From NCBI RefSeq assembly GCF_028867935.1, contig NZ_JAPQNS010000007.1:186001-250000 (forward strand): a DNA stretch of 64,000 nt, in the 5' to 3' direction. The notes beneath the pieces were generated by a model that was not told the origin of the DNA, did no database searches, and worked only from the letters and a program-made list of their open reading frames with translations. Every line of letters begins with the position of its first letter. Positions within the stretch are counted from its first letter, which is position 1. The position numbers and the translations under genes are program-made. This document shows positions 1-64,000 of this stretch, in pieces. The DNA comes from Flavobacterium sp. SUN052. GTDB lineage: Bacteria; Bacteroidota; Bacteroidia; Flavobacteriales; Flavobacteriaceae.

Positions 1-6
1 TACGTC

Positions 7-2193
7 ATTTCAATACCTGACGGTACGATTGAGAGTTTCAGCGAATATGTGCTCCGCGATCTCCGCATAGTTATTTTTATACCCGAAGGTACGATTCAGA
101 CCACCCACTTTCTCGCAACCAGCGAACCCGACAATCGTATTTCAATACCCGACGGTGCGAGTCAGACAAGGTTTAGGTTTTCAATCGGGAAATCGTCTTC
201 TATATTTCAATACCCGGAGGTACGATTCGGACTCGGACTCGCAGACAATGTAAATCTGCTCAGCGTTATTTCAATACCAGAAGGTGCGAGTCATACTATG
301 AAGGGGCGTATTTTCGCATTGACGAAAGCAACGAATTTCAATACCCGACGGTGCGATTCAGACAAGCGACAAGGGACGTCAGGCAAACTTCGCCTTCTAC
401 TTTCAATACCCGAAGGTGCGAGTCAAACCATACGCACAGATGGCGGGGATGGCTACTGCAAACGATTTCAATACTCGACGGTGCGATTGTGCCACGCTCT
501 TGGCCGTCAATTGCCCATTACCCTCTAATAATTCCAATACCCGACGGTGCGATTCAGACTCTCGACATTCGCCCGAAAGCTCCTTGCCCCCGCTGATTTC
601 AATACCCGAAGGTGCGAGTCAGACCATCAAGAAAAGCCAACTAAAAGGCGTTCTTGCGTTATTTCAATACCTGAAGGTGCGATTCAGACACTCGTTAACT
701 GAGCCAACAGCTGTGTTCATCGACACATTTCAATACCCAAAGGTGCGATTCAGAGGCTTAGTTCCCATTCCGTTTCCATATCCTTTATGCAATTTCAATA
801 CCCGACGGTGCGAATCAGGCCTAAAACTTACGCGTTTCGATGTAGTGAGCCTCGCTATTTCAATACCCGACGGTGCGATTAAGACCTTATTGTCCCAATA
901 AATAAAGTGCTTGTAGCCTTTGTTTCAATACCCGAAGGTGCGATTCAGACCTTAGACGAGTGGGGAAAGTCCCGCTTTCTTGGTTTATTTCAATACCAGA
1001 AGGTTCGATTTTGACGCTTTACGAACGTTGTAAACCACCCCCAATCTACGTCATTTCAATACCCGACGGTGCGATTCAGGCCCTACCTCAAGCCAAACCA
1101 TTTCTGGTGGTAGGCAATCTTTCATTACCCGACGTTGCGATTCAGACAGGCAGGCACCCTCTACTACATGTACGATGTGGTGGCATTTCAATACCCGAAG
1201 GTGCGATTTAGGCCCGGTCATCCAAGTAGCCCTTGTGGGCATTACTACCATTTCCATACCTGACGGTGCGATTCAGAATCCTGCGCACAGATGGCGGGGA
1301 TGGCCACTGCAAGCGATTTCAATACCCAAGGTGCGATTCAGACCGTTCGTTCGGCCCCTAGGTTACTTCAAAAAATACGAATTCCAATACCCGAAGATGC
1401 GATTCAGACTTGGCCGAGAAAATGGTAAGCCGGGTGTAACGTTCATATTTCAATACCCGACGGTACGAGTCAGACCACTCCCACCGGACCCGCTTTAGGA
1501 ACCGGAATTGGATTTCAATACCCGTAGGTACAATTTAGACTGGTAGCAAAAGGCGATGGCAACCAAGTGTCTCAAAAATTTCAATACCCGAAGGTGTGAT
1601 TCAGACCCCAAACTTCACGCTCGCCAAGAAACACTACAACCGTTTCAATACACGCAGGTGCGAGTCAGACAATCGCCATCGATACCAACATCGGGCGTGG
1701 TGTTGTAATTTCAATACCTAACGGTGCGAGTCAGACAGAAGATGGAACTGAGCGGTTTGCTGTCGGCTATTAATTTCAATACCCGAAGATGCGAGTCAGA
1801 CTTGATGTGTACATAGTGGTGTTTGCTCCTCCTTACCTATTTCAATACCCGAAGGTGCGATTCAGACATGCAGTGGAACCCCAACGAAGCGGGTAACTGG
1901 ACATTTCAATACCCGAAGGTGCGATTCAGACCGGTTTTGGCAAGATCAAGATGCCGAACGCCAAAGAATTTCAATACCCAAAGGTGCGATTCAGACGCAG
2001 CGGACGGAACGGGCGAGATGCCGACCCTGTAATTTCCATACCCGAAGATGTGATTCAGACCTTTCCCGGCCTTGGACAGATGCCAGCTTCCTCAATTTTT
2101 TCAATACCCGAAGGTGCGAGTCAAACGTAGGGTACGTATAGGAAAACTCATGCTTGTGTCCCTCTTTTCAATACCCGGAGGTGCAAGTTAACC
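7..2193 (-). CRISPR. CRISPR array, 34 degenerate 29-bp repeats
   Basis: Thirty-four 29-bp repeats recur every 64-66 bp with unique 35-37 bp spacers; the first full repeat starts at 7 and the last at 2165. The window opens inside a spacer, so the array may continue to the left. In plus sense the consensus begins ATTTCAATACCCGAAGG and ends TGCGATTCAGAC. Read on the minus strand it gives 11 nt, a 10-nt hairpin ACC-UUCG-GGU, then an 8-nt ATTGAAAT tail that matches the usual Cas6-generated 5' handle. Repeats vary strongly: as read by eye, only those at 1839 and 1903 are identical. Starts include 7, 73, 139, 204, 268, 335, 400, 465, 531, 596, 661, 727, 792, 857, 922, 987, 1053, 1119, 1185, 1250, 1316 (one base short), 1381, 1447, 1512, 1578, 1642, 1708, 1773, 1839, 1903, 1968, 2032, 2098 and 2165. 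The minus orientation rests on the handle, the cas operon direction and a promoter at 2223-2253. Confidence 0.95.
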
Positions 2194-2222
2194 CCAACAT
2201 TATTATCTCGAAAAAGAGCCTT

Positions 2223-2253
2223 CAAACGTAACAGAGCCAGACTACCCTGACAA
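2223..2253 (-). promoter_or_regulatory. Predicted array promoter in the CRISPR leader
   Basis: On the minus strand a TTG (2253-2251), a 20-nt spacer and TACGTTTG (2230-2223) match the Bacteroidota -33/-7 promoter (TTTG, 19-21 nt, TAnnTTTG). The start of transcription would fall near 2216, about 23 nt before the first repeat at 2193. This is the only such match noticed between the array and cas7 and it supports minus-strand transcription of the array. Confidence 0.55.
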
Positions 2254-2400
2254 GAACAGATACTACAAATCGTCGGCCCACGGTAAAGTAAAACCCCGCA
2301 GGCCAACGATTTGTGGTATGATCCAAGACACTTCTGATCAACTGCATAATCAGCAATAACGCAGACCATTATGTCAAAGAACGGAAGCTGATGCAATTCA

Positions 2401-2426
2401 CCGGCCTCTACATGAATAGAGGCCGG
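2401..2426. other. Perfect hairpin between cas7 and the CRISPR leader
   Basis: CCGGCCTCTA (2401-2410) and TAGAGGCCGG (2417-2426) form a 10-bp stem with a 6-nt loop, 12 bp after the cas7 stop codon. It is GC-rich at its base and could end the cas transcript, but no U-run follows on the minus strand. The rest of 2194-2438 holds only the predicted leader promoter. Confidence 0.6.
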
Positions 2427-2438
2427 GTGTTGTCATCA

Positions 2439-3479
2439 TTACTGCTCGTAATCATAGGCTGACATCATTTCGATCAGCTTTTCTTTGGCCTGATCTACCG
2501 CATCCGCAGAACCACTAACGCCCGGTATTGAGCCTTTTGCGGCCAGCGATACAAACAACTCCACACCATCGATTGGCTCAATGACTGGCACGGCCCGTTG
2601 TGTATTCTCTTCGCTTAAATCAGCCCGAATAGCTCCGGCGATCCGGCTGGCATTGTTGCTGATAGCCACCGCCAGCATCGTTTGTGGGCTGTATGTCCGG
2701 GCCTGATTACTGGTAATATGCCAGTCGACCAGGGCAGATGCCAGGGCCGGAATAAGTTCAGCCCGACGCGCAGCCGGAGCCACAAGGCGTTCTCCATTTG
2801 GTGAGGCAACCCAGCCCCCGTCACGCAGAATCTTAAGACGATCTTCGGTCAATTCAGGTTCGTGCTGATTCACCGAGACGCTGAATAATCGGTTCAGATC
2901 AATGGCCACATCGAACACAAACAGACCCGTTGTCCGACTGTTTTCAGGAATCCAGTGCCGACGAGGTAACGTTCGCTGTCGGCTGGTCAGAAAATCATTA
3001 ATTTGCCCGGCGCTCATTTCTTCTCCGGCGGCATTCAATACCCGAACCGGGTGTTTGTCGGGGCGGTCGCTACGGTCGAATGTCAGGTTCTCGCTATTCA
3101 TGCTTACCAGCAGCGGATGCAACGGCCGCATGGCAGAGATAGATAATGGACTACGACGCTTCAAAATCACTACACCTGGTTGTGCCCGCATCCAGCCACC
3201 AATAAGTTGGTCCGCATAGGCTGGGTCGCAGGGTGACCACGGCTCTTTATTACTTAACTCTAACTTGGCATTCACCTCGTAGTTGAACGTGATTGGTGCC
3301 CGGTCTTCGCTTAGCTCATCGGCCAGTAAGTCCAGCACAGACCGTTTTACCTGTTGTCCGCTGGAGTACGCAACCCTCCGGTTAAAAGTAGGATCGTAGT
3401 ATGTTTTCTGCCCATCCTGAACGGCAAAAACGGTGTGTTCGGCGATGCGCAGACCGCGCAGATATATATAAGGTTTCAT
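2439..3479 (-). CDS. cas7: Cas7-like Cascade backbone protein
   Basis: This 346-residue protein is the last gene of the cas operon and lies next to the array leader. The start YIYLRGLRIAEHTVFAV and the later SGQQVKRSVLDLL stretch (about residues 39-51) resemble the RAMP-fold core of Cas7 proteins, several copies of which coat the crRNA in a type I effector. It does not look like Csh2 or DevR, so the subtype is uncertain. It starts 21 bp after the cas8-like stop, in line with translation from the same mRNA. The call rests on weak sequence resemblance plus a strong position argument (cas6-cas5-cas3-cas8-cas7). Confidence 0.75.
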   Translation of the reverse strand: MKPYIYLRGLRIAEHTVFAVQDGQKTYYDPTFNRRVAYSSGQQVKRSVLDLLADELSEDRAPITFNYEVNAKLELSNKEPWSPCDPAYADQLIGGWMRAQPGVVILKRRSPLSISAMRPLHPLLVSMNSENLTFDRSDRPDKHPVRVLNAAGEEMSAGQINDFLTSRQRTLPRRHWIPENSRTTGLFVFDVAIDLNRLFSVSVNQHEPELTEDRLKILRDGGWVASPNGERLVAPAARRAELIPALASALVDWHITSNQARTYSPQTMLAVAISNNASRIAGAIRADLSEENTQRAVPVIEPIDGVELFVSLAAKGSIPGVSGSADAVDQAKEKLIEMMSAYDYEQ

Positions 3480-3500
3480 GTTTTTGACGGAGTTTTCTGA

Positions 3501-4835
3501 TTAAGATTTGGCTTGAGCAACCGCGTATTTGAGTTTTAAAAGGGCCATAAATAGCGGAAAGTCGGTAGCGGGCATCCGAATGATTGTATCCCCGATTTCA
3601 TCGAATAATTCGGCCTGTTCGGGAGACGCTTCTACAAAAGCAGCCATTCGCTCAATGAGTTGTCGGCGTTGACCTGATTCCAACAAATCGGCCACTGCAT
3701 TCCGGTTCACTTTCTTTCCGCGTTGCGATGTATCGGCACCAGCCTGGGTCAGTACGGTCGCGATTCGCTGAGTCAGGGTTAAGAGTTGTTGATTGTTTAG
3801 CATGGCAATAATCCAGGTTTGGTAAATAGCGTAGGTAATTCGGAGGGGTTCATCATTGTCTTTGGGCACTTTAAATGGTTTACCCGGACCTCTTACTCCG
3901 GGCATGTACTCGCGCAGGCTGGCTGGTTCTAAGGCCTTTAAACCGATAGCGCCCAACTCGCAGGCTTTCTGAAACCCCAGTTCAGTACTATAGAGATTGT
4001 CTAAAGCGTCTTCCTTCAGATTTCCCTGTAAGGCAAAAAGCTGACGGTACAAATCGCGCTCAACAGAAACAATCTCAGGTAGCCGAACCTGAATAAATCC
4101 AACCGTCGTATTCCCGGTAGTCCCTAATGAGTAAGCATACGTGATTAATTGTCGGGATGGTAGTTTTCGAGCCAGCGAGAAGATTACCTTGACCCACTTT
4201 TGCGTTTTTAGGCTGGCCACACCGGTAGTTTTATCGGTATCAACATCGGGTTGACGCGCTGCAAACGGGTAAGCCGGGTCGTATCTACGGGCAAAAGCAG
4301 TCGTGATCCACCAGCCATTCCAGGTGTTAATCTGATGGGGCTTAAGATTGGGCGTAGCCGTTATATAGGTTCGATACATCTGCCAGCCGTCGTAGAGAGC
4401 CAGTAGCACCTCATCGGCATCAACCAGTATATTGAGTCGGCTCCCAACTCCAACGCCTAGCGCATCGCCAATCCAGGAAGCATAAACTTCCTCAACCGAA
4501 ATCGGCAGTTTCATGTCGGTTACCTGTCCAGACGTGCTGGCCGTGGACATTGCGGCTGCTCCGCCCAGAAAGAAAGATCCGTCTGGTGGCTCATTTTTAA
4601 TTCGATGATGCTGCTTGGCTAACTCCTCTTCGAGAACAGCCGTCGTTATTGGTCTTTTCCCTTTTTGCTTGGAAGCCTGATCAAATTTTGAATTGCTGAC
4701 CCAGTGCAAAAAGCGATCAGGTGTGTAGAACAAGGGAAAATAAACCTCATCGAAAAACTCTTGAACGGTGCGGTTCGTCTGGTCGCGGACGTTGATCAAA
4801 TCGACCAATCGTCGGCCAATATAAGCGGTGTACAT
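3501..4835 (-). CDS. cas8: Cas8-like large subunit of a type I effector
   Basis: A 444-residue protein between cas3 and cas7, where type I operons carry the large subunit that finds the PAM. The open frame runs 61 codons further upstream, but those codons overlap cas3 and read like its shadow. The ATG at 4835, one base after the cas3 stop, is the natural start. No zinc-finger cysteine clusters are visible, and it is not obviously Csh1 or Cst1. The C-terminal 100 residues are predicted helical (RQLIERMAAFVEAS, FPLFMALLKLKYAVAQ) and begin with a Met at 3803, which could allow separate translation of a Cas11-like small subunit, as happens in several type I subtypes. Function is inferred mainly from position. 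Confidence 0.65.
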   Translation of the reverse strand: MYTAYIGRRLVDLINVRDQTNRTVQEFFDEVYFPLFYTPDRFLHWVSNSKFDQASKQKGKRPITTAVLEEELAKQHHRIKNEPPDGSFFLGGAAAMSTASTSGQVTDMKLPISVEEVYASWIGDALGVGVGSRLNILVDADEVLLALYDGWQMYRTYITATPNLKPHQINTWNGWWITTAFARRYDPAYPFAARQPDVDTDKTTGVASLKTQKWVKVIFSLARKLPSRQLITYAYSLGTTGNTTVGFIQVRLPEIVSVERDLYRQLFALQGNLKEDALDNLYSTELGFQKACELGAIGLKALEPASLREYMPGVRGPGKPFKVPKDNDEPLRITYAIYQTWIIAMLNNQQLLTLTQRIATVLTQAGADTSQRGKKVNRNAVADLLESGQRRQLIERMAAFVEASPEQAELFDEIGDTIIRMPATDFPLFMALLKLKYAVAQAKS

Positions 4836-4836
4836 A

Positions 4837-7029
4837 TCACAAAAAGTGGGTAAGAGAGTTTGACAGAGAATTAGCTGAAACTGGCAATTGTAACCCCAGC
4901 GGTATACCACCTGAATTATACAGCGAGTCACTGACAACGAACGGATAGCTCCCCGTTTCGAGCCGGGGCCAACTGCCCGAAAACCGCGCAACAGACCGCC
5001 AGGGAACCGGAATCTCAAGCTCTAAGCGCGTAGCACCGAATCGTTTGATGTACGTCTCCCGGTCAGATTCAAGAATACAAACAGCTCCCTCAATTTCTAA
5101 GGCATCAATAAGCACCGACTTTGGCCGGTGGCATAACTCGCGTAGTGGAGCTGTTTGGCCGGTAGCCAGATGTACATCAATGGACGGTACAGCAACCTCA
5201 GCATAGACTTCGTTAATAAGCCGTTGAAGTTCGGTTTCGCGTAACAACCCATCGGGTAGTAAGTCGAAACTTCGCCTGACCACATCAGCATCGTAAGGGC
5301 GAATATCTTTGTCTGATTGCGCTGGTGCTATTACATGAACGGGCTTGTAAGTGCCAATGGTTTGTTCCGAGCGTCGGCGATGAATACGCCCAAAGCGCTG
5401 TATCAGACTATCCAATGGAGCCGCATCGGTCACCAACCGGTCGAATGATATATCTAAGCTGACCTCAACAACCTGAGTAGCTATCACAATACACGGTCCT
5501 TGGCTTTGGTCATACACGCTTATTTGACTTTCCAATTCGGCCCGGTCGCACCGCCGATACCGACTGTGCACCAGCAGAACGGGTACGTCTGGAAACTGAC
5601 TTTTCGCCCACAAATACCGTTTCTGCGCCAATTTCACCTGATTGGCAACAAATAAAACTCGTTCTCCAGCAGCTAAAGCATCGGCAATGACCCGTCGGGC
5701 GGTTAGTTCATCATCAACTTTCCTAACCTCGTGCCGATTGAATTTGGTCAGTATTCGTTTGCCAAAACTCACCTTGTACACGCTCCGCCGACCACCCAAT
5801 GCCTCCATAAGCCGTTCTGTTAAAGCATCAGGAATAGTTGCCGTGCCTATGTGTACGCGGCAGCCCAGCCGAACCAAGGCCTTGACTAATTCGAGTGTCA
5901 TAGCCCTGGCCAGATTATCGTACACGTGAACTTCGTCCAGAATGACATCACAACCAGCCACATCTAAAGCAGCCGCTTCGTGACCGCTAGTACCGAAAAT
6001 AATGGCTGCTAACTGGTGCGGAGTAGTGATCTTGATGCTCGCCCCCGGATTACGCTGCCGAAATAGTTCTTCCTCTGTTGTCTTCCCGTTTTCGGTACGA
6101 ATCTGAATTCGGGAAGCTGCGTGGACCCGTCGAATATCCGTTTGTTGGTCTATTGGCAGTGGGTGGCCATTTTTCTGGTTCAGATCACGATTTAATCGGA
6201 CAAACATGGCATTGATAGATGCCTGGAATGGCAGCGTGTAAACCACCCGGCCACGACACCGACGCAGGAGAAAATCGGTTTTCCCCGAACCTGTCGGAGC
6301 GATCACAAACGTATGTCGGCTACGATGTTTGGCCCGTACTAATGACAATGGATGCAGATTAGAGGTCCGGCTATAGTAGTTGAGGTTTGGATTCGTATAA
6401 AAACCGGCGATCAGGGCACTTGCCTCGTGCATATACTCCGAAGCAAAATGGTCGGCACTCATCAATAGCCCCCGCCATCTTGACCACCCCACCGGTCGCG
6501 TATCACAGTAATCAAGGGCAAAGTTGAATGCTTCGCGCGCTTCTGTCCGTGTGATCGAGCGAGGTGTAATTTTAAACGCAAGCAACAGCGGCTGCAGCTG
6601 CACTGACCACGTTTCCAAGTCTTCAGCGTGGCGGTCAAACACAGCATCGGCCCCAATCCAGTCTAAAGCTAGATCGACCAGTCCCCGCTTTCTTACATCG
6701 GCCGACACTGATTTGTGGTGAGCAGCTACCATCTCAACCAACACTGGCCAGTCAGCTTTATCGAACAAAGGCAGGAAGAGCAGCGAAGAGATTTCGTGGC
6801 GATGTGGGTCAGACTGTTGCCGTTCCGTATCACTCACTTCTCCTCGTATAGTTCGTTGAAAAAAAGGATGGGCTTTGCCTAAGTCGTGTAAGATGGCTCC
6901 TAACCGGGCGAGCCGTGTATTGAATCCATATACCCGCGCCATTTTCAGAATTGTATCCCGAACATGCCGCGTGTGTTGCTGCAATGTCAGGCCGCCTTGT
7001 TCGGGGCTTTTTGCGTACAGTTCCATCAT
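4837..7029 (-). CDS. cas3: Cas3 HD nuclease-helicase
   Basis: A 730-residue Cas3 that unwinds and degrades target DNA after Cascade binding. The N-terminal HD nuclease shows H19, H48-D49 in ILHDLGK, an HRHE near 77 and a HH pair in AAHHKS near 109. SF2 helicase motifs follow: APTGSGKT (about 240-247), DEVHVYD (about 360), GTATIPDAL, and QRFGRIHRR (about 545). All metal-binding and ATPase motifs appear intact, so the enzyme should be active. The start overlaps the cas5 stop by 4 bp (ATGA) and its stop lies one base before the cas8-like start, so translation is tightly coupled across the operon. Confidence 0.95.
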   Translation of the reverse strand: MMELYAKSPEQGGLTLQQHTRHVRDTILKMARVYGFNTRLARLGAILHDLGKAHPFFQRTIRGEVSDTERQQSDPHRHEISSLLFLPLFDKADWPVLVEMVAAHHKSVSADVRKRGLVDLALDWIGADAVFDRHAEDLETWSVQLQPLLLAFKITPRSITRTEAREAFNFALDYCDTRPVGWSRWRGLLMSADHFASEYMHEASALIAGFYTNPNLNYYSRTSNLHPLSLVRAKHRSRHTFVIAPTGSGKTDFLLRRCRGRVVYTLPFQASINAMFVRLNRDLNQKNGHPLPIDQQTDIRRVHAASRIQIRTENGKTTEEELFRQRNPGASIKITTPHQLAAIIFGTSGHEAAALDVAGCDVILDEVHVYDNLARAMTLELVKALVRLGCRVHIGTATIPDALTERLMEALGGRRSVYKVSFGKRILTKFNRHEVRKVDDELTARRVIADALAAGERVLFVANQVKLAQKRYLWAKSQFPDVPVLLVHSRYRRCDRAELESQISVYDQSQGPCIVIATQVVEVSLDISFDRLVTDAAPLDSLIQRFGRIHRRRSEQTIGTYKPVHVIAPAQSDKDIRPYDADVVRRSFDLLPDGLLRETELQRLINEVYAEVAVPSIDVHLATGQTAPLRELCHRPKSVLIDALEIEGAVCILESDRETYIKRFGATRLELEIPVPWRSVARFSGSWPRLETGSYPFVVSDSLYNSGGIPLGLQLPVSANSLSNSLTHFL

Positions 7030-7592
7030 TCGAACGGCTGTACGCCAACGGGCGTACCAACAATATGAAGCGTACCGTACATCGGCTGGTTATCCCGAAA
7101 CCGGTCATAGCCAACCATAATGGCCGCTGGCCCCTGCCCAAACTCTAACTCAAAACCAGGCAACAGCTCAAACTCGGTGGCCGACAAGCGTTTAATCACT
7201 CTATCGGGCAACAAAATATCTTCATTGCGACAGAGACAAACGTGCTGTTCGGCTGCTCGTTCCGCATCTTCTTGTTTGGCAAAAGCCAGCGTGAGTACAG
7301 GTTCGAGCATCACACCACGCGTTAAAATGGATTGCTCACGAGTAGCTCGTCGTTTCTTAGTCTCAATCACAAACGCCCGTGATTGAGTGCGTTCCTGCTG
7401 TAAGTCGATTTTAGCGTAGGTGAGCCGATAGCGCAGAATAGCCGTGACGCCTAATTTCTGCCGGATGCCTTCGATAATACTTGGTGTTACAAACTGCTGA
7501 CTAAATGTACGCTCGTCGCGAACAGCTGTCCAGGGTTTGATGTAGCCGAACGGTCCCGTATACCGGACAATGTAATAGTGTTCCTCGCTCAT
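7026..7592 (-). CDS. cas5: Cas5-like Cascade subunit
   Basis: A 188-residue protein with an N-terminal YTGPFGYIKPWTAVRDERT stretch, which resembles the start of Cas5 RAMP proteins where an aromatic/Gly motif leads into the first RRM fold. Cas5 caps the 5' handle of the crRNA and contacts Cas8. Length is near the lower end for the family. It follows cas6 by 15 bp and overlaps cas3 by 4 bp. It is not close to textbook I-B or I-C Cas5 sequences, so the identification combines partial motif similarity with operon position. Confidence 0.75.
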   Translation of the reverse strand: MSEEHYYIVRYTGPFGYIKPWTAVRDERTFSQQFVTPSIIEGIRQKLGVTAILRYRLTYAKIDLQQERTQSRAFVIETKKRRATREQSILTRGVMLEPVLTLAFAKQEDAERAAEQHVCLCRNEDILLPDRVIKRLSATEFELLPGFELEFGQGPAAIMVGYDRFRDNQPMYGTLHIVGTPVGVQPFE

Positions 7593-7607
7593 AGTCGTGT
7601 GGATAAT

Positions 7608-8279
7608 TTAGCGTAATGCACCAAAACCTGAACCTGTCAAATCGCCGATACCAGCCGTCCAGGCAAAGTATTGAATATCAGGTGTACCTTCAATAATAAC
7701 CGGACATTCACTGCCCCGGTGATGAGTGCCCTTTATGGTATTTTTTCGGGTTCGGGCCTTTACATAGCTTCGATCAAAAGCCAACTGCACATCAAGATCC
7801 TTACCTGTAAAATTGGCAGCTTGCAGTTTGCGCCGGAATGACAAGGTTAGGGCTTCATCAACTATTGGGTCGTCCCAAAGCAAGTAAGCCCGTGACCCAT
7901 CCGCGCGTTTTTGACGAACCAGAATGGACGATCCATCGGTTTGAAACTGGTGTTTCTGGCCGAAAGCGGGGGGCTCTACTTCCCTGATTTCAATGATGTC
8001 CATGCCAAATGCCATGGTTGGCTGTTCCAACATACCTTTCAGCAATTGCCGAGCGGCAGTATCATCATAAAATGAAATGTTCCAAGTGGTTCCTCGTGGA
8101 AACTTTAATGTGTCTTTTCTGCTTTCACCACCCCGCAACCAACCAAAACTATATAAGCTTGGTCCGTCGTGTTGGTCGTTGTTAGGCCCAAGCCATTTAT
8201 GAATGGCCCCCGTCAGACAATGCAGATGATCGAACGGAACCGGCTGGGTATTCGGGGTTAGTTGTAGTTGAAGGCGCAT
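7608..8279 (-). CDS. cas6: Cas6 crRNA endoribonuclease
   Basis: A 223-residue Cas6 that would cut the array transcript in each repeat to leave the 8-nt ATTGAAAT handle. The C-terminal Gly-rich loop GIGDLTGSGFGALR is the family signature (the GxGxxxxxGFG pattern), and His20 or His27 in FDHLHCLTGAIHKWLG is the candidate catalytic residue. The frame allows a start ten codons upstream (8309), but MRLQLQLTPN at 8279 gives the usual Cas6 beginning. It is the first cas gene after the WYL regulator (81 bp gap) and lies 15 bp before cas5. Confidence 0.88.
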   Translation of the reverse strand: MRLQLQLTPNTQPVPFDHLHCLTGAIHKWLGPNNDQHDGPSLYSFGWLRGGESRKDTLKFPRGTTWNISFYDDTAARQLLKGMLEQPTMAFGMDIIEIREVEPPAFGQKHQFQTDGSSILVRQKRADGSRAYLLWDDPIVDEALTLSFRRKLQAANFTGKDLDVQLAFDRSYVKARTRKNTIKGTHHRGSECPVIIEGTPDIQYFAWTAGIGDLTGSGFGALR

Positions 8280-8360
8280 AGTTTTTTGCGTTTCGATATG
8301 GCAAAGCAAGCCTGCTACACCCTCAGAATTCTAGGGAGCAGCAGGGCTGGGCGATTATTT

Positions 8361-9302
8361 TTAAAGATTTTTTACGGATTCGTAGAAAGAAGCTGCTTTT
8401 ACGATTTGAGTAGCTATTGCATCACGTAACGCTAGCGGTTCCAATACCTCTACCTGCTTACCGTAGGACAGGATTTCGCGCTTCAGTTCGGTGTTGACTA
8501 TTACCCGTATCGCTATAGTCAGGGATGTGATGGTTTCAGCCACAATTTCCTGGCTGTGATGCAGCGGCAAAGCCTTCACATACTCGGCCTCGGGTTGGGC
8601 AAAACGCAACACAATAGGCTCAACGGGCGCGCCGGGCGGGGCCGTAACCCCAATAACGTGCTGCCGGTTAGCCCGGTAGTCGATACCCCGCTTGGGTTGC
8701 ATGGCGTGCGTAGTCAGCGTTAGATTACTGATTCGGTCAAGGCCAAACGTGCGGACACCTTGCTGGTTCAGGTCATACCCATCCAGATACCAGCGATTTT
8801 TGTATTCTACCAGTAAGCCCGGCTCTACCAGTCGCTGTGTATCGGAACCGTCGACATAGTTCTGATAGCAAAAGGCCACTGCCACCCCGCGTTGCAGCGC
8901 ATTCCAGAGCGGAGCCAGCCAGTCAAGTCCCCGAAACTGCGCGGCTGCCCCGCCAGCATCGTGTTCCAGTTGCATATACCGACCCGCCAACCGCCCCGAT
9001 GATGTCAGGAATTCCAGTCGTTCGCGCCGTTCGAGCAGACGTACAAACGTTTGGAAATCGTCGAGGTCTTCGTCGGCGGCTAGATCCAGAAAATAGCCTC
9101 TTTGGGCGCGGTCGTAGGTGATGGTGATGCTGTAGTCGGCCCGAATATCACGAAGGTCATTCTCAACTGTTTTGGTTGATATAGATTCAATGTCATGATC
9201 GCGCAGTGATTCGGTCAGTTTTTGAAGCGATGGGTAACGGTGCGGGGTGTCAAGGCAACGAATAATATGGAGGTGTCGACGAAGTTTAGCAGAATCTTTC
9301 AC
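8361..9302 (-). CDS. WYL-domain transcriptional regulator
   Basis: A 313-residue protein with an N-terminal winged helix (residues 1-60, RRHLHIIRCLDTPHRYPS then STKTVENDLRDI) and a central WYL domain (about 120-210, with YKNRWYLDGYDL in place of the WYL core), followed by the usual C-terminal extension. WYL proteins bind nucleic-acid-like ligands and often sit beside defence genes. It is the first gene of the minus-strand cas block, so it probably controls cas expression. No TAnnTTTG promoter was found in the 244-bp gap (9303-9546) to the divergent CE15 gene; that gap otherwise shows only AT-rich DNA. Confidence 0.88.
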   Translation of the reverse strand: MKDSAKLRRHLHIIRCLDTPHRYPSLQKLTESLRDHDIESISTKTVENDLRDIRADYSITITYDRAQRGYFLDLAADEDLDDFQTFVRLLERRERLEFLTSSGRLAGRYMQLEHDAGGAAAQFRGLDWLAPLWNALQRGVAVAFCYQNYVDGSDTQRLVEPGLLVEYKNRWYLDGYDLNQQGVRTFGLDRISNLTLTTHAMQPKRGIDYRANRQHVIGVTAPPGAPVEPIVLRFAQPEAEYVKALPLHHSQEIVAETITSLTIAIRVIVNTELKREILSYGKQVEVLEPLALRDAIATQIVKAASFYESVKNL

Positions 9303-9546
9303 GAGTGTGGTTTCTTGTTTTGTACCCTCAAATGGCGCTTACTACCTGCGAACAGAGTAGTGGTAAAATCGGGTGAGTTTATGAAAAATTTTTCTTTTTC
9401 TACGTTTATGTTTCCTCAATACCAGTTAACGGTTGCATTTAAGTGTCACACCCTGTCTGTTCCAACAGGATAGCTTACGGGCTATGTAATTGTAAATCAC
9501 AGGTAGTTGCCCAGGAGACCGGTCTTTATCAGGTAATCCTAAACTG

Positions 9547-10839
9547 ATGAAAAGACTCCTAACCTCTACCTTGCTGATGGCGCTCTCTTGGGTGGGAATG
9601 GCTCAGCAACAATCCCCTAACCGGCCCACGTTGGTGGCGGGAATTCCCGTTAATTACCAGGAAGACTCAGTGGGTTCCTATACCCTTCCCGATTTGCTGC
9701 GGTGCGCTGACGGTCAGCCGGTTACAAGTGCGAAAGTTTGGACACAGAAACGGCGTCCCGAACTGCTCAAACTCGTGGCAGAGACGCAGTTTGGAAAAAT
9801 GCCCCCTCGTCCAACTGGCATGAGCTTTCGGGTGACGGATCAGGGAACACCCGCTTTTAATGGCAAGGCAATTCGCAAACAGGTGACCGTGTATTTCACC
9901 CGCGATACCGCCAACTACAAGATGCACCTGCTGGTCTACCTGCCTCAGGCCGTTAAGCAACCAGCGCCTTTGTTGTTGAACATTTCCTTCTCTGCCTACA
10001 ATCAGATCATCGACGATACCGGCTTACGCGTGGGCGAGATCTGGAACCGCGAGGGCCAAAAAATAAAAGCAGACAAACCGGGGCCGTTCCCCAAAATGAA
10101 TGTGGAGCAGTTTCTGGATGCCGGTATTGGCTTTGCGACCGTGTATTACGGCGATATTGAGCCAGACTTCAAGGACGGTATTCGTTATGGTATTCGGGGG
10201 CATTATTTAAAACCAGGTCAAACTGAACCCGCTCCCGACGAATGGGGGGCTATTTCGGCCTGGGCATGGGGGCTCAGTCGGGCAATGGATTATTTTGAAA
10301 CGGATAAACAGATCGACGCCAAACGCATTGCCCTCCAGGGCGCTTCCCGCTTAGGCAAGGCCGTTTTGTGGGCTGGCATCAATGACACCCGTTTTAAGGT
10401 AGTCGTTGCCAGCATTTCGGGCGAAGGCGGTGCCGCCCTCAGTCGGCGTAATTTTGGAGAAACTGTCAAACACATTACCGATTCAACCCGGTATCAGTAT
10501 CAGTTTGCCAAACGCTATCATACCTATAGCGACAAGCTCAACAGTTTACCCATCGATGGACACACCCTGGTGGCATTGATAGCCCCCCGGCCGTTACTAC
10601 TCCAAACGGGCAGCACCGATTACTGGTCAGACCCAAAGGGTGAGTTCCTGTCGGCAGTAGCAGCGGCACCCGTCTACAAACTCTTCGGTGAAAAAGGCCC
10701 GGAAACGTCCGTTATGCCAGCCGCCAATGATACTTCTCTATTGATGAATCACCTGGGGTATTTTATGCACGAAGGTGGTCATTCGGTTTTACCCACCGAC
10801 TGGTCGCATATCATTGCCTACCTGAATAAATACCTTTGA
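9547..10839 (+). CDS. CE15-like glucuronoyl esterase
   Basis: A 430-residue secreted alpha/beta hydrolase of the type that cleaves esters between 4-O-methyl-glucuronic acid and lignin or xylan. The signal peptide covers residues 1-19 (cleavage after GMA). The nucleophile motif GASRLGK near residue 265 corresponds to GCSRxGK of carbohydrate esterase family 15, and HEGGHSV near 410 holds the catalytic His. Family members from Bacteroidota are often annotated as acetyl xylan esterase. A hybrid sensor-regulator begins 34 bp downstream and may control it or share its transcript. Confidence 0.85.
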   Translation: MKRLLTSTLLMALSWVGMAQQQSPNRPTLVAGIPVNYQEDSVGSYTLPDLLRCADGQPVTSAKVWTQKRRPELLKLVAETQFGKMPPRPTGMSFRVTDQGTPAFNGKAIRKQVTVYFTRDTANYKMHLLVYLPQAVKQPAPLLLNISFSAYNQIIDDTGLRVGEIWNREGQKIKADKPGPFPKMNVEQFLDAGIGFATVYYGDIEPDFKDGIRYGIRGHYLKPGQTEPAPDEWGAISAWAWGLSRAMDYFETDKQIDAKRIALQGASRLGKAVLWAGINDTRFKVVVASISGEGGAALSRRNFGETVKHITDSTRYQYQFAKRYHTYSDKLNSLPIDGHTLVALIAPRPLLLQTGSTDYWSDPKGEFLSAVAAAPVYKLFGEKGPETSVMPAANDTSLLMNHLGYFMHEGGHSVLPTDWSHIIAYLNKYL

Positions 10840-10873
10840 TTGGGTTTTTGGGGCAATCAGTCTATCATTGCAA

Positions 10874-13800
10874 ATGCGTTGGTTAGTATGGATACTTCTG
10901 CTTTTGCAAGTCCCCGCGGTTACTGCCTGGGCACAAAAAATGGCCTTGCCACAGCCGAATGTAATTACGGAAGAGCAGGGCTTACCCCAGGCATTTGTGC
11001 TGGACATTGTTCAGGACAAACAGGGGTTTATCTGGATGGCTACCCGTGATGGGCTTTGTCGTTACGATGGCCAGCAGATTAAGGTGTTCCGCTCGTTGCC
11101 AAGTCGGCCGGGCAAGCCAGCTAGCTCATTACTGGGCTTAACTAATCTTCAGGTTGATAATCAGGGTATACTCTGGGTGTCGACTGATGAAGGCGGGGTG
11201 AGCCGGTTCGACCCGATGTCCGAAACGGTAGTCCCCTTAGCCACGTCGGCGGATAATCGGCAATTACTAAAAACCCAATCGCTGGCCCCCTATTTTGTTG
11301 ATCAACAGCAGCGGTTATGGCTGATAACCCCCAAAACGGGCTTAGTATATATCGACCTTAAAACGAACCGATTACAATCTATTCCCCAAAGTTACGGAAC
11401 AGTAAGTGCCCCTGAGAAGTCTCCGATAACCCGGTTTGTTCAGGGTCAGGATGGCCGGGTCTGGCTGGCGACCGACTATTCACTCTCGTATTTTGATGAG
11501 AAGACCCAGCGGATACAGGCCTTCCCCTGGCCAATCCGCCCGCCCGAAGCAGGGGCAAGAATTGGCGGCTTGTTTGTCCGGCCCAATGGGGATTTACTGG
11601 TTTGTTTCCAACACCATTTGATGGTTATTCAGCCCAAATCGGGCCATTCTCATGTATATCGACTCCCAGTCACCGGTAATGAATGGTGGGGAGTCAACTT
11701 TGCCGTCGATCAGCAGGGGGCCGTGTATTTTGATCAGAATACCGTTCTGTACCGATTTACTGACCAGGATGGTCCCCAGGTCGTAGCCGAGTGGAAGCAG
11801 GTGGGCGAGCAATGTGCCAGTTTGATGGTTGATGCCTCGAATGTACTTTGGGTCGGCACCGATGGAGCGGGCGTCCGGACGTACAACTTACGGGCGAATC
11901 CGTTCCAGATTGCCCCGTACCGACGGTCGTTTCGCTTTGATTTGCTTACCGATGGTTGGTTGGGAGCGCCTTTGTCCGCTTTCCCCAAACGGAACGATCT
12001 GGCAACTTTAGATAATTACAATTTCCGGTCGACCGTGGCTGACCCAACAACGCTGTGGTACTCCATAGGTGGTCCACTAATTAACCGGGTGGACACTAAA
12101 CAGGGTCGTGTAGACGAAGTGCCGCTACCGCTGCCGATACCCAATCGAGCCGAAGATTATAAGCCCTGTCCGTTGACTACCGATCCGACTGGGCAGGTCT
12201 GGGCCTTTTACAATGGCCAAATCTGGCAATATAATCAGCCACAGCAAACGTGGCAGGCGCTTCCCTACCCCATTCCCGAACGGTATACCGGTAGGGTTCA
12301 ATTGATACTGGCAGACAAGCACTTCTTTTGGCTGGCTACTGAAGCGAATGGCCTGGTTCGGGTAGCGCGATCAACGGGGCATTTACGCAACTACCGTCAT
12401 CAGGCAAGCGATTCGACCTCCCTGAGTAGTAATGCCCTCTTTAGTATGGCTGCTGACCCCTTGCAACCGGATCGACTCTGGATCGGGACCTTTGGCGAAG
12501 GCGTGTGCGTCTTTGATAAATCCACCGGGCGATGCCGACGCTTGACCACCGCCAACGGCTTACCCAATCAGGTTATCTATTCGCTTATCCCTGATCAACG
12601 GGGGTATATCTGGATGGGTACGAATCAGGGCATCTGCCAGATCAATACCCGCACACTGGCTACGCAAACTTACAGGCAACAGGATGGCTTGCTGGCCAAT
12701 GAGTTCAACCGGTTCCATTATTTCCGGCGGCCCGACGGCCTTATGGTGATGGGCGGGGTGAAAGGAATTACGGCCTTCTATCCGGATCAGATTCGGGCAG
12801 ATTCCTACCAGCCACGAACCGAACTAACGGGCCTGCAATTGAGCAACACCCCCCTTGAGCCGGGAGCCAACTCGCCCCTGGGTTGGCTCCCGGTCCAGGC
12901 GCATCAGCAACTGACCTTGTCTCACGACCAAAACTTTCTGACGATCAGCTTTGCCGCTTTACAGTTTAACGCTCCCAACAAAAATCGCTATCGGTATCAA
13001 CTGGTTGGGCTAAACCCGACCTGGGTTGAAACTAGACAACCCCTGGCGATGTATACCGATTTACGACCGGGCCACTATGTACTCCGGCTCAATGCCACCA
13101 ACGCATCGGGAGTCTGGAGTCCTCATATCCGCACCTTAACCATCCTTATCCGACCACCCTTCTGGCTAACCTGGTGGGCAATAACGGCGTACGCGCTGTT
13201 GGCAGGCGGTTTGCTGTACGCGGCTGTGCAAGCCTATGTCCGTCGCCTGCGAATGCGCCAGGCTATGGTTTGGCAACAAAAGCAACTCGAACTGAATAGG
13301 CAGGAGAAAGCTCAGTTCGAAGCGGTCGATGCAATGAAAACGCGGTTTTTTGCCAACATTACGCACGAGTTCCGTACCCCGTTAACGCTCATTCTTTCGC
13401 CCGCTCAGCAACTGCTGAACCAGATACAAGACCAACAGCAGCGCCAACGCCTGACGCTCATTGAGGCCAATGCCCATCAGTTGCTTCAGCTGATTAATCA
13501 ACTCATGGAGTTGGCCAAGCTGGAAGCCAGCGTGATGCCGGTTCAGGAATCGATAGGCGATGTTACGGCCTGTGTGAACGAATGGATCGGGTTGTTTGCC
13601 CATCAGGCGGAAGAGAAAGACATTCAGGTGACCCTACAGAGCCAACTAAGTAGTGACTACTGGTTCGACGTGGGCAAGTTCGAGCGGATAGTCCAAAACC
13701 TGCTGGCTAATGCGCTGAAGTTCATGTCTACAGATGGTCAGGAGCTTCGGCGTATTGCGCTCACTCTTGAGCCAAGGACCAGTGATAACCGACCTGGCAT

Positions 13801-14881
13801 CAGGTTCCGAATTTCTGATTCGGGCACTGGGATTGCGGCTCAGCATCTACCCCATATTTTTGATCGTTTCTACCAGGCCAACGAGGTTGATAATCAGGAA
13901 CAGTTCAGTCAGGCGCAGTCGGGAACCGGCATTGGTTTGGCCCTCGTGAAGGAATTAGTCGACCTTCAGGGAGGTTCTATTCAGGTCGATAGCGAGTTAG
14001 GGGTCGGGACAACGTTTACAGTCTGGTTACCCTATCGCCCGGCGGTGACCACGCAACCAGCAGAGGCAGCACTAATCTACAATGATACTCCGCTTTCTGC
14101 GTCAACCGCTCAGTTGTTAGTGATTGAAGACAATCCCGATCTGGCCCATCTGATTTGTCAAAGTTTACCGGCTTCTTACCAGGTCCATCGGGCCGAGAAC
14201 GGTACTGTTGGGCTAAACATGGCGTTTGAATTAATGCCCGATCTGATCATCAGCGACGTAATGATGCCCGAACTCGACGGCTTCACGCTCTGCCGGCAAC
14301 TGAAAGATGATCCGCGAACGAGTCATATTCCGGTTCTGTTGCTGACGGCTAAAACATCGGTCGAAAGTCGGCTGACGGGACTTTCGCAAGGGGCCGACGA
14401 TTACCTCACCAAACCGTTTCTGATTGCCGAACTTCAGCTGAGGGTACGCAATTTACTGGACAGGCAGCGCCGGATTCAGGAGCGAATTCAGGCTAGTCTT
14501 ACCCAGCCTGGTTCGCCAGAACAGGAACAAACCACAACCGAAGACGATCCGTTTTTACGACAACTGTACGACTTGCTCGAAGCCAACCTCGACGATTCGA
14601 CCTTTGGCGTTACGGAGTTGACCACGGCTACGGTGATGAGCCGCACCAGTTTTTACCGCAAAGTCAAAGCGTTAACGGGCCTCACAACGAGTGAAGTAAT
14701 TCGCCTGTACCGCCTGAAACGGGCAGCCCATATGCTTCAACAGGGTTGTTCGGTGGCTGAAACAGCCTACCGGGTGGGTTTTGAAACGCCCTCGCACTTT
14801 AGCAAGGTTTTCCGGGATCAGTACCAGATGACCCCCACACAATTCGTATCTACACCCAAAAATGGCGTTAATTTCATGTAA
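10874..14881 (+). CDS. Hybrid two-component sensor/AraC regulator
   Basis: A 1335-residue one-protein signalling system. After a signal peptide ending in AWAQ, the periplasmic part has two-component propeller repeats (QGFIWMATRDGLCRYDGQ, QRGYIWMGTNQGICQ) and a Y_Y_Y domain. One membrane helix lies near 765-790. The cytoplasm carries HisKA with ITHEFRTP (His near 828), HATPase with NLLANALKF and GTGIGLAL, a receiver with phospho-Asp in DLIISDVMMPELDG (about 1126) and an AraC HTH (about 1255-1335). Such proteins sense oligosaccharides and switch on polysaccharide genes. ATG at 10874 is preferred to the in-frame TTG at 10868. The neighbouring CE15 gene points to a plant glucuronoxylan-type signal. 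Confidence 0.93.
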   Translation: MRWLVWILLLLQVPAVTAWAQKMALPQPNVITEEQGLPQAFVLDIVQDKQGFIWMATRDGLCRYDGQQIKVFRSLPSRPGKPASSLLGLTNLQVDNQGILWVSTDEGGVSRFDPMSETVVPLATSADNRQLLKTQSLAPYFVDQQQRLWLITPKTGLVYIDLKTNRLQSIPQSYGTVSAPEKSPITRFVQGQDGRVWLATDYSLSYFDEKTQRIQAFPWPIRPPEAGARIGGLFVRPNGDLLVCFQHHLMVIQPKSGHSHVYRLPVTGNEWWGVNFAVDQQGAVYFDQNTVLYRFTDQDGPQVVAEWKQVGEQCASLMVDASNVLWVGTDGAGVRTYNLRANPFQIAPYRRSFRFDLLTDGWLGAPLSAFPKRNDLATLDNYNFRSTVADPTTLWYSIGGPLINRVDTKQGRVDEVPLPLPIPNRAEDYKPCPLTTDPTGQVWAFYNGQIWQYNQPQQTWQALPYPIPERYTGRVQLILADKHFFWLATEANGLVRVARSTGHLRNYRHQASDSTSLSSNALFSMAADPLQPDRLWIGTFGEGVCVFDKSTGRCRRLTTANGLPNQVIYSLIPDQRGYIWMGTNQGICQINTRTLATQTYRQQDGLLANEFNRFHYFRRPDGLMVMGGVKGITAFYPDQIRADSYQPRTELTGLQLSNTPLEPGANSPLGWLPVQAHQQLTLSHDQNFLTISFAALQFNAPNKNRYRYQLVGLNPTWVETRQPLAMYTDLRPGHYVLRLNATNASGVWSPHIRTLTILIRPPFWLTWWAITAYALLAGGLLYAAVQAYVRRLRMRQAMVWQQKQLELNRQEKAQFEAVDAMKTRFFANITHEFRTPLTLILSPAQQLLNQIQDQQQRQRLTLIEANAHQLLQLINQLMELAKLEASVMPVQESIGDVTACVNEWIGLFAHQAEEKDIQVTLQSQLSSDYWFDVGKFERIVQNLLANALKFMSTDGQELRRIALTLEPRTSDNRPGIRFRISDSGTGIAAQHLPHIFDRFYQANEVDNQEQFSQAQSGTGIGLALVKELVDLQGGSIQVDSELGVGTTFTVWLPYRPAVTTQPAEAALIYNDTPLSASTAQLLVIEDNPDLAHLICQSLPASYQVHRAENGTVGLNMAFELMPDLIISDVMMPELDGFTLCRQLKDDPRTSHIPVLLLTAKTSVESRLTGLSQGADDYLTKPFLIAELQLRVRNLLDRQRRIQERIQASLTQPGSPEQEQTTTEDDPFLRQLYDLLEANLDDSTFGVTELTTATVMSRTSFYRKVKALTGLTTSEVIRLYRLKRAAHMLQQGCSVAETAYRVGFETPSHFSKVFRDQYQMTPTQFVSTPKNGVNFM

Positions 14882-14939
14882 TGAAACATACACGATAGTC
14901 ATTGAAACACCAGCGACAGCCCCCGGTAGGCATTGATGG

Positions 14940-14947
14940 TAGCTTTG
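14940..14947 (+). promoter_or_regulatory. TAnnTTTG -7 box
   Basis: TAGCTTTG lies 25 bp before the start of the beta-helix gene and matches the Bacteroidota -7 element. No TTG lies at the expected 19-21 nt upstream spacing, so this is a candidate only. Confidence 0.35.
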
Positions 14948-14972
14948 TTCAGCACTTTTTCACTGCCAAATT

Positions 14973-16796
14973 ATGCTGTCAATCTACCGACTCTCTATCC
15001 TGTTTCTTGCTCTGTGCCTGGGCGAATTAACGCTGCCAGCCTTCGCTCAATCTACCACCCGCTACGTCTCAACCACCGGCACCAACTCAGTGCCCGCCAG
15101 CGCTACCTCCTGGGCCACCTCTACCTCTATGTTGCAGGAGACCATTAACGTCAGCGGTACGGGCGATCAGGTCTGGATAGCCACCGGTATTTATACGCCT
15201 ACCTCTAATACAGCCGAACCCCAGGTTTCCTTTCACATGAGAAATGACGTGACAATTTATGGTGGCTTCGTTGGTAACGAATCCAGCCTGAGCCAACGAC
15301 CCACGCTGAACCCGCCGGCTGGTCAGCATTCGGGAACGATTTTGAGTGGTGATATCGACCACGATGGCACGTTTAACCGAAACAGCTATCACGTTTTTCG
15401 TCAGTCAGGTTTAAACAGTACTGCCGTGATGGATGGCGTTGTGATTACGGCGGCCTACTCCAGCGACGGGACTGGAGAGAATAAGCGGGGAGCCGGTATG
15501 GTGAACCTGGGCAGTAGCCCGACACTGACCAACTGCACCTTCCAAAGCAATACAACGCTCTCCGATGGCGGAGCTATGTATAACAAAGGGGGAACGCCCA
15601 AATTAACGAACTGTGTGTTCGACAATAACTATGGTGAAAGGGGCGGTGCCATAACATGGTCACTCGGTGGCGGTATAGAAATGACCTACTGTGTACTACA
15701 AAACAACAAGGCAAGCCAGGAGGGCGGAGCCTTTTATGTTTTGGGAGGTACTGCTACATTGACGAACTGTTTGTTGCAGAATAATCATGCAGACGGTAAG
15801 GGTGGTGTTGCCTACGGCACCCCTACCTTTTTGGCGACGAATTGTGTGTTTCGGACTAATACTACGGCTGAGGGCGGAGTCTTTTGGTTTTACAGAAACC
15901 GTACTACCCTGACTAATTGCACCGTCCAGGGAAATCACTCAACAGGTTCGGGCGGGTTCATGTATAATTGGGATGGGGCTGTAACTGTCCTGACAAATTC
16001 TATTCTCTGGGACAATGGTGATAATAAGGGGGAGATCTTCTATAATAACAACACTCCCCCGCTTGCTACGGCCACCTATTGTTTATTCGATGCGGCTGCG
16101 TTTATCAGTGCTCCTACTAACCTCTCCACCTCCATTTCGCCCTTTGTCAGCGCTACATCCTTGCAACTCAACAATTGCTCGCCAGCCATCGACGCGGGTG
16201 ACCCGGCTACCTCATCAGCCACAGTTGGTACTACTGATCTGGCGGGTAATGATCGCTTCTATAATGCGAGGGTGGATATAGGGGCTTACGAATCCCAAAG
16301 TGGTTTGAAAGTTGCTATTGTCGGCGAAACGTTTGTGGGAGGGCCCGTTTGTTCCGGCGTTTCTGTCAACCCCAGAGTCACTGTAACGGGTGCCGTACTT
16401 AGTTTCCAATGGTTCAAAAACGGCACGGCCTTAGCTGGGCAAACGACGGCCGAATTATCACTAACAAACCTGCAAACAAACGACGATGGCAGTTATGCAG
16501 TGGTAGTGACGGGGGCTTGCGGCTCAGTCACCTCTACCGCCTTTACGATAACGGTACAACCCGCTCCTGATGTCTCGCTGGTACTGCTCAACAACAGGAC
16601 GGTATTGCAGGTACAAAGTGGTGTTCTATACGAACGGTTGATTGTAGCTGATCGGGTAAACGGCTACGAGATTCGGCAAACGGACAGCAGTACCACCGGC
16701 TTTTTCCCAGTGAACCGGCCGGGGCCATTTCGTATGACTGTGACGGGCGCTAACGGGTGTAAGACGGTGGTTGATAGCAGTACGGATGCCCTGTAG
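14973..16796 (+). CDS. Secreted beta-helix and Ig-like protein
   Basis: A 607-residue exported protein with signal peptide ending in AFAQ (residue 26). Residues about 30-380 are a right-handed parallel beta-helix with repeated LTNCTF/LTNCVF and GGAMYN/GGAFYV units, as in polymorphic outer-membrane and pectate-lyase-like proteins. The segment DIGAYESQ ends the helix, and one Ig-like module follows (about 450-530, ending YAVVVTGACGS). No catalytic motif or clear type IX sorting tail is visible. It may bind or process a surface polysaccharide, or serve as an adhesin; the role is unknown. Confidence 0.8.
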   Translation: MLSIYRLSILFLALCLGELTLPAFAQSTTRYVSTTGTNSVPASATSWATSTSMLQETINVSGTGDQVWIATGIYTPTSNTAEPQVSFHMRNDVTIYGGFVGNESSLSQRPTLNPPAGQHSGTILSGDIDHDGTFNRNSYHVFRQSGLNSTAVMDGVVITAAYSSDGTGENKRGAGMVNLGSSPTLTNCTFQSNTTLSDGGAMYNKGGTPKLTNCVFDNNYGERGGAITWSLGGGIEMTYCVLQNNKASQEGGAFYVLGGTATLTNCLLQNNHADGKGGVAYGTPTFLATNCVFRTNTTAEGGVFWFYRNRTTLTNCTVQGNHSTGSGGFMYNWDGAVTVLTNSILWDNGDNKGEIFYNNNTPPLATATYCLFDAAAFISAPTNLSTSISPFVSATSLQLNNCSPAIDAGDPATSSATVGTTDLAGNDRFYNARVDIGAYESQSGLKVAIVGETFVGGPVCSGVSVNPRVTVTGAVLSFQWFKNGTALAGQTTAELSLTNLQTNDDGSYAVVVTGACGSVTSTAFTITVQPAPDVSLVLLNNRTVLQVQSGVLYERLIVADRVNGYEIRQTDSSTTGFFPVNRPGPFRMTVTGANGCKTVVDSSTDAL

Positions 16797-16873
16797 GCAG
16801 TGACGTTTACCATCAGCTTGTTTTGACTGCTATGCCTACGCCTTCAAGCGGCTAGACGATATAATTATGGTAA

Positions 16874-17622
16874 CTACCTGGCTTCAATAGCTCGATATTC
16901 CTGTATATAAACACCCGAGATGACGAGTGAAATACCGCCCATTGCCAGAGCGATTAGCAAACTCGTCCATTCTGGCTCACTTTGCGGCTTTGTCAGCGCA
17001 CGGGGTGCGTGCAACACCAGCACCCACAACAGAAACATGGCGCCCAGCAAAGTGGTAGATAGGCTTACAAATCTGTTTATTAACAGGCTAATCGCCGTTG
17101 CCAGAAACGCCACACCAACCAGATAAGCCCAGAACAAATGGGCTGGAATCCAGGCGGTGATGAGCGTAGCAATGAATTCGGCGTAGATAAAATGCAGGCC
17201 ACTAAACACCAGCACAGGTATTTCCCTAACCGGAGCAGGGATTGGCCAGCAGACACCGGCAAAACTTGTCCGGCTATGATAAATGCGCCAGCAGCAAGAG
17301 CCACTAGTTCAAATAAGGGTGTCCAGGGACCCGGATTCGACGGATTAGCCAGCAACTTGGGCAAATGCGTAACCAGGCCAAACAGCAACCAAAACCCGCC
17401 AACCGTAATGGCCGCAATTCGTGTCTGGACACCCGTAGCGATTCCCAAACCGCACAGTGTCAGCATCAGGGCAACCAGATAAGGTAGCACAAAGCCACCC
17501 GGCATTGTTTCAGGCATGGGCATCAGGTCGGGGGGGAACCGCCCAACAATGAACATTTTGATACCCAATGCAAGGAGGGCAAGCGCGTAGAGGAAACGTC
17601 CGACGGTAGCGGGATTAGTCAA
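16874..17622 (-). pseudogene. DoxX-like membrane protein, frameshifted
   Basis: Two overlapping frames together make one multi-helix membrane protein. The first (17622 to about 17222) runs from MTNPATVGRFLYALALL to AGQSLLRLG; the second, shifted by -1, resumes at about 17230 with EIPVLVFSGLHFIYAEFIA and ITAWIPAHLFWAYLVG, a pattern typical of DoxX-like proteins. The junction lies at 17215-17230 in TTAGGGAAATACC (minus sense). The sequence is not a classical X-XXY-YYZ slippery site in the first frame. A single-base indel in the genome or in sequencing explains it best. Confidence 0.75.
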
Positions 17623-17676
17623 GGAGATGGAGAGTTTAGGATGAATAAAGGAGTAGTGTTCAGGCGCGGCAGGCGT

Positions 17677-18933
17677 TTAGATGAGTCGTTTCAGGGTGAA
17701 GTGGGCAGAAAATAGTTGGCCATTCCGGCGAGCCAGTACGTTGATTTTCTTCCCCTCGCCCGCTTGAAACAGTCGGCAGATCTCGCCAATACCCAGCGTT
17801 GTAACCTGGTTCTTGTTCACAAATAGGAGCTCATCGCCCGGCTGCAAACCGGCACGTCCGGCCGGTGAATCGTCCAACACGTTAGCCACCACCAATTGGT
17901 GCAGTTTATCGCCTTTGGCCCGCAGCTCGAGGCCGCTCATGTCCTGCTCGAATGACTCGCGCATGTACCGGCGAATGGGTTTCAGCACAACGTAGCCAGC
18001 CGCGTAATGAAACGTCACCCGGAACCGTCGGAGCAGTTCGCAGCCAACATTTCCCTGCCGTTGGGGTGCGTTGGGCCGTTTGAACCCAAAATCGGAGCTA
18101 TCGGGAAAAGACACCAGCATGTTGGCCAGTTGGTGTTTACCAAAACTTACCCGCTGATAACGGCCCACAGTACCGTTGATGAGCCCATTCAGTCCTCTGC
18201 CCAAGGACATCCGCAGGAGTTTATCGGGCGCGTTTAGGGGTGGTTGACCAAGCTGCCGGTTGAGCAGCAACGCCTGCCCGGCACCCGTGTCGAGCACCAC
18301 CCGGAGCGCCTGATTTTGAGCCCCGTCAAATACCGATAAGGCTTCGGTATACACTTTGCGATCCTGAACAGTGATGGCATACTGATCGCCCTTGCGTTGC
18401 CGGTAGCGGTACGTATCTGGATTTGTGAGCTTGATTTCCCGGTTTTCGAAATCAAGCGTCACCACCAGATTTGCGAATAGTTCGTAACCAATAATGCCGT
18501 GAATGGGCGTACCGGCGTATTCCGACAGCTTCAGCACGTCTTCGTCCAGCACAACCATGTTGTGATGTTCTATCCGCAGCTTACCAATGCAAAGGCTGTT
18601 ATTAATGGCTATTGAGGCCGTCAGCTTTTTACCTCCACCCGCTCCGCCAAGCTCCACCCGACGGGTTAAGGTTGGCAAGCGTTTTACGAGTGCCCTGGGG
18701 TCGGTAATAATGGTGTGCCCCACCCCCGTATCCACAATAAACCGGAGCGTATCGACATCGTTGATCAATACCGGAATGATAATCAGGTTCGACCTAAACT
18801 GAAATGGAATACGGGTTTGAGAACGGTTTCCAATCAGAAAAAAGCCAATTTTATCGCCGTTAGTCTGGAGGCCAATTGCTCCCGTTTCTGAGCAGATAAG
18901 GCCAATAACCAGGATCAGGATCAGCTTACTCAT
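17677..18933 (-). CDS. Retropepsin-like aspartyl protease with PDZ
   Basis: A 418-residue exported protein. Two aspartyl protease half-sites are present: IVDTGVGHT (Asp68) and VVLDTGAGQA (about 214), giving a pepsin-like pair in one chain. A PDZ domain follows at about 325-405 (DSPAGRAGLQPGDELLFVN). The start at 18933 places a signal peptide (MSKLILILVIGLI) at the N-terminus; the 26 codons upstream in the frame are not needed. It probably cleaves or binds envelope proteins. It is divergent from the LytS kinase, with about 255 bp between starts. Confidence 0.85.
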   Translation of the reverse strand: MSKLILILVIGLICSETGAIGLQTNGDKIGFFLIGNRSQTRIPFQFRSNLIIIPVLINDVDTLRFIVDTGVGHTIITDPRALVKRLPTLTRRVELGGAGGGKKLTASIAINNSLCIGKLRIEHHNMVVLDEDVLKLSEYAGTPIHGIIGYELFANLVVTLDFENREIKLTNPDTYRYRQRKGDQYAITVQDRKVYTEALSVFDGAQNQALRVVLDTGAGQALLLNRQLGQPPLNAPDKLLRMSLGRGLNGLINGTVGRYQRVSFGKHQLANMLVSFPDSSDFGFKRPNAPQRQGNVGCELLRRFRVTFHYAAGYVVLKPIRRYMRESFEQDMSGLELRAKGDKLHQLVVANVLDDSPAGRAGLQPGDELLFVNKNQVTTLGIGEICRLFQAGEGKKINVLARRNGQLFSAHFTLKRLI

Positions 18934-19160
18934 GGGAATGGAAAGAAATAGGAACAGCTTTTCGGGTGCAATCTTTAGTGGTTTATCCCCAAAACCAACT
19001 CGCTGCGACACACGCCTTGTGGCCTACGATACAAGACCAATTCGTAACGACGAATGGCGTTCGTCGCAGTATCAACGGTGTCTGTCGCAGGTTATGCCTA
19101 TTTAGCCTTCAGGCGAGGCAAACTCTTGATGCTCTGGGTATGGCGGGCGATTTGTTTCGG

Positions 19161-19168
19161 TATTTTTG
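19161..19168 (+). promoter_or_regulatory. TAnnTTTG -7 box before LytS kinase
   Basis: TATTTTTG lies 19 bp upstream of the ATG at 19188 and fits the Bacteroidota -7 consensus. It supports that start over the upstream one at 18966. No well-spaced -33 TTG was seen. Confidence 0.4.
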
Positions 19169-19187
19169 TTTGATCAATCCAATTCAA

Positions 19188-20282
19188 ATGCCTCATGTCC
19201 AATCGTCAGTTTATCGGGAAATAGCCATTCATGCTGCGGCCTGGATCATCTACATTGGTGTGCAGGTGCTGGCGATTGATCAGTTTGAGCATCGGTATGT
19301 CGAGAACATTTCGAGCGCGCTGGCGCAACTCCCCGCCCAGCTTCTCTTTACCTATACGATGCTGTACTGGCTGATTCCGACGTATCTGTTGCGCGGGCGC
19401 CAGACCCTGTTTGGCCTGCTGACGCTTTTGGTTCTTGGCGTTTGTGGAGTACTCTACTGGCAGGGGACGTATTATCTGTTTATCAGTTGGTTCCGGCCGG
19501 GGCTGGTTTCCGAAGAAACGCCCTGGAATGTGAGCCGGATATTTCTGTCGATTTTTTACATGCTCTGTACCAGTGGCTTGCTGATCGCTTTTCACATGAT
19601 TCGGTATGGTTTTCGGCAGCAACGCCTTAATCAGCAACTGGTTATCGCCAATCAGTCGGTGGAGTTAAAATCGCTGAAAGACCAGATAAATCCTCATTTT
19701 CTGTTCAACACGCTCAACAATCTGTATGGCCTCACCAGTAGCAATTCCGACAAAGCGGGCGAGGTGGTACTTCGTTTGTCGCAACTGATGCAGTATATGC
19801 TCTACGAGGGCAATCAGCCAACGGTGCCGCTCCGCAAAGAGATCGAGTATCTGACGAATTATGTAGCGCTGGAGCAAATTCGGTACGGGGACGATTTACA
19901 GCTTTCCTTTGTGGTGAAGGGTCCTGTCGACCAGGTTTCTATTGCCCCGCTCCTATTGTTACCCTTTGTGGAGAACGCCTTCAAACACGGGCTAAGCCGA
20001 CAGTTGCAGAATGCCTGGCTACAGATTCAACTCACCGTAACCGACGATGAACTGGTGTTTAAAGTCGAAAACAGCAAACCGGAGTCGCCGGTTTCGGCCT
20101 TGCCAACTGGGATTGGGTTGCCCAACGTAGCCAAACGCCTGGAGTTGATTTACCCCGGCCGGCACCGACTACGCCAACTCGACGGAGTCGATACGTACCT
20201 GATCACGCTAACCCTGAATTTGACGAAACCCGATTCAGTTGAACCCAACACCCATGAAGATCACCTGCTTACTAGTCGATGA
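19188..20282 (+). CDS. LytS/YehU-type sensor histidine kinase
   Basis: A 364-residue kinase of the LytS family. Four membrane helices occupy about residues 10-145. The His_kinase domain has DQINPHFLFNTLNNLYGL (phospho-His near 170), and the ATPase domain has LLPFVENAFKHG (about 256) and GIGLPNVAKRL. No extracellular sensor domain is visible, as is common in this group. The frame is open to 18966, but the first 74 codons lack export or family features. Its 3' end overlaps the response regulator by 29 bp, so the two are translated together. Confidence 0.9.
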   Translation: MPHVQSSVYREIAIHAAAWIIYIGVQVLAIDQFEHRYVENISSALAQLPAQLLFTYTMLYWLIPTYLLRGRQTLFGLLTLLVLGVCGVLYWQGTYYLFISWFRPGLVSEETPWNVSRIFLSIFYMLCTSGLLIAFHMIRYGFRQQRLNQQLVIANQSVELKSLKDQINPHFLFNTLNNLYGLTSSNSDKAGEVVLRLSQLMQYMLYEGNQPTVPLRKEIEYLTNYVALEQIRYGDDLQLSFVVKGPVDQVSIAPLLLLPFVENAFKHGLSRQLQNAWLQIQLTVTDDELVFKVENSKPESPVSALPTGIGLPNVAKRLELIYPGRHRLRQLDGVDTYLITLTLNLTKPDSVEPNTHEDHLLTSR

Positions 20283-20973
20283 CGAGCCGATTGCGCTGGA
20301 AATCCTGACTGCTTACATTCAGAAAGTAGACGTTTTGGATCTGGTTGGCCGTTGCAACTCAGCCGTGGCGGCTTTCACGCTCTTGCAAAGTACGTCCGTT
20401 GATCTTTTGTTTCTCGACATTGAGATGCCGCAACTGTCGGGGCTCGATCTACTCCGAACCCTCCCCCACCCGCCTAAAACTATCATTACCTCGGCCTACC
20501 GTGAGTATGCCCTCGACGGCTACGAGCTCAACGTACTGGATTACCTGATCAAACCCATTCCCTTTGAGCGGTTTCTGAAAGCAGTGGGCAAAGCGGTTTC
20601 TCACCAGTTACCAACCCCAATCAGTGCTGTTCCGCCCCCACCCGACGAAGAGCCGTTTATTTTTGTTAAGGAAGACCGTAAGCTGATTCGGATCAACCAC
20701 CGCGATATTATTTCGCTGGAGAGTCTGCGCGACTATGTCCGAATTACTACGGTTAGCCATCAGGTTATAACCCGGCAGACGATTGGGTATTACGAAGAAT
20801 TACTACCGAAAGAACAGTTTGTGCGCATCCACCGCTCATTTATCGTGGCTTTACCCAAAATTGAAGCCATCACCGAAACCCATATCCACGTTCCAGGGGG
20901 GCAACTGGCGATTGGTCGGCACTACAAACAGCAGGTATTCGAGCGTCTGCACGTTAGGCAGGGAATGCGATAA
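20254..20973 (+). CDS. LytR/AlgR-type response regulator
   Basis: A 239-residue regulator with a receiver domain (LLVDDEPIALEI at the start, phospho-Asp in LLFLDIEMPQLSG near 55, and the conserved Lys in YLIKPIPFERF) and a LytTR DNA-binding domain at about 130-235 (FVRIHRSFIVALPKIEAI, GRHYKQ). It is paired with the preceding LytS kinase, which it overlaps. ATG at 20254 is preferred to an in-frame TTG at 20239. Targets are unknown; the next gene on the same strand, an outer-membrane receptor, is a candidate. Confidence 0.93.
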   Translation: MKITCLLVDDEPIALEILTAYIQKVDVLDLVGRCNSAVAAFTLLQSTSVDLLFLDIEMPQLSGLDLLRTLPHPPKTIITSAYREYALDGYELNVLDYLIKPIPFERFLKAVGKAVSHQLPTPISAVPPPPDEEPFIFVKEDRKLIRINHRDIISLESLRDYVRITTVSHQVITRQTIGYYEELLPKEQFVRIHRSFIVALPKIEAITETHIHVPGGQLAIGRHYKQQVFERLHVRQGMR

Positions 20974-21069
20974 AAGTCTCCTTATTAAACAAACTCCAAA
21001 TTGTCTTCAGATTTAAATGCGATGTTTGGGTCCACAATGCTACTTTAAAGTCGTAACCGGTATTTGTAC

Positions 21070-23532
21070 ATGCGTATTTCCATTCTGGTCTCTATCACCT
21101 TCCTCTTGCTTACAATTCTGCCAGTAAAGGCTCAATTGACCAGTATTCGTGTCCAGCTAACTGGGCGAGTTACGGATGCCAACACGCAGCAACCAATGCC
21201 CTTTGCTACGGTAACTGTCTGGCAAAAAACGGGTAAAGACAGTACGCTGGCTGGGGGTGTCCAGTCTGACGAACAAGGCCGTTTTACGGTTAGTAACCTG
21301 CCGACCGTTCCAGTACTGGTCGATATTTCGTTTATCGGGTATGAGTCCATCCGTCGGAAAATTACCCTGACAGCCACTGAATCGACGGCAGATTTGGGAA
21401 CTCTGTCGCTCCGACCCGATGCCAAACTATTAAGGGAGGTGAAGGTAACGGGCGAGAAGGCAACCCTCTCCATGAGTACCGACAAACAGGTATTCAACGT
21501 AGCCAAAAACCTGACAACCGTTGGCGGAACGGCCGAATCGCTGCTACGGAATATTCCAGCCATTACGCTCGACGAAAGCGGCAATGCTACGTTGCGGAAC
21601 ATGGCAACCACGATTTACATCAACGGTAAACCCACGCAACTCACGCTGGCCCAGATACCAGCTAACCAGATTGAATCAGTAGAAGTAATTACCAATCCCT
21701 CAGCACGTTACGATGCTTCCACATCGGGCGGCATTGTGAATCTGGTGCTGAAACGCAATCGGGAGCCGGGCTACAATGGCATTGTCAGCGTAGGTTTGGG
21801 TAATAATCACCGGTATGATGCAACTGCCAACATCGACTGGCGCGAAGGTCGCTGGAACATTACCGCTCTGTACAGTCTGAACGCTACGCAGAACCCACTG
21901 ACGGGCTATGTTAACCGCACGAACCGCAATGCTCAGACGGGGGCGCCGACAAGCTATTTCGATCAGTACACCGATATTCGACTTAACAATACGTTTCAGA
22001 ACGGGCGGGTTGCCATTGATTATTCAGCCAACAAGCACAATGTTTTTTCGGTGGCGGGCACGGTAGTGGGCGGTGCCTACAATACCTATTCAACCCAAAA
22101 TTACACCTACAGCGATGCTGCAAGGAACCGCACTAACTACGGAACCCGCACCGTTGATCCGCAGAATGGTTTCACTAATATAGGGGCCGAATTTGACTGG
22201 AAACACAGCTTCAACCGCAAGGGGCAGGAGTTGAATCTGGTAACATCGGTAACACGAAACCGGGTGTCAAATGCCGCCAACTGGCTCACCACCTCACTCG
22301 ATGCGTCTGGTATTACGCAACCAACTTACCCAGAACGCGACCGCATCGACGGACGCATTCTGGGCAATCAATATCTCGCCCAACTCGATTATGTGCGGCC
22401 CGTTGGCGACTCGGCCAAATGGGAATTTGGCGCACGGAGTTTTACGTATGTCCGTGATCAACAGTATTTTTTCAGTCAGTTGAACGAAGCCAGCCAGTTC
22501 TATTCTCTGCTCCAACCCTACTCGCAAAACGCCGACATTCGCGAAACTGTCAACGCTGTTTATGCGCTCTACACCAAACAGCTACGCAGTGGCATCAGCA
22601 TTCAGGGTGGTTTACGACTCGAACAGTCTAGTTTGCAGGGATTGTCACGATTCGACAACAGCACGTTTGGCTATTTTTACCCCTCACGAACGGGCAAAAA
22701 CTGGTTTCAGTCGTTCTTCCCTTCGTTTTCGGCCACCAAAAAACTGGACGAGAATACCGAGATTGGGGTGAGTCTGAGCCGTAAAATTGGTCGGCCCAAT
22801 TTCCGGCACGTGTTTGTGGGTATTCAGGCCAACGACCGGCAGAACATCACGATTGGCAACCCGGCCATTCGTCCGGAATTTGTGAACACGGCCGAGCTGA
22901 TTTATAACCGCACCATGGGCCGCGCCCAGTGGATGGCAACGGCTTATTATATCTACGAAGACCACACGATCAAACCGTTTGTACAGCCCTCAGCCACCGA
23001 CCCCTCTATATTGGTGACGACCGTTGTCAATGTGAAAGCCGACATCCAGTACGGAGTTGAACAGACGTTGAAAGTGGACTGGGGACGTCATTTCAGCGTT
23101 TTGGGCAGCCTGAATGCCCGGAGCTTTGCGATTCAGTCGACCAACATCAACACAAAGTTGTGGGTTTACAACGCCAAACTGAACCTAACATACCGGTTTC
23201 CTTCCAACTTTACGGCCCAGCTAACGGGCACCCGCGACAGCCGGGGCGTTGCCTTGCAGGGTTACCGACTTCCCGTTACGGCCGCTGATTTTGCACTCCG
23301 CAAGGGGTTCTGGCAAAACCGGGCCAGTGCTGTTTTCACCATCAACGATATGTTCAACTCGCGCCGGTTTGTGTCGATCTACGATCAACCGACCGTTTAT
23401 CAGGCGTCTATGAACCGTCGCGAAGTCCGTTTTTATAAGTTAACCGTACAACTTCCCTTAGGAAAAGCTGATGCCACATCGAAGCGAAACCAGCGCAAAT
23501 TGGACCGCCCCGATGTTGACTTTAGCAACTAA
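21070..23532 (+). CDS. Outer-membrane beta-barrel receptor
   Basis: An 820-residue protein of the TonB-dependent receptor superfamily. After a signal peptide (ending VKAQ), residues about 25-110 form a carboxypeptidase-regulatory-like domain (TGRVTDANTQQPMPFATVTV). A plug follows (about 120-220; GTAESLLRNIPAITLDESGN and SVEVITNPSARYDA), then a large beta-barrel of the kind seen in the OMP_b-brl_3 family. No SusD partner is nearby, so the substrate may be a peptide, metal complex or small molecule instead of a glycan. ATG at 21070 is used; the frame's TTG at 21064 is ignored. Confidence 0.88.
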   Translation: MRISILVSITFLLLTILPVKAQLTSIRVQLTGRVTDANTQQPMPFATVTVWQKTGKDSTLAGGVQSDEQGRFTVSNLPTVPVLVDISFIGYESIRRKITLTATESTADLGTLSLRPDAKLLREVKVTGEKATLSMSTDKQVFNVAKNLTTVGGTAESLLRNIPAITLDESGNATLRNMATTIYINGKPTQLTLAQIPANQIESVEVITNPSARYDASTSGGIVNLVLKRNREPGYNGIVSVGLGNNHRYDATANIDWREGRWNITALYSLNATQNPLTGYVNRTNRNAQTGAPTSYFDQYTDIRLNNTFQNGRVAIDYSANKHNVFSVAGTVVGGAYNTYSTQNYTYSDAARNRTNYGTRTVDPQNGFTNIGAEFDWKHSFNRKGQELNLVTSVTRNRVSNAANWLTTSLDASGITQPTYPERDRIDGRILGNQYLAQLDYVRPVGDSAKWEFGARSFTYVRDQQYFFSQLNEASQFYSLLQPYSQNADIRETVNAVYALYTKQLRSGISIQGGLRLEQSSLQGLSRFDNSTFGYFYPSRTGKNWFQSFFPSFSATKKLDENTEIGVSLSRKIGRPNFRHVFVGIQANDRQNITIGNPAIRPEFVNTAELIYNRTMGRAQWMATAYYIYEDHTIKPFVQPSATDPSILVTTVVNVKADIQYGVEQTLKVDWGRHFSVLGSLNARSFAIQSTNINTKLWVYNAKLNLTYRFPSNFTAQLTGTRDSRGVALQGYRLPVTAADFALRKGFWQNRASAVFTINDMFNSRRFVSIYDQPTVYQASMNRREVRFYKLTVQLPLGKADATSKRNQRKLDRPDVDFSN

Positions 23533-23552
23533 ACACCAGGCCCATTGTCCGG

Positions 23553-24116
23553 TCAATTCGCAACGGGAATGCAACTTTTGACGGATACGACACCGTATAG
23601 TTTCCCGTTTCGAATGATATAGTTGGAGATCAGATTGCCCGTTTCGTCCCAAACGCGCTGAACGCCTTCTTTCTCCCCCATTTGGTAATGGCTTTCTTCC
23701 CGTTTGGTGCCGTCTGGAAAGTACACCAGTTGGATGCCCTCGTAGTGGTCGTTTTTGTACTGGAACACGTACCGAAACTGACCATTAGGCCACCACTGTT
23801 TGAACTGGCCTTCTTTGCGGCCATCGACAAAGGGTCGTTCCATTAGCTTCTCGCCCGTGTTGTACCAGCCTTTAGCCAACCCATTTTCTTTGCCATCAAT
23901 GATCGGGAGTTGATACACCACGCGGCCATCGATTTCGGTCTCAACCATATAGCCCGAAAACGGATCGCCCTTATATAGCCAGCCTTCATCCGTTTTGCGT
24001 AATGAGGTGTCGATGTTAGCGATGTTCAGATCAGGTGGGGTCCTCAGCCTGTTGGTCTTATAGCCTACGCTAATGGCGAGCACAAGCATAAGAACCCCAA
24101 TTGATAAGTGCTTCAT
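23553..24116 (-). CDS. MORN-type repeat protein (YwqK-like)
   Basis: A 187-residue protein with an N-terminal membrane anchor or signal segment (residues 5-20) and repeated units such as ENGLAKGWYNTGEKL, KEGQFKQWWPNGQF, YEGIQLVYFPDGT and KEGVQRVWDETGNL. These are the MORN-variant units of proteins often labelled YwqK antitoxin. No toxin partner is nearby. It starts 7 bp after the multicopper oxidase stop and is probably the last gene of that transcript. Its function is unknown. Confidence 0.75.
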   Translation of the reverse strand: MKHLSIGVLMLVLAISVGYKTNRLRTPPDLNIANIDTSLRKTDEGWLYKGDPFSGYMVETEIDGRVVYQLPIIDGKENGLAKGWYNTGEKLMERPFVDGRKEGQFKQWWPNGQFRYVFQYKNDHYEGIQLVYFPDGTKREESHYQMGEKEGVQRVWDETGNLISNYIIRNGKLYGVVSVKSCIPVAN

Positions 24117-24123
24117 AGTGGGG

Positions 24124-25596
24124 CTATTGAGTAACCAGAAATTGTCCCATCATGCCGCCGTCTTCGTGGTTCGAGAAATGGCAGTGGTACATGTAGGCAT
24201 TGGTGCTGCTGGCAAAGTCGTCATATTTGGCAATCACCGAAACGCTCGACCCTACGGGAACATACACAGTATCTTTCCACCCCGATTCGTAGGGTTCAAC
24301 AACACCCGAACTCCGCGAAATAATTTTAAACTGAATGTCGTGGATGTGGAAAGAATGGCCGAAGATGTTGTTGTTGGTGATGGTCCATTTCTCCACAGCG
24401 TTCAGCTTGATCGTCTGGTTGATTTTGGTTTCGCCGTAGGTGTTGTTGTCAAACGTAAACGCCGAGCCGCCCTGCCCACCCGTAATGGTAATGGTTCGGC
24501 TGTTGGTCACGTCGGCGTTTGTCCAATAGGTGTTGGTGGTTAGCCTGTTGGGCAGTGCCGTTATGGCTGTTTGGGTAGCCGCCTTCACATTTATGTGCAG
24601 CAACGGGAAATCACTGTTATTCAGCAGACTGCCAAACTCCCCGGTGGTGTTAGGTTCCCCACCCGGAAATCCCATTGGCTGACCCGCGTTATAGGCTTTC
24701 AGATCCAAACTGGAACCAACTGCGTCGCTACCCAGATTCACCAGAATTTCGACTCGCTCACCCACCATCAGTTTTACCCTCGTTACAGGCACAGGCGCGT
24801 CCAGCAAACCGCCATCGTTGGTGATTACGTAAAAGGTCCGGTTGTCGCTGAAACCCAGGTTGTATCCCCGCTCAATTTCGGCGTTCAAAATGCGTAAGCG
24901 TACCATTTGTTTGGGCAGGCTGACCTGGGCGTTGGGCGTTCCGTTCGTAAGCATATAATCGCCGTAGGCATGGTTTGTTACGTCGAAGGCATTGGCCGAG
25001 GTGTATCTTCGGCTAGTCAGCACCAGCGGAATATCATCTTCACCGTAAGTTCGGGGCAGTGCCAGCGCCGATTCAATGGGGTCTTTAATGATGATCAGGC
25101 CGCCGGCGCCGTAGGTCAACTGCTGATAGGTTTTCTCGTGCAGGTGGGGGTGATACCAGTACGTACCAGCATTGTTTTTGACCTCAAACGAGGGCGACCA
25201 GGTAGTGCCCGTTTCGATAATCTGATGGGGTCCACCGTCCATAATAGCGGGGATATGCAGCCCGTGCCAGTGCGTTGTGGTCGATTCCGACAGGTTGTTA
25301 GTCACGTTTAGCTTCACAAAATCGCCTTTGTTCAGGATCAGCGTTGGCCCCCAAAACGAAGCACCGTTGTAGCCATAGGTAGGTGTAGCCGCTCCGGTTT
25401 TGATCTGTTTCGTCGATTTGCTAAGGGTAAGATTGACGTTTGTTCCCGTTACAGTGGGTGGAATCCAGAGATCGTTGTAGGCGCTGGTAGTGGTCGTTGT
25501 GGTCGTAGTTGGCGTAACGGTTGTTTCGGCCTCTTTGCTACAACTGAAAATCAGGCCCATGGCCAGAAGTACGATGAGAATGGTGAGTTTTGACAT
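24124..25596 (-). CDS. Multicopper oxidase lipoprotein
   Basis: A 490-residue multicopper oxidase with a lipobox (LIFSCSKE) and a Thr-only linker (residues about 30-38). All four copper-binding segments are present: HWHGLH (about 107), WYHPHLH (about 143), HSFHIHD (about 411) and HCHFSNHEDGGMM (about 469, with a type 1 copper Cys, His and Met). It would oxidise Cu(I) or phenolic/metal substrates at the cell envelope, like CueO. It is preceded by an SCO1-like protein on the same strand, which suggests a joint role in copper handling. Confidence 0.92.
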   Translation of the reverse strand: MSKLTILIVLLAMGLIFSCSKEAETTVTPTTTTTTTTSAYNDLWIPPTVTGTNVNLTLSKSTKQIKTGAATPTYGYNGASFWGPTLILNKGDFVKLNVTNNLSESTTTHWHGLHIPAIMDGGPHQIIETGTTWSPSFEVKNNAGTYWYHPHLHEKTYQQLTYGAGGLIIIKDPIESALALPRTYGEDDIPLVLTSRRYTSANAFDVTNHAYGDYMLTNGTPNAQVSLPKQMVRLRILNAEIERGYNLGFSDNRTFYVITNDGGLLDAPVPVTRVKLMVGERVEILVNLGSDAVGSSLDLKAYNAGQPMGFPGGEPNTTGEFGSLLNNSDFPLLHINVKAATQTAITALPNRLTTNTYWTNADVTNSRTITITGGQGGSAFTFDNNTYGETKINQTIKLNAVEKWTITNNNIFGHSFHIHDIQFKIISRSSGVVEPYESGWKDTVYVPVGSSVSVIAKYDDFASSTNAYMYHCHFSNHEDGGMMGQFLVTQ

Positions 25597-25679
25597 GAAT
25601 GGTCTAGTTCTTTTGATAACTTTCTTGCTTAGACGATCTTACCTGCGGCTTCCTACGGCCTGGTGGTTCGCTGATCCAA

Positions 25680-26357
25680 TTATTCTTTCAGCAGGGTGTA
25701 CACGTCCTCGGTAATTCGCTCAATATCTGCCACTTGCGTAGCATTATAAATTCCCCGAATACGTCCTTTTTTGTCGATCAGCAGCATTGATTCGGTGTGT
25801 AGAAAATCGGTGGAATCCTTTTGAAGCCCCAGACCTTTTTCGGCGAAGTACGACTGGCGTCCCAGTGTATAAATGATTTCTTTTGGCCCAGTCAGCAGGT
25901 GCCATTTGGCCGGGTTTATCTGGCGCGCTTCGCCGTAGGTTTGGAGGTGGCTTACCGAGTCGGCCCAGGGCATCACCGAAAACGAAACCAGCCTGATTTG
26001 GGCGCTATCGGCAAACGTGGTTTGCAGCGCTTTCAGGTTGCTCATCATTTTGGGGCAAATGCTGGGGCAGGCCGAGAAGAAGAAATTGGCCACATAAATG
26101 TGCCCATCCAGGGAGTCCTTGGTGATGGTGTGCCCCAGTTGATTGGTCAGCGAGAAAGGGCTGATGGTATGAATATGGGCGTAACGTGGATCGTCTTTAT
26201 CGATCCATTCGGCATCGAAATTGGCCGTGTTGTAAAACGGCATCACGTCGGCCTGCTCCGGTTTTGTAGACTGGCAACTTAGTAACCCAACGGCGCTGAC
26301 AATCAGCAGCCAACAGTACTTTTTAACGATATTAATCAGGGTCAATCGGCTTCGCAT
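25680..26357 (-). CDS. SCO1/SenC-like copper chaperone
   Basis: A 225-residue lipoprotein (LLSCQ lipobox) with a thioredoxin fold. CPSIC (about residues 96-100) and the distal His in LHTESML (about 186) are the copper ligands of SCO proteins, which deliver copper to oxidases and reduce their cysteines. The ATG at 26357 is used in preference to a GTG two codons earlier. It lies 83 bp upstream of the multicopper oxidase gene and may serve it. Confidence 0.9.
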   Translation of the reverse strand: MRSRLTLINIVKKYCWLLIVSAVGLLSCQSTKPEQADVMPFYNTANFDAEWIDKDDPRYAHIHTISPFSLTNQLGHTITKDSLDGHIYVANFFFSACPSICPKMMSNLKALQTTFADSAQIRLVSFSVMPWADSVSHLQTYGEARQINPAKWHLLTGPKEIIYTLGRQSYFAEKGLGLQKDSTDFLHTESMLLIDKKGRIRGIYNATQVADIERITEDVYTLLKE

Positions 26358-26437
26358 ACGCACGGTTATTTCCCCACGTAGACGACACCCACGAACGATT
26401 CCTACGGTCAGGACACTTTTTCTGACTTAGGCACGCC

Positions 26438-27142
26438 TTATCTCAGCTCTTTAATCGCCATTTTTCGAAAGCGCATGGCTGCCTCGGGTCGCCAGGATGT
26501 CAGAGGCATACCGCTGCCCGCTGCCGGTGAATACACCGAACTCCAGTGGCATTGCAAACCGATCATTCCTGCGGTTGCACCAGCAACAAGATCATTTTTA
26601 GGTTCAACTACGTCCCACATCTGAACACCGTTGACCCAGAGTGTAAAATGCGGAATCTCGCCATCAACGCGCACCCGGAAGGCGTTCCAGTCGTTCGCTT
26701 TCCATACTTTCTCGCGTTCGGTAGCCTTCGCCCCCTTGCTCACCTGTATGCGCTCACCCAGCAAATCACCCGTGTTTCCGGGCAATACCAGCTCGATCTG
26801 ATAGGCCAAGCCGCCTTCGTTGGAGCGCAGGAACAAACCGCTGTTGCAGAACGAGTCCACTTTTACTTCCACGTAAAACTCGAAGTTTTTGTAGTCTTTA
26901 TCGGATAGCAACAAGCCCCCCTGACCATACGGATACTGCCGCAAAACAATAGCCTCATCTTCGACCTGTACGTTGGGCGTTGTACCCTGGTGCGTGGATC
27001 GGCTGATGTGCCAGCCTTTCAGGTTTTTGCCATTGAAAATGGGGACAAAACCTGCGGGGATTCCGCCGTTCTGCGCAACTGCTGCATTTGCCAGCAGCAC
27101 AACGGCAATAAGAAGTAACAAACGATTTACTAGCATAGTCAT
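26438..27142 (-). CDS. DUF1080 (3-keto-disaccharide hydrolase) protein
   Basis: A 234-residue exported protein; signal peptide ends at AAVAQ. The LamG-like jelly-roll fold of DUF1080 is seen from FVPIFNGKNLKGW (about 32) through GLFLRSNEGG, FRVRVDGEIPHFTLWVNG and the C-terminal ending RFRKMAIKEL. Members split 3-keto sugars formed by sugar 3-dehydrogenases. It starts 9 bp after the FGE-like gene, as the third gene of an operon led by a PQQ/cytochrome c oxidoreductase. Confidence 0.88.
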   Translation of the reverse strand: MTMLVNRLLLLIAVVLLANAAVAQNGGIPAGFVPIFNGKNLKGWHISRSTHQGTTPNVQVEDEAIVLRQYPYGQGGLLLSDKDYKNFEFYVEVKVDSFCNSGLFLRSNEGGLAYQIELVLPGNTGDLLGERIQVSKGAKATEREKVWKANDWNAFRVRVDGEIPHFTLWVNGVQMWDVVEPKNDLVAGATAGMIGLQCHWSSVYSPAAGSGMPLTSWRPEAAMRFRKMAIKELR

Positions 27143-27151
27143 AGCTTTCCC

Positions 27152-27988
27152 TTATTTGACTTCCATAACAATCCGTACGCCCACGTCGTACTTACTACCC
27201 GGCCCGGCGGCATGCGTCAGAAACGTTGCGTTCTTCACATCGCCGTAGAAGGGGGCACCTTTCAATACGTGTTCCTTACCTTTTTTGGGTGGCACCGGGT
27301 CAGCAAAGATCTTTTCGTTGTAATAGTCCTGAACCCATTCCCACACGTTTCCCAAGGTATCGTAAAGGCCCCAGGCATTGGGATTTTTCTGCCCAACGCG
27401 ACTGGTGGTTTGTTTGGCAATAATAGCCGACGCATTGATTTCTTTCCACGACAAATCATCCTGCGCACCAGCACGGGCAGCATATTCCCATTCAAATTCA
27501 GTTGGTAGCCGGTAGGTATGAGCTTTGTCGAGCGTATTCAGCTTTTTGACAAACGCCTGCGCATCGGCCCAGGTGATGTTTTCTACCGGATGCTCGTCGG
27601 CATTATCGCTTACGAGTTTACCCTGGAAAATGGCCGGATTCACACCCATAACGGTTTTCCACTGGGCCTGCGTCACCTCAAATTTACCGATGTAATAAGG
27701 CCGTTCCAGCTTGACGGTAAAGCCGGGCGTAGTAGCCTGTTTAGCTAGTTCCTCGCCACGGGCATAAGCCGATTCGGGCAGCGGTTTTTCGCCAGCGGGC
27801 AGCGGACTCCCGCCAAACCCGCCCCGGTTGGCCGTGGGCTGAAACTTGCCAACCGTCATAGTACCCGGTTTAATAAGGATAAACTCCATCCCGATTGAGT
27901 TGGTAAAGGTGTTGTCCTGCGCCCAACCAGGAGCGGCAAACAGGGACCCAAAGGAGAGACACAAGCCGACAATTCGATATACATGCAT
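27152..27988 (-). CDS. FGE-sulfatase-fold protein lacking catalytic Cys
   Basis: A 278-residue exported protein with the formylglycine-generating-enzyme (SUMF1) fold: FTNSIGMEFILIKPGTM, YYIGKFEVTQAQWKTVMG, PVENITWADAQAFVKKLN, YRLPTEFEWEYAARAG and NVWEWVQDYY. The usual C-terminal RGGSW...CR block reads HVLKGAPFYGD and no catalytic cysteines are visible. It is therefore unlikely to activate sulfatases and may be a binding domain. It lies between a PQQ/cytochrome c protein (26 bp) and DUF1080 (9 bp). Confidence 0.88.
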   Translation of the reverse strand: MHVYRIVGLCLSFGSLFAAPGWAQDNTFTNSIGMEFILIKPGTMTVGKFQPTANRGGFGGSPLPAGEKPLPESAYARGEELAKQATTPGFTVKLERPYYIGKFEVTQAQWKTVMGVNPAIFQGKLVSDNADEHPVENITWADAQAFVKKLNTLDKAHTYRLPTEFEWEYAARAGAQDDLSWKEINASAIIAKQTTSRVGQKNPNAWGLYDTLGNVWEWVQDYYNEKIFADPVPPKKGKEHVLKGAPFYGDVKNATFLTHAAGPGSKYDVGVRIVMEVK

Positions 27989-28014
27989 GGCAGAAAGGAA
28001 CAGAAAGTTGGGGC

Positions 28015-30936
28015 TTATTTGACTGTATCGCTCAGTTTGATCCAGGCCAGTGGAAACAGAGACTCCGTTTCTGCCGCTTTCGGATTTTTGAAAACGAAGT
28101 ACAGATCATGAAAACCACTGGTTTCTTTCAGCCGTACGAACGAAGATTCGGTAAACTCGTTCTTGTCTTTCAACCGGAAAAAAGTTCCGAGCACACTCAT
28201 CCGTTTCTTGGCCGTTGAGTCCATCTCATTTGGTTTCGGCGCTTCCATAGCCACCACCGAACCGTGACCACTGGCGGGCGGAGCGGAGCTGGCAGACGCA
28301 TTGGCCGCGGGTTTCCGCTTTGGACTTGGCGGGTCAAACGCCCATAGGCCCATTGTTTTGAGGTTGAATTGCAGGTTATCAACGTCCGTTTTTCCCAGCA
28401 ATTCACCCGTAGGCGAATCCAGATGCACTTCGATGGTTCCGCCCCGGTAAATATCGTAAATGTGCCAGTTCATTTTGAACTCCGCTTGCCTGACCTCGCT
28501 CAGGTCAAGGTGTTTATAGCCGATGTACGACTGAGGTTTGGCGGTCAGGAAAATGTAGTCGTCTAATTGATCGCGCACGGCTCCGCCCCCGGTGGCATCG
28601 GCCTGCGTTGGAAGTAGGACGGGGCTGCGTAACACCATAACACTTTCGCCCACCTGCGCGGGTACTTTGGTCGGTTTGTCCTGGTAAGCCGCCCGAAGAA
28701 TATAGGTACCCCGCCCATTATCGTCGGCCGGAATCTTGACGGAATACGTTCCCTGAACGGGCAAGGTAGGAGCCGCCTTGTTGGTGGTGTTCAGAATAAA
28801 CTTGACAATGGTTCGGGCGTCATTCTCCGAAATGGACGGATGCGCGGGCATGTTGCTTTCGCCCCAAACACCCGACCCACCCGTCCGAATCTTATTCGCC
28901 AGCTTATCCACAGCATCCGTTTCAGTACCGTATTTAGTAGCGATCTGCTGCCAGGCCGGTCCAATCACTTTTTGGGTCATGGTATGGCAGCTATTGCAAT
29001 CGCTGCGACTCATCAGCGTCTGGGCCAGGGCGTAGCGCGTTGTGGCATCGGTCAGTTGGTGTTGCATAGCGATGTCCACAAAGTCCAGCCCTTCCGAAGC
29101 ATAATCGATGCTGGTGGATACCTGAGCCGGGGCAATTCGTCCCGCCGTAGCGCCCGACTCACTGAGGCTACCATCTTCTTTATCGCTCACGGCCACGCTG
29201 TAGCGAAGCGGGCTCCCATCAAAAAAGAAGGTTTGATTTCCCTGTAGTGCCATGCGTATCTGGGGAGGTTCATTACCCGATACAATCCGCAGCGACTGAC
29301 TGTTTTTGGCTCCTTTGGCATCCGTTACCGTCAGTGTAGCCGTGTAAACGCCCGCTTTATCGAAAGTAACAGTCGGGTTGGGCGTGGTAAGCAGTTGGGG
29401 CTTGCCTCCTCCGCCGGTCAGTTTCCATTCGTAGCGAAGTGCGTCGCCGTCGAAATCTTTGGTTCCGGCCGACGATAAGGTTGTTTTGAATGGCACGGCC
29501 CCTCCCCGTTTGGTGGCCGATGCCTGCACAAAGGGCTTGCGGTTTCCGGCATTGTATTCAATGCGAACCAGCTTCGACTCAACACCTGATTTCGACGTAT
29601 TTCCACCATACTCAAGCACATACAAATCACCACTTGGTGCGAATTTCAGGTCGATGGGTTGAACCGGGTGGTAGTCGGGGGCGAAGCGTTCCATGGATTG
29701 GTAATTGCCGTTTTTGTCCATCGTAATGGCCATGATCCAGAAACGCGACAGGTCAGCAGCCAGCCATTTGCCTTCGTAGTAGTCGGGAAATGGACGCTGT
29801 GGATTTTTAAAATCCGTCCGGTGATACACAGGGCCGCCCACCGCACAGCGTGAACTCGACCCCACCAGCGGAAACTCCTCCGATGCCGCATAGGGATACC
29901 AAATCAGCGCCGGTTGTGCGGGGGGCAATTGGTTCAGGCCCGTGTTGTTGGGCGATTTGTTGGTGGGATGCGCCGGGTCTTGTTTGGGACCAATGCTGTC
30001 GTTGGCAAAATCGTACATGGGATACGCACTATTGTTGCCAATGAAGTAAGGCCAGCCAAAAAATCCCGGCCCTTTGGCCTGATTCAGTTCATCATAGCCA
30101 CGGGGAGAATCCTCAGCGTCGGTGTCTTTGTCCGGGCCAATTTCGCCCCAGTACATCCAGCCCGTTTGCGAGTCGATCGAGACCCGCCAGGGGTTACGGT
30201 GGCCCATAGTGTAAATTTCGGGCCGGGTTTTGGCGGTGCCTACTGGAAAGAGATTACCCTTGGGAATAGTATAGCTTCCATTGGCCTCGGGATGAATCCG
30301 CAGAATTTTACCCCGTAAATCATTGGTATTAGCAGAAGTACGCTGGTCGTCGCGTTTGAAAAAGCCGGGCCGTTCATCAACCTGCGCCCGGTTCTGATTT
30401 CCCGAATTGTTGGGTGTAGTGATATACAGATTCCCCTGCGCATCCCAGCACATACCCCCGGCGGGGTGATTTACGTCATTACGGTCGACATGGAACTCCA
30501 GTAAAACTTTTTTCGAACCAGCTACCAGCTTATTGTCGATGAGTTGATGCCGCTCAAGCAGGTATTTTTCGTCGGTGAGGTGGGAATACAGCAGATAAAC
30601 CCAATGATTCGTCGCAAAATTCGGATCAAGTTCCAGACCAACCAAGCCCTGTTCGCTACCCGAATAAACCGGCAGTCTGGCAATCAGCGAAACGACACCG
30701 GTAACGGGGTCCAGCACTTTAAACCCGCCTTTTCGCTCGATGATGTAAGCTGTCCCGTCGTTGAGTATCTGGAACATCATAGGCTCGTCCAGAGCACCTT
30801 CTGGCGTCAGCACAACGGGTGTAAACCGATTATTTTCAGGTTTCGGGGGTAGGTTAGTGTTAAAGGAGAGAGAAACGCCAGCGATCACGAGTATCACCAG
30901 TAACGTTGCTCCCCAAAATACGCGACTCGTTTTCAT
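28015..30936 (-). CDS. PQQ-type sugar dehydrogenase with PKD and cytochrome c
   Basis: A 973-residue exported oxidoreductase, anchored or secreted by an N-terminal hydrophobic segment. Residues about 40-480 form a glucose/sorbosone dehydrogenase-like beta-propeller (EQGLVGLELDPNFA, GHRNPWRVSIDSQTG). A PKD domain follows (about 485-570), then a class I cytochrome c with CNSCH (about 649) and Met ligand in NMPAHP. The C-terminal part is a CBM6-like carbohydrate-binding module. Electrons from sugar oxidation would pass directly to the haem. It leads the operon with the FGE-fold and DUF1080 genes, so the three may act on oxidised sugars outside the cytoplasm. Confidence 0.9.
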   Translation of the reverse strand: MKTSRVFWGATLLVILVIAGVSLSFNTNLPPKPENNRFTPVVLTPEGALDEPMMFQILNDGTAYIIERKGGFKVLDPVTGVVSLIARLPVYSGSEQGLVGLELDPNFATNHWVYLLYSHLTDEKYLLERHQLIDNKLVAGSKKVLLEFHVDRNDVNHPAGGMCWDAQGNLYITTPNNSGNQNRAQVDERPGFFKRDDQRTSANTNDLRGKILRIHPEANGSYTIPKGNLFPVGTAKTRPEIYTMGHRNPWRVSIDSQTGWMYWGEIGPDKDTDAEDSPRGYDELNQAKGPGFFGWPYFIGNNSAYPMYDFANDSIGPKQDPAHPTNKSPNNTGLNQLPPAQPALIWYPYAASEEFPLVGSSSRCAVGGPVYHRTDFKNPQRPFPDYYEGKWLAADLSRFWIMAITMDKNGNYQSMERFAPDYHPVQPIDLKFAPSGDLYVLEYGGNTSKSGVESKLVRIEYNAGNRKPFVQASATKRGGAVPFKTTLSSAGTKDFDGDALRYEWKLTGGGGKPQLLTTPNPTVTFDKAGVYTATLTVTDAKGAKNSQSLRIVSGNEPPQIRMALQGNQTFFFDGSPLRYSVAVSDKEDGSLSESGATAGRIAPAQVSTSIDYASEGLDFVDIAMQHQLTDATTRYALAQTLMSRSDCNSCHTMTQKVIGPAWQQIATKYGTETDAVDKLANKIRTGGSGVWGESNMPAHPSISENDARTIVKFILNTTNKAAPTLPVQGTYSVKIPADDNGRGTYILRAAYQDKPTKVPAQVGESVMVLRSPVLLPTQADATGGGAVRDQLDDYIFLTAKPQSYIGYKHLDLSEVRQAEFKMNWHIYDIYRGGTIEVHLDSPTGELLGKTDVDNLQFNLKTMGLWAFDPPSPKRKPAANASASSAPPASGHGSVVAMEAPKPNEMDSTAKKRMSVLGTFFRLKDKNEFTESSFVRLKETSGFHDLYFVFKNPKAAETESLFPLAWIKLSDTVK

Positions 30937-30998
30937 AGCAAGATCAATAAGGGTATAAACTGAATACCGTTCATGACCTACTCAACGAACAAACGAGC

Positions 30999-31355
30999 TT
31001 ACACAGTCTCTATATCCATCCGGCGAATCAGTCCCTCCTCGATGGTGTACAGGTGATACACCGTTCCCGTGGCAATGACCTCTCCGCTCAGCTCTTTGAT
31101 GAGCTGGTTAACTTCCGTACGAATACGCCCGTCGGGTTCCTGTGTAAACGCGAGGGGTTCAACACGCGGATCAATCAGGTTCCACTGCCGGGTCCAGTAG
31201 TCCCGAACCCCATCGTGACCATACACAAAGCCCCCTTCCATACCATTTGGCCATTCTACATCGGACTGCATTAAGGTTAATGCCCCGTCTATGTCGCGTG
31301 TGTTAAAAGCCCGGTAGGCTTCTTTAAGTAAGGTCTGATCCACTTCCATTGTCAT
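30999..31355 (-). CDS. SnoaL-like (NTF2-fold) protein
   Basis: A 118-residue cone-shaped NTF2-fold protein (LLKEAYRAFNTRDIDGAL, DVEWPNG, YGHDGVRDYWTRQW, VYHLYTIEEGLIRRMDI). Members include isomerases and stress-linked ligand binders; no specific substrate can be given. It is a single gene on the minus strand. A perfect palindrome covers its promoter region at 31354-31379. Confidence 0.85.
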   Translation of the reverse strand: MTMEVDQTLLKEAYRAFNTRDIDGALTLMQSDVEWPNGMEGGFVYGHDGVRDYWTRQWNLIDPRVEPLAFTQEPDGRIRTEVNQLIKELSGEVIATGTVYHLYTIEEGLIRRMDIETV

Positions 31356-31379
31356 TATTTTTGGTTGGCCAAAAATAAT
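31354..31379. promoter_or_regulatory. Palindrome over a TAnnTTTG box
   Basis: ATTATTTTTGG (31354-31364) and CCAAAAATAAT (31369-31379) are perfect complements with a 4-nt centre. Each arm contains TATTTTTG, a -7 element for one strand. The site overlaps the first codons of the SnoaL-like gene and could be an operator or a divergent promoter. No well-spaced -33 TTG was seen. Confidence 0.4.
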
Positions 31380-31528
31380 TCAGGTCGTCAGCCGACCTTG
31401 TCGGTAGGAGTTTATATTATGTCAGTTATAGCGAGTGGCATGCATCTGACAAAGCAAACCGAGCCTGAACTTTTGAAATCGTTAATTCCTTTCCCAGAAA
31501 GCGTGTCTACTTATAAAGCACCAATCGC

Positions 31529-32005
31529 ATGAACACCATACCAACCTTATACGAATGGGCCTGAGGACAGGAGGCTCTGGAAAAACTGACCAGCGTTTTT
31601 TACGGCCATGTGGCTAACGATGACCTGATCGGGCCTGTTTTTGCGCACATGAGTCCCGAACATAGTCAGCATGTGGCCCATTTTATCGGGGAAGTGTTTG
31701 GCGGACCCAACGTATACACCGATGTAGATGCCGGTAGTCACGCCAGTATGGTGGCGCATCATGTTGGTAAAAGCCTGACCGAAGCCCAGCGCCGACGGTG
31801 GATGCAACTTTTGCTGGACAGTGCCGATGAAATTGGGCTGGCCGATGACCCGGAGTTTCGCTCGGCACTGGTGGGCTACCTGGAATGGGGCAGCCGACTG
31901 GCCGTACTGAATTCCAACAGCACCGAAAACCCCGTTAGCCCTGAGGAACCGATGCCTCGCTGGGGCTGGGGTGAAACCAAGGGGCCGTACCAGCCAGATT
32001 TGTAA
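31529..32005 (+). pseudogene. Truncated haemoglobin with in-frame TGA
   Basis: From ATG at 31529 the frame reads MNTIPTLYEWA, then TGA at 31562-31564, then GQEALEKLTSVFYGHVAN and a full truncated-haemoglobin body (PVFAHMSPEHSQHVAHFI, EVFGGP, HHVGKSLTEAQRRRWM). Related proteins have a Gly where the stop lies, so GGA to TGA is the likely change. A restart at GTG 31610 would omit helix B, including the Tyr (FYGHV) that contacts bound oxygen, so that product would probably not work. It is a recent pseudogene, a readthrough gene, or a sequencing error. Confidence 0.8.
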
Positions 32006-32031
32006 GCATTGGCTAATGGTAACCGAAGTCG

Positions 32032-32472
32032 TCAGACTTTTTTGATAAAGAAAATGGTTCGTTCCACCTCTTCGAATCCAACCCGGCTGTGAAAGTCAGC
32101 GCTGGCCACATTGTCGATCGGTACATCCGAAGCTAGCTCCTGGCATCCCTGCTCCCGCGCCCAGTCAGCTGCCCGCTCCATCATGCGCCGGCCAATTCCC
32201 TGATGTTGGTATTCCGCTCGCACATAAATTCCTTCTACATAAGCAACGGGTTTGTGGTCTGCTCCCGGCACATAGTCTGACCGAAGCGAAAGGTTCATAA
32301 ACCCAATGGCTGTTCCGTCGTCGTCCCTGACGATAAAACCCGCTTCTTTGGGCGACTGATCAATGGCTTCAGTGATCAACTGCATGTCTTCAGGTGAATA
32401 ATCGGGCCACAGTTCAAGAGCCAGTTTCAGCCAGTCGGCAGTGTCAGCTTCGGTTACGGCAGTAATGGTCAT
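32032..32472 (-). CDS. GNAT acetyltransferase, AAC(6')-like
   Basis: A 146-residue GNAT protein. The order WLKLALELWPDYSPED, VAYVEGIYVRAEYQHQGIGR (acetyl-CoA P-loop), ELASDVPIDN and FHSRVGFEEVERTIFF closely follows aminoglycoside 6'-N-acetyltransferases of the AAC(6')-I group. A chromosomal, intrinsic enzyme is likely. Substrate cannot be proved from sequence. It lies 16 bp downstream of the DUF1772 gene on the same strand, so they may share a transcript. Confidence 0.82.
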   Translation of the reverse strand: MTITAVTEADTADWLKLALELWPDYSPEDMQLITEAIDQSPKEAGFIVRDDDGTAIGFMNLSLRSDYVPGADHKPVAYVEGIYVRAEYQHQGIGRRMMERAADWAREQGCQELASDVPIDNVASADFHSRVGFEEVERTIFFIKKV

Positions 32473-32488
32473 ACAGGTACAACAAGGG

Positions 32489-32992
32489 TTAATTGACCGT
32501 TTTTGGGTTTAACAGGGCTACCGATACCAACACCTGAGCGAGTATGGAGGCAACCGTACGAATGCTATGAAGGCTGTTCCAAGGTTGTTCAAAGCGCGTG
32601 CGGGTTTGGCTCATTTCTGTTTGAGAAATAGCCTGTAAATCCACAGCGTCCAGCATTTCATTGAGCGGTACATTGCCGAACATTGTTACGCCAAACACCC
32701 CAATCCAGTATACTACCATCGCACCAATCAACAGCCAGAATCGAAGGTCTACCGCTTGCTTGTACTGAAGCCAGGTTGCAAGCGGCAACAAGAGCACAGT
32801 TCCCATGAAACTAATGAAGAACACCGGATTCAGAATGGCCCGGTTGATCGACTGCATGGCGGACAGGTAAGCACCGTCTGACAATCGGCCCAGGCCCGGA
32901 TTTACGGAGCAGGAATAAGCGTAGAATAGACCCGCTACAAGAGCCGTTGTCAGCGCAGCACTTATGAATGTGATCGTTGAAAATGTTGGCAT
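32489..32992 (-). CDS. DUF1772 membrane protein
   Basis: A 167-residue protein with four predicted helices and the start TALVAGLFYAYSCSVNPGLG typical of DUF1772 (anthrone oxygenase-like) proteins. The oxidative role proposed for some fungal members is not established for bacterial ones. It is followed 16 bp later by the AAC(6')-like gene. Confidence 0.8.
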   Translation of the reverse strand: MPTFSTITFISAALTTALVAGLFYAYSCSVNPGLGRLSDGAYLSAMQSINRAILNPVFFISFMGTVLLLPLATWLQYKQAVDLRFWLLIGAMVVYWIGVFGVTMFGNVPLNEMLDAVDLQAISQTEMSQTRTRFEQPWNSLHSIRTVASILAQVLVSVALLNPKTVN

Positions 32993-33117
32993 GAGAATCA
33001 GTGATAGGTTTAGAAAATTGGGGTAACTGCCAATAAACAGCCATTCTATTAAATTCCTTTAAATAAGAAGGTTAATAAATAAAACGACTTGACTTTTTTT
33101 TACTAATCTTAATTTAA

Positions 33118-33125
33118 TAGGTTTG
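33118..33125 (+). promoter_or_regulatory. TAnnTTTG -7 box
   Basis: TAGGTTTG lies 27 bp before the lipoprotein ATG at 33153. A TTG at 33089-33091 is 26 nt upstream, longer than the usual spacing. The surrounding 100 bp are very AT-rich. Confidence 0.35.
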
Positions 33126-33152
33126 CTTCGTTACTTATATCAAAAATCGATC

Positions 33153-33647
33153 ATGAAACACATACTCCTCCTATTAGTCGCAGTGACCTTTGTCATGGCA
33201 GGCTGTTCAAAAGATCCTGAGCCACTGACCCAAACCCAGGTGATGACCCGGCTCTGGAAAATGCAGCAGTATGACATCATTGTTGACAATAAAGTTGGCG
33301 CTACAATCTACACAAGAGGAGGAAAATCCAATTATGAAGATTACGGCTCATTCCAGTTTGATTTTAAATCCGACGGATCGTTCACGCAATCTGATCTTGA
33401 TGCCTCGGGAAAAACAGTTACTGAAACCGGCACTTGGAAACTATCTAATGCTGACAAAAACCTGGACCTGGTCTTCTCTGATAAATCAACTACTACCTTA
33501 AACGTGGTATCGCTCACGGCCAGTGAACTGGTTATTGACCAGAAAACACCCGTTGCAAGCATTTCTGCGGCCGATCTGGCCGACTTGGCAAGCTCCGGCA
33601 TTGTTCCTAAAACTAATATCGGCTTTCAATTTACGCTTCGCCCTTAG
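33153..33647 (+). CDS. Lipocalin-like lipoprotein
   Basis: A 164-residue protein with a clear lipobox (VTFVMAGCSKD). The body alternates beta strands in a pattern like the Bacteroidota lipocalin-like lipoproteins (RLWKMQQYDI, GSFQFDFKSDGSFTQ, ETGTWKLSNADKNLDLVF, ASELVI). ATG at 33153 is chosen because the upstream ten codons lack export features. A strong terminator follows at 33668. Function unknown. Confidence 0.8.
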   Translation: MKHILLLLVAVTFVMAGCSKDPEPLTQTQVMTRLWKMQQYDIIVDNKVGATIYTRGGKSNYEDYGSFQFDFKSDGSFTQSDLDASGKTVTETGTWKLSNADKNLDLVFSDKSTTTLNVVSLTASELVIDQKTPVASISAADLADLASSGIVPKTNIGFQFTLRP

Positions 33648-33667
33648 TTAAACCTTGCCCATACAGA

Positions 33668-33706
33668 ACACCGGCCTCCGCACACGAGGTCGGTGTTTTT
33701 GTTTTT
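33668..33706 (+). terminator. Rho-independent terminator
   Basis: ACACCGGCCTC (33668-33678) pairs with GAGGTCGGTGT (33686-33696) through one G-U, with a 7-nt loop, and is followed by TTTT-G-TTTTT. It lies 20 bp after the lipoprotein stop codon. Confidence 0.85.
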
Positions 33707-33722
33707 GGCGCAGATCATGCCC

Positions 33723-33801
33723 TTTTTGGACAGGATTACAGGATCAACGAGGATTTCTATTCGCTACAAATCCTCGTTGATCCTGTAATCCTGTCCAAAA
33801 A
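33723..33801. repeat. Perfect 34-bp inverted repeat
   Basis: The arms 33723-33756 and 33768-33801 are perfect reverse complements around an 11-nt loop. The left arm begins TTTTTGGACAGGATTACAGG. It lies just after a terminator and before the M3 peptidase gene. No transposase is present. It looks like a dispersed palindromic element (REP or small MITE). Confidence 0.85.
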
Positions 33802-33895
33802 CAAACTTGTCCTACATCCTTGGTCGCTTAAGCGAATGAGATTGGCATCTGTTTCGTATTTTTATACCCCTTATCGCACAACAAACTCAAGCATA

Positions 33896-36115
33896 ATGTT
33901 ATCAACTAAACAGTGGGCGGCAACTATGGCATTGATAGCCCTGTCGCCCGTCGGGATGGCGCAAACGGGGCAACCCGCCATGCAGCCCAACCGAATTAGT
34001 GGCCAAATAAAACAGGCAGAGTCAATGCCCAAAACCAGCGCGAACGACACCAAGGCAGTCGTTAAATCTACGTCTATGATCCAAAATCCATTGCTTCAGC
34101 CGTTCGAGACACCTCATGGAACGGCCCCGTTTCCGCTTATCAAAAATGAACATTATCTGCCCGCCATCAAAGAGGGCATGACCGAAGGCCGCCGGGAAAT
34201 CGATGCTATCGTGAGCAACCCCGCCAAACCAACGTTCGAGAACACAATTGTAGCCCTCGAACGGACTGGCGATCTGTTGGGTCGGGCGGTGTCGGTGATG
34301 TTCAACCTGAACAGTTCAGAAACAAGCCCTGAGCTACAGGGTGTTGTTCGGGAAGCCTCTCCCCTGCTCACCGAATACGGCAACGATATTACGCTGAACG
34401 ACAAGCTGTTTGCCCGCATCAAAACGGTGTACGACCAGCGCGCCAGCCTGAAGCTGGACCCGGAGAGCGCCATGCTGCTCGAAAAAACGTACAAGCGATT
34501 TTCCCGCAACGGGGCCAATTTGAACGCCAAACAAAAAGAGCAGTTGCGGGCTATCGACAAAGAGATGTCGCAGTTGTCGCTGCAATTTGGCGAGAACGTT
34601 CTGAACGAAACCAACGAGTATGAGATGCTCATAACCGATGTAAAAGAACTGGCTAGTTTGCCCGATTTCGCGCTTGAAGCTGCCAAAGCAACGGCCAAAC
34701 AAAAAGGCAAAGAGGGTTATCTGTTCACCCTTCAGGCACCCAGCTACGGTCCGTTCATGCAGTACGCCGACAACCGGGCGTTGCGCGAAAAACTGTTTCT
34801 GGCTTACAACGGACGCGGTTTCCACGGCGACAAGAATGACAACTCGGCCATCATCAAAAAAATGGTCAACCTGCGCTACGAGCGGGCCAACCTGCTGGGT
34901 TACAAAACCCATGCTGACTTTGTGCTTGAAGAAAGCATGGCCGGCTCAAAAGACAAGGTGCAGAGTTTTCTGAACGAATTGGTGGGCTATGCTAAACCAG
35001 CCGCTGAAAAACAACTGGCTGAACTAAACGGGTATGCCAAAGCGCACGGCTTCGCTGGCGACCGCGTGGCGCAGTGGGACTACAGCTATTATTCAGAGAA
35101 GTTGAAAAAGGAGAAATACGCCCTCGACGACGAGACGTTGAAGCCGTACTTCAAACTCGAAAACGTGCTGGATGGCGTATTCATGGTAGCCAACAAGTTG
35201 TATGGCCTGACCTTCAAAGAGAACAAATCGATTCCGGTATATAATGCTGAAGTGCGGCCCTACGAAGTGTTCGACCGCGACGGTAAGTTTGTAGCTGTAT
35301 TCTACGGTGATTATTTCCCCCGTCCCGGCAAGCGTAGCGGTGCCTGGATGAACGATGTGCAGGGTCAGAAAATCGTCAACGGCGTAAACATCCGCCCGCA
35401 CATTGTGAACGTCTGCAACTTCTCTAAGCCGACCGAAACAAAGCCGTCTTTGCTGAATTTCAATGAGGTTGTTACCTTGTTCCACGAGTTTGGTCATGCA
35501 TTGCACGGCATGCTGGCTAACGGACAATATGAGAGCCTGTCGGGCACGAGCGTTCCGCGTGACTTTGTGGAGCTGCCCTCGCAGGTGATGGAGAACTGGT
35601 GCTACGACCCCGAAGCCCTACGGTTGTTTGCCCGTCATTACCAAACCAACGAAGTGATTCCGAACGAACTGGTCGAGAAAATCCGCACGAGTCAGAACTT
35701 CATGGCTGGCATGGCCAATCTCCGTCAGTTGCGTTTTGGCCTAACCGATATGTACTGGCACAGCCAAAAACCAACCAATGAGTCGATTACGGAAGTTGAA
35801 AGCCGGATTGATTCATTGGTACAGTTGCTGCCCCCGGTGAAAGGCGTAGCCTTTAGCCCATCGTTCTCGCACATTTTTGCGGGTGGTTATTCAGCAGGTT
35901 ATTACAGCTACAAATGGTCGGAGGTGCTGGACGCGGATGCGTTTGAAGCCTTCAAAGAGAAAGGTGGCCTTGGTAGCCGCGAGGTGGCCGATAAGTTCCG
36001 CGCCAACGTACTCGAAAAAGGCGGCAGCGAGAAGCCAATGGAGTTGTACAAGAAATTCCGGGGCCGCGAACCGTCGCCCAAAGCCATGCTCCGGCGAAGC
36101 GGCTTGATTTTGTAA
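33896..36115 (+). CDS. M3 peptidyl-dipeptidase (Dcp-like)
   Basis: A 739-residue zinc metallopeptidase of family M3. Signal peptide 1-22 (ending GMAQ). The zinc site HEFGHALHG is near residue 530, with the downstream Glu in a helix as expected. FSHIFAGGYSAGYYSYKWSEV near the C-terminus is typical of Dcp/oligopeptidase A. It would remove dipeptides from peptides in the envelope. ATG at 33896 is chosen for the signal peptide; the frame upstream to 33836 lacks one. Confidence 0.93.
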   Translation: MLSTKQWAATMALIALSPVGMAQTGQPAMQPNRISGQIKQAESMPKTSANDTKAVVKSTSMIQNPLLQPFETPHGTAPFPLIKNEHYLPAIKEGMTEGRREIDAIVSNPAKPTFENTIVALERTGDLLGRAVSVMFNLNSSETSPELQGVVREASPLLTEYGNDITLNDKLFARIKTVYDQRASLKLDPESAMLLEKTYKRFSRNGANLNAKQKEQLRAIDKEMSQLSLQFGENVLNETNEYEMLITDVKELASLPDFALEAAKATAKQKGKEGYLFTLQAPSYGPFMQYADNRALREKLFLAYNGRGFHGDKNDNSAIIKKMVNLRYERANLLGYKTHADFVLEESMAGSKDKVQSFLNELVGYAKPAAEKQLAELNGYAKAHGFAGDRVAQWDYSYYSEKLKKEKYALDDETLKPYFKLENVLDGVFMVANKLYGLTFKENKSIPVYNAEVRPYEVFDRDGKFVAVFYGDYFPRPGKRSGAWMNDVQGQKIVNGVNIRPHIVNVCNFSKPTETKPSLLNFNEVVTLFHEFGHALHGMLANGQYESLSGTSVPRDFVELPSQVMENWCYDPEALRLFARHYQTNEVIPNELVEKIRTSQNFMAGMANLRQLRFGLTDMYWHSQKPTNESITEVESRIDSLVQLLPPVKGVAFSPSFSHIFAGGYSAGYYSYKWSEVLDADAFEAFKEKGGLGSREVADKFRANVLEKGGSEKPMELYKKFRGREPSPKAMLRRSGLIL

Positions 36116-36130
36116 GTATAGGTCGAATAC

Positions 36131-36186
36131 AAAGACACGGAGTTCACAGAGAGGATGTAAAAAAACTCTGTGTTCTCCGTGTCTTT
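36131..36186. repeat. Palindrome between convergent genes
   Basis: AAAGACACGGAG...CACAGAG (36131-36151) pairs with CTCTGTG...CTCCGTGTCTTT (36166-36186), broken by one 2-bp mismatch, around a 14-nt A-rich loop. It lies 15 bp after the M3 peptidase stop and 12 bp before the end of the GT87 gene, so it could act as a two-way terminator. Confidence 0.75.
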
Positions 36187-36198
36187 GTGTTCTAACCC

Positions 36199-37380
36199 CT
36201 ACAGGTTTTCAGCTACAGCCAGGGATTGAACCAGCTTAGTGTGCCGGTATTTGACAGCCCACAGCTGGTATTGTAGTCGGCACCAAACCAAAATACAGGG
36301 TACCGCTTTGATGCTGTACGGTTGAAAAAACGATTTTTGGATAACCCTTGGAAATAGGTCTGTGGGCGACAGGGACGTAAATACAATCACCAGAATCAAC
36401 AGTAATACATCAAATCGTGATGGTTTGGGTAACGTTAACCACCACAGGGCAACCCCTACCACGGCCAAAACATAGGTAGGAGACTCGGCCATTTTGTTGA
36501 ATATGATAATGAAGATCAGAAACGAAGCAATCATTCGTTTTTGAAACAACGGATCACTCCACTGTCGAATCCGTACGAAGGGCAGTAGAAACAGTACTGC
36601 GCCAGTCATCTCAATAAGGCGAAGGTTAGCATCCGTTCGAGCCATACCGAACCAATATTCGGCAACGCCCAGCACCGACACAAACAGACCCAGCTTGCTT
36701 TCTACCACCACCTGAAACCACGTCTGGTACTCTGATAAAAGGCTATTCCAGGGAAGAATCGTTAATGGCGACAAGGCAAAAACAAGGCACCAAAAGACCA
36801 TAGCAAACAGAAACCGTAGTCGATTTGGGTAAAACACAAAAAACAGAGCGGCAGCCATCCCATAAAACTTAATGAATCCGCACAAAGCGAAGAAAAAGGC
36901 CGCCCGAACCACTTGTTCTTTTCGTAAATGAACCAAGCCGAGCAGAATAGCCCCTACAATCAGATTGTTGCTTTGCATGTTTTGAGCCGTAATAAGCCCC
37001 TCTGCAAAAACAATCAACAAAGCCACCCGACGCTGCCGGTCAGCATCTGGTTCGTTGGCTAAGTAGGCGCTGATTCCGGCTAACAATACCCCCGTATTCA
37101 GCAGGTTCCACAAGACTATACCAACAGGAATTGGCAGATAATAAAAGGGTCCCATTAGCCAGGCAAACGTTGGGCTGTACTTGTAGTTGTCCAGATAAAG
37201 ATCAGGGAAAAACCCATAGACGCTTTGGTTCCGAATCAGGTTGTGAAACGGACGGGCAAACATCAGGTAATTGTTGTAAGACCCCAGCAGGTACTTTTGC
37301 AGCCCCACCAACGTATAAACGACCAGATAAAAACCAATCAGGAAACGGTACGTGATCACCGTACGCCAGTAACTTATCAT
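36199..37380 (-). CDS. GT87-like membrane glycosyltransferase (DUF2029)
   Basis: A 393-residue protein with about ten membrane helices. The early lumenal loop (YNNYLMFARPFHNLIRNQSVYGFFPD, with Asp near the end) and YKYSPTFAWLMGPFYYLP match DUF2029/GT87 polyprenol-phosphate-sugar-dependent transferases. Its start overlaps the polysaccharide deacetylase stop by 4 bp. With the GT2 and deacetylase genes it forms an operon that probably makes or modifies a lipid-linked glycan. Confidence 0.8.
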   Translation of the reverse strand: MISYWRTVITYRFLIGFYLVVYTLVGLQKYLLGSYNNYLMFARPFHNLIRNQSVYGFFPDLYLDNYKYSPTFAWLMGPFYYLPIPVGIVLWNLLNTGVLLAGISAYLANEPDADRQRRVALLIVFAEGLITAQNMQSNNLIVGAILLGLVHLRKEQVVRAAFFFALCGFIKFYGMAAALFFVFYPNRLRFLFAMVFWCLVFALSPLTILPWNSLLSEYQTWFQVVVESKLGLFVSVLGVAEYWFGMARTDANLRLIEMTGAVLFLLPFVRIRQWSDPLFQKRMIASFLIFIIIFNKMAESPTYVLAVVGVALWWLTLPKPSRFDVLLLILVIVFTSLSPTDLFPRVIQKSFFQPYSIKAVPCILVWCRLQYQLWAVKYRHTKLVQSLAVAENL

Positions 37381-38186
37381 AAAAGGTGTTGAGATTCTTC
37401 GGCTACCCCTACCTGAAAATAGCGATTAGCCAAGTCATTCATAGTACAAAATTCGCCCTGTGGGCCCAGAAACCGGAACAGATCCTCGACACGGTCAAGT
37501 AATCGTTCGTGCGAGTATCGGCGGATGTAGGCAGGAATGCGGTCGTACATGCGCAGATCAGTGAACTCCCAGGGGTGTACGTAAAGGTTCAGTTGACCGT
37601 CTCTCTGTATAGTTTGGCGGCACAGTTGCTTGTAGAAACTGAACGGGAAGTTCTTCAGGCTAAGCCAAAACAGCGGAATCCGAAGTCCAGCAGTCACAGT
37701 TGCCGGAATATGCAGTAGCCCTCCCCGCATGAAGGCCAGTCGCGGCTCCCTAAGATGATTGTATCGCCCTGGCAACCAGGTAGGATGCAACGATGAGTTG
37801 TAGCGATAGCCAGCATCCTTCAAATCGGCATCAGCAACAGCCCCCATCTGGGCTTTTCGGAAACCCACTACGGGTTTTCCTATTATAGACTCCAGTGCCT
37901 GCCGGGAAGTCAGCAAGTCACTCGGTTCATATTTGCCATGGTAAAACCCATGAGAGGCAATTTCGTGCTGACTAGCCAGCTCCCGAATCAACATCGACTC
38001 GTTTAACGCGTAGGTAGCTGTGGTAAAAAGCGTGCCCCGTACACCCGATGCGTTCATCCGCTCTACCAAAGGCAGCAACCCCGCCGTTGACACGGCAATC
38101 TGCTCCGAAAGTGAAAGTTCATAGCCGTGGTCAATGGCGGTATCAAATTCCTCCACGTCGATGGTAAAAACAATCTGGCGTGTCAT
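37377..38186 (-). CDS. Polysaccharide deacetylase
   Basis: A 269-residue NodB-type deacetylase. FTIDVEEFDTA carries the catalytic/metal Asp and HEIASHGFYHGKY carries the HxxxH metal ligands. The DUF3473-like C-terminal part (YVHPWEF) is present. The ATG at 38186 overlaps the GT2 stop as ATGA; an ATG three codons earlier (38195) is also possible. It removes N-acetyl groups from a glycan, probably the product of the flanking transferases. Confidence 0.87.
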   Translation of the reverse strand: MTRQIVFTIDVEEFDTAIDHGYELSLSEQIAVSTAGLLPLVERMNASGVRGTLFTTATYALNESMLIRELASQHEIASHGFYHGKYEPSDLLTSRQALESIIGKPVVGFRKAQMGAVADADLKDAGYRYNSSLHPTWLPGRYNHLREPRLAFMRGGLLHIPATVTAGLRIPLFWLSLKNFPFSFYKQLCRQTIQRDGQLNLYVHPWEFTDLRMYDRIPAYIRRYSHERLLDRVEDLFRFLGPQGEFCTMNDLANRYFQVGVAEESQHLL

Positions 38187-39142
38187 AGGTGCCATTGGTT
38201 TACCAGGCTTTTACTGGTTTCTTCCGTTTCCCGAACAAGATAGGGAGGGCGCTGATTGACCTGCTTAAACATTTTGCCCAGATACACGCCCATGATACCC
38301 ATGATAATAAACTGAAACCCACCAATGAGCACGATCAACAGTACAATTGATGTCCAGCCTGAAATGGTACGATGGGTGAAATATTTCTCATATAAAACCT
38401 CCAAGCCAAACAAACCCGCAAAAAGCGACATGGCGAAACCAATTACCACCGACATATAAAGCGGTTTGCTGGAGAACGATGTGATGCCTGTTACCGCCAG
38501 ATTCATCATCTTCCGAAGGGAGTATTTGCTTACACCAGCATATCGCTCAGCCGGTTTGTAAACCACTCGACACTGCCGGAAGCCAATCCAGGAAATTACG
38601 CCCCGCAGGAACAAATCGGATTCTTTAAACTGCTTCAGGCTATCAACTACCTTCCGGTCCAGTAAACGAAAATCGGCAGCTCCATCAGCCAGATCAAGAT
38701 CAGAAATAGAGCGAAGAACCCGGTAAAACCAGCGCGATGACTCCCGTTTGAACCAGGACAGATTAGTATCCTGCTGACGAATGGTATGAACAATTTCGAA
38801 GCCCTGCCGCCAGTGATTTAACAGTACGGGGATAAACTCAGGCGGGTGCTGGAGGTCAGCATCCAGACTGATGACACAGTCGCCTTGCGCGTGCTCGTAA
38901 CCGGCTCGCAACGCCATCTGGTGACCGTAATTTCTGGAGAAAGAAAGATAACGGACGGCGGGGTTATCTTCACTTAATTGCTGTAATACAAACAGAGTAT
39001 TATCTGCACTGCCATCATCAATAATTAGAATTTCATACCTTCCTTCCCGCTGCAATATCTCGTGCAGTCGCCGGACCAGCACAGCCAGATTTTCTTCCTC
39101 ATTAAATGCGGGAATAACGACACTAATAAATTCCTGACCCAT
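38183..39142 (-). CDS. GT2 family polyprenyl-phosphate sugar transferase
   Basis: A 319-residue protein with a GT-A domain (SVVIPAFNEEENLAVLV, ILIIDDGSADNT, SLDADLQHPPEF with the DxD motif) and two C-terminal membrane helices, as in GtrB/ArnC/DPM1-type enzymes that load a sugar onto undecaprenyl phosphate. It heads the three-gene glycosylation operon. The 271-bp gap upstream (39143-39413) is AT-rich; no clear minus-strand -7 box was found in it. Confidence 0.9.
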   Translation of the reverse strand: MGQEFISVVIPAFNEEENLAVLVRRLHEILQREGRYEILIIDDGSADNTLFVLQQLSEDNPAVRYLSFSRNYGHQMALRAGYEHAQGDCVISLDADLQHPPEFIPVLLNHWRQGFEIVHTIRQQDTNLSWFKRESSRWFYRVLRSISDLDLADGAADFRLLDRKVVDSLKQFKESDLFLRGVISWIGFRQCRVVYKPAERYAGVSKYSLRKMMNLAVTGITSFSSKPLYMSVVIGFAMSLFAGLFGLEVLYEKYFTHRTISGWTSIVLLIVLIGGFQFIIMGIMGVYLGKMFKQVNQRPPYLVRETEETSKSLVNQWHL

Positions 39143-39413
39143 AGAAAGGTTATTACTTAATGACTATTTGCCGTGGTTATTGGCTTTAGTTATTTTTGTT
39201 TACCTCAAAGGTCTGTAAAGTATTAGCTCGAAAAATAAAATTCACCTTAGAAATAAATTAATTTTTCACAGTCTAGCAACGGAAAGTCTATTGTCTGCGT
39301 ATTAGCGGCTTTTCACTATTTATACTAGTAAAAAGTACTTAATCCACTCACTATCAATAATCTTAACAAAAGCACCGAACACCAACATATTGATTATGCA
39401 TAGTACGGAGCGC

Positions 39414-40214
39414 TTACTTGCCACTGATTAGTGGATTGCCACTCATGGCCTGCTGGTATAACCCAAATACAGTAATCCCATATACCAGGGCAATTATAAT
39501 GGTCCCGGCAGTGGCCCAACCTGCTCTTACCACTCTGTTACTACCAAGCAGATAGCCCGCAAATGGAATAATCTGCAAGGCGTGAAGCCCCATAAAGTGA
39601 GCAATGCGCAGGTCGCCCCCCAAAAGGCTCCAGTTTATAAAAGGCAGGCCAGCTTCGCCCATTTTCACCCCTATGTTGTGTGACTGTGCTCCGACCATAG
39701 CTCCGCCAATAGAGCTACCCAAAATAAATAGCACAAAGCCCAGACGAATGCCCCAGATATAGGCCGTTGGCAACGAGTATGAAGAGCGAAAGAAAAGCGC
39801 AGCTGCATAAATAATCACAAGTGTATTCCACAGGATGAATAAGCCCATTATACTGAAGAGAATGCCATTGAAAAGGGAACTTCCGTTGAAATGAGACATG
39901 ACTCCACGGGCGGCCTGCAAGGAAATAGCTGCGTTTTCGACCACCATGGCAGCAGTAACCGACCACGCAATAAACCGAACCGAGCGTGGGTACATGTCTT
40001 TCAGATGATTCAGCAGAATGGCCAGCGTCCAGAGGTAAATAGTCGCCGACAGGAAAAACTTGATCGGTTTGATCCAGACGTTGATGCCCAGTACTTCCCG
40101 TGAATCAATTAAGAGCAAGGGTAAGGCGATGAGCGTGGCCACGATCTGACTCAGGCCTGCAATAGCCAGCACGGCATCACGCTGGTATAAGCTTCGAAAG
40201 GCATTCTGCAACAT
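39414..40214 (-). CDS. Polytopic membrane protein, unknown function
   Basis: A 266-residue protein with about eight predicted membrane helices (for example AIAGLSQIVATLIALPLLL and IIALVYGITVFGLYQ). It has a conserved-looking INVWIKPIKFFLSATIYLWT stretch and His-containing segments (DLRIAHFMGLHALQIIPF), which might bind haem or a cofactor. The family was not recognised. It is transcribed alone, with 44 bp to the next minus-strand gene. Confidence 0.7.
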   Translation of the reverse strand: MLQNAFRSLYQRDAVLAIAGLSQIVATLIALPLLLIDSREVLGINVWIKPIKFFLSATIYLWTLAILLNHLKDMYPRSVRFIAWSVTAAMVVENAAISLQAARGVMSHFNGSSLFNGILFSIMGLFILWNTLVIIYAAALFFRSSYSLPTAYIWGIRLGFVLFILGSSIGGAMVGAQSHNIGVKMGEAGLPFINWSLLGGDLRIAHFMGLHALQIIPFAGYLLGSNRVVRAGWATAGTIIIALVYGITVFGLYQQAMSGNPLISGK

Positions 40215-40258
40215 GGTTTTGTCGGTCTGTTTGCAGAAATATACCAGATATGGTTTGG

Positions 40259-40918
40259 TTATCCAATGACCCCTCTCAACACCTCCCGCTCTACCACGTG
40301 CTTGCCTTCAAACTCAACCACTTGTAGCGTGGGCAACTCGGTTTTCATTCGGTCAATGTACCCGGCAACATCGGGGAGTTGCTCGATGTACTCGTCCTGC
40401 CGACCGTAGATGTATTTGGTCTCCACCTCGGCAAGTTTTGCCGGATCAATTACATCGGCGATGCCATTAGGAAAGAACCCCGCCCATAGCATAAGCCTGT
40501 TGGCGCGGATATGGCCCGCGTTAAGCCAGCGGCAAACAGTGGCCGCCCCTTGTGAGAAGCCAAATAAGGTTATTCTCACCGATTGGTCCGACTCCCCGGT
40601 ACGCCCGGCCATCACGGTATCATATAGCTGATTGAGATAAGCGATGTAATCCTGCACCTCATTGTCGCGATCTTCTCGGGTAATCCACGAGGCTCCAATT
40701 TTGCCGTATTCGTTATCCAGATACAAACGGGAAAGGCCTTCGGGTGCTATCACAACCGTTTTTTCATTTTGCACCACATCGAACCGGCGGATGAAGTACT
40801 TGGCCAACTGTCCGTAACCGTGTAGCACGAACCAGAGGTCAGTGGTTTGGCCGGTAAGTTCGCCCAGCGTATAGTAGCGGGCTGTTCGCTGCACGCTGAG
40901 GTGGTGTTCGTTAATCAT
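40259..40918 (-). CDS. Alpha/beta hydrolase (phospholipase/carboxylesterase-like)
   Basis: A 219-residue hydrolase. LWFVLHGYGQLAKYFIRR carries the oxyanion-hole HG, LFGFSQGAATVCRW the nucleophile Ser, and FEGKHVVEREV the catalytic His. This order fits the phospholipase/carboxylesterase (YpfH) branch. Its start overlaps the DUF4442 stop by 4 bp, so they are co-translated and may act on related acyl substrates. Confidence 0.87.
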   Translation of the reverse strand: MINEHHLSVQRTARYYTLGELTGQTTDLWFVLHGYGQLAKYFIRRFDVVQNEKTVVIAPEGLSRLYLDNEYGKIGASWITREDRDNEVQDYIAYLNQLYDTVMAGRTGESDQSVRITLFGFSQGAATVCRWLNAGHIRANRLMLWAGFFPNGIADVIDPAKLAEVETKYIYGRQDEYIEQLPDVAGYIDRMKTELPTLQVVEFEGKHVVEREVLRGVIG

Positions 40919-41448
40919 GAGTCTTTTCGTTGAAACCGGGACGACTGCTTGCCTCCTTTCTTTTGCTCGTAATGCGCCTTATCGGCAATGTAGCATAAGC
41001 GTTCTATTTCGGCGTGAACAACACCGGCGGAATCGACCCATTGGAGTACGAATGTGCGTTCAGCCTGACCATTTTCAGCCACTTCCTGCCGCACACTTTC
41101 CAGTAGTTCGTCGGTCAGTTCGTAGCGCATGTAAAGAGTTGTGCGGCCGGGTCGGCGAAACCGGATGCTGGCCGACTTATCCCACACGACATAGTTACTG
41201 CCCAGAACCTGCAACAGCATCAGCATGTAAAACGGATCGGAAGCGGCAAACATACTTCCCCCGAAAATTGTCCCGACGAAGTTGTACGTCCACACATTAC
41301 GCCGAAGTCGGAGGTGAACTTCGCGCCAATCGCCCGACCAGAACAGGATTTTCCCACCCGTACCGAAGTACATTGGGTACCAGTTCATAAGCGTTCGAAA
41401 ACGCCACGACTTAAATGATTCTTTTCGAGTGGTCTGATGAAGGTTCAT
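40915..41448 (-). CDS. DUF4442 hotdog-fold protein
   Basis: A 177-residue protein with the DUF4442 (thioesterase-like hotdog) pattern: FRTLMNWYPMYFGTGGKI, YNFVGTIFGGSMFAASDPFYM and the C-terminal strand pair. It may cleave or bind acyl-CoA. ATG at 41448 is preferred to 41484, which runs into the palindromic repeat. It is paired with a downstream hydrolase through a 4-bp overlap. Confidence 0.8.
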   Translation of the reverse strand: MNLHQTTRKESFKSWRFRTLMNWYPMYFGTGGKILFWSGDWREVHLRLRRNVWTYNFVGTIFGGSMFAASDPFYMLMLLQVLGSNYVVWDKSASIRFRRPGRTTLYMRYELTDELLESVRQEVAENGQAERTFVLQWVDSAGVVHAEIERLCYIADKAHYEQKKGGKQSSRFQRKDS

Positions 41449-41471
41449 GTCGTATAAGTATGTGATACTCT

Positions 41472-41569
41472 CTGGCGCGAGCATCTGCTCGTGTCTTCAC
41501 TATTGCCAGCATTCGCTGGCGCGAGTAAACACTCACAACATTTAAGGCACGAGCAGATGCTCGCGCCAG
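41472..41569. repeat. Inverted repeat with internal hairpins
   Basis: CTGGCGCGAGCATCTGCTCG... (22 nt, 41472-41493) is perfectly complementary to 41548-41569. Between them lie another hairpin (GCCAGC, attc, GCTGGC at about 41505-41520) and a second copy of CTGGCGCGAG (41515-41524). Each arm also folds on itself (GAGCA-TC-TGCTC). It separates two minus-strand genes and resembles a compound REP-type element. Confidence 0.85.
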
Positions 41570-41583
41570 TTGTGTGCGCCAGT

Positions 41584-42552
41584 TCATTGGCTAATAAACT
41601 GAATAGCCCGTTCTTCTGCCCAGCACCGGTTCAGGGAGTGGTGCGAAAATCCGCAATGGCCACCTTTCCGGGGAATGTCCAGCGTAACAAAAGGGGCGTT
41701 GGCCACCAGGGCGGGGTCGTAGCATTCTGTCGGTAAAAACGGATCGTTCCGGGCGTTGATGATGAGCGTTGGAACGGCAATCTTGTCTAGAAAATACATC
41801 GACGCATTTTGCCGGTAATAATCGTCTGCATTCTTGAATCCGTGTACCGGCCCGCTGTAATATTCATCGAAGTCGCGCATAGTTTTGACCTTCGCCAGGT
41901 GCGTAAGATCCATGTCGTGCTGGGTGGCCTTTTCGCGAACTTTAGCTATTAGCGTTTTCAGAAATCGCCTGTCGTACAGTTTATTACTGAGTCGTTTAAA
42001 GTTCTCGGCCACAGCATCCAGGTCAAGAGGCACCGAAAATGCAACCACATAACGGATCTCGGCGGGTATATTGACTCCCTGTTCACCGGCATATTTGAGG
42101 GTCATGTTACCGCCCGCACTGAAGCCCAACAACGCAATTTCGTCATACTGTCCACTGGCTAAAACACGTTGTACAATGAAGTCCAAATCATCCGTTTTGC
42201 CAATGTGATACGACGTACGAAGCCGGTTTTGCTCCCCCGCACAGCTCCGGCAGTTCCAGCCCAGAGCGTCCCAACCGGCCTCATTCAGGGCTTTCACCAT
42301 GCCTTTGAGGTAGGCCCGATGCGCGTCCCCTTCTAGTCCGTGCGCTACAATGCCCAAACGCCGGGATGAAGCACCACTAGTACCCTTCCGTGACCAGTCG
42401 AGTAACAGAAAATCACCATCGGGCGTATCAATCCGTTCGCGCTCGTAGGTAACACCCTCGACCCGCCGGGCCACACTGGGCCAGATTGTTTGCAGGTGAC
42501 CATTCCAGAGATACGGCGGAGATTTTACAAGATCATGCTCAATGACAGGCAT
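41584..42552 (-). CDS. YheT-like alpha/beta hydrolase
   Basis: A 322-residue hydrolase of the YheT/EMB8 group: PPYLWNGHLQTIWPS near the N-terminus is diagnostic, GIVAHGLEGD holds the oxyanion His-Gly, GFSAGGNMTLKYAG the nucleophile Ser, NARNDPFLP the acid and GGHCGF the catalytic His. The substrate is unknown. It reads towards the palindrome at 41472-41569. Confidence 0.9.
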   Translation of the reverse strand: MPVIEHDLVKSPPYLWNGHLQTIWPSVARRVEGVTYERERIDTPDGDFLLLDWSRKGTSGASSRRLGIVAHGLEGDAHRAYLKGMVKALNEAGWDALGWNCRSCAGEQNRLRTSYHIGKTDDLDFIVQRVLASGQYDEIALLGFSAGGNMTLKYAGEQGVNIPAEIRYVVAFSVPLDLDAVAENFKRLSNKLYDRRFLKTLIAKVREKATQHDMDLTHLAKVKTMRDFDEYYSGPVHGFKNADDYYRQNASMYFLDKIAVPTLIINARNDPFLPTECYDPALVANAPFVTLDIPRKGGHCGFSHHSLNRCWAEERAIQFISQ

Positions 42553-42591
42553 GGGTGATTGGGGGTTGCGTATTTGAGGAACTGCAAACTG

Positions 42592-43047
42592 CTATTGCCA
42601 ACTGCTCACACCCTTTTTAACGGCCTGACTAATTTGCCCGGCATGATATGAATTGTGGTGCATCAGAAAAGCTAAAACGCCCATTCGGGGTGTTTCGCCA
42701 AAGGGCGTCTGAATGGTTTCGGCCCATTGTTCGTCGGAGATTGTAGGGATCTGTTCGGCAATCATTGCATAACTACCGGCCACAAACTGCTTCAGCTCGT
42801 CCAGATCAATTGGCTCTCCCGTATCCGAAACACCGCCCATAGCGCGAGGCTGGATTTCCATAGGCCGTCCGAAGATCATCTTGGCAAAGCTGTGCATGGC
42901 TTCGGCTGCGTGCAGGGCTATAAACCCAGCGGAAGCCGTTTCGGGCGTAAGCCGATTGCGGTATGTTTCGGGAGTCATCTTGCTGATTGGTCCCTGCGTG
43001 CTGGCCTGGTTAATTCGCCAGAGATTAGAAAGAAGTTGTTGGGTCAT
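42592..43047 (-). CDS. DinB-family protein
   Basis: A 151-residue four-helix-bundle protein with the three DinB metal-ligand histidines (HAAEAMHS near 47-53 and HHNSYHAGQI near 131-136). DinB proteins include thiol-dependent S-transferases and genes of unknown role. It lies 7 bp after the MarR-type gene, likely in one transcript. Confidence 0.82.
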   Translation of the reverse strand: MTQQLLSNLWRINQASTQGPISKMTPETYRNRLTPETASAGFIALHAAEAMHSFAKMIFGRPMEIQPRAMGGVSDTGEPIDLDELKQFVAGSYAMIAEQIPTISDEQWAETIQTPFGETPRMGVLAFLMHHNSYHAGQISQAVKKGVSSWQ

Positions 43048-43054
43048 AATTTGC

Positions 43055-43507
43055 TTACTTTTTAAGCGTCATCATTCGCTCCGAAAAGGCGCTGAGGCCC
43101 GTAACGGCTTCAGGTCCTAGTCCCTCGCGAATAGTTTGATTTAGGTTTTTCCAGATTTTGTGGCAGCGTTTAGCCGTTTGTGTGCCGGTTTGGGTCAGGT
43201 GCAGTCCGTTACGCACGTTTGGGTCGAGCCAGCCGTTACGTTGCATCAATTGAATGTCGCGGCTCATTGCCGATTTCTCAATCTGAAACCGTTTTGACAA
43301 GGCCACTTGCCGGATGCCGGGCTGGGCAAAAATGTGCATCAGTAAAGCTGCCTGGGCAAAGGTTACTCCTTCGGCCCCAAAAGCATCGTTATAGAGCATC
43401 GTCACCACCCGTGACAGCATCCGCAACCGACCCGCTATGCAGTAGTTTTCCGTTTCCAAGCCGTAAAGATAAAGCCTGAAGTTGTATATGCAACTAACCC
43501 TATCCAT
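43055..43507 (-). CDS. MarR-family regulator
   Basis: A 150-residue winged-helix protein (RLRMLSRVVTMLYNDAFG, TFAQAALLMHIF, QVALSKRFQIEKSAMSRDIQ recognition helix, LHLTQTGTQTAKR wing). The ATG at 43507 is the formal start, but codons 4-9 overlap a 16-bp palindrome (43480-43495) and a TTG-N19-TATCTTTA promoter-like pattern ends at 43464. Translation may therefore begin at TTG 43459 (134 residues, METENYCIAGR). It is divergent from the RND pump gene and may control it. Confidence 0.82.
   Translation of the reverse strand: MDRVSCIYNFRLYLYGLETENYCIAGRLRMLSRVVTMLYNDAFGAEGVTFAQAALLMHIFAQPGIRQVALSKRFQIEKSAMSRDIQLMQRNGWLDPNVRNGLHLTQTGTQTAKRCHKIWKNLNQTIREGLGPEAVTGLSAFSERMMTLKK
43480..43495. promoter_or_regulatory. 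MarR-type palindrome
   Basis: AGTTGTATATGCAACT is a 16-bp palindrome with one mismatched pair. A further half-like copy, AGTTGCAT, lies at 43539-43546 before the RND pump gene. The site overlaps the -33 position of the predicted marR promoter, as expected for auto-repression. Confidence 0.5.
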
Positions 43508-43558
43508 TTAGACAGTGTATAAATTATTTATGACTACCAGTTGCATTCCTAGGGGAAG

Positions 43559-43566
43559 TAATTTTG
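43559..43566 (+). promoter_or_regulatory. TAnnTTTG -7 box abutting the RND start
   Basis: TAATTTTG ends only 5 bp before the ATG at 43572, so the mRNA would be leaderless or nearly so. No -33 TTG at 19-21 nt was found; the nearest (43541) is 15 nt away. Confidence 0.4.
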
Positions 43567-43571
43567 TCACT

Positions 43572-46500
43572 ATGCTTGATCGTATCATTCGCTTTTCGAT
43601 ACAGAATAAACTCATTATCGGGCTGTTTGCCATCGCGCTGACGATCTGGGGCGGTTACTCCCTGACGCAGCTTCCCATAGATGCACTGCCCGATATTACC
43701 AATAACCAGGTTCAGGTTATTACCCGCAGCCCTTCATTATCGGCTCCCGATGTGGAGCGCCTTCTCACGTTTCCGGTGGAGCAAACGATGGCTACACTTC
43801 CCGACGTAGTTGAAATGCGGTCGTTCTCTCGCTTCGGCCTGTCCGTTATTACCATCGTTTTTAAGGAAGACGTTGACGTATACTGGGCCCGTCAGCAAGT
43901 TTTTGAACGACTTGCCCAAGCACGGGCCCAAATTCCCTCCTCAGCAGGCGACCCTGAACTGGCTCCCGTCACTACGGGCCTCGGCGAGATTTATCAGTAT
44001 GTGGTTCAGCCCAAAAAGGGATACGAAAAACGGTACTCGCCCAGCGAGCTCCGCTCCATTCAGGACTGGATTGTTCGGCGACAACTGCTTGGTACTGTTG
44101 GCGTGGCTGATGTCAGTACGTTCGGTGGTTACCTGAAACAATACGAAGTTGCCGTTGATCCGGGCCGTCTGGCTTCGGCTGGGGTCACCATGACCGACTT
44201 GTTCACCGCTCTCGACCGCAACAACCAAAACGCGGGGGGAGCGTATATCGACCGCCGACCGAACGCTTATTTTATTCGTACAGAAGGTTTGCTGGGTAGC
44301 CTGGAGGATATTGGGAAAGTGGTGGTACACCAAACGGGCAACGGAGTTCCGGTGCTTGTGCGCGACGTTGCCGATGTCCGAATTGGCCATGCCGTTCGTT
44401 ACGGAGCCGTTACCCGCAACGGTACCGAAGAAGTGGTGGGCGCGGTGGTAATGATGCTCAAAGGAGCAAATTCATCACAGGTGATCGCCAATGTGAAGGA
44501 GCGAATTACTCAAATTGAGAAGTCCCTTCCCGAAGGCGTTGAAATTGTGGCATTTCTGGACCGCACCGATCTTGTAAACCGGGCTATAAGCACCGTTACC
44601 AAGAACCTGATCGAAGGGGCATTAATCGTCATTTTTGTACTGGTACTGCTCCTGGGAAACTGGCGGGCGGGCATCGTGGTAGCCTCAGTCATTCCGCTGG
44701 CTATGCTGTTTGCCGTGTCCATGATGAACCTGTTCGGTGTGTCGGGCAACCTCATGAGCCTTGGTGCCATTGACTTTGGCCTTATTGTCGATGGAGCCGT
44801 GATCATTGTGGAAGCAACGTTGCATCATTTGGCTCAAAGAGCGAATAGGGCCACTGAAACGGAGCGAATGCGTGAATTGGACGACACTCTTTCACCATCT
44901 CACTCTCTTACTCTTTCGCAAGACGAAATGGATGCTGAGGTGGGCGAAGCCGCTAGCCGGATTCGATCGTCGGCGGCTTTTGGGGAGTTGATTATCCTGA
45001 TCGTTTATCTGCCAATTCTGGCGTTGGTAGGTGTGGAAGGCAAGATGTTCCGCCCGATGGCGCAGACGGTTATTTTTGCCATTGCCGGGGCATTTATTCT
45101 TTCACTGACTTATGTGCCGATGATGTCGGCCCTGCTGCTTAGTAAAAAGCCACAACCCGAAGGACACCGCACTATTTCGGACCGGATCATGACGTTCTTT
45201 CACCGTCTGTACGACCCGGCTATTCGTTGGACGCTCGCTCACCGAGGCATCGTTGTGGGCACGTCGGTGTTAGCGTTTGCGGGCTCGGTACTCCTGTTTT
45301 CCAGTCTGGGGGGTGAGTTTATCCCCGAACTGGATGAAGGCGATTTTGCCGTTGACACCCGCATGATTCCGGGAAGTTCGCTGTCTGAAACGCTTCAGTC
45401 GACGCTCAAAGCAGAAAAGATACTAATGGACAAGTTTCCCGAAATCAAGCAGATTGTGGCAAAAATTGGGTCGGGAGAGATTCCCACGGACCCGATGCCC
45501 ATTGAAGCCGCCGATATGATGGTTATCCTGAAAAATCAGGAGGAATGGACTTCAGCAACGACTATGAATGGGTTGGCCGAGAAAATGCAGGTTGAAGTAA
45601 ACAAATTACCGGGGGTCAGTTTTAGCTTCCAGCAGCCCATTCAAATGCGATTCAATGAATTAATGACCGGCATTCGGCAGGACGTGGCCGTAAAACTCTA
45701 CGGCGAAGATCTCAACGTACTGGCCGATTATGCCCAGCGCATTGGCCGGGTGGTAAACACCGTGCCGGGTGCTACCGAACTATACGTTGAACAGGTGTCG
45801 GGACTTCCGCAAATAGTGGTGCGCTTCGACCGCGAGGGATTGGCCCGTTTCGGCATGTCGATTGACGAAGCCAACCGCGCCGTTCAGGCTGCTTTTGCCG
45901 GTGCCGAAGCGGGCATGGTTTACGAAGGTGAACGACGCTACGACCTGACTGTGCGCCTTAACGAACAAAGTCGTCAACGACTCGACGATGTTCAAAACCT
46001 GCACCTTAGCGGCCCCAACGGTCAACAGATCCCCCTGAATCAGGTAGCTGAGGTACGATTTGAAAACAGTGTCAATCAGATTCAACGTGAAAACGCCCAA
46101 CGCAGGATCACGGTAGCCTTCAATGTACGCGGCCGCGATGTAGAATCGGTGGTGAACGACCTGAAAGCGAAGTTGGCTCAACAGGTTAAACTACCCGCGG
46201 GCTATTACACAACCTACGGTGGTCAGTTTCAGAATCTCGAAGAAGCCAAAAAGCGGCTAACTGTCGCTGTTCCGGTGGCATTGGGACTCATCTTTCTACT
46301 GCTGTTCTTCACCTTCCATTCGCTCCGGCAAGCTATCCTGATTTTCACGGCTATCCCCTTGGCGGCCATTGGCGGAATTCTGGCGTTGTGGGTTCGCGAC
46401 ATGCCCTTCAGCATTTCCGCGGGTGTGGGCTTTATTGCTCTTTTCGGGGTGTCGGTGCTGAACGGTATCGTACTGATTAGCGAATTCAATCACCTTCAGC

Positions 46501-48011
46501 AGGACGGCAATCATAATCTGCGCGATGTCATTTTGCAAGGTACAGCTACCCGGCTTCGACCCGTGTTGATGACGGCATTAGTGGCCTCGATGGGATTCTT
46601 ACCGATGGCTTTGTCCAATTCGGCGGGGGCCGAAGTTCAGAAACCACTGGCTACGGTGGTGATCGGTGGCCTGGTGTCGGCAACCCTCCTGACGTTGCTG
46701 GTGCTACCCTGTCTGTACTGGTGGGAACAAACTGGGTTTGGCCGCCGTAAAAAGACGTTCTCGAAAGCAGGCGCTCTGGTAGCCAGCCTGCTACTGTTTG
46801 TTTTCGCCCTACAACCAGCATCGGCTCAAACACCTGTTGCGAATCAATTGACCCTGCAAAATGCGCTCGATCAGGTCATCACGAACAATGGATCGGCCAA
46901 AGTCAGCAACCTCAACATCGCCATTCAACGGGCCGGTCGAACGGCAGCACGGGGTATTCCGCGAACAGACATTTCCCTTCTGAGCGGGCAGTACAACTCG
47001 TATCGCTGGGATAACAACCTGACCATTTCGCAAACGCTCCCGAACGGTAAACTCAACAGCAGCCTTGAGCGTCTGGCCAATGCCAGCATCCGGGGCAGCG
47101 AACTGTCGGCAAGAGTCACCCAAAATGAACTTCGGGCCGGGGTAAAATCGGTTTATTACGAACTGGCTTACCTGAACGAACGGCAAAAGTTGCTGCAACA
47201 ACAGGACAGTTTGCTAATCGAGTTTCGACGTGCCACCGACGTTCGGCGACGCACGGGCGAGGGAACGGCGCTGGAAGTGGCCACCGCCGATAACCTCCTC
47301 GGCGAACTCCGTAACCAACTATCGCTGACCCAGGCCGACCGCGCCATTGCCCTCAGCAACCTCCAGACCCTGCTTAATACGACTAATCCGCTAGCCTTAT
47401 CCGAAAACAGTCTTAGTCGGCGGGCAATGCCCGTACTGTCGGATTCGGCACTGGCTCAGAACCCCACGCTGGCGCTTTTGCAACAGCAAATAGATATTGC
47501 TCAGACCCAGATTGCAGTTGAACAGGCACGTTTACGACCCGATTTTACGGTGGGTTATTTCAACCAGTCGCTCATTGGCCCGCAAACGCGGAACGACGGA
47601 CAGGAACAGTTCTATGGCGCAGGCAAACGGTTTCAGGGCGTACAGGCAGGTGTTTCAATTCCGGTGTTTCAGAAAGCCCAGCGCGCCCGCGTAGAGTCTG
47701 CCCGATTGGGACAACAGTTAGCCGATGCGACGCTGGCATTTAATCGGCGGACGTTACAAGGCGACCTGTCGGCGGCTGTGCAGGAAATTCGAAAACAACA
47801 GGCCAGTTTGGGCTACTACGATCAAACCGGTTTGCCGGTAGCCCTGCAACTGGCCGCGGGTGCCCGCAAGGCATTCAGGGCTGGTGAGATTGGATACCTG
47901 GAGTATTCACAAGCTCTGACCCGTTCGTACCAAACCCGACTTAATTACCTGGATTCAATCAATGGCTATAATCAGGCGGTGATTGCGCTGGAACAGTTGC
48001 TTGGGCTGTGA
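43572..48011 (+). CDS. CusA/CzcA-type RND pump fused to TolC channel
   Basis: A 1479-residue fusion. Residues 1 to about 1040 are a heavy-metal RND transporter (MLDRIIRFSIQNKL, LPIDALPDITNNQVQV, VFKEDVDVYWARQQVFERL, DFGLIVDGAVIIVE in helix 4). A second secretion-like segment follows at about 1060-1084 (basic RRKK, hydrophobic LVASLLLFVFALQP, then ASAQ). Residues about 1085-1479 are a TolC-like outer-membrane factor (LTLQNALDQVI, coiled-coil repeats). The pump moves copper, silver, zinc or cobalt from the periplasm to the outside. A CT-rich stretch at 44846-44925 adds about 25 residues after helix 4. The start at 43572 matches the CusA N-terminus. Confidence 0.93.
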   Translation: MLDRIIRFSIQNKLIIGLFAIALTIWGGYSLTQLPIDALPDITNNQVQVITRSPSLSAPDVERLLTFPVEQTMATLPDVVEMRSFSRFGLSVITIVFKEDVDVYWARQQVFERLAQARAQIPSSAGDPELAPVTTGLGEIYQYVVQPKKGYEKRYSPSELRSIQDWIVRRQLLGTVGVADVSTFGGYLKQYEVAVDPGRLASAGVTMTDLFTALDRNNQNAGGAYIDRRPNAYFIRTEGLLGSLEDIGKVVVHQTGNGVPVLVRDVADVRIGHAVRYGAVTRNGTEEVVGAVVMMLKGANSSQVIANVKERITQIEKSLPEGVEIVAFLDRTDLVNRAISTVTKNLIEGALIVIFVLVLLLGNWRAGIVVASVIPLAMLFAVSMMNLFGVSGNLMSLGAIDFGLIVDGAVIIVEATLHHLAQRANRATETERMRELDDTLSPSHSLTLSQDEMDAEVGEAASRIRSSAAFGELIILIVYLPILALVGVEGKMFRPMAQTVIFAIAGAFILSLTYVPMMSALLLSKKPQPEGHRTISDRIMTFFHRLYDPAIRWTLAHRGIVVGTSVLAFAGSVLLFSSLGGEFIPELDEGDFAVDTRMIPGSSLSETLQSTLKAEKILMDKFPEIKQIVAKIGSGEIPTDPMPIEAADMMVILKNQEEWTSATTMNGLAEKMQVEVNKLPGVSFSFQQPIQMRFNELMTGIRQDVAVKLYGEDLNVLADYAQRIGRVVNTVPGATELYVEQVSGLPQIVVRFDREGLARFGMSIDEANRAVQAAFAGAEAGMVYEGERRYDLTVRLNEQSRQRLDDVQNLHLSGPNGQQIPLNQVAEVRFENSVNQIQRENAQRRITVAFNVRGRDVESVVNDLKAKLAQQVKLPAGYYTTYGGQFQNLEEAKKRLTVAVPVALGLIFLLLFFTFHSLRQAILIFTAIPLAAIGGILALWVRDMPFSISAGVGFIALFGVSVLNGIVLISEFNHLQQDGNHNLRDVILQGTATRLRPVLMTALVASMGFLPMALSNSAGAEVQKPLATVVIGGLVSATLLTLLVLPCLYWWEQTGFGRRKKTFSKAGALVASLLLFVFALQPASAQTPVANQLTLQNALDQVITNNGSAKVSNLNIAIQRAGRTAARGIPRTDISLLSGQYNSYRWDNNLTISQTLPNGKLNSSLERLANASIRGSELSARVTQNELRAGVKSVYYELAYLNERQKLLQQQDSLLIEFRRATDVRRRTGEGTALEVATADNLLGELRNQLSLTQADRAIALSNLQTLLNTTNPLALSENSLSRRAMPVLSDSALAQNPTLALLQQQIDIAQTQIAVEQARLRPDFTVGYFNQSLIGPQTRNDGQEQFYGAGKRFQGVQAGVSIPVFQKAQRARVESARLGQQLADATLAFNRRTLQGDLSAAVQEIRKQQASLGYYDQTGLPVALQLAAGARKAFRAGEIGYLEYSQALTRSYQTRLNYLDSINGYNQAVIALEQLLGL

Positions 48012-48033
48012 CATTTGTACTATCTAAATCATA

Positions 48034-49233
48034 ATGAGATCAATCATTTTTGCCTTATTGCTTATCGCAGCTATCTCCTGTGGTAAGAAAACACCCACCG
48101 ACGTTGCTAGTGCATCGCCTACTACCGAAGCTGCTGCTGAAACCAAGAGCGACTCGGCAACGGCCCCGCCCGATGTGGTGCTTCTGACTCCCGATCAGGT
48201 GCGGCTGGCAGACATTGCCACCGGCCGGGTCGAATACCGCCATCTAAGCCATATTCTGTCGGTGAACGGGCGGATAGTGGCTGGCGCGCAAAACCGCGTT
48301 ACGATCTCGGCCTTGCAGGGCGGTTTTGTTCGTCAGATTTCTCTCTTGCCCGGTCAGTCGGTGCGGAAAGGACAGGTCCTGGCGCGCATCGAAAACCCCG
48401 ACCTGATTCAGGTACAGCAGGATTACGCCGAAAGCCGCGCCCGACTAACTTACCTCGAAACTGAATATACCCGTCAGCAGGAACTCAGCCGGGAGAATGT
48501 GGGGGCGTTGAAAGTGTTGCAGCAAACTAGTGCCGAACTTAACGCAACCCGCGCCAAACTGGGTGCTTTATCGCAACGTATCCGTCGTGTGGGGCTCTCT
48601 CCTGAAAACGCGGTGAAAGGGCAATTTGTCAGCACGTATGTTGTCACCTCCCCCGTTAATGGTATCATTACCGACGTACCAGCCAATTTGGGGCAATATG
48701 TGCAACCAGCCGACATCATTGCGCAACTCATTGGTACAGAAGGCCTTTATGCAGAGTTAACAGTGTTCGAAAAAGATCTTGCCAGTATTCGGGAAGGCCA
48801 GCGCGTTCGCATACGCGTATCGGGTGGGCGAGGTCAGGAACGCATGGCGCGGGTTTACCTGATCAACCGAAGTATCGAAACGGATCGGTCGGTGCGGGTG
48901 TTGGCCCGATTTGAGGGGGCGGCAAGTACTACTCCGCTCCTACCCAATGCTTTCTTGCAAGCCACGATCGAGTTGGGAGATAACCAAACGACGGCCCTGC
49001 CCGAGGGAGCTATTGTGGCATCGGAAGGTAAAGACTATATTTTTGTTCAGGAAGCCAAGGAGCAGGCTAACACCCCCTACAAAGCGATCCCGGTGCGTCG
49101 GGGCGTGACCCAAAGCGGCTATTCAGCGGTAGAGTTACCCGACGGCTTTTCGGTGGCCAGCACGCCAATTGTAGTGCGCGGGGCTTATTCGCTACTCTCG
49201 CAGTTGAAAGGGGCAGGAGCCGAAGAAGATTAA
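48034..49233 (+). CDS. RND periplasmic adaptor (CusB-like)
   Basis: A 399-residue lipoprotein adaptor (lipobox AAISCGKK). Barrel-sandwich hybrid halves are seen at GGFVRQISLLPGQSVRKGQV and VTSPVNGIITDVPANLGQYV, with a helical hairpin between them (YAESRARLTYLETEYTRQQE). The beta-barrel segment LYAELTVFEKDLASIREGQ and a membrane-proximal domain follow. It lies 22 bp after the pump/channel fusion and completes the tripartite efflux complex. Confidence 0.93.
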   Translation: MRSIIFALLLIAAISCGKKTPTDVASASPTTEAAAETKSDSATAPPDVVLLTPDQVRLADIATGRVEYRHLSHILSVNGRIVAGAQNRVTISALQGGFVRQISLLPGQSVRKGQVLARIENPDLIQVQQDYAESRARLTYLETEYTRQQELSRENVGALKVLQQTSAELNATRAKLGALSQRIRRVGLSPENAVKGQFVSTYVVTSPVNGIITDVPANLGQYVQPADIIAQLIGTEGLYAELTVFEKDLASIREGQRVRIRVSGGRGQERMARVYLINRSIETDRSVRVLARFEGAASTTPLLPNAFLQATIELGDNQTTALPEGAIVASEGKDYIFVQEAKEQANTPYKAIPVRRGVTQSGYSAVELPDGFSVASTPIVVRGAYSLLSQLKGAGAEED

Positions 49234-49254
49234 GAAGCTGTTTTGCTTAACTTT

Positions 49255-49414
49255 CGTCGCATAGCGACCAAATGTTTGTAGAAATTACGTTCCCTTCATA
49301 GGCTTTTTCGTCGCATAGCGACCTAACATTGTGGGGCCTTTTGTTAGGTCGCTACGCGACGGGGGAAGAACTCACAAGCATTTATTTCTACAAACATTTG
49401 GTCGCTACGCGACG
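49255..49414. repeat. Nested palindromic repeat element
   Basis: The outer arms 49255-49285 and 49384-49414 (31 bp, one mismatch) enclose inner arms 49309-49328 and 49342-49361 (20 bp, one mismatch at the same base). All four share a core, GTCGCATAGCGAC on the left and GTCGCTACGCGAC on the right, each able to form a 5-bp hairpin. The element fills the gap between the efflux operon and the GH16 gene. No transposase is present. Confidence 0.88.
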
Positions 49415-49444
49415 ATTTAGCAAATGCAAACAACTTTCGACGAA

Positions 49445-49452
49445 TAGCTTTG
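49445..49452 (+). promoter_or_regulatory. TAnnTTTG -7 box before GH16
   Basis: TAGCTTTG lies 35 bp upstream of the GH16 ATG and just outside the nested palindrome. No good -33 TTG was found. Confidence 0.4.
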
Positions 49453-49487
49453 TCATCTATTTATCAAGTCACCCAAACCCACTAAGT

Positions 49488-50339
49488 ATGATAAAAAGAC
49501 ATTCACTTACCTGTTCTGGTCTACTACTCTTTGTCGTAATGGTTGGCTTTAGCCAATCAACGCAACCTCAAGCATCGGAAGGCTGGCAATTAGTATGGGC
49601 TGATGAGTTTAATACCGACGGTCCACCCAATCCCAAAAACTGGCGTTTTGAGAGCGGGTTCGCCCGTAATCACGAAAACCAATGGTATCAGTCCGATAAT
49701 GCGCAGTGTAAAGATGGCATGCTTCTGATCGAAGCCCGTCGCGAACAGAAGCCCAACCCAACGTACAAAGCGGGCAGCACCGACTGGCGAACCAGCCGCC
49801 CTACCATCGACTACACTTCATCGAGTCTACAAACCCGTGGTCTCCATAGCTGGCAGTACGGCCGGTTCGAAATGCGTGGCCGCATTGATACGCGAGCCGG
49901 TCTGTGGCCCGCTTTCTGGTCGCTCGGCATGTCGGGTCAGTGGCCCGCCAACGGCGAGGTCGACATCATGGAATATTACCGGGGTATGCTACTGGCCAAC
50001 GTAGCCTGGGGAACGGAGCAACGGTACAAAGCCGAATGGCGAACGACCAAAAAAATGATGGAGTCGTTCAATGACCCGACCTGGTCGCAGAAATTCCACG
50101 TCTGGCGCATGGATTGGGACGAAACAGCCATTGCCCTGTACGTTGACGACCAACTTCTCAACCGCGTTGCCCTGAGCGAAACAATCAACAAAGACGGCAC
50201 AGGCGTAAACCCATTTAAGCAACCGCAATACCTGTTACTCAATTTGGCCATCGGTGGCGATAATGGCGGTGACCCCTCGACAACACCCTTCCCCAACCGG
50301 TTCGAGGTTGATTATGTGCGGGTTTATCAGAAAAAGTAA
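49488..50339 (+). CDS. GH16 glucanase
   Basis: A 283-residue secreted glycoside hydrolase family 16 enzyme. Signal peptide to GFSQ (residue 23). The catalytic EVDIME (in GEVDIMEYY) is intact, with nucleophile and acid/base Glu. Flanking GRFEMRGRIDTRAGLWPAFW and YLLLNLAIGGDNGGDP match laminarinase-type beta-1,3(4)-glucanases. ATG at 49488 is chosen for the signal peptide; the frame upstream enters the palindromic repeat. Confidence 0.93.
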   Translation: MIKRHSLTCSGLLLFVVMVGFSQSTQPQASEGWQLVWADEFNTDGPPNPKNWRFESGFARNHENQWYQSDNAQCKDGMLLIEARREQKPNPTYKAGSTDWRTSRPTIDYTSSSLQTRGLHSWQYGRFEMRGRIDTRAGLWPAFWSLGMSGQWPANGEVDIMEYYRGMLLANVAWGTEQRYKAEWRTTKKMMESFNDPTWSQKFHVWRMDWDETAIALYVDDQLLNRVALSETINKDGTGVNPFKQPQYLLLNLAIGGDNGGDPSTTPFPNRFEVDYVRVYQKK

Positions 50340-50345
50340 ACCGAA

Positions 50346-50837
50346 CTACTCCGCCCCAACTACCGCACTTCGCCGTTCGAGCAGGAGCGTATCGCGCCAG
50401 ACACCAAAGTGCTTGCCGATCTTTTCGCGGTAACCCACTTGCCGGAAACCATTGGCCAAATGCAGGGCTACACTCGCTTTATTTTCGGGAAATATCCCCG
50501 CCTGTAAAGTCCAGAGGCCGTTTTCTTCGCTTTGTCGGATGAGTTCGGTCAGGAGCAGTCGCCCGACGCCTTGGCCCCGGAAGTCGGTGCCGATGTAAAT
50601 ACTGACTTCGGCAACGCCCCCGTATACACACCGCCCCGACACAGCCGAAAGCAGCGCATAGCCGGCAATGTTTCCGTCTGTTTCTGCAACTAACTGCGGG
50701 GAAGCTAAATAACTCGCAGCCATTTTTTCGGGTGAGGGGGCGGCTGTTTCCAGTGTTGCATTGCCCGTGTCGATACCTTGTTGATAGATGGCCGCAATGG
50801 CGGGCCAGTCGGTGGGTTGTACAGTTCGGATTGTCAT
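50346..50837 (-). CDS. arsN1: ArsN1-like GNAT acetyltransferase
   Basis: A 163-residue phosphinothricin-acetyltransferase-type GNAT protein: AAIYQQGIDTGNATLET, EVSIYIGTDFRGQGVGRLL (acetyl-CoA loop), LWTLQAGIFPENKASVALH and HFGVWRDTLLLERRS. This layout matches ArsN1, which acetylates the arsenical antibiotic arsinothricin. It lies 27 bp after the metallophosphoesterase gene, at the end of the ars block, which supports that role. Phosphinothricin or methionine sulfoximine remain possible substrates. ATG at 50837 is used. Confidence 0.72.
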   Translation of the reverse strand: MTIRTVQPTDWPAIAAIYQQGIDTGNATLETAAPSPEKMAASYLASPQLVAETDGNIAGYALLSAVSGRCVYGGVAEVSIYIGTDFRGQGVGRLLLTELIRQSEENGLWTLQAGIFPENKASVALHLANGFRQVGYREKIGKHFGVWRDTLLLERRSAVVGAE

Positions 50838-50864
50838 GGCATAAACGTACACATTTTTTCAATT

Positions 50865-51680
50865 TCAGGCGGTGCGCAACATCTCGGCATACGGATTCGG
50901 CAGTTCACTCTCCTCCACGGCTTTGGCTGCTTTTTCAATGTCATAAGCAACCCGGACAAACTCAACCGAAACTCCCTCTTTAGAGCCCGGCCGGGCCGAC
51001 TCGTCGATGTTTAGCAACACGTAGCAGGCGCGAGGGTCACCATCTTTGGGTTTACCAACCGACCCAATGTTAATGGCGTGGCGGAAGTACGTTTCCTGGC
51101 CTTCGGGTTCGGCGCTGACCACTTTATAAAATGGCTTGTGGGTATGTCCAAAACATAGCACGTCGGCTCCGGCCCCTTCGAGCACCCGCCCCAGGCTACG
51201 GTCGCCCCGGTCTTCAAACAGGTATTCGTTCACCCGGCGCGGACTGCCGTGCACAAGCATCAATACAAACGGCGTTTGCTGATGCCACAGTTTTTCGGGC
51301 GGTTGGCCGCTGCCAGCGTTGTCCAGTTCAAACTCCAACCGAATATGCGTTGGCAGGGTTCGCAGATAGGCCCGTTCGGCAGTGCCTACTTTGCCATTTG
51401 TGTAGCTGATCGAGACTTTACCCATTTCTTTTTCGGCCTCGGCTTTGTAGGCACAACCGCAATCGTCGCTGTGTCGACCAACACCATAATCGTAGTTTCC
51501 GGCGATGCAGGGAATACCCCGTTTACGAATGGTATTGATGACTTCGTTGGGCCATACGTTATACCCAACCAGATCGCCGAGGCAATATACGGCATCTACC
51601 TGTCGGCTGTCGATGTCTGCCAGAACAGCTTCCAGGGCGGGCAGGTTGGCGTGAATATCAGAGAAAAGGGCAATTTTCAT
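50865..51680 (-). CDS. Metallophosphoesterase
   Basis: A 271-residue calcineurin-like phosphoesterase with all metal motifs: [32 protein letters not shown] and CFGHTHKPF. It resembles the YfcE/MJ0936 group. Its start overlaps the acr3 stop by 4 bp, so the two proteins are made together. Why a phosphoesterase is bound to an arsenite pump operon is unclear; it may act on an organoarsenical or on a signalling nucleotide. Confidence 0.88.
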
Positions 51681-52741
51681 AGAGCAGAGGGGTTGAAGGT
51701 AGTACGTTGTTTAAGCGCAAAATTGACCATCAGAATCAGCACGGGCACTTCGATGAGCGGGCCAACCACGGCGGCAAAAGCGGCCCCGGAGTTGATTCCG
51801 AAAACGGCGATAGCTACCGCAATGCCCAGTTCAAAATTATTACCGGCAGCAGTGAAAGCCAGCGATGTAGATTTGGCGTAGTTGGTTCCGGTCCGCTTGG
51901 CCAGATAGAAGGCCGAAAAGAACATGATCACAAAATATGCTGTCAGAGGCAGGGCTATCCGCAGCACATCGAACGGAATCGACACAATCAATCGCCCTTT
52001 CAGGCTGAACATGACCACAATGGTAAACAGCAGCGCAATGAGTGTAATGGGACTGACGGCGGGCAAAAACGTTTTCTCGTACCAGGTGGGCGTTTTTAGC
52101 CGGGTCAATACAAAACGGGAGATGATACCGGCCAGAAAAGGCAATCCCAGGTAAATGAATACGCTCTGCGCTACTTCGCCAATGGTGATATCGACCGTGT
52201 AGCCCTGCAAGCCAAACAGGGGCGGCAAAACAGTGATGAACACGTAGGCATAGACAGAGTAAAACAGCACCTGAAACACACTATTGAATGCAACCAGACC
52301 AGCCGCGTACAAGCGATCTCCACCTGCCAGATCGTTCCAGACAATGACCATCGCAATGCAGCGGGCAATGCCGATCATAATCAGGCCCGTCATGTATTCG
52401 GGCTGATCGGGCAGAAAAATCACCGCCAAACCGAACATCAGCAAGGGGCCAATGATCCAGTTTTGCACCAGCGAAAGCACCAGAATTTTGGGATTGCTAA
52501 ACACCTTGGGCAACTCTCCGAAGCGAACTTTGGCCAATGGCGGATACATCATCAGGATCAACCCAACAGCCAGCGGCACGTTGGTTGTGCCGACAGTAAA
52601 CTGGTTGATGAAACCTTCCGTCTGCGGAAACAGGTAGCCAATGGCCACTCCCAGCGCCATTGCCAGAAAGATCCACAGGGTCAGAAACCGGTCCAGAAAC
52701 GAAAGCCGGGGTTGTTGGGTAAGCGTCGGGGTATTGAGCAT
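51677..52741 (-). CDS. acr3: ACR3 arsenite efflux permease
   Basis: A 354-residue permease with ten predicted helices. The signature [16 protein letters not shown] holds the conserved Cys of the Acr3 pore, and [18 protein letters not shown] is the second typical motif. It exports As(III). ATG at 52741 is used; the frame's TTG two codons earlier is not. It follows the ArsO-like gene by 7 bp and overlaps the phosphoesterase by 4 bp. Confidence 0.93.
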
Positions 52742-52748
52742 AAGCAAA

Positions 52749-53855
52749 TTAGTCGTGATTTATTGAAGCGGTGGAATACTGTTCCAGATATGTCTTGATT
52801 TCTTCGGCTGTAGTGCGGGCTGAGCGACCAACGCCGATCAGGGTAGCCGAGGCAAAGCCCGTCCAGGAACCGTAGCCAACCAGCCACAGCCCATCTGAAT
52901 GCAGTGCCCTTGTACCTTCGGTGGCTACTTTATCATCCCTATCTACTACGCCCAGCGGCCGTAAATAATCAGTAGCGGGCCGGAAACCCGTACACCAGAT
53001 AATGGCATCAAAGGTTTCACTTCGGCCATCGGGCCACACAACTCCCGTTTCTGTCAGGCGGACAAATGGACGAACCGCCTGTAACACGCCCCTGCTGCGA
53101 GCTTCCTTTACGCTGGGAACCATAACAATATCGCCCAAACCACCCGCGAACTTCGTTGTTTCGCCCGTTTGCAAGGCATGATACCGCTCCGTCGCCTGGC
53201 TGAATAAAACCCGGCCGTCTACGTCATCGGGCAGGAAGGTTGGCTCAGTAAGCGTTACCCAAACGGTATGCGCTATGCGGGAGACTTCGGCCATAATCTG
53301 AGCGCCTGAGTTTCCGCCCCCCACAATCAGGACGCGTTGCCCAGCCCACCGACCGGGCGACCGATAGTCGGCCGAATGGAGTTGCTGGCCTTGGTACTCA
53401 CCTATTCCCGGATAAGGTGGGATAAACGGATGGCTTTCCGATCCTGTCGCGCTGACTACGGCGCGAGCCCGCCACAGGCCCTTATCCGTGGTGATTTCGT
53501 AGCCGCCTACACCCAATGTTACACGTTCAACCTGTAGTGATCGCTGAATAGGTAGTTTGTACCGAGATTCATACGCTTTCAGATAATCAACTACTTGTTG
53601 ACGAGCCGGAAACACTCCAACATCAGTGGTCTCTGCCAGCTTGGGCATTGGCCAGCCGGGGAGTGACGAGGCTTCTGCCGGAGAGAAAAGTCGTAACGAG
53701 TCCCAGCCTTGATTCCAGGCCCCACCCGGCTTTGACCCAGCATCAAGAATAATAAAAGAATAGCCAGTCCGGCGCAGAAAATAGCCAGTAGCCAGTCCGC
53801 TTTGCCCACCCCCAATAACAACAATATCTACTTCCTGAGTCTGTAACTGGTGCAT
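52749..53855 (-). CDS. arsO: ArsO-like flavin monooxygenase
   Basis: A 368-residue FAD/NADPH protein with two Rossmann motifs, [15 protein letters not shown] (about 16-30) and [13 protein letters not shown] (about 177), and [14 protein letters not shown] near 285. This is the ArsO/Baeyer-Villiger-like group often found beside arsenic genes. Its exact reaction is not settled. It is 82 bp after the PAP2 gene and directly upstream of acr3. Confidence 0.83.
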
Positions 53856-53937
53856 GTGTAGTTAGCCACCAAAGTAAGTCGGGTAGCTGATTAATTCGCT
53901 CTCGTGCCGAGAACAAGCCTGTTGCTTATAGACGGAT

Positions 53938-54819
53938 TTATTTACTTGCAATGGCCCGTTTTGCCTGAATCTCGGCTTTTGCCTTCGCCAGGTCGGCCCT
54001 GAACTGGCCATTCCGTTTCCAGAGTACGAGCATTTGTTCGGCCGTTTGGCGAGACGCTTCGTTATCGCTGGGATAGTGAATGCCCAACACCTCACGTGAC
54101 CAGCGTATCTCTTCCGCCAAATCGACGAAGTTAGACCGCTTATCAGGTGCCAGTTCGCTCAGCAGGTAGGCATTGGCGAATGCCCAAAGTGTGTGCCCGC
54201 TGGGGAAAGAGGGTGACCCCATCCGGTTATAGGGTTGTATCTGCGCATTCAGGTGGTAAGGACGTGGTCGGCGAAACCGATATTTCAAGCCAAACTCAGC
54301 AGCTCTTACATCGCGCATCATATTGTGCAGAAGTGCGGCTGTGCGGGGCAGTTCCGCAATGTTAAAGGTCGTGTCGAACACGGCAGTCAATTCATAAAAC
54401 AAATCTTTCCGGTTCTGGGCGAAGCCTGGGTCCGTTGGGTTTTGCATACCAGGCCAGTACCCAATGTTGGCCAGAAATAAGCTTCGGTCGTAGTGAGCCT
54501 GAGTCCTGCTTTTCTGCAAGTCCAGCAGATACGTTAACTCCGCTTTGGTCTGAGCTGACGAGTTAGCGGGGTAATGAATCCGTTGAGCCAGCTTATCCAT
54601 GTCCTGAGCCGACAGATAGACTGTTCCCAACAATGTGTTCGTGAGGGCACCAGAACTGTAGTCTTTCCAGGGGAAACGTAGCGTATCATCTGCCTGAGTC
54701 GGCAGATCAGGCAGTTTGCTTAGCTCCTGGTAAGGAGCCGATTTGAACGGCAGCGTAGACTGGGCAAATGCCCCACTCATGATCAATAAACTTCCTGCAA
54801 TAAGAATGGTGGTTTTCAT
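53938..54819 (-). CDS. PAP2 acid phosphatase
   Basis: A 293-residue class A-type acid phosphatase. Signal peptide ends at GAFAQ. The three phosphatase motifs are present: KYRFRRPRPY, PSFPSGHT and SREVLGIHYPSD. It would act in the periplasm on phosphomonoesters. It lies 18 bp after arsM, inside the arsenic block, where it is not a usual member. Confidence 0.9.
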   Translation of the reverse strand: MKTTILIAGSLLIMSGAFAQSTLPFKSAPYQELSKLPDLPTQADDTLRFPWKDYSSGALTNTLLGTVYLSAQDMDKLAQRIHYPANSSAQTKAELTYLLDLQKSRTQAHYDRSLFLANIGYWPGMQNPTDPGFAQNRKDLFYELTAVFDTTFNIAELPRTAALLHNMMRDVRAAEFGLKYRFRRPRPYHLNAQIQPYNRMGSPSFPSGHTLWAFANAYLLSELAPDKRSNFVDLAEEIRWSREVLGIHYPSDNEASRQTAEQMLVLWKRNGQFRADLAKAKAEIQAKRAIASK

Positions 54820-54837
54820 GGCAGCATTTGGTTTTAG

Positions 54838-55755
54838 TTAACAGCATCCAGCGCTCGCTTCTACAATACCATTGGCGAGTTGTTCAGCCTTTGCAGTGCA
54901 GCAGGCCTTGGGCAATTTCTGGCCCGGCTTTTCAGCATAAAGCGTGATGCTGAAAATGCCTTTGCCCTGATCCCGATACGTGCTGATTTCATCGGCTGAC
55001 AGATACTGTTGCAATACGGCATCGGGCAGCGCAATCTCGCGACGTTTCTGAATAGTCAGGTTAGTGAAACCAGCTTGCTCTACTACGCTAAGGTAAGCAT
55101 CCTGCTGAATGGCTCCCGACACACAGCCCGCATACATCTCGGCATCGCGTTGAAGTCCCTCGGGCAGGTCGCCGTTCAAAACGATGTCGGAGATGCTGAA
55201 GTGACCACCCGCCTTTAATACCCGAAATGTTTCGGCAAAAGCACGCGCTTTATCGGGCACGAGGTTCATGACGCAGTTGCTCACCACCACATCGGCCAAG
55301 TTATCAGAAAGTGGCATCTCTTCAATATCGCCGTATACAAATTCAACATTCGAGTAACCGCGCGTTTTGGCGTTTTTCCGGGCACGGTCGATCATAGCGG
55401 GTGTCATGTCGATGCCGATAACCCGACCCGTTTCGCCTGTTTCGGCGCGGGCGACAAAGCAGTCGTTTCCGGCACCAGAACCAAGGTCGAGTACCACATC
55501 GCCGGCTTGAATCTTGGCAAACTGGGTGGGCAAGCCGCAGCCTAGACCCAAGTCAGCCTCGGCTACGTAGCCCTGCTGGCCGGTATAGCTCAGGTTCATG
55601 GCCACCATCAGGTCATTATTTTCGATGGTTGGTCCGCAGCATGACAGTGAGGACTGATCAGAGGGCGCACAACCGCAGCCTTCGGCAGTTTCGCTTAGTG
55701 CAATCTCGCCGTATTTCTGACGGACAATGGTCTTGAGGTCTTCGTTAGTAGTCAT
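54838..55755 (-). CDS. arsM: Arsenite methyltransferase ArsM
   Basis: A 305-residue SAM-dependent methyltransferase. [18 protein letters not shown] is the SAM site. The As(III)-binding cysteines are seen in NCVMNLVP and AGCVSGAI, with extra Cys pairs at the N-terminus (EGCGCAP, LSCCGP) and the C-terminus (ASAGCC). It converts arsenite to methylated, partly volatile forms. It starts 48 bp after arsR and has its own ArsR-type site 20 bp upstream. Confidence 0.94.
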
Positions 55756-55774
55756 TTTCTTATTGGTTTATTGT

Positions 55775-55789
55775 AATATTACGATTGAT
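55775..55789. promoter_or_regulatory. ArsR-type operator before arsM
   Basis: AATATTACGATTGAT matches, in reverse, the left half of the site upstream of arsR, and includes the palindromic TAATATTA core. It lies 20 bp before the arsM start, so it may add local control inside the operon. Confidence 0.65.
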
Positions 55790-55803
55790 TTTGGCAAATT
55801 TTT

Positions 55804-56130
55804 TTAACAACAGGATGTGCTGATCAACGAATCGAGTAGGTCACCAAAAGCTTGTCGGGCTTCGTCCCAAACGGGTTCGTTGATGCAGTAGCATACACGG
55901 GGCGGGTCAATGTCTCCCCTAATGATGCCAATGCGCTTGAGTTCTTTTAAGTGCTGGGAGACAGTGGCTTGGGCGAGTGGCAGTTCATCGACAAGATCGC
56001 CACAGACACAGGCTTTTTTCTGAGCTAGCATTTGCAGAATAGCTACCCGCGCCGGATGCGCAAAGGCCTTAGCCAATTCAGCAATCCGGTTCTGTTGCTC
56101 GGTGAATATCTCTGATTTAGTGACTCCCAT
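55804..56130 (-). CDS. arsR: ArsR-type arsenic repressor
   Basis: A 108-residue winged-helix repressor. [11 protein letters not shown] (near 40) carries the metal-sensing Cys pair of Ars[18 protein letters not shown] is the recognition helix, and the C-terminus ends in SCC, a possible third ligand. It heads the arsenic block. Its promoter and operator lie directly upstream (56135-56176); As(III) binding would release the operon. Confidence 0.93.
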
Positions 56131-56134
56131 GTGG

Positions 56135-56164
56135 CAAAGGTAAAGAGAAAAATATCAATCGCAA
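56135..56164 (-). promoter_or_regulatory. arsR promoter, probably leaderless
   Basis: On the minus strand TTG (56164-56162), 19 nt, and TACCTTTG (56142-56135) give an excellent Bacteroidota promoter. The -7 box ends 4 bp before the arsR ATG, so transcription would start at or next to the start codon. Confidence 0.65.
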
Positions 56165-56176
56165 TATTACGATGAT
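56154..56176. promoter_or_regulatory. ArsR operator at the arsR promoter
   Basis: ATCAATCG, caatatta, CGATGAT forms an imperfect 23-bp palindrome centred on AATATT. It overlaps the -33 element of arsR and shares ATCAATCG-AATATT with the site before arsM. Binding here would block polymerase. Confidence 0.7.
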
Positions 56177-56183
56177 TTATTTT

Positions 56184-57356
56184 TTACGGTTTCAAAACCC
56201 ACAGGAATGATTCGCGGTCGCTGGGGGCAACATTGTCGAGAACCCGATAATCGGTCCAGAACGTACCATCACTCAACCAACCGAACTGCGACCCATTGCT
56301 CACTGGCCTTAGGGCGCGGGTCTGCCGATCCTGCAACCACACCCCACTGCGGCCGGATAACGTGCTGTTAAATAGCAAATACTTCCCATCGGGGGAGAGT
56401 TTTGCACCCGCTACCTGGGTCAATCCCGACAAAATCTCAGATTGCGTTCCTGCTTGTGGATCATATTGTACCACAATCTGCATATCGCTTGGCGCGGGTT
56501 TGGTCAATAGCACAAAATGACTATCAGCCGTCCAAGCTAAACCATAAATAGTCTGTTGGCTGTCCAACTGTTTTTGGGTATTGGTACGGCTATCATAATA
56601 CCACAGCCCAGCGCGTTTGTAGTCGGTAAAAATAAGCTGCTGCCCATCGGGAGCCAGCGCGTAATTCCATAAATCGGCTCCAGTTGGCAATGGTAGATCG
56701 ACAAACGTGTTCGCCTTGACATCGTATTTGACAAACGCTCGTTTTCCTGCCCGACCAACCTCAAACAGCACCTGTTGATTATCGGCTGTCCAGGCCTGGC
56801 CAAAGAACACTCCTTTCTCCGAATTAGTATAAGTCAGCACCCGGCTGTTCCCAGTAGCGTCAATTAATTGGGCAACACTATTACCCGCTGCATCCCGATA
56901 TTGCCGAATGGCTTGTTGCCCTGAGGGTGACACAATATACCATGACATCGGGTCGTAGGGCATTAACTTCTGGATTGGCTGAACCACGTCTGGAACAACC
57001 AGAATGGGTTTACTCATTTCGCTGGTGTAATTGCCCAGAATGCCTTTTACAGCAATATAGTACGAAGTTCCAGCCTTCAAATTTGTCAGCGGCAAACTGG
57101 TTTGGCTGGTCGTTGTAAGCAGTTGAAGATTACCGGGCTGCCCTTCCGAAATGTACACCTCTGCTTTGTCAAAACTTCGCACTTCAGGGCCATTCGTCGA
57201 CCGAAATACCATCCCACGAAGCTCTAACGAGAGGGGTGCCATTGTGTACTCAATCCAGGCATTCATAAAGAGCGGAATGGCCGGTTCGGGGTCAGGCGAA
57301 TGACCACACCGAAAAGCCATCAGGCCAAGCAAAAGAAGTAGACAGGCATTTTTCAC
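56184..57356 (-). CDS. TolB-like propeller lipoprotein
   Basis: A 390-residue lipoprotein. The formal frame starts at a TTG (57392), but that codon lies within a TATTTTTG promoter box (57397-57390). GTG at 57356 gives a clean signal and lipobox (KNACLLLLLGLMAFRC). An FnIII-like domain (about 20-115, LTNLKAGTSYYIAVKG) is followed by WD40/TolB propeller blades (YALAPDGQQLIFTDYK, KLSPDGKYLLFNST). Its function is unknown; it is not clearly linked to the ars genes downstream. Confidence 0.75.
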   Translation of the reverse strand: MKNACLLLLLGLMAFRCGHSPDPEPAIPLFMNAWIEYTMAPLSLELRGMVFRSTNGPEVRSFDKAEVYISEGQPGNLQLLTTTSQTSLPLTNLKAGTSYYIAVKGILGNYTSEMSKPILVVPDVVQPIQKLMPYDPMSWYIVSPSGQQAIRQYRDAAGNSVAQLIDATGNSRVLTYTNSEKGVFFGQAWTADNQQVLFEVGRAGKRAFVKYDVKANTFVDLPLPTGADLWNYALAPDGQQLIFTDYKRAGLWYYDSRTNTQKQLDSQQTIYGLAWTADSHFVLLTKPAPSDMQIVVQYDPQAGTQSEILSGLTQVAGAKLSPDGKYLLFNSTLSGRSGVWLQDRQTRALRPVSNGSQFGWLSDGTFWTDYRVLDNVAPSDRESFLWVLKP

Positions 57357-57444
57357 AGGCGTTAAGGGATGATTGTTTTCACTATGACTCAAAAATAGAG
57401 CAATCCGTTGGAATGGAGTTGTAATTTATTGTTGCCACGCGAGC

Positions 57445-60400
57445 TCAGGAGAATAGCCCCAAAATATCCGTCGGGCTCAGTTTTTTCAGAAAGCCCGCTT
57501 CGGTCGAGATCAACTCGCCAGCAAGTGCCCGTTTGCGGTCCTGTAGCGTCAGAATTTTTTCCTCAACGGTGTCTTTACAAATCATCCGGTAGGCAAAAAC
57601 ACGCTTCGTCTGCCCAATCCGATGTACCCGGTCAATGGCCTGTTGCTCCACAGCAGGGTTCCACCACGGGTCAACCAAATACACATAATCAGCTTCAGTC
57701 AGGTTCAGGCCAACGCCCCCGGCTTTTAAACTCATCAGGAATACCCGACAGTTTTCATTACCCTGAAAGTTCTGTACGCGTCCAGCGCGATCCTGTGTTT
57801 GTCCATCGAGGTATTCATAGGGCACACGGTCTCGTTCCAGCCGTTGCCGGATCAGATCAAGCATCCCCAAAAACTGGCTGAATATCACGATCTTATGGTT
57901 TGAAGCATTCTCTTCAATCTCACGCAGAATCTCATCGAGCTTGGCCGATTCGTTGCCATAATCTTCGTCGGTTTTGATGAGTGCGAGTGAGTCGCAAATC
58001 TGGCGGAGTTTCAGTAAACCTTCCAAAATCAGGAGCGCCGACTTTTCGGCACCTTCTTCGGCTATTTTGCCTTCGATCAGATCGCGGTATCGGTCCCGGA
58101 AGGCTTCGTACACCCGTCGCTGCTGTTTGCCCATCTCGCAATACAATACCGTTTCGGTTTTGTCGGGCAGGTCTTTGGCTACTTCTTCCTTGGTGCGTTT
58201 GAGCAGAAATGGGTAGATCAACCGGCGCAACTCGGCAGCACGGGTTTTGTCCTGTTGCCGATCGATGGGGTTAGCGTATTCGTTTTTGAACAGTTCTTCG
58301 CTCCCCAGAAAACCGGGGTTCAGAAAATCAAATTGTGAGTACAAATCAAACGTATTATTCTCCACTGGAGTACCAGTCATGGTCAGTCGATTGCGGGCTT
58401 TTAGGAGCTTCACCGCTTTGGCAATCTGGGAGCCGGGGTTTTTAATGGCCTGAGACTCATCCAAAACGACATAATCGAACGCCACCATTCGGAGCCAGTC
58501 GATGTCGTAGCGAACAGCCCCATATGTTGTCAGAACAATGTCGGCCCCGGCAAAATCCTGTGCCGATTTAGCCCTACCTGTTCCCGTGTGTACATACAGT
58601 CGAAGCTCTGGGCAGAACCGGGCAGCTTCGGCCTGCCAGTTGAATACCAGTGTTTTAGGCATTACCACCAGATGAAATCCTTTGGGTCGTTTGTTTTTCT
58701 GAGCCTGCAAAAACGTCAGCATCTGGAGCGTTTTCCCCAGACCCATATCGTCGGCCAAACAACCACCCCAGCCAAACTCGTCCAGAAAATTCAGCCATCG
58801 GAATCCCTCTTCCTGATAGGGTCGCAACTTGGCCTTTACGTTGGGCGGCAGTTTTACTTTTTTGATCTGCTGGAAGTTGAGCAGCTTCTCTTTTTTGTCG
58901 TCGAGTTCTTTCAGCAGCTTGGGGTCGCTGATGAGTTCTCGGTAATGCTCCAGAATCGTGAAGTGCCGTTTAGAGAGCCTGATCGTATCCTTCTTATCGT
59001 CGACCTGCCCGAGTCGGAACAGTTGAGCATGTTGTTGTACCCAGGCTTCGGGCAACACGCCCAATGACCCATCCTTCAACTCAACGTAGTTTTGTTTGCG
59101 CAGAATGGCTTTACGCACATCGGCCAGAGCAACAGACTGGTCGCCGAATCGTATCTCTACTTTCAGATCAAACCAATCTATACCCGACGACTGCCGAATC
59201 TGGAACTCAACAGGGTACGGATTTTGCCTGAATTTTTTGAGTGTTCCAACCCCAAATAGTCTTGTCTGATTCAGGCGCAGAGCTTCGTAGAACGAATAAA
59301 GCCAATTGTTCTCCAGTACTTTTTCGGCAGGCAAGTAAAAAAACGAACCCGTCTGATACGCAAAGTCGGGGTGTTGCTGCCGAATATAATCAATGAACTG
59401 TTCCTCAGCCTCCGCGTCGCGCCGTTGTAAATCCACTTGACCGGCATGAGACACAACCCGGGCAGGGAGATAATCATGCGCCATCTCAATCAGATCTTGC
59501 TCGGATTCCTCAACCAATGGATTATCGTAAGCAAACGTTGGAATCAACAATAAATTCTGGCCATCCTCTTTCAGGTAAACACGGCCCTCCCTAAACTCCA
59601 GTTCGGTTTGTATCAGTTCGCTGCCTTCACCAAAATCAACCGAAAATCGATTGGCCAACGGCACCAGAAAACCATTGAAAAAGGCTTCGTCGCGCACCGA
59701 CCGGAACCGTAACGCGCCGTCACGATCCAAAAACTGCCGGGCTGTAATGGCCGCATCCAGCGAAATAAACCGGGCTAAACGCTCATTGTCAATCAGTACC
59801 AGGGCATCCGTACCAAGGTCGGTGATCCGGTCGAATAAAATTGGGTCGTCGTTACCAAACCGCCCGTATGCCTGCAAAATGGTTTCGCCCTGGGTTCGCT
59901 GCAACTCAAAATGCAGGGTCATTGGCCGGGGTTCCACCGTAACAACTGACCCAGTACTTGTCCCGCTTCCCGACGTGCCTTTCAGTAGGCGCACCGGTTT
60001 GTCGGCCAGTAGCGGTATCAGTTGATCGAGTAATTGGAGCGACCAAACCAGCAACACCTCCCGCATTTCATCAGTGTATTTAACGTCCCAGTAGTAGTTA
60101 CTCAGTTTAAAACCCTGTTCTTTAAGGTAGTCATTCAGATACTCCTGGGTGAGTATCCTGCTGAGGTTCATTATGGTGAGATCGGTGGCGTCAACCGCCG
60201 GGCGAACTTTATCATAAGGCTGTTGGCGTTCTACATTGCCGAGTTTACCCGTTTTAGCATTTAGAATACCTTTGAGCAGAGTAAGATGAAAGAAAGGCGG
60301 TGTTTTTCGATCAAATTTCTCCCACAAATACACCTGAACGGGGGCCGACGTTGTGGTTGTTAAACCGGGTGGCAACGCCCGGTCTATAAGGCTCGGTAAC

Positions 60401-61365
60401 GTAGTTCGGAACAGCGTATCCCAATCCTGTCCGTCAATCCGCTGAATACTTTTATCAAGTTGAATTAATTCAAGTTTGTCGTTGTACGGGTTGAGTTTAA
60501 AATCAAACAGGTCCGTGATTTTATCGCTGACAGAATACCCAAATTTGGCTAGTAGAGCGTTCTTTTCGGTAGTCAGATCCCGCAGCAATTCGAGAGCCAG
60601 CGTGCCCCGCTGTTGAGCGAGCCACAACAGGACACCCATCTGATGCTCGCAAATCGACTTGGCAAGCAGTCGATTACAGGAACACGAGAGATGGTACTTG
60701 CTCTTTGACACCCGACTGATGCGAATGGTAAAGGTGCCCGTTTTCTTAATAAACAGCTCCAGAGTTTCGTAGCCATTGCCCTGTTCAACGGCTTTCACGG
60801 TTTGATAATGCCGTCGGTTTGTCCAAAAATTGGGTTCCACTAACACCCGGATGCGTTCATCTCCCAGATCTTTAATGGCAATGGTTGTGTCGGATGCCGT
60901 TGGCCTGACAGGCTTAGTTACTGGCTTGGCCGCTGCTGGAGGAATGACAGAAGCATAATAAAAACGTTCAACCTCCTGCTTGTTTTTAGTACTCACATAC
61001 TCTTCGACCTGTCGTGAACTATTGGTAATGTCGATTGTCTTCCGAAGTGGGGCGCTCGCATCCCGTTTGATAATGTACCCTTCTAACGCGTAGGCACTAG
61101 CCACTATGTGCTTGCAAAACCCCCAATCGTCGTAGGGGCAGTCGCATTCAGCCCAGACATCGGCTCGCTTATCCAGATCGTAAAAATCAACATCATACGC
61201 GCCCCTTCCCGACGCACTTTTCACCCGACACTCAGCTTCATAATCATCAAGGCTATTGACTTTCACAGCTTCGTCTCTAAATAGTTGCTGGCCGCGAATC
61301 AATACCTCCGCGAGTGTATTACTGCGAATCTCTTCTAAACTGCGTAGTATTAAAACATAGTCCAT
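57445..61365 (-). CDS. SNF2-family helicase with two SWIM fingers
   Basis: A 1306-residue Swi2/Snf2 ATPase. Two SWIM-type zinc fingers lie in the N-terminal part (CDCPYDDWGFCKH, then CSCNRLLAKSICEH near 230). The ATPase core has LADDMGLGKTLQML (about 873), DESQAIKNP in place of DEAH, MTGTPVENN, GGVGLNLTEADYV and DRVHRIGQTKRVFAYRM. It may remodel protein-DNA complexes or help stalled RNA polymerase, as RapA does. The frame is open up to 61479, but those codons cover the promoter region. ATG at 61365 is preceded by a predicted leaderless promoter. Confidence 0.92.
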   Translation of the reverse strand: MDYVLILRSLEEIRSNTLAEVLIRGQQLFRDEAVKVNSLDDYEAECRVKSASGRGAYDVDFYDLDKRADVWAECDCPYDDWGFCKHIVASAYALEGYIIKRDASAPLRKTIDITNSSRQVEEYVSTKNKQEVERFYYASVIPPAAAKPVTKPVRPTASDTTIAIKDLGDERIRVLVEPNFWTNRRHYQTVKAVEQGNGYETLELFIKKTGTFTIRISRVSKSKYHLSCSCNRLLAKSICEHQMGVLLWLAQQRGTLALELLRDLTTEKNALLAKFGYSVSDKITDLFDFKLNPYNDKLELIQLDKSIQRIDGQDWDTLFRTTLPSLIDRALPPGLTTTTSAPVQVYLWEKFDRKTPPFFHLTLLKGILNAKTGKLGNVERQQPYDKVRPAVDATDLTIMNLSRILTQEYLNDYLKEQGFKLSNYYWDVKYTDEMREVLLVWSLQLLDQLIPLLADKPVRLLKGTSGSGTSTGSVVTVEPRPMTLHFELQRTQGETILQAYGRFGNDDPILFDRITDLGTDALVLIDNERLARFISLDAAITARQFLDRDGALRFRSVRDEAFFNGFLVPLANRFSVDFGEGSELIQTELEFREGRVYLKEDGQNLLLIPTFAYDNPLVEESEQDLIEMAHDYLPARVVSHAGQVDLQRRDAEAEEQFIDYIRQQHPDFAYQTGSFFYLPAEKVLENNWLYSFYEALRLNQTRLFGVGTLKKFRQNPYPVEFQIRQSSGIDWFDLKVEIRFGDQSVALADVRKAILRKQNYVELKDGSLGVLPEAWVQQHAQLFRLGQVDDKKDTIRLSKRHFTILEHYRELISDPKLLKELDDKKEKLLNFQQIKKVKLPPNVKAKLRPYQEEGFRWLNFLDEFGWGGCLADDMGLGKTLQMLTFLQAQKNKRPKGFHLVVMPKTLVFNWQAEAARFCPELRLYVHTGTGRAKSAQDFAGADIVLTTYGAVRYDIDWLRMVAFDYVVLDESQAIKNPGSQIAKAVKLLKARNRLTMTGTPVENNTFDLYSQFDFLNPGFLGSEELFKNEYANPIDRQQDKTRAAELRRLIYPFLLKRTKEEVAKDLPDKTETVLYCEMGKQQRRVYEAFRDRYRDLIEGKIAEEGAEKSALLILEGLLKLRQICDSLALIKTDEDYGNESAKLDEILREIEENASNHKIVIFSQFLGMLDLIRQRLERDRVPYEYLDGQTQDRAGRVQNFQGNENCRVFLMSLKAGGVGLNLTEADYVYLVDPWWNPAVEQQAIDRVHRIGQTKRVFAYRMICKDTVEEKILTLQDRKRALAGELISTEAGFLKKLSPTDILGLFS

Positions 61366-61369
61366 AAGG

Positions 61370-61401
61370 CAAAAATAAGGGTTCAGCAGGCAAATTTTCA
61401 A
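61370..61401 (-). promoter_or_regulatory. SNF2 helicase promoter, probably leaderless
   Basis: On the minus strand TTG (61401-61399), 21 nt, and TATTTTTG (61377-61370) match the Bacteroidota consensus. The -7 box ends 4 bp before the ATG at 61365. Confidence 0.6.
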
Positions 61402-61414
61402 TCTGCTTCGCGAG

Positions 61415-61458
61415 ACTCGCAACAACGTTGCATATTTAATTGCAACAATGTTGCGAGT
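61415..61458. promoter_or_regulatory. Twin palindromic operators between divergent genes
   Basis: GCAACAACGTTGC (61419-61431) and GCAACAATGTTGC (61442-61454) are two near-palindromes 23 bp apart centre to centre. Together with flanking ACTCGC/GCGAGT they make one larger inverted repeat (61415-61432 with 61441-61458). The right site lies between the -33 and -7 boxes of the TonB receptor promoter. A dimeric repressor, perhaps of the Fur/Zur type, is a reasonable guess, but the regulator is unknown. Confidence 0.65.
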
Positions 61459-61470
61459 TGCGTAGTTTTG
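61440..61470 (+). promoter_or_regulatory. TonB receptor promoter
   Basis: TTG (61440-61442), 20 nt, TAGTTTTG (61463-61470), then the ATG 8 bp later at 61479. The spacing and both boxes fit the Bacteroidota consensus, and the 5' UTR would be only a few bases. Confidence 0.65.
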
Positions 61471-61478
61471 CCTCAGCA

Positions 61479-63932
61479 ATGGTTAATAAGCAACAAAACG
61501 GAGGGAGTAACAAATGGAGCTGGGTTGAAGCAGTTCGGGTACTTGGCGTACTCATGAGTATCAGTTTAAGTAGCTCTGTCTGGGCGCAACAGTCTTCCGA
61601 TTGTGAAGCTACTTTGACTGGTCAGATCAATACCGGACAGCCTAATCCAACAAGCCTGCCGGGAGTTACTGTTTACATCCGCGATCTCCAGCGGGGCACC
61701 GTCACCGACAGCGTTGGCCATTTTCGGCTTGGTAATCTCTGCCCTGGTACCTACACCGTTGAATATCGGTTTGTAGGATTCACAACCTTGACCGAACAAA
61801 TCCAACTCCCGCTCGACTCCGTCCGGACAGTTATGCTCCAGTCAGACGCGGTGAACCTGCCGGGCGTCGATGTAACAGAGCACCGCTCGGAAGCCCGCCA
61901 ACTACTACAAACCCAAACCGAATTATCGGGCGTTGCCCTTGACCAAACGCGGGGCCAATCGCTGGGCGAGAGTCTGAAAAACATTACCGGGATTTACTCG
62001 ATCCAGACGGGGCCGGGTATTTCAAAACCAGTTATTCATGGTTTATACAGCAACCGGATTCTGGTGCTGAACAACGGGATCCGGCAAGAAGATCAGCAAT
62101 GGGGCAGCGAACACGCGCCACAGGTCGATCAGTTTGTTGCATCGCGACTTACGGTGATCAAGGGAGCAGCCAGCATCCGCTACGGCTCCGATGCCATTGG
62201 TGGGGTCATTCTGGTAGAGCCCAAAGCCATGCCATCTAAACCTGGCATTCACGGTGAGGTAAACGCTGTAGGTGCCACTAACGGACGGATGGGTGCTACA
62301 TCAGCATACGTAGAAGGGGCCGTACCGACGGGCCGGTTGAACGGCTTAAGCTGGCGGGTCCAGGGAACGCTCAAACGAGCCGGGTATGCTCAGGCACCGG
62401 GTTATTTTCTCGAAAACACCAGTTTCCGGGAGCGTAATTTCTCCGGCGATCTTCATTATGATCACACCACATCAGCGAACCGGCACTGGGGAGCCGAAGT
62501 GTATTACAGTCAATTCAACAATCAAATCGGCTTGTTTCGGGGGGCGCAGGTTGGCAGCCTGAGCGACCTGTACGCAGCCATTGCACGCGCCGAGCCCATT
62601 GTTCAACCGGGCTTTTCGTATGATCTGGGCCGCCCCTACCAGAACGTTCACCATCAGCTGCTCAAAGGGCGAGCCTATTACCGCTCCAACCAATTTGGCG
62701 AGTTGACTTTGACCGTCGCTCAACAACAGAACGTGCGTGAAGAGTTTGACTTACTGTCCTTTAGCCGCGTCGGAACTCCGGAACTGTACCTGAAACTGAA
62801 TACCCGCACGGCTGATCTGGTCTGGGAACATCCAACCAAACGAGACCGGTTCGATGGTATCTGGTCGGGCAGTGTGGGGATCAATGCCCTCACGCAGGGC
62901 AACGTTCGGCGATACCTGTTTCTGATTCCGAACTACCGGGCCAACGCGCTGAGTGGCTTTGCCATTGAACGCTATGCCCGCAATCGCTGGGTATTTGAAG
63001 GGGGGCTTCGCTACGACCTTCGGACGCTCAACGCTTTTTTTCTGGACGAAACCACCAATCAGGTTTTCTCGCGGTCGCACCAATGGGACAACGCTAACGG
63101 ATCGCTTGGGATTTCGTACCAGATACGCCCCGACCTGATATTCACCACAAACCTCAGTACGGCCTGGAGAGCCCCCAACGCCAGTGATCTTTACGCGAAT
63201 GGTCTGCACCAGAGTGGCGTCGCCTACGAACGGGGCAACCCTAATTTGAAACCCGAACAGGCGTATAATGGCAATCTCGCCCTGGCGTATACGGGCAAGC
63301 GATTGTCGGCAGAAATTGGTCTGTTCAACAACCTGATCAACAACTATATCTATTTAAAGCCTGACTCAGTTCCGGCCATTCGGCAGCGAGGAGCGTTCCC
63401 GGCGTATAGTTATGATCAGGTGCAGGCCACGTTCCGGGGCATCGACGCCACCGTCAGCTACAAACTCACCCAACAACTCGTGCTGACCTCCAAAACCTCA
63501 CTGCTTTGGGCCTACGACAAAACCAATCGAGACTATCTGGTGCTGGTGCCGCCAAACAGAACAGACAATAACCTTCGGTATGATTTTACTGACCGCACCG
63601 GCCAAGCGTGGCCCGGCCAGTCGGTGTCGGGGTTTTATGTTCAGGTTAGCGGGCTAGCGGTGGCCCGGCAAAATCGGGTTCCGGCGGTATCAAGCGAGGT
63701 TCTAAACGGAGTTCCTGTATTCAGGGGGGACTTTGCCCTTCCTCCACCCGGCTATTTTCTGGTGGGTGCCGAAACGGGTATGAATGTACAGCTTGGCAAA
63801 CAACCCATGAGCATCATCCTGACTGGATCAAACCTCCTCAACACCGCCTACCGTGACTACCTGAACCGGTTCCGGTACTTCGCCGATGAGCCGGGGCGGA
63901 ATATTAGTCTGAAAATCAAAACTCAATTCTAA
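61479..63932 (+). CDS. TonB-dependent receptor
   Basis: An 817-residue outer-membrane receptor. After a signal peptide ending SVWAQ (about residue 38), a carboxypeptidase-regulatory-like domain (VTVYIRDLQRGTVTDSVGHF) is followed by the plug (GQSLGESLKNITGIYSIQTG, RILVLNNGIRQEDQQWGSEH, VIKGAASIRYGSDAIGGVI) and a 22-strand type barrel ending RNISLKIKTQF. It imports a ligand with TonB energy; the twin operators upstream suggest a metal or siderophore. No His-rich loop is evident. Confidence 0.93.
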   Translation: MVNKQQNGGSNKWSWVEAVRVLGVLMSISLSSSVWAQQSSDCEATLTGQINTGQPNPTSLPGVTVYIRDLQRGTVTDSVGHFRLGNLCPGTYTVEYRFVGFTTLTEQIQLPLDSVRTVMLQSDAVNLPGVDVTEHRSEARQLLQTQTELSGVALDQTRGQSLGESLKNITGIYSIQTGPGISKPVIHGLYSNRILVLNNGIRQEDQQWGSEHAPQVDQFVASRLTVIKGAASIRYGSDAIGGVILVEPKAMPSKPGIHGEVNAVGATNGRMGATSAYVEGAVPTGRLNGLSWRVQGTLKRAGYAQAPGYFLENTSFRERNFSGDLHYDHTTSANRHWGAEVYYSQFNNQIGLFRGAQVGSLSDLYAAIARAEPIVQPGFSYDLGRPYQNVHHQLLKGRAYYRSNQFGELTLTVAQQQNVREEFDLLSFSRVGTPELYLKLNTRTADLVWEHPTKRDRFDGIWSGSVGINALTQGNVRRYLFLIPNYRANALSGFAIERYARNRWVFEGGLRYDLRTLNAFFLDETTNQVFSRSHQWDNANGSLGISYQIRPDLIFTTNLSTAWRAPNASDLYANGLHQSGVAYERGNPNLKPEQAYNGNLALAYTGKRLSAEIGLFNNLINNYIYLKPDSVPAIRQRGAFPAYSYDQVQATFRGIDATVSYKLTQQLVLTSKTSLLWAYDKTNRDYLVLVPPNRTDNNLRYDFTDRTGQAWPGQSVSGFYVQVSGLAVARQNRVPAVSSEVLNGVPVFRGDFALPPPGYFLVGAETGMNVQLGKQPMSIILTGSNLLNTAYRDYLNRFRYFADEPGRNISLKIKTQF

Positions 63933-63971
63933 ATCCGTGTCATCCGCGTTCCAATTCAATCCCCACAAACC

Positions 63972-64000
63972 ATGTTCAAAAGACAACACCTCCTTTGGCT
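63972..64000 (+). CDS. Start of a downstream gene (cut by window edge)
   Basis: ATG at 63972 opens a frame (MFKRQHLLW) that runs off the window, 39 bp after the TonB receptor stop. The basic start followed by hydrophobic residues may be a signal peptide. Probably co-transcribed with the receptor; nothing more can be said. Confidence 0.4.

Follow-up and report, generated by a model that had tools for sequence, protein, structure and literature searches.

The CRISPR locus and its gene content

The left edge of the window, that is, the whole stretch of 64,000 nucleotides analysed here (C36:186001-250000 of a genome of 8.1 Mb that is 99.99% complete and comprises 38 contigs), cuts through a CRISPR array that starts 2.5 kb further left at C36:183451 (L010:3451). 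In full, the array spans C36:183451-188193 and has 73 repeats, between which lie 72 spacers of 35-40 nt. The features of the window that concern it are as follows:

7..2193, minus strand: part of the CRISPR array nearest the leader (right side), with 34 of the 73 repeats of 29 nt and spacers of 35-38 nt; the crRNA sense is the minus strand
2165..2193, minus strand: repeat 0, adjacent to the leader, with 7 of 29 bases off the consensus, the maximum among all 73
2194..2438, minus strand: array leader, retained, directly after cas7; a like leader follows cas2 in the nearest relatives
2260..2319, minus strand: leader inverted repeat with arms at 2260-2283 and 2296-2319 (24 nt, 83% complementary, predicted RNA fold -35.6 kcal/mol)
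2401..2426, minus strand: perfect 10-nt inverted repeat just after cas7
2439..3479, minus strand: cas7b, 346 aa (PADLOC Cas7b, E=3.9e-158)
3501..5018, minus strand: cas8b, 505 aa as longest ORF (PADLOC Cas8b, E=4.8e-131)
4837..7029, minus strand: cas3, HD and helicase, with HD at residue 48, GSGKT at 247 and DEVH at 365 intact (PADLOC Cas3b)
7026..7592, minus strand: cas5b, 188 aa (PADLOC Cas5b, E=5.5e-84)
7608..8309, minus strand: cas6b, 233 aa, predicted pre-crRNA endonuclease (PF01881, E=2.2e-9; PADLOC Cas6b, E=2.3e-71)
8361..9302, minus strand: WYL-domain protein, possible regulator, upstream of cas6 (PF13280, E=7.9e-16; PADLOC WYL)

The consensus repeat, read on the minus strand, is GTCTGAATCGCACCTTCGGGTATTGAAAT. 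The repeats are regularly spaced and separated by unrelated spacers of near-constant length, as in other CRISPR arrays, but they are not near-identical: 63 of the 73 are distinct, as are 33 of the 34 in the window, where the copies at 1839-1867 and 1903-1931 form the single identical pair that a sequence-only reading of this DNA had noticed. One window repeat, ending at 1343, has a one-base deletion in the loop. Among the arrays of cas1-bearing relatives (n=61) the median of the mean change is 0. Repeat 0 is the most changed of all 73 copies, and the leader-proximal repeat is therefore not a fresh copy. Leader-distal repeats degenerate with age in ordinary arrays, according to two reports (PMC4869251, PMC2886076), whereas here the whole array is affected, the leader end included, and no gradient is seen.

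The five cas genes form a complete type I-B interference set (PADLOC Cas7b, Cas8b, Cas3b, Cas5b and Cas6b) in the order cas6-cas5-cas3-cas8-cas7, running from 8309 to 2439 on the minus strand, and all five are open. The longest ORF of cas8b overlaps cas3, so that its real start probably lies later. Relatives of the Cas7b protein number 4134 at E<=1e-10 among 8000 scored candidates, P0001-P0006 standing at 81-88%, while those of Cas6b align along its length and have a similar C-terminal glycine-rich segment. Cas6 is matched here by PF01881, and the Cas6 profile PF10040 has no match in the genome; with NCBIfam, the cas6 match falls under its cut-off and cas5, cas7 and cas8 are unmatched. Synonymous sites are saturated, which makes dN/dS unusable.

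The adaptation module of type I-B systems (cas4-cas1-cas2) is absent from the locus, where tblastn with the Cas1, Cas2 and Cas4 proteins of relatives found none. Profiles of Cas1 and Cas2, which were positive in 9/14 and 7/14 control genomes, have no match in the 8.1-Mb, 99.99%-complete genome. CRISPR-associated transposons lack Cas3 and are linked to Tn7-like genes. The present locus does not fall into this class, as Cas3 is present with its HD and helicase motifs, and no integrase- or transposase-type Pfam domain was matched among the nine proteins scanned around the array. Interference genes without cas1, cas2 and cas4 also occur in type I-B systems of haloarchaeal proviruses, where uptake is attributed to a second system whose repeats are near-identical (PMC12596717); here, in contrast, there is no Cas1 in the genome and the repeats are diverse. 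Similarly, an array and interference genes without cas1-cas2 are described for type I-E systems of Streptomycetaceae with tnsB-tnsC (PMC8730458), while the nine proteins scanned here gave no transposase-type Pfam match.

The leader inverted repeat ends 66 nt before repeat 0. A similar inverted repeat precedes the array in seven near relatives that carry cas1, at a distance of 62 nt (L062 and L189), 64 nt (L173, L174 and L065) or 66 nt (L066 and L177). Most others among the 16 relatives whose leaders were tested have one at 56-78 nt, while the leaders of L067 and L068 lack it at this position. The inverted-repeat score is not above those of 15 shuffles for four of the seven near relatives (L173, L174, L065 and L066), so that the case for the leader rests on like sequence at a like distance. 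The leader match supports the direction in which the array is read, and it fits an event in which only the adaptation block was lost. Across this type I-B group the distance of the inverted repeat from the first repeat is fixed (62-66 nt), and the inverted repeat is longer in the locus without Cas1-Cas2.

The gene order is shared with Fibrisoma limi (L062) and its kin, Bacteroidota with type I-B systems in which the leader inverted repeat lies 62-66 nt before the array and the consensus repeat differs in 2 of 29 bases. In L062 and most other relatives, however, cas4-cas1-cas2 lie between cas7 and the leader, and the repeats of L062 are identical in 119 out of 119 cases in the stretch examined, whereas those of the present array have drifted. 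Three mutually related proteins encoded to the left of the array (L009:4796-6427, 8341-9714 and 13281-14993) contain A-G-rich repeated segments and, towards the C-terminus, a common SKKERFLPLNH stretch; judged by eye, they look like surface adhesins.

Site-specific change in the repeats

Type I-B Cas6 proteins cut 8 nt before the end of the repeat, which leaves the AUUGAAAN handle on the crRNA. The repeats described here fit such a cut, with ATTGAAA mostly retained and the last base free (changed in 6 of 34 repeats in the window and 13 of 73 in the whole array). The sequence-only reading had estimated by eye about 6 changes in 204 stem positions, 25 in 136 loop positions and 7 in 238 inner handle positions, with frequent change of the outer bases; recounting of the 34 window repeats gave 6/204, 26/136 and 7/238, together with 43/374 for the 5' outer part. 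Across all 73 aligned repeats the stem and loop rates are unequal, as had been predicted, with 18/438 stem and 49/292 loop bases changed (Fisher P=1.2e-8). When the hot position 15 is left out, the loop (24/219) still exceeds the stem (P=0.0011). The handle is likewise less changed (14/511) than the 5' outer part (90/803; P=6.5e-9). Stem and handle stay below the 5' part in both base classes over the 73 repeats, with 12/438 handle against 39/365 5' changes at A/T sites alone and 16/292 stem against 51/438 5' changes at G/C sites alone. The variability of each position in this array is correlated with that among the family repeats, a set of 55 distinct repeats from 57 loci (Spearman 0.57, P=0.003; 0.65 without position 7).

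The six-base ACC-NNNN-GGU stem proposed from the window holds in general for its two inner pairs. Pair 13-20 is C-G in 54 of the 55 distinct repeats of relatives, and pair 14-19 covaries (C-G 46, T-A 5, A-T 2, T-G 2); the outer pair 12-21, A-U here, is A-A in 46 of the 55, so the general stem consists of two pairs rather than three. The three stem changes that had been said to preserve G-U pairing were confirmed; each is a C13>T change, and the repeats concerned start at 1381, 1773 and 2032. Over all 73 repeats, 9 of the 18 stem changes retain a G-U pair, with no clear excess, and such retention is suggestive at most. Stem-breaking changes are found in repeats 8, 16, 26, 51, 54, 58, 62, 66 and 70. 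Two positions stand out among the 73 copies: position 7 changed from A to C 19 times and position 15 from T to G in 25 of 25 changes, the two being unlinked and unclustered. These hot spots are too frequent and one-sided for simple drift. With both positions excluded, the mutation spectrum is led by C>T (32) and G>A (28).

On average, neighbouring repeats have 0.292 variant alleles in common; the value for shuffled repeats is 0.273 (P=0.40). Repeat change shows no gradient between the leader and the far end (P=0.33). Most repeat changes therefore postdate the building of the array, the repeats having changed singly. Serial copying of a mutating master repeat was rejected, since neighbours share alleles no more than shuffled repeats do; the sole allele that looks inherited is T16C in repeats 60-63 (adjacency P=0.015 at that position). 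Descent from two founder repeats (A7/C7 and T15/G15) was also rejected, as linkage is absent (P=0.41) and there are no runs. Repeat 14 with spacer 15 (window 1214-1278) and repeat 42 with spacer 43 (L010:5383-5447) combine near-identical spacers with preceding repeats that have three rare alleles in common, and are the one clear trace of internal duplication. As the origin of all the spacer pairs described below, internal duplication was rejected, as it fits only the pair of spacers 15 and 43.

Repeat drift and local cas1 in related loci

Related loci were collected by scanning genome contigs with a Cas7 alignment, the best 80 of 210 relatives being used. In the F. limi family, Cas7 was found in 21 of 222 genomes, which added 18 stretches, two of them repeats of loci already in the set (identical Cas7). 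The comparison used 72 parsed arrays downstream of cas7; seven were dropped, among them L093, whose array is real, homogeneous and accompanied by cas1, and the distal L075 array, which lies upstream. Arrays with more than half of their repeats off the consensus, here termed drifted, make up 7 of the 11 without local cas1 and 1 of the 61 with it (Fisher P=1.7e-6). Supported branches of a quick Cas7 tree force three state changes, which may be read as three losses, one at the present locus, one in L099 and L116, and one in L083, L084, L085 and L102. In this tree the sister group of the present locus consists of Spirosoma and Fibrisoma loci that bear cas1 (SH-aLRT 95). The seven drifted loci are not independent, and among six supported independent pairs about three behave as predicted, none in the opposite direction and three are ties (sign test P=0.25-0.5).

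Four arrays, in L095, L106, L112 and L129, are homogeneous despite having no local cas1, which is to be explained by recent loss or by unseen helpers. In L112 (Salinivenus lutea) the leader is kept and cas4-cas1-cas2 are gone from the locus, but 10 near-identical repeats are found, and adaptation may have been lost recently in this strain. L095 has just a cas4 fragment before its array. Conversely, the array of L180 bears cas1 yet has drifted (4/7 repeats), and those of L094 and L066 have done so in part, with 41% and 20% variant repeats, respectively. A genome-wide check for Cas1 covering 13 loci found none in seven (L083, L095, L099, L103, L106, L116 and L129), and it was present in the other six (L062, L084, L085, L090, L102 and L112); the genomes are mostly metagenome-assembled and may be incomplete. 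Three of the drifted relatives, L084, L085 and L102, have Cas1 elsewhere in the genome, so that a distant Cas1 is not enough alone to keep an array fresh.

The site pattern of the drifted relatives resembles that of the present array. In the 41 parsed repeats of L085, L102 and L099 the four inner stem bases are changed in 1/164 cases and handle bases 22-28 in 13/287, counts favoured by a parser that requires a recognisable handle and stem, while their loops are distinct in 9/18, 7/14 and 8/9 cases, respectively, with three lengths over the set. The orthologous arrays of L083, L084 and L085, all without local cas1, have their leader-end spacers in common and differ further in by missing spacers. 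Between L083 and L085 the arrays are 99.4% identical over 485 bases and the cas region 94.5%; the identical tract enters the end of cas7, so that recent exchange is indistinguishable from selection. The repeat pattern gave scattered single or double matches in a few of 299 family and 199 genus genomes and no array elsewhere, a result that says little as the grouping itself looks wrong. The assigned genus and family are full of genomes of 2-6 Mb, whereas the Cas7 tree places this 8.1-Mb genome with Spirosoma and Fibrisoma; the grouping may be wrong, or the locus may have been transferred.

Spacers and the state of the array

Fourteen of the 72 spacers form seven homologous pairs, the lowest of which scores 20 and the next candidate 6.5, with the remaining pairs at chance level. 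In the best of six reading frames, with the null treated alike, these pairs show 18 synonymous and 10 nonsynonymous codons (one to a stop) against 12.2 and 15.8 under the null (P=0.0025), and given this synonymous excess they resemble sequences captured separately from related phage genes. The seven pairs contain 34 differences in total, or about 7% per site if all were drift. Repeat positions 1-5 have changed at 11.8% per site (43/365); drift at that rate predicts about 60 differences (P=5e-5), drift at the whole-repeat average of 8.7% about 44 (P=0.057) and drift at 7% about 35. Sites picked as loose within the repeats that flank the paired spacers are changed in 17-20% of cases, a figure raised by the choice of sites. 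The spacers thus appear less altered than unconstrained repeat sites, as would be expected if selection acted on whole crRNAs, and the memory may therefore still be in use; the selection of similar pairs biases this rate towards low change, and the gap in scores suggests that strongly drifted pairs were seldom overlooked. The array has one weak match (E=0.4) among 50,697 phage records and none among 72,556 plasmids. Degenerate patterns derived from five of the seven pairs found nothing in viral_contigs, and the spacers have weak matches alone (E 0.04-0.5) to the loci of relatives.

With high probability, the locus is a type I-B system that lacks its adaptation module and has kept interference, and in which the repeats age singly under selection on crRNA processing. 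The sequence-only reading had already proposed that Cas6 processing is under purifying selection in repeats no longer copied from a master, and the proposal is supported by the complete set of interference genes including cas6, the lack of Cas1 and Cas2, the site rates and the other arrays without cas1. The tolerance of repeat diversity that was offered beside it is true of the loop and the outer bases, and forms part of this explanation rather than a separate one. Loss of cas4-cas1-cas2 would have left the interference operon, the leader and the 72-spacer array in place. Without Cas1-Cas2, the leader-side repeat would no longer be copied and the array would not turn over, leaving each repeat to mutate alone. 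Conservation of the handle and of the inner stem pairs would follow from the need of Cas6 to cut before AUUGAAA and of Cascade to hold the handle, with drift tolerated in the loop, in the outer 5' part and at the last base. We infer that this selection comes from Cas6 processing and interference that are still functional. A literature search limited to one library turned up no paper recognised as linking adaptation loss with repeat drift. A large-scale study of CRISPR repeat mutations has reportedly been made by Mitrofanov et al. (2026, microLife uqaf050). The locus combines known parts, namely interference-only systems and the decay of old repeats, in a little-described state, and novelty is claimed with care.

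Selection could also have favoured the divergence itself, as unlike repeats would stop recombining and irreplaceable, functional spacers would not be deleted, with such selection adding to drift at the tolerated sites. The retention of 72 spacers without Cas1/Cas2 would suit such an effect, as decayed E. coli CRISPR arrays are reduced to few repeats (PMC2886076), and recombination between repeats is proposed as the route of spacer deletion (PMC8047081). The lower change of spacers (about 7% per site) than of outer 5' repeat sites (11-12%) points the same way, but selection on the spacers alone predicts it equally and the choice of similar pairs favours it, and the orthologous arrays of L083, L084 and L085 do differ by missing spacers. 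An advantage of divergence is on balance unlikely, though it fares best among the alternatives to adaptation loss with continued crRNA processing.

It is considerably less probable that the locus is an unused, dead relic whose contrast between stem, loop and handle arises from mutation bias, base composition or too little time. The degraded leader-side repeat, with its 7 of 29 changed bases, would be expected of a relic, as would the lack of a convincing phage or plasmid match for the array or the five spacer patterns. All five interference genes are open, however, with the Cas3 motifs intact, and the contrast persists within A/T and within G/C sites and tracks the family-wide constraint. Insertion of spacers with error-prone copying of the repeat, by an unknown integrase or by Cas1-Cas2 in trans, is more improbable still. 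Repeats look more altered than spacers, and the use of another integrase has been proposed for the type I-E loci with tnsB-tnsC that lack cas1-cas2 (PMC8730458). Copy errors would nevertheless pass to later repeats, whereas neighbours share alleles at the shuffled level (P=0.40), no repeat is more changed than the leader-side one, and neither an integrase-type Pfam domain in the nine proteins around the array nor Cas1/Cas2 in the genome was found. Although repeats are difficult to assemble, an assembly or sequencing artefact is hardly credible. Loop and outer sites change at about four times the rate of stem and handle sites, a distinction that artefacts would not make. The contig in which the array is embedded is 415 kb long and belongs to a 99.99%-complete genome, and comparable arrays are present in other genomes.

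Beyond the loss of adaptation under continued crRNA processing, the array may tentatively be viewed as a hard-wired, innate-like memory, in which the 72 spacers are used, whole crRNAs are selected and recombination within the array is hindered by repeat divergence. Bacteroidota type I-B systems would have arrived at this state several times. This further step is possible and clearly less secure than the loss itself. The leader inverted repeat would then serve expression rather than integration, and such arrays raise the question of whether a CRISPR memory can turn into guides that are fixed and inherited. Because the repeats of an array usually undergo concerted evolution, comparison can hardly distinguish bases required for uptake from those that serve crRNA processing. 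Arrays that have lost uptake and kept processing would act as natural mutagenesis screens of Cas6 and Cascade, here with 73 repeats and 63 variants in one genome, joined by several further arrays from relatives, and under a hard-wired memory the bases freed here that are near-invariant in uptake-competent relatives would be candidates for a role in integration only. In the relatives alone, the AAT motif is changed in 9/123 cases, a proportion not significantly different from that of the handle (P=0.34), and the A6-A7 changes of the present array are nearly all at position 7. Taken over the drifted arrays, A6-A7 are changed in 31/228 cases against 27/798 in the handle and are near-invariant in the family, which provides a lead that these two bases may be needed for spacer integration only.
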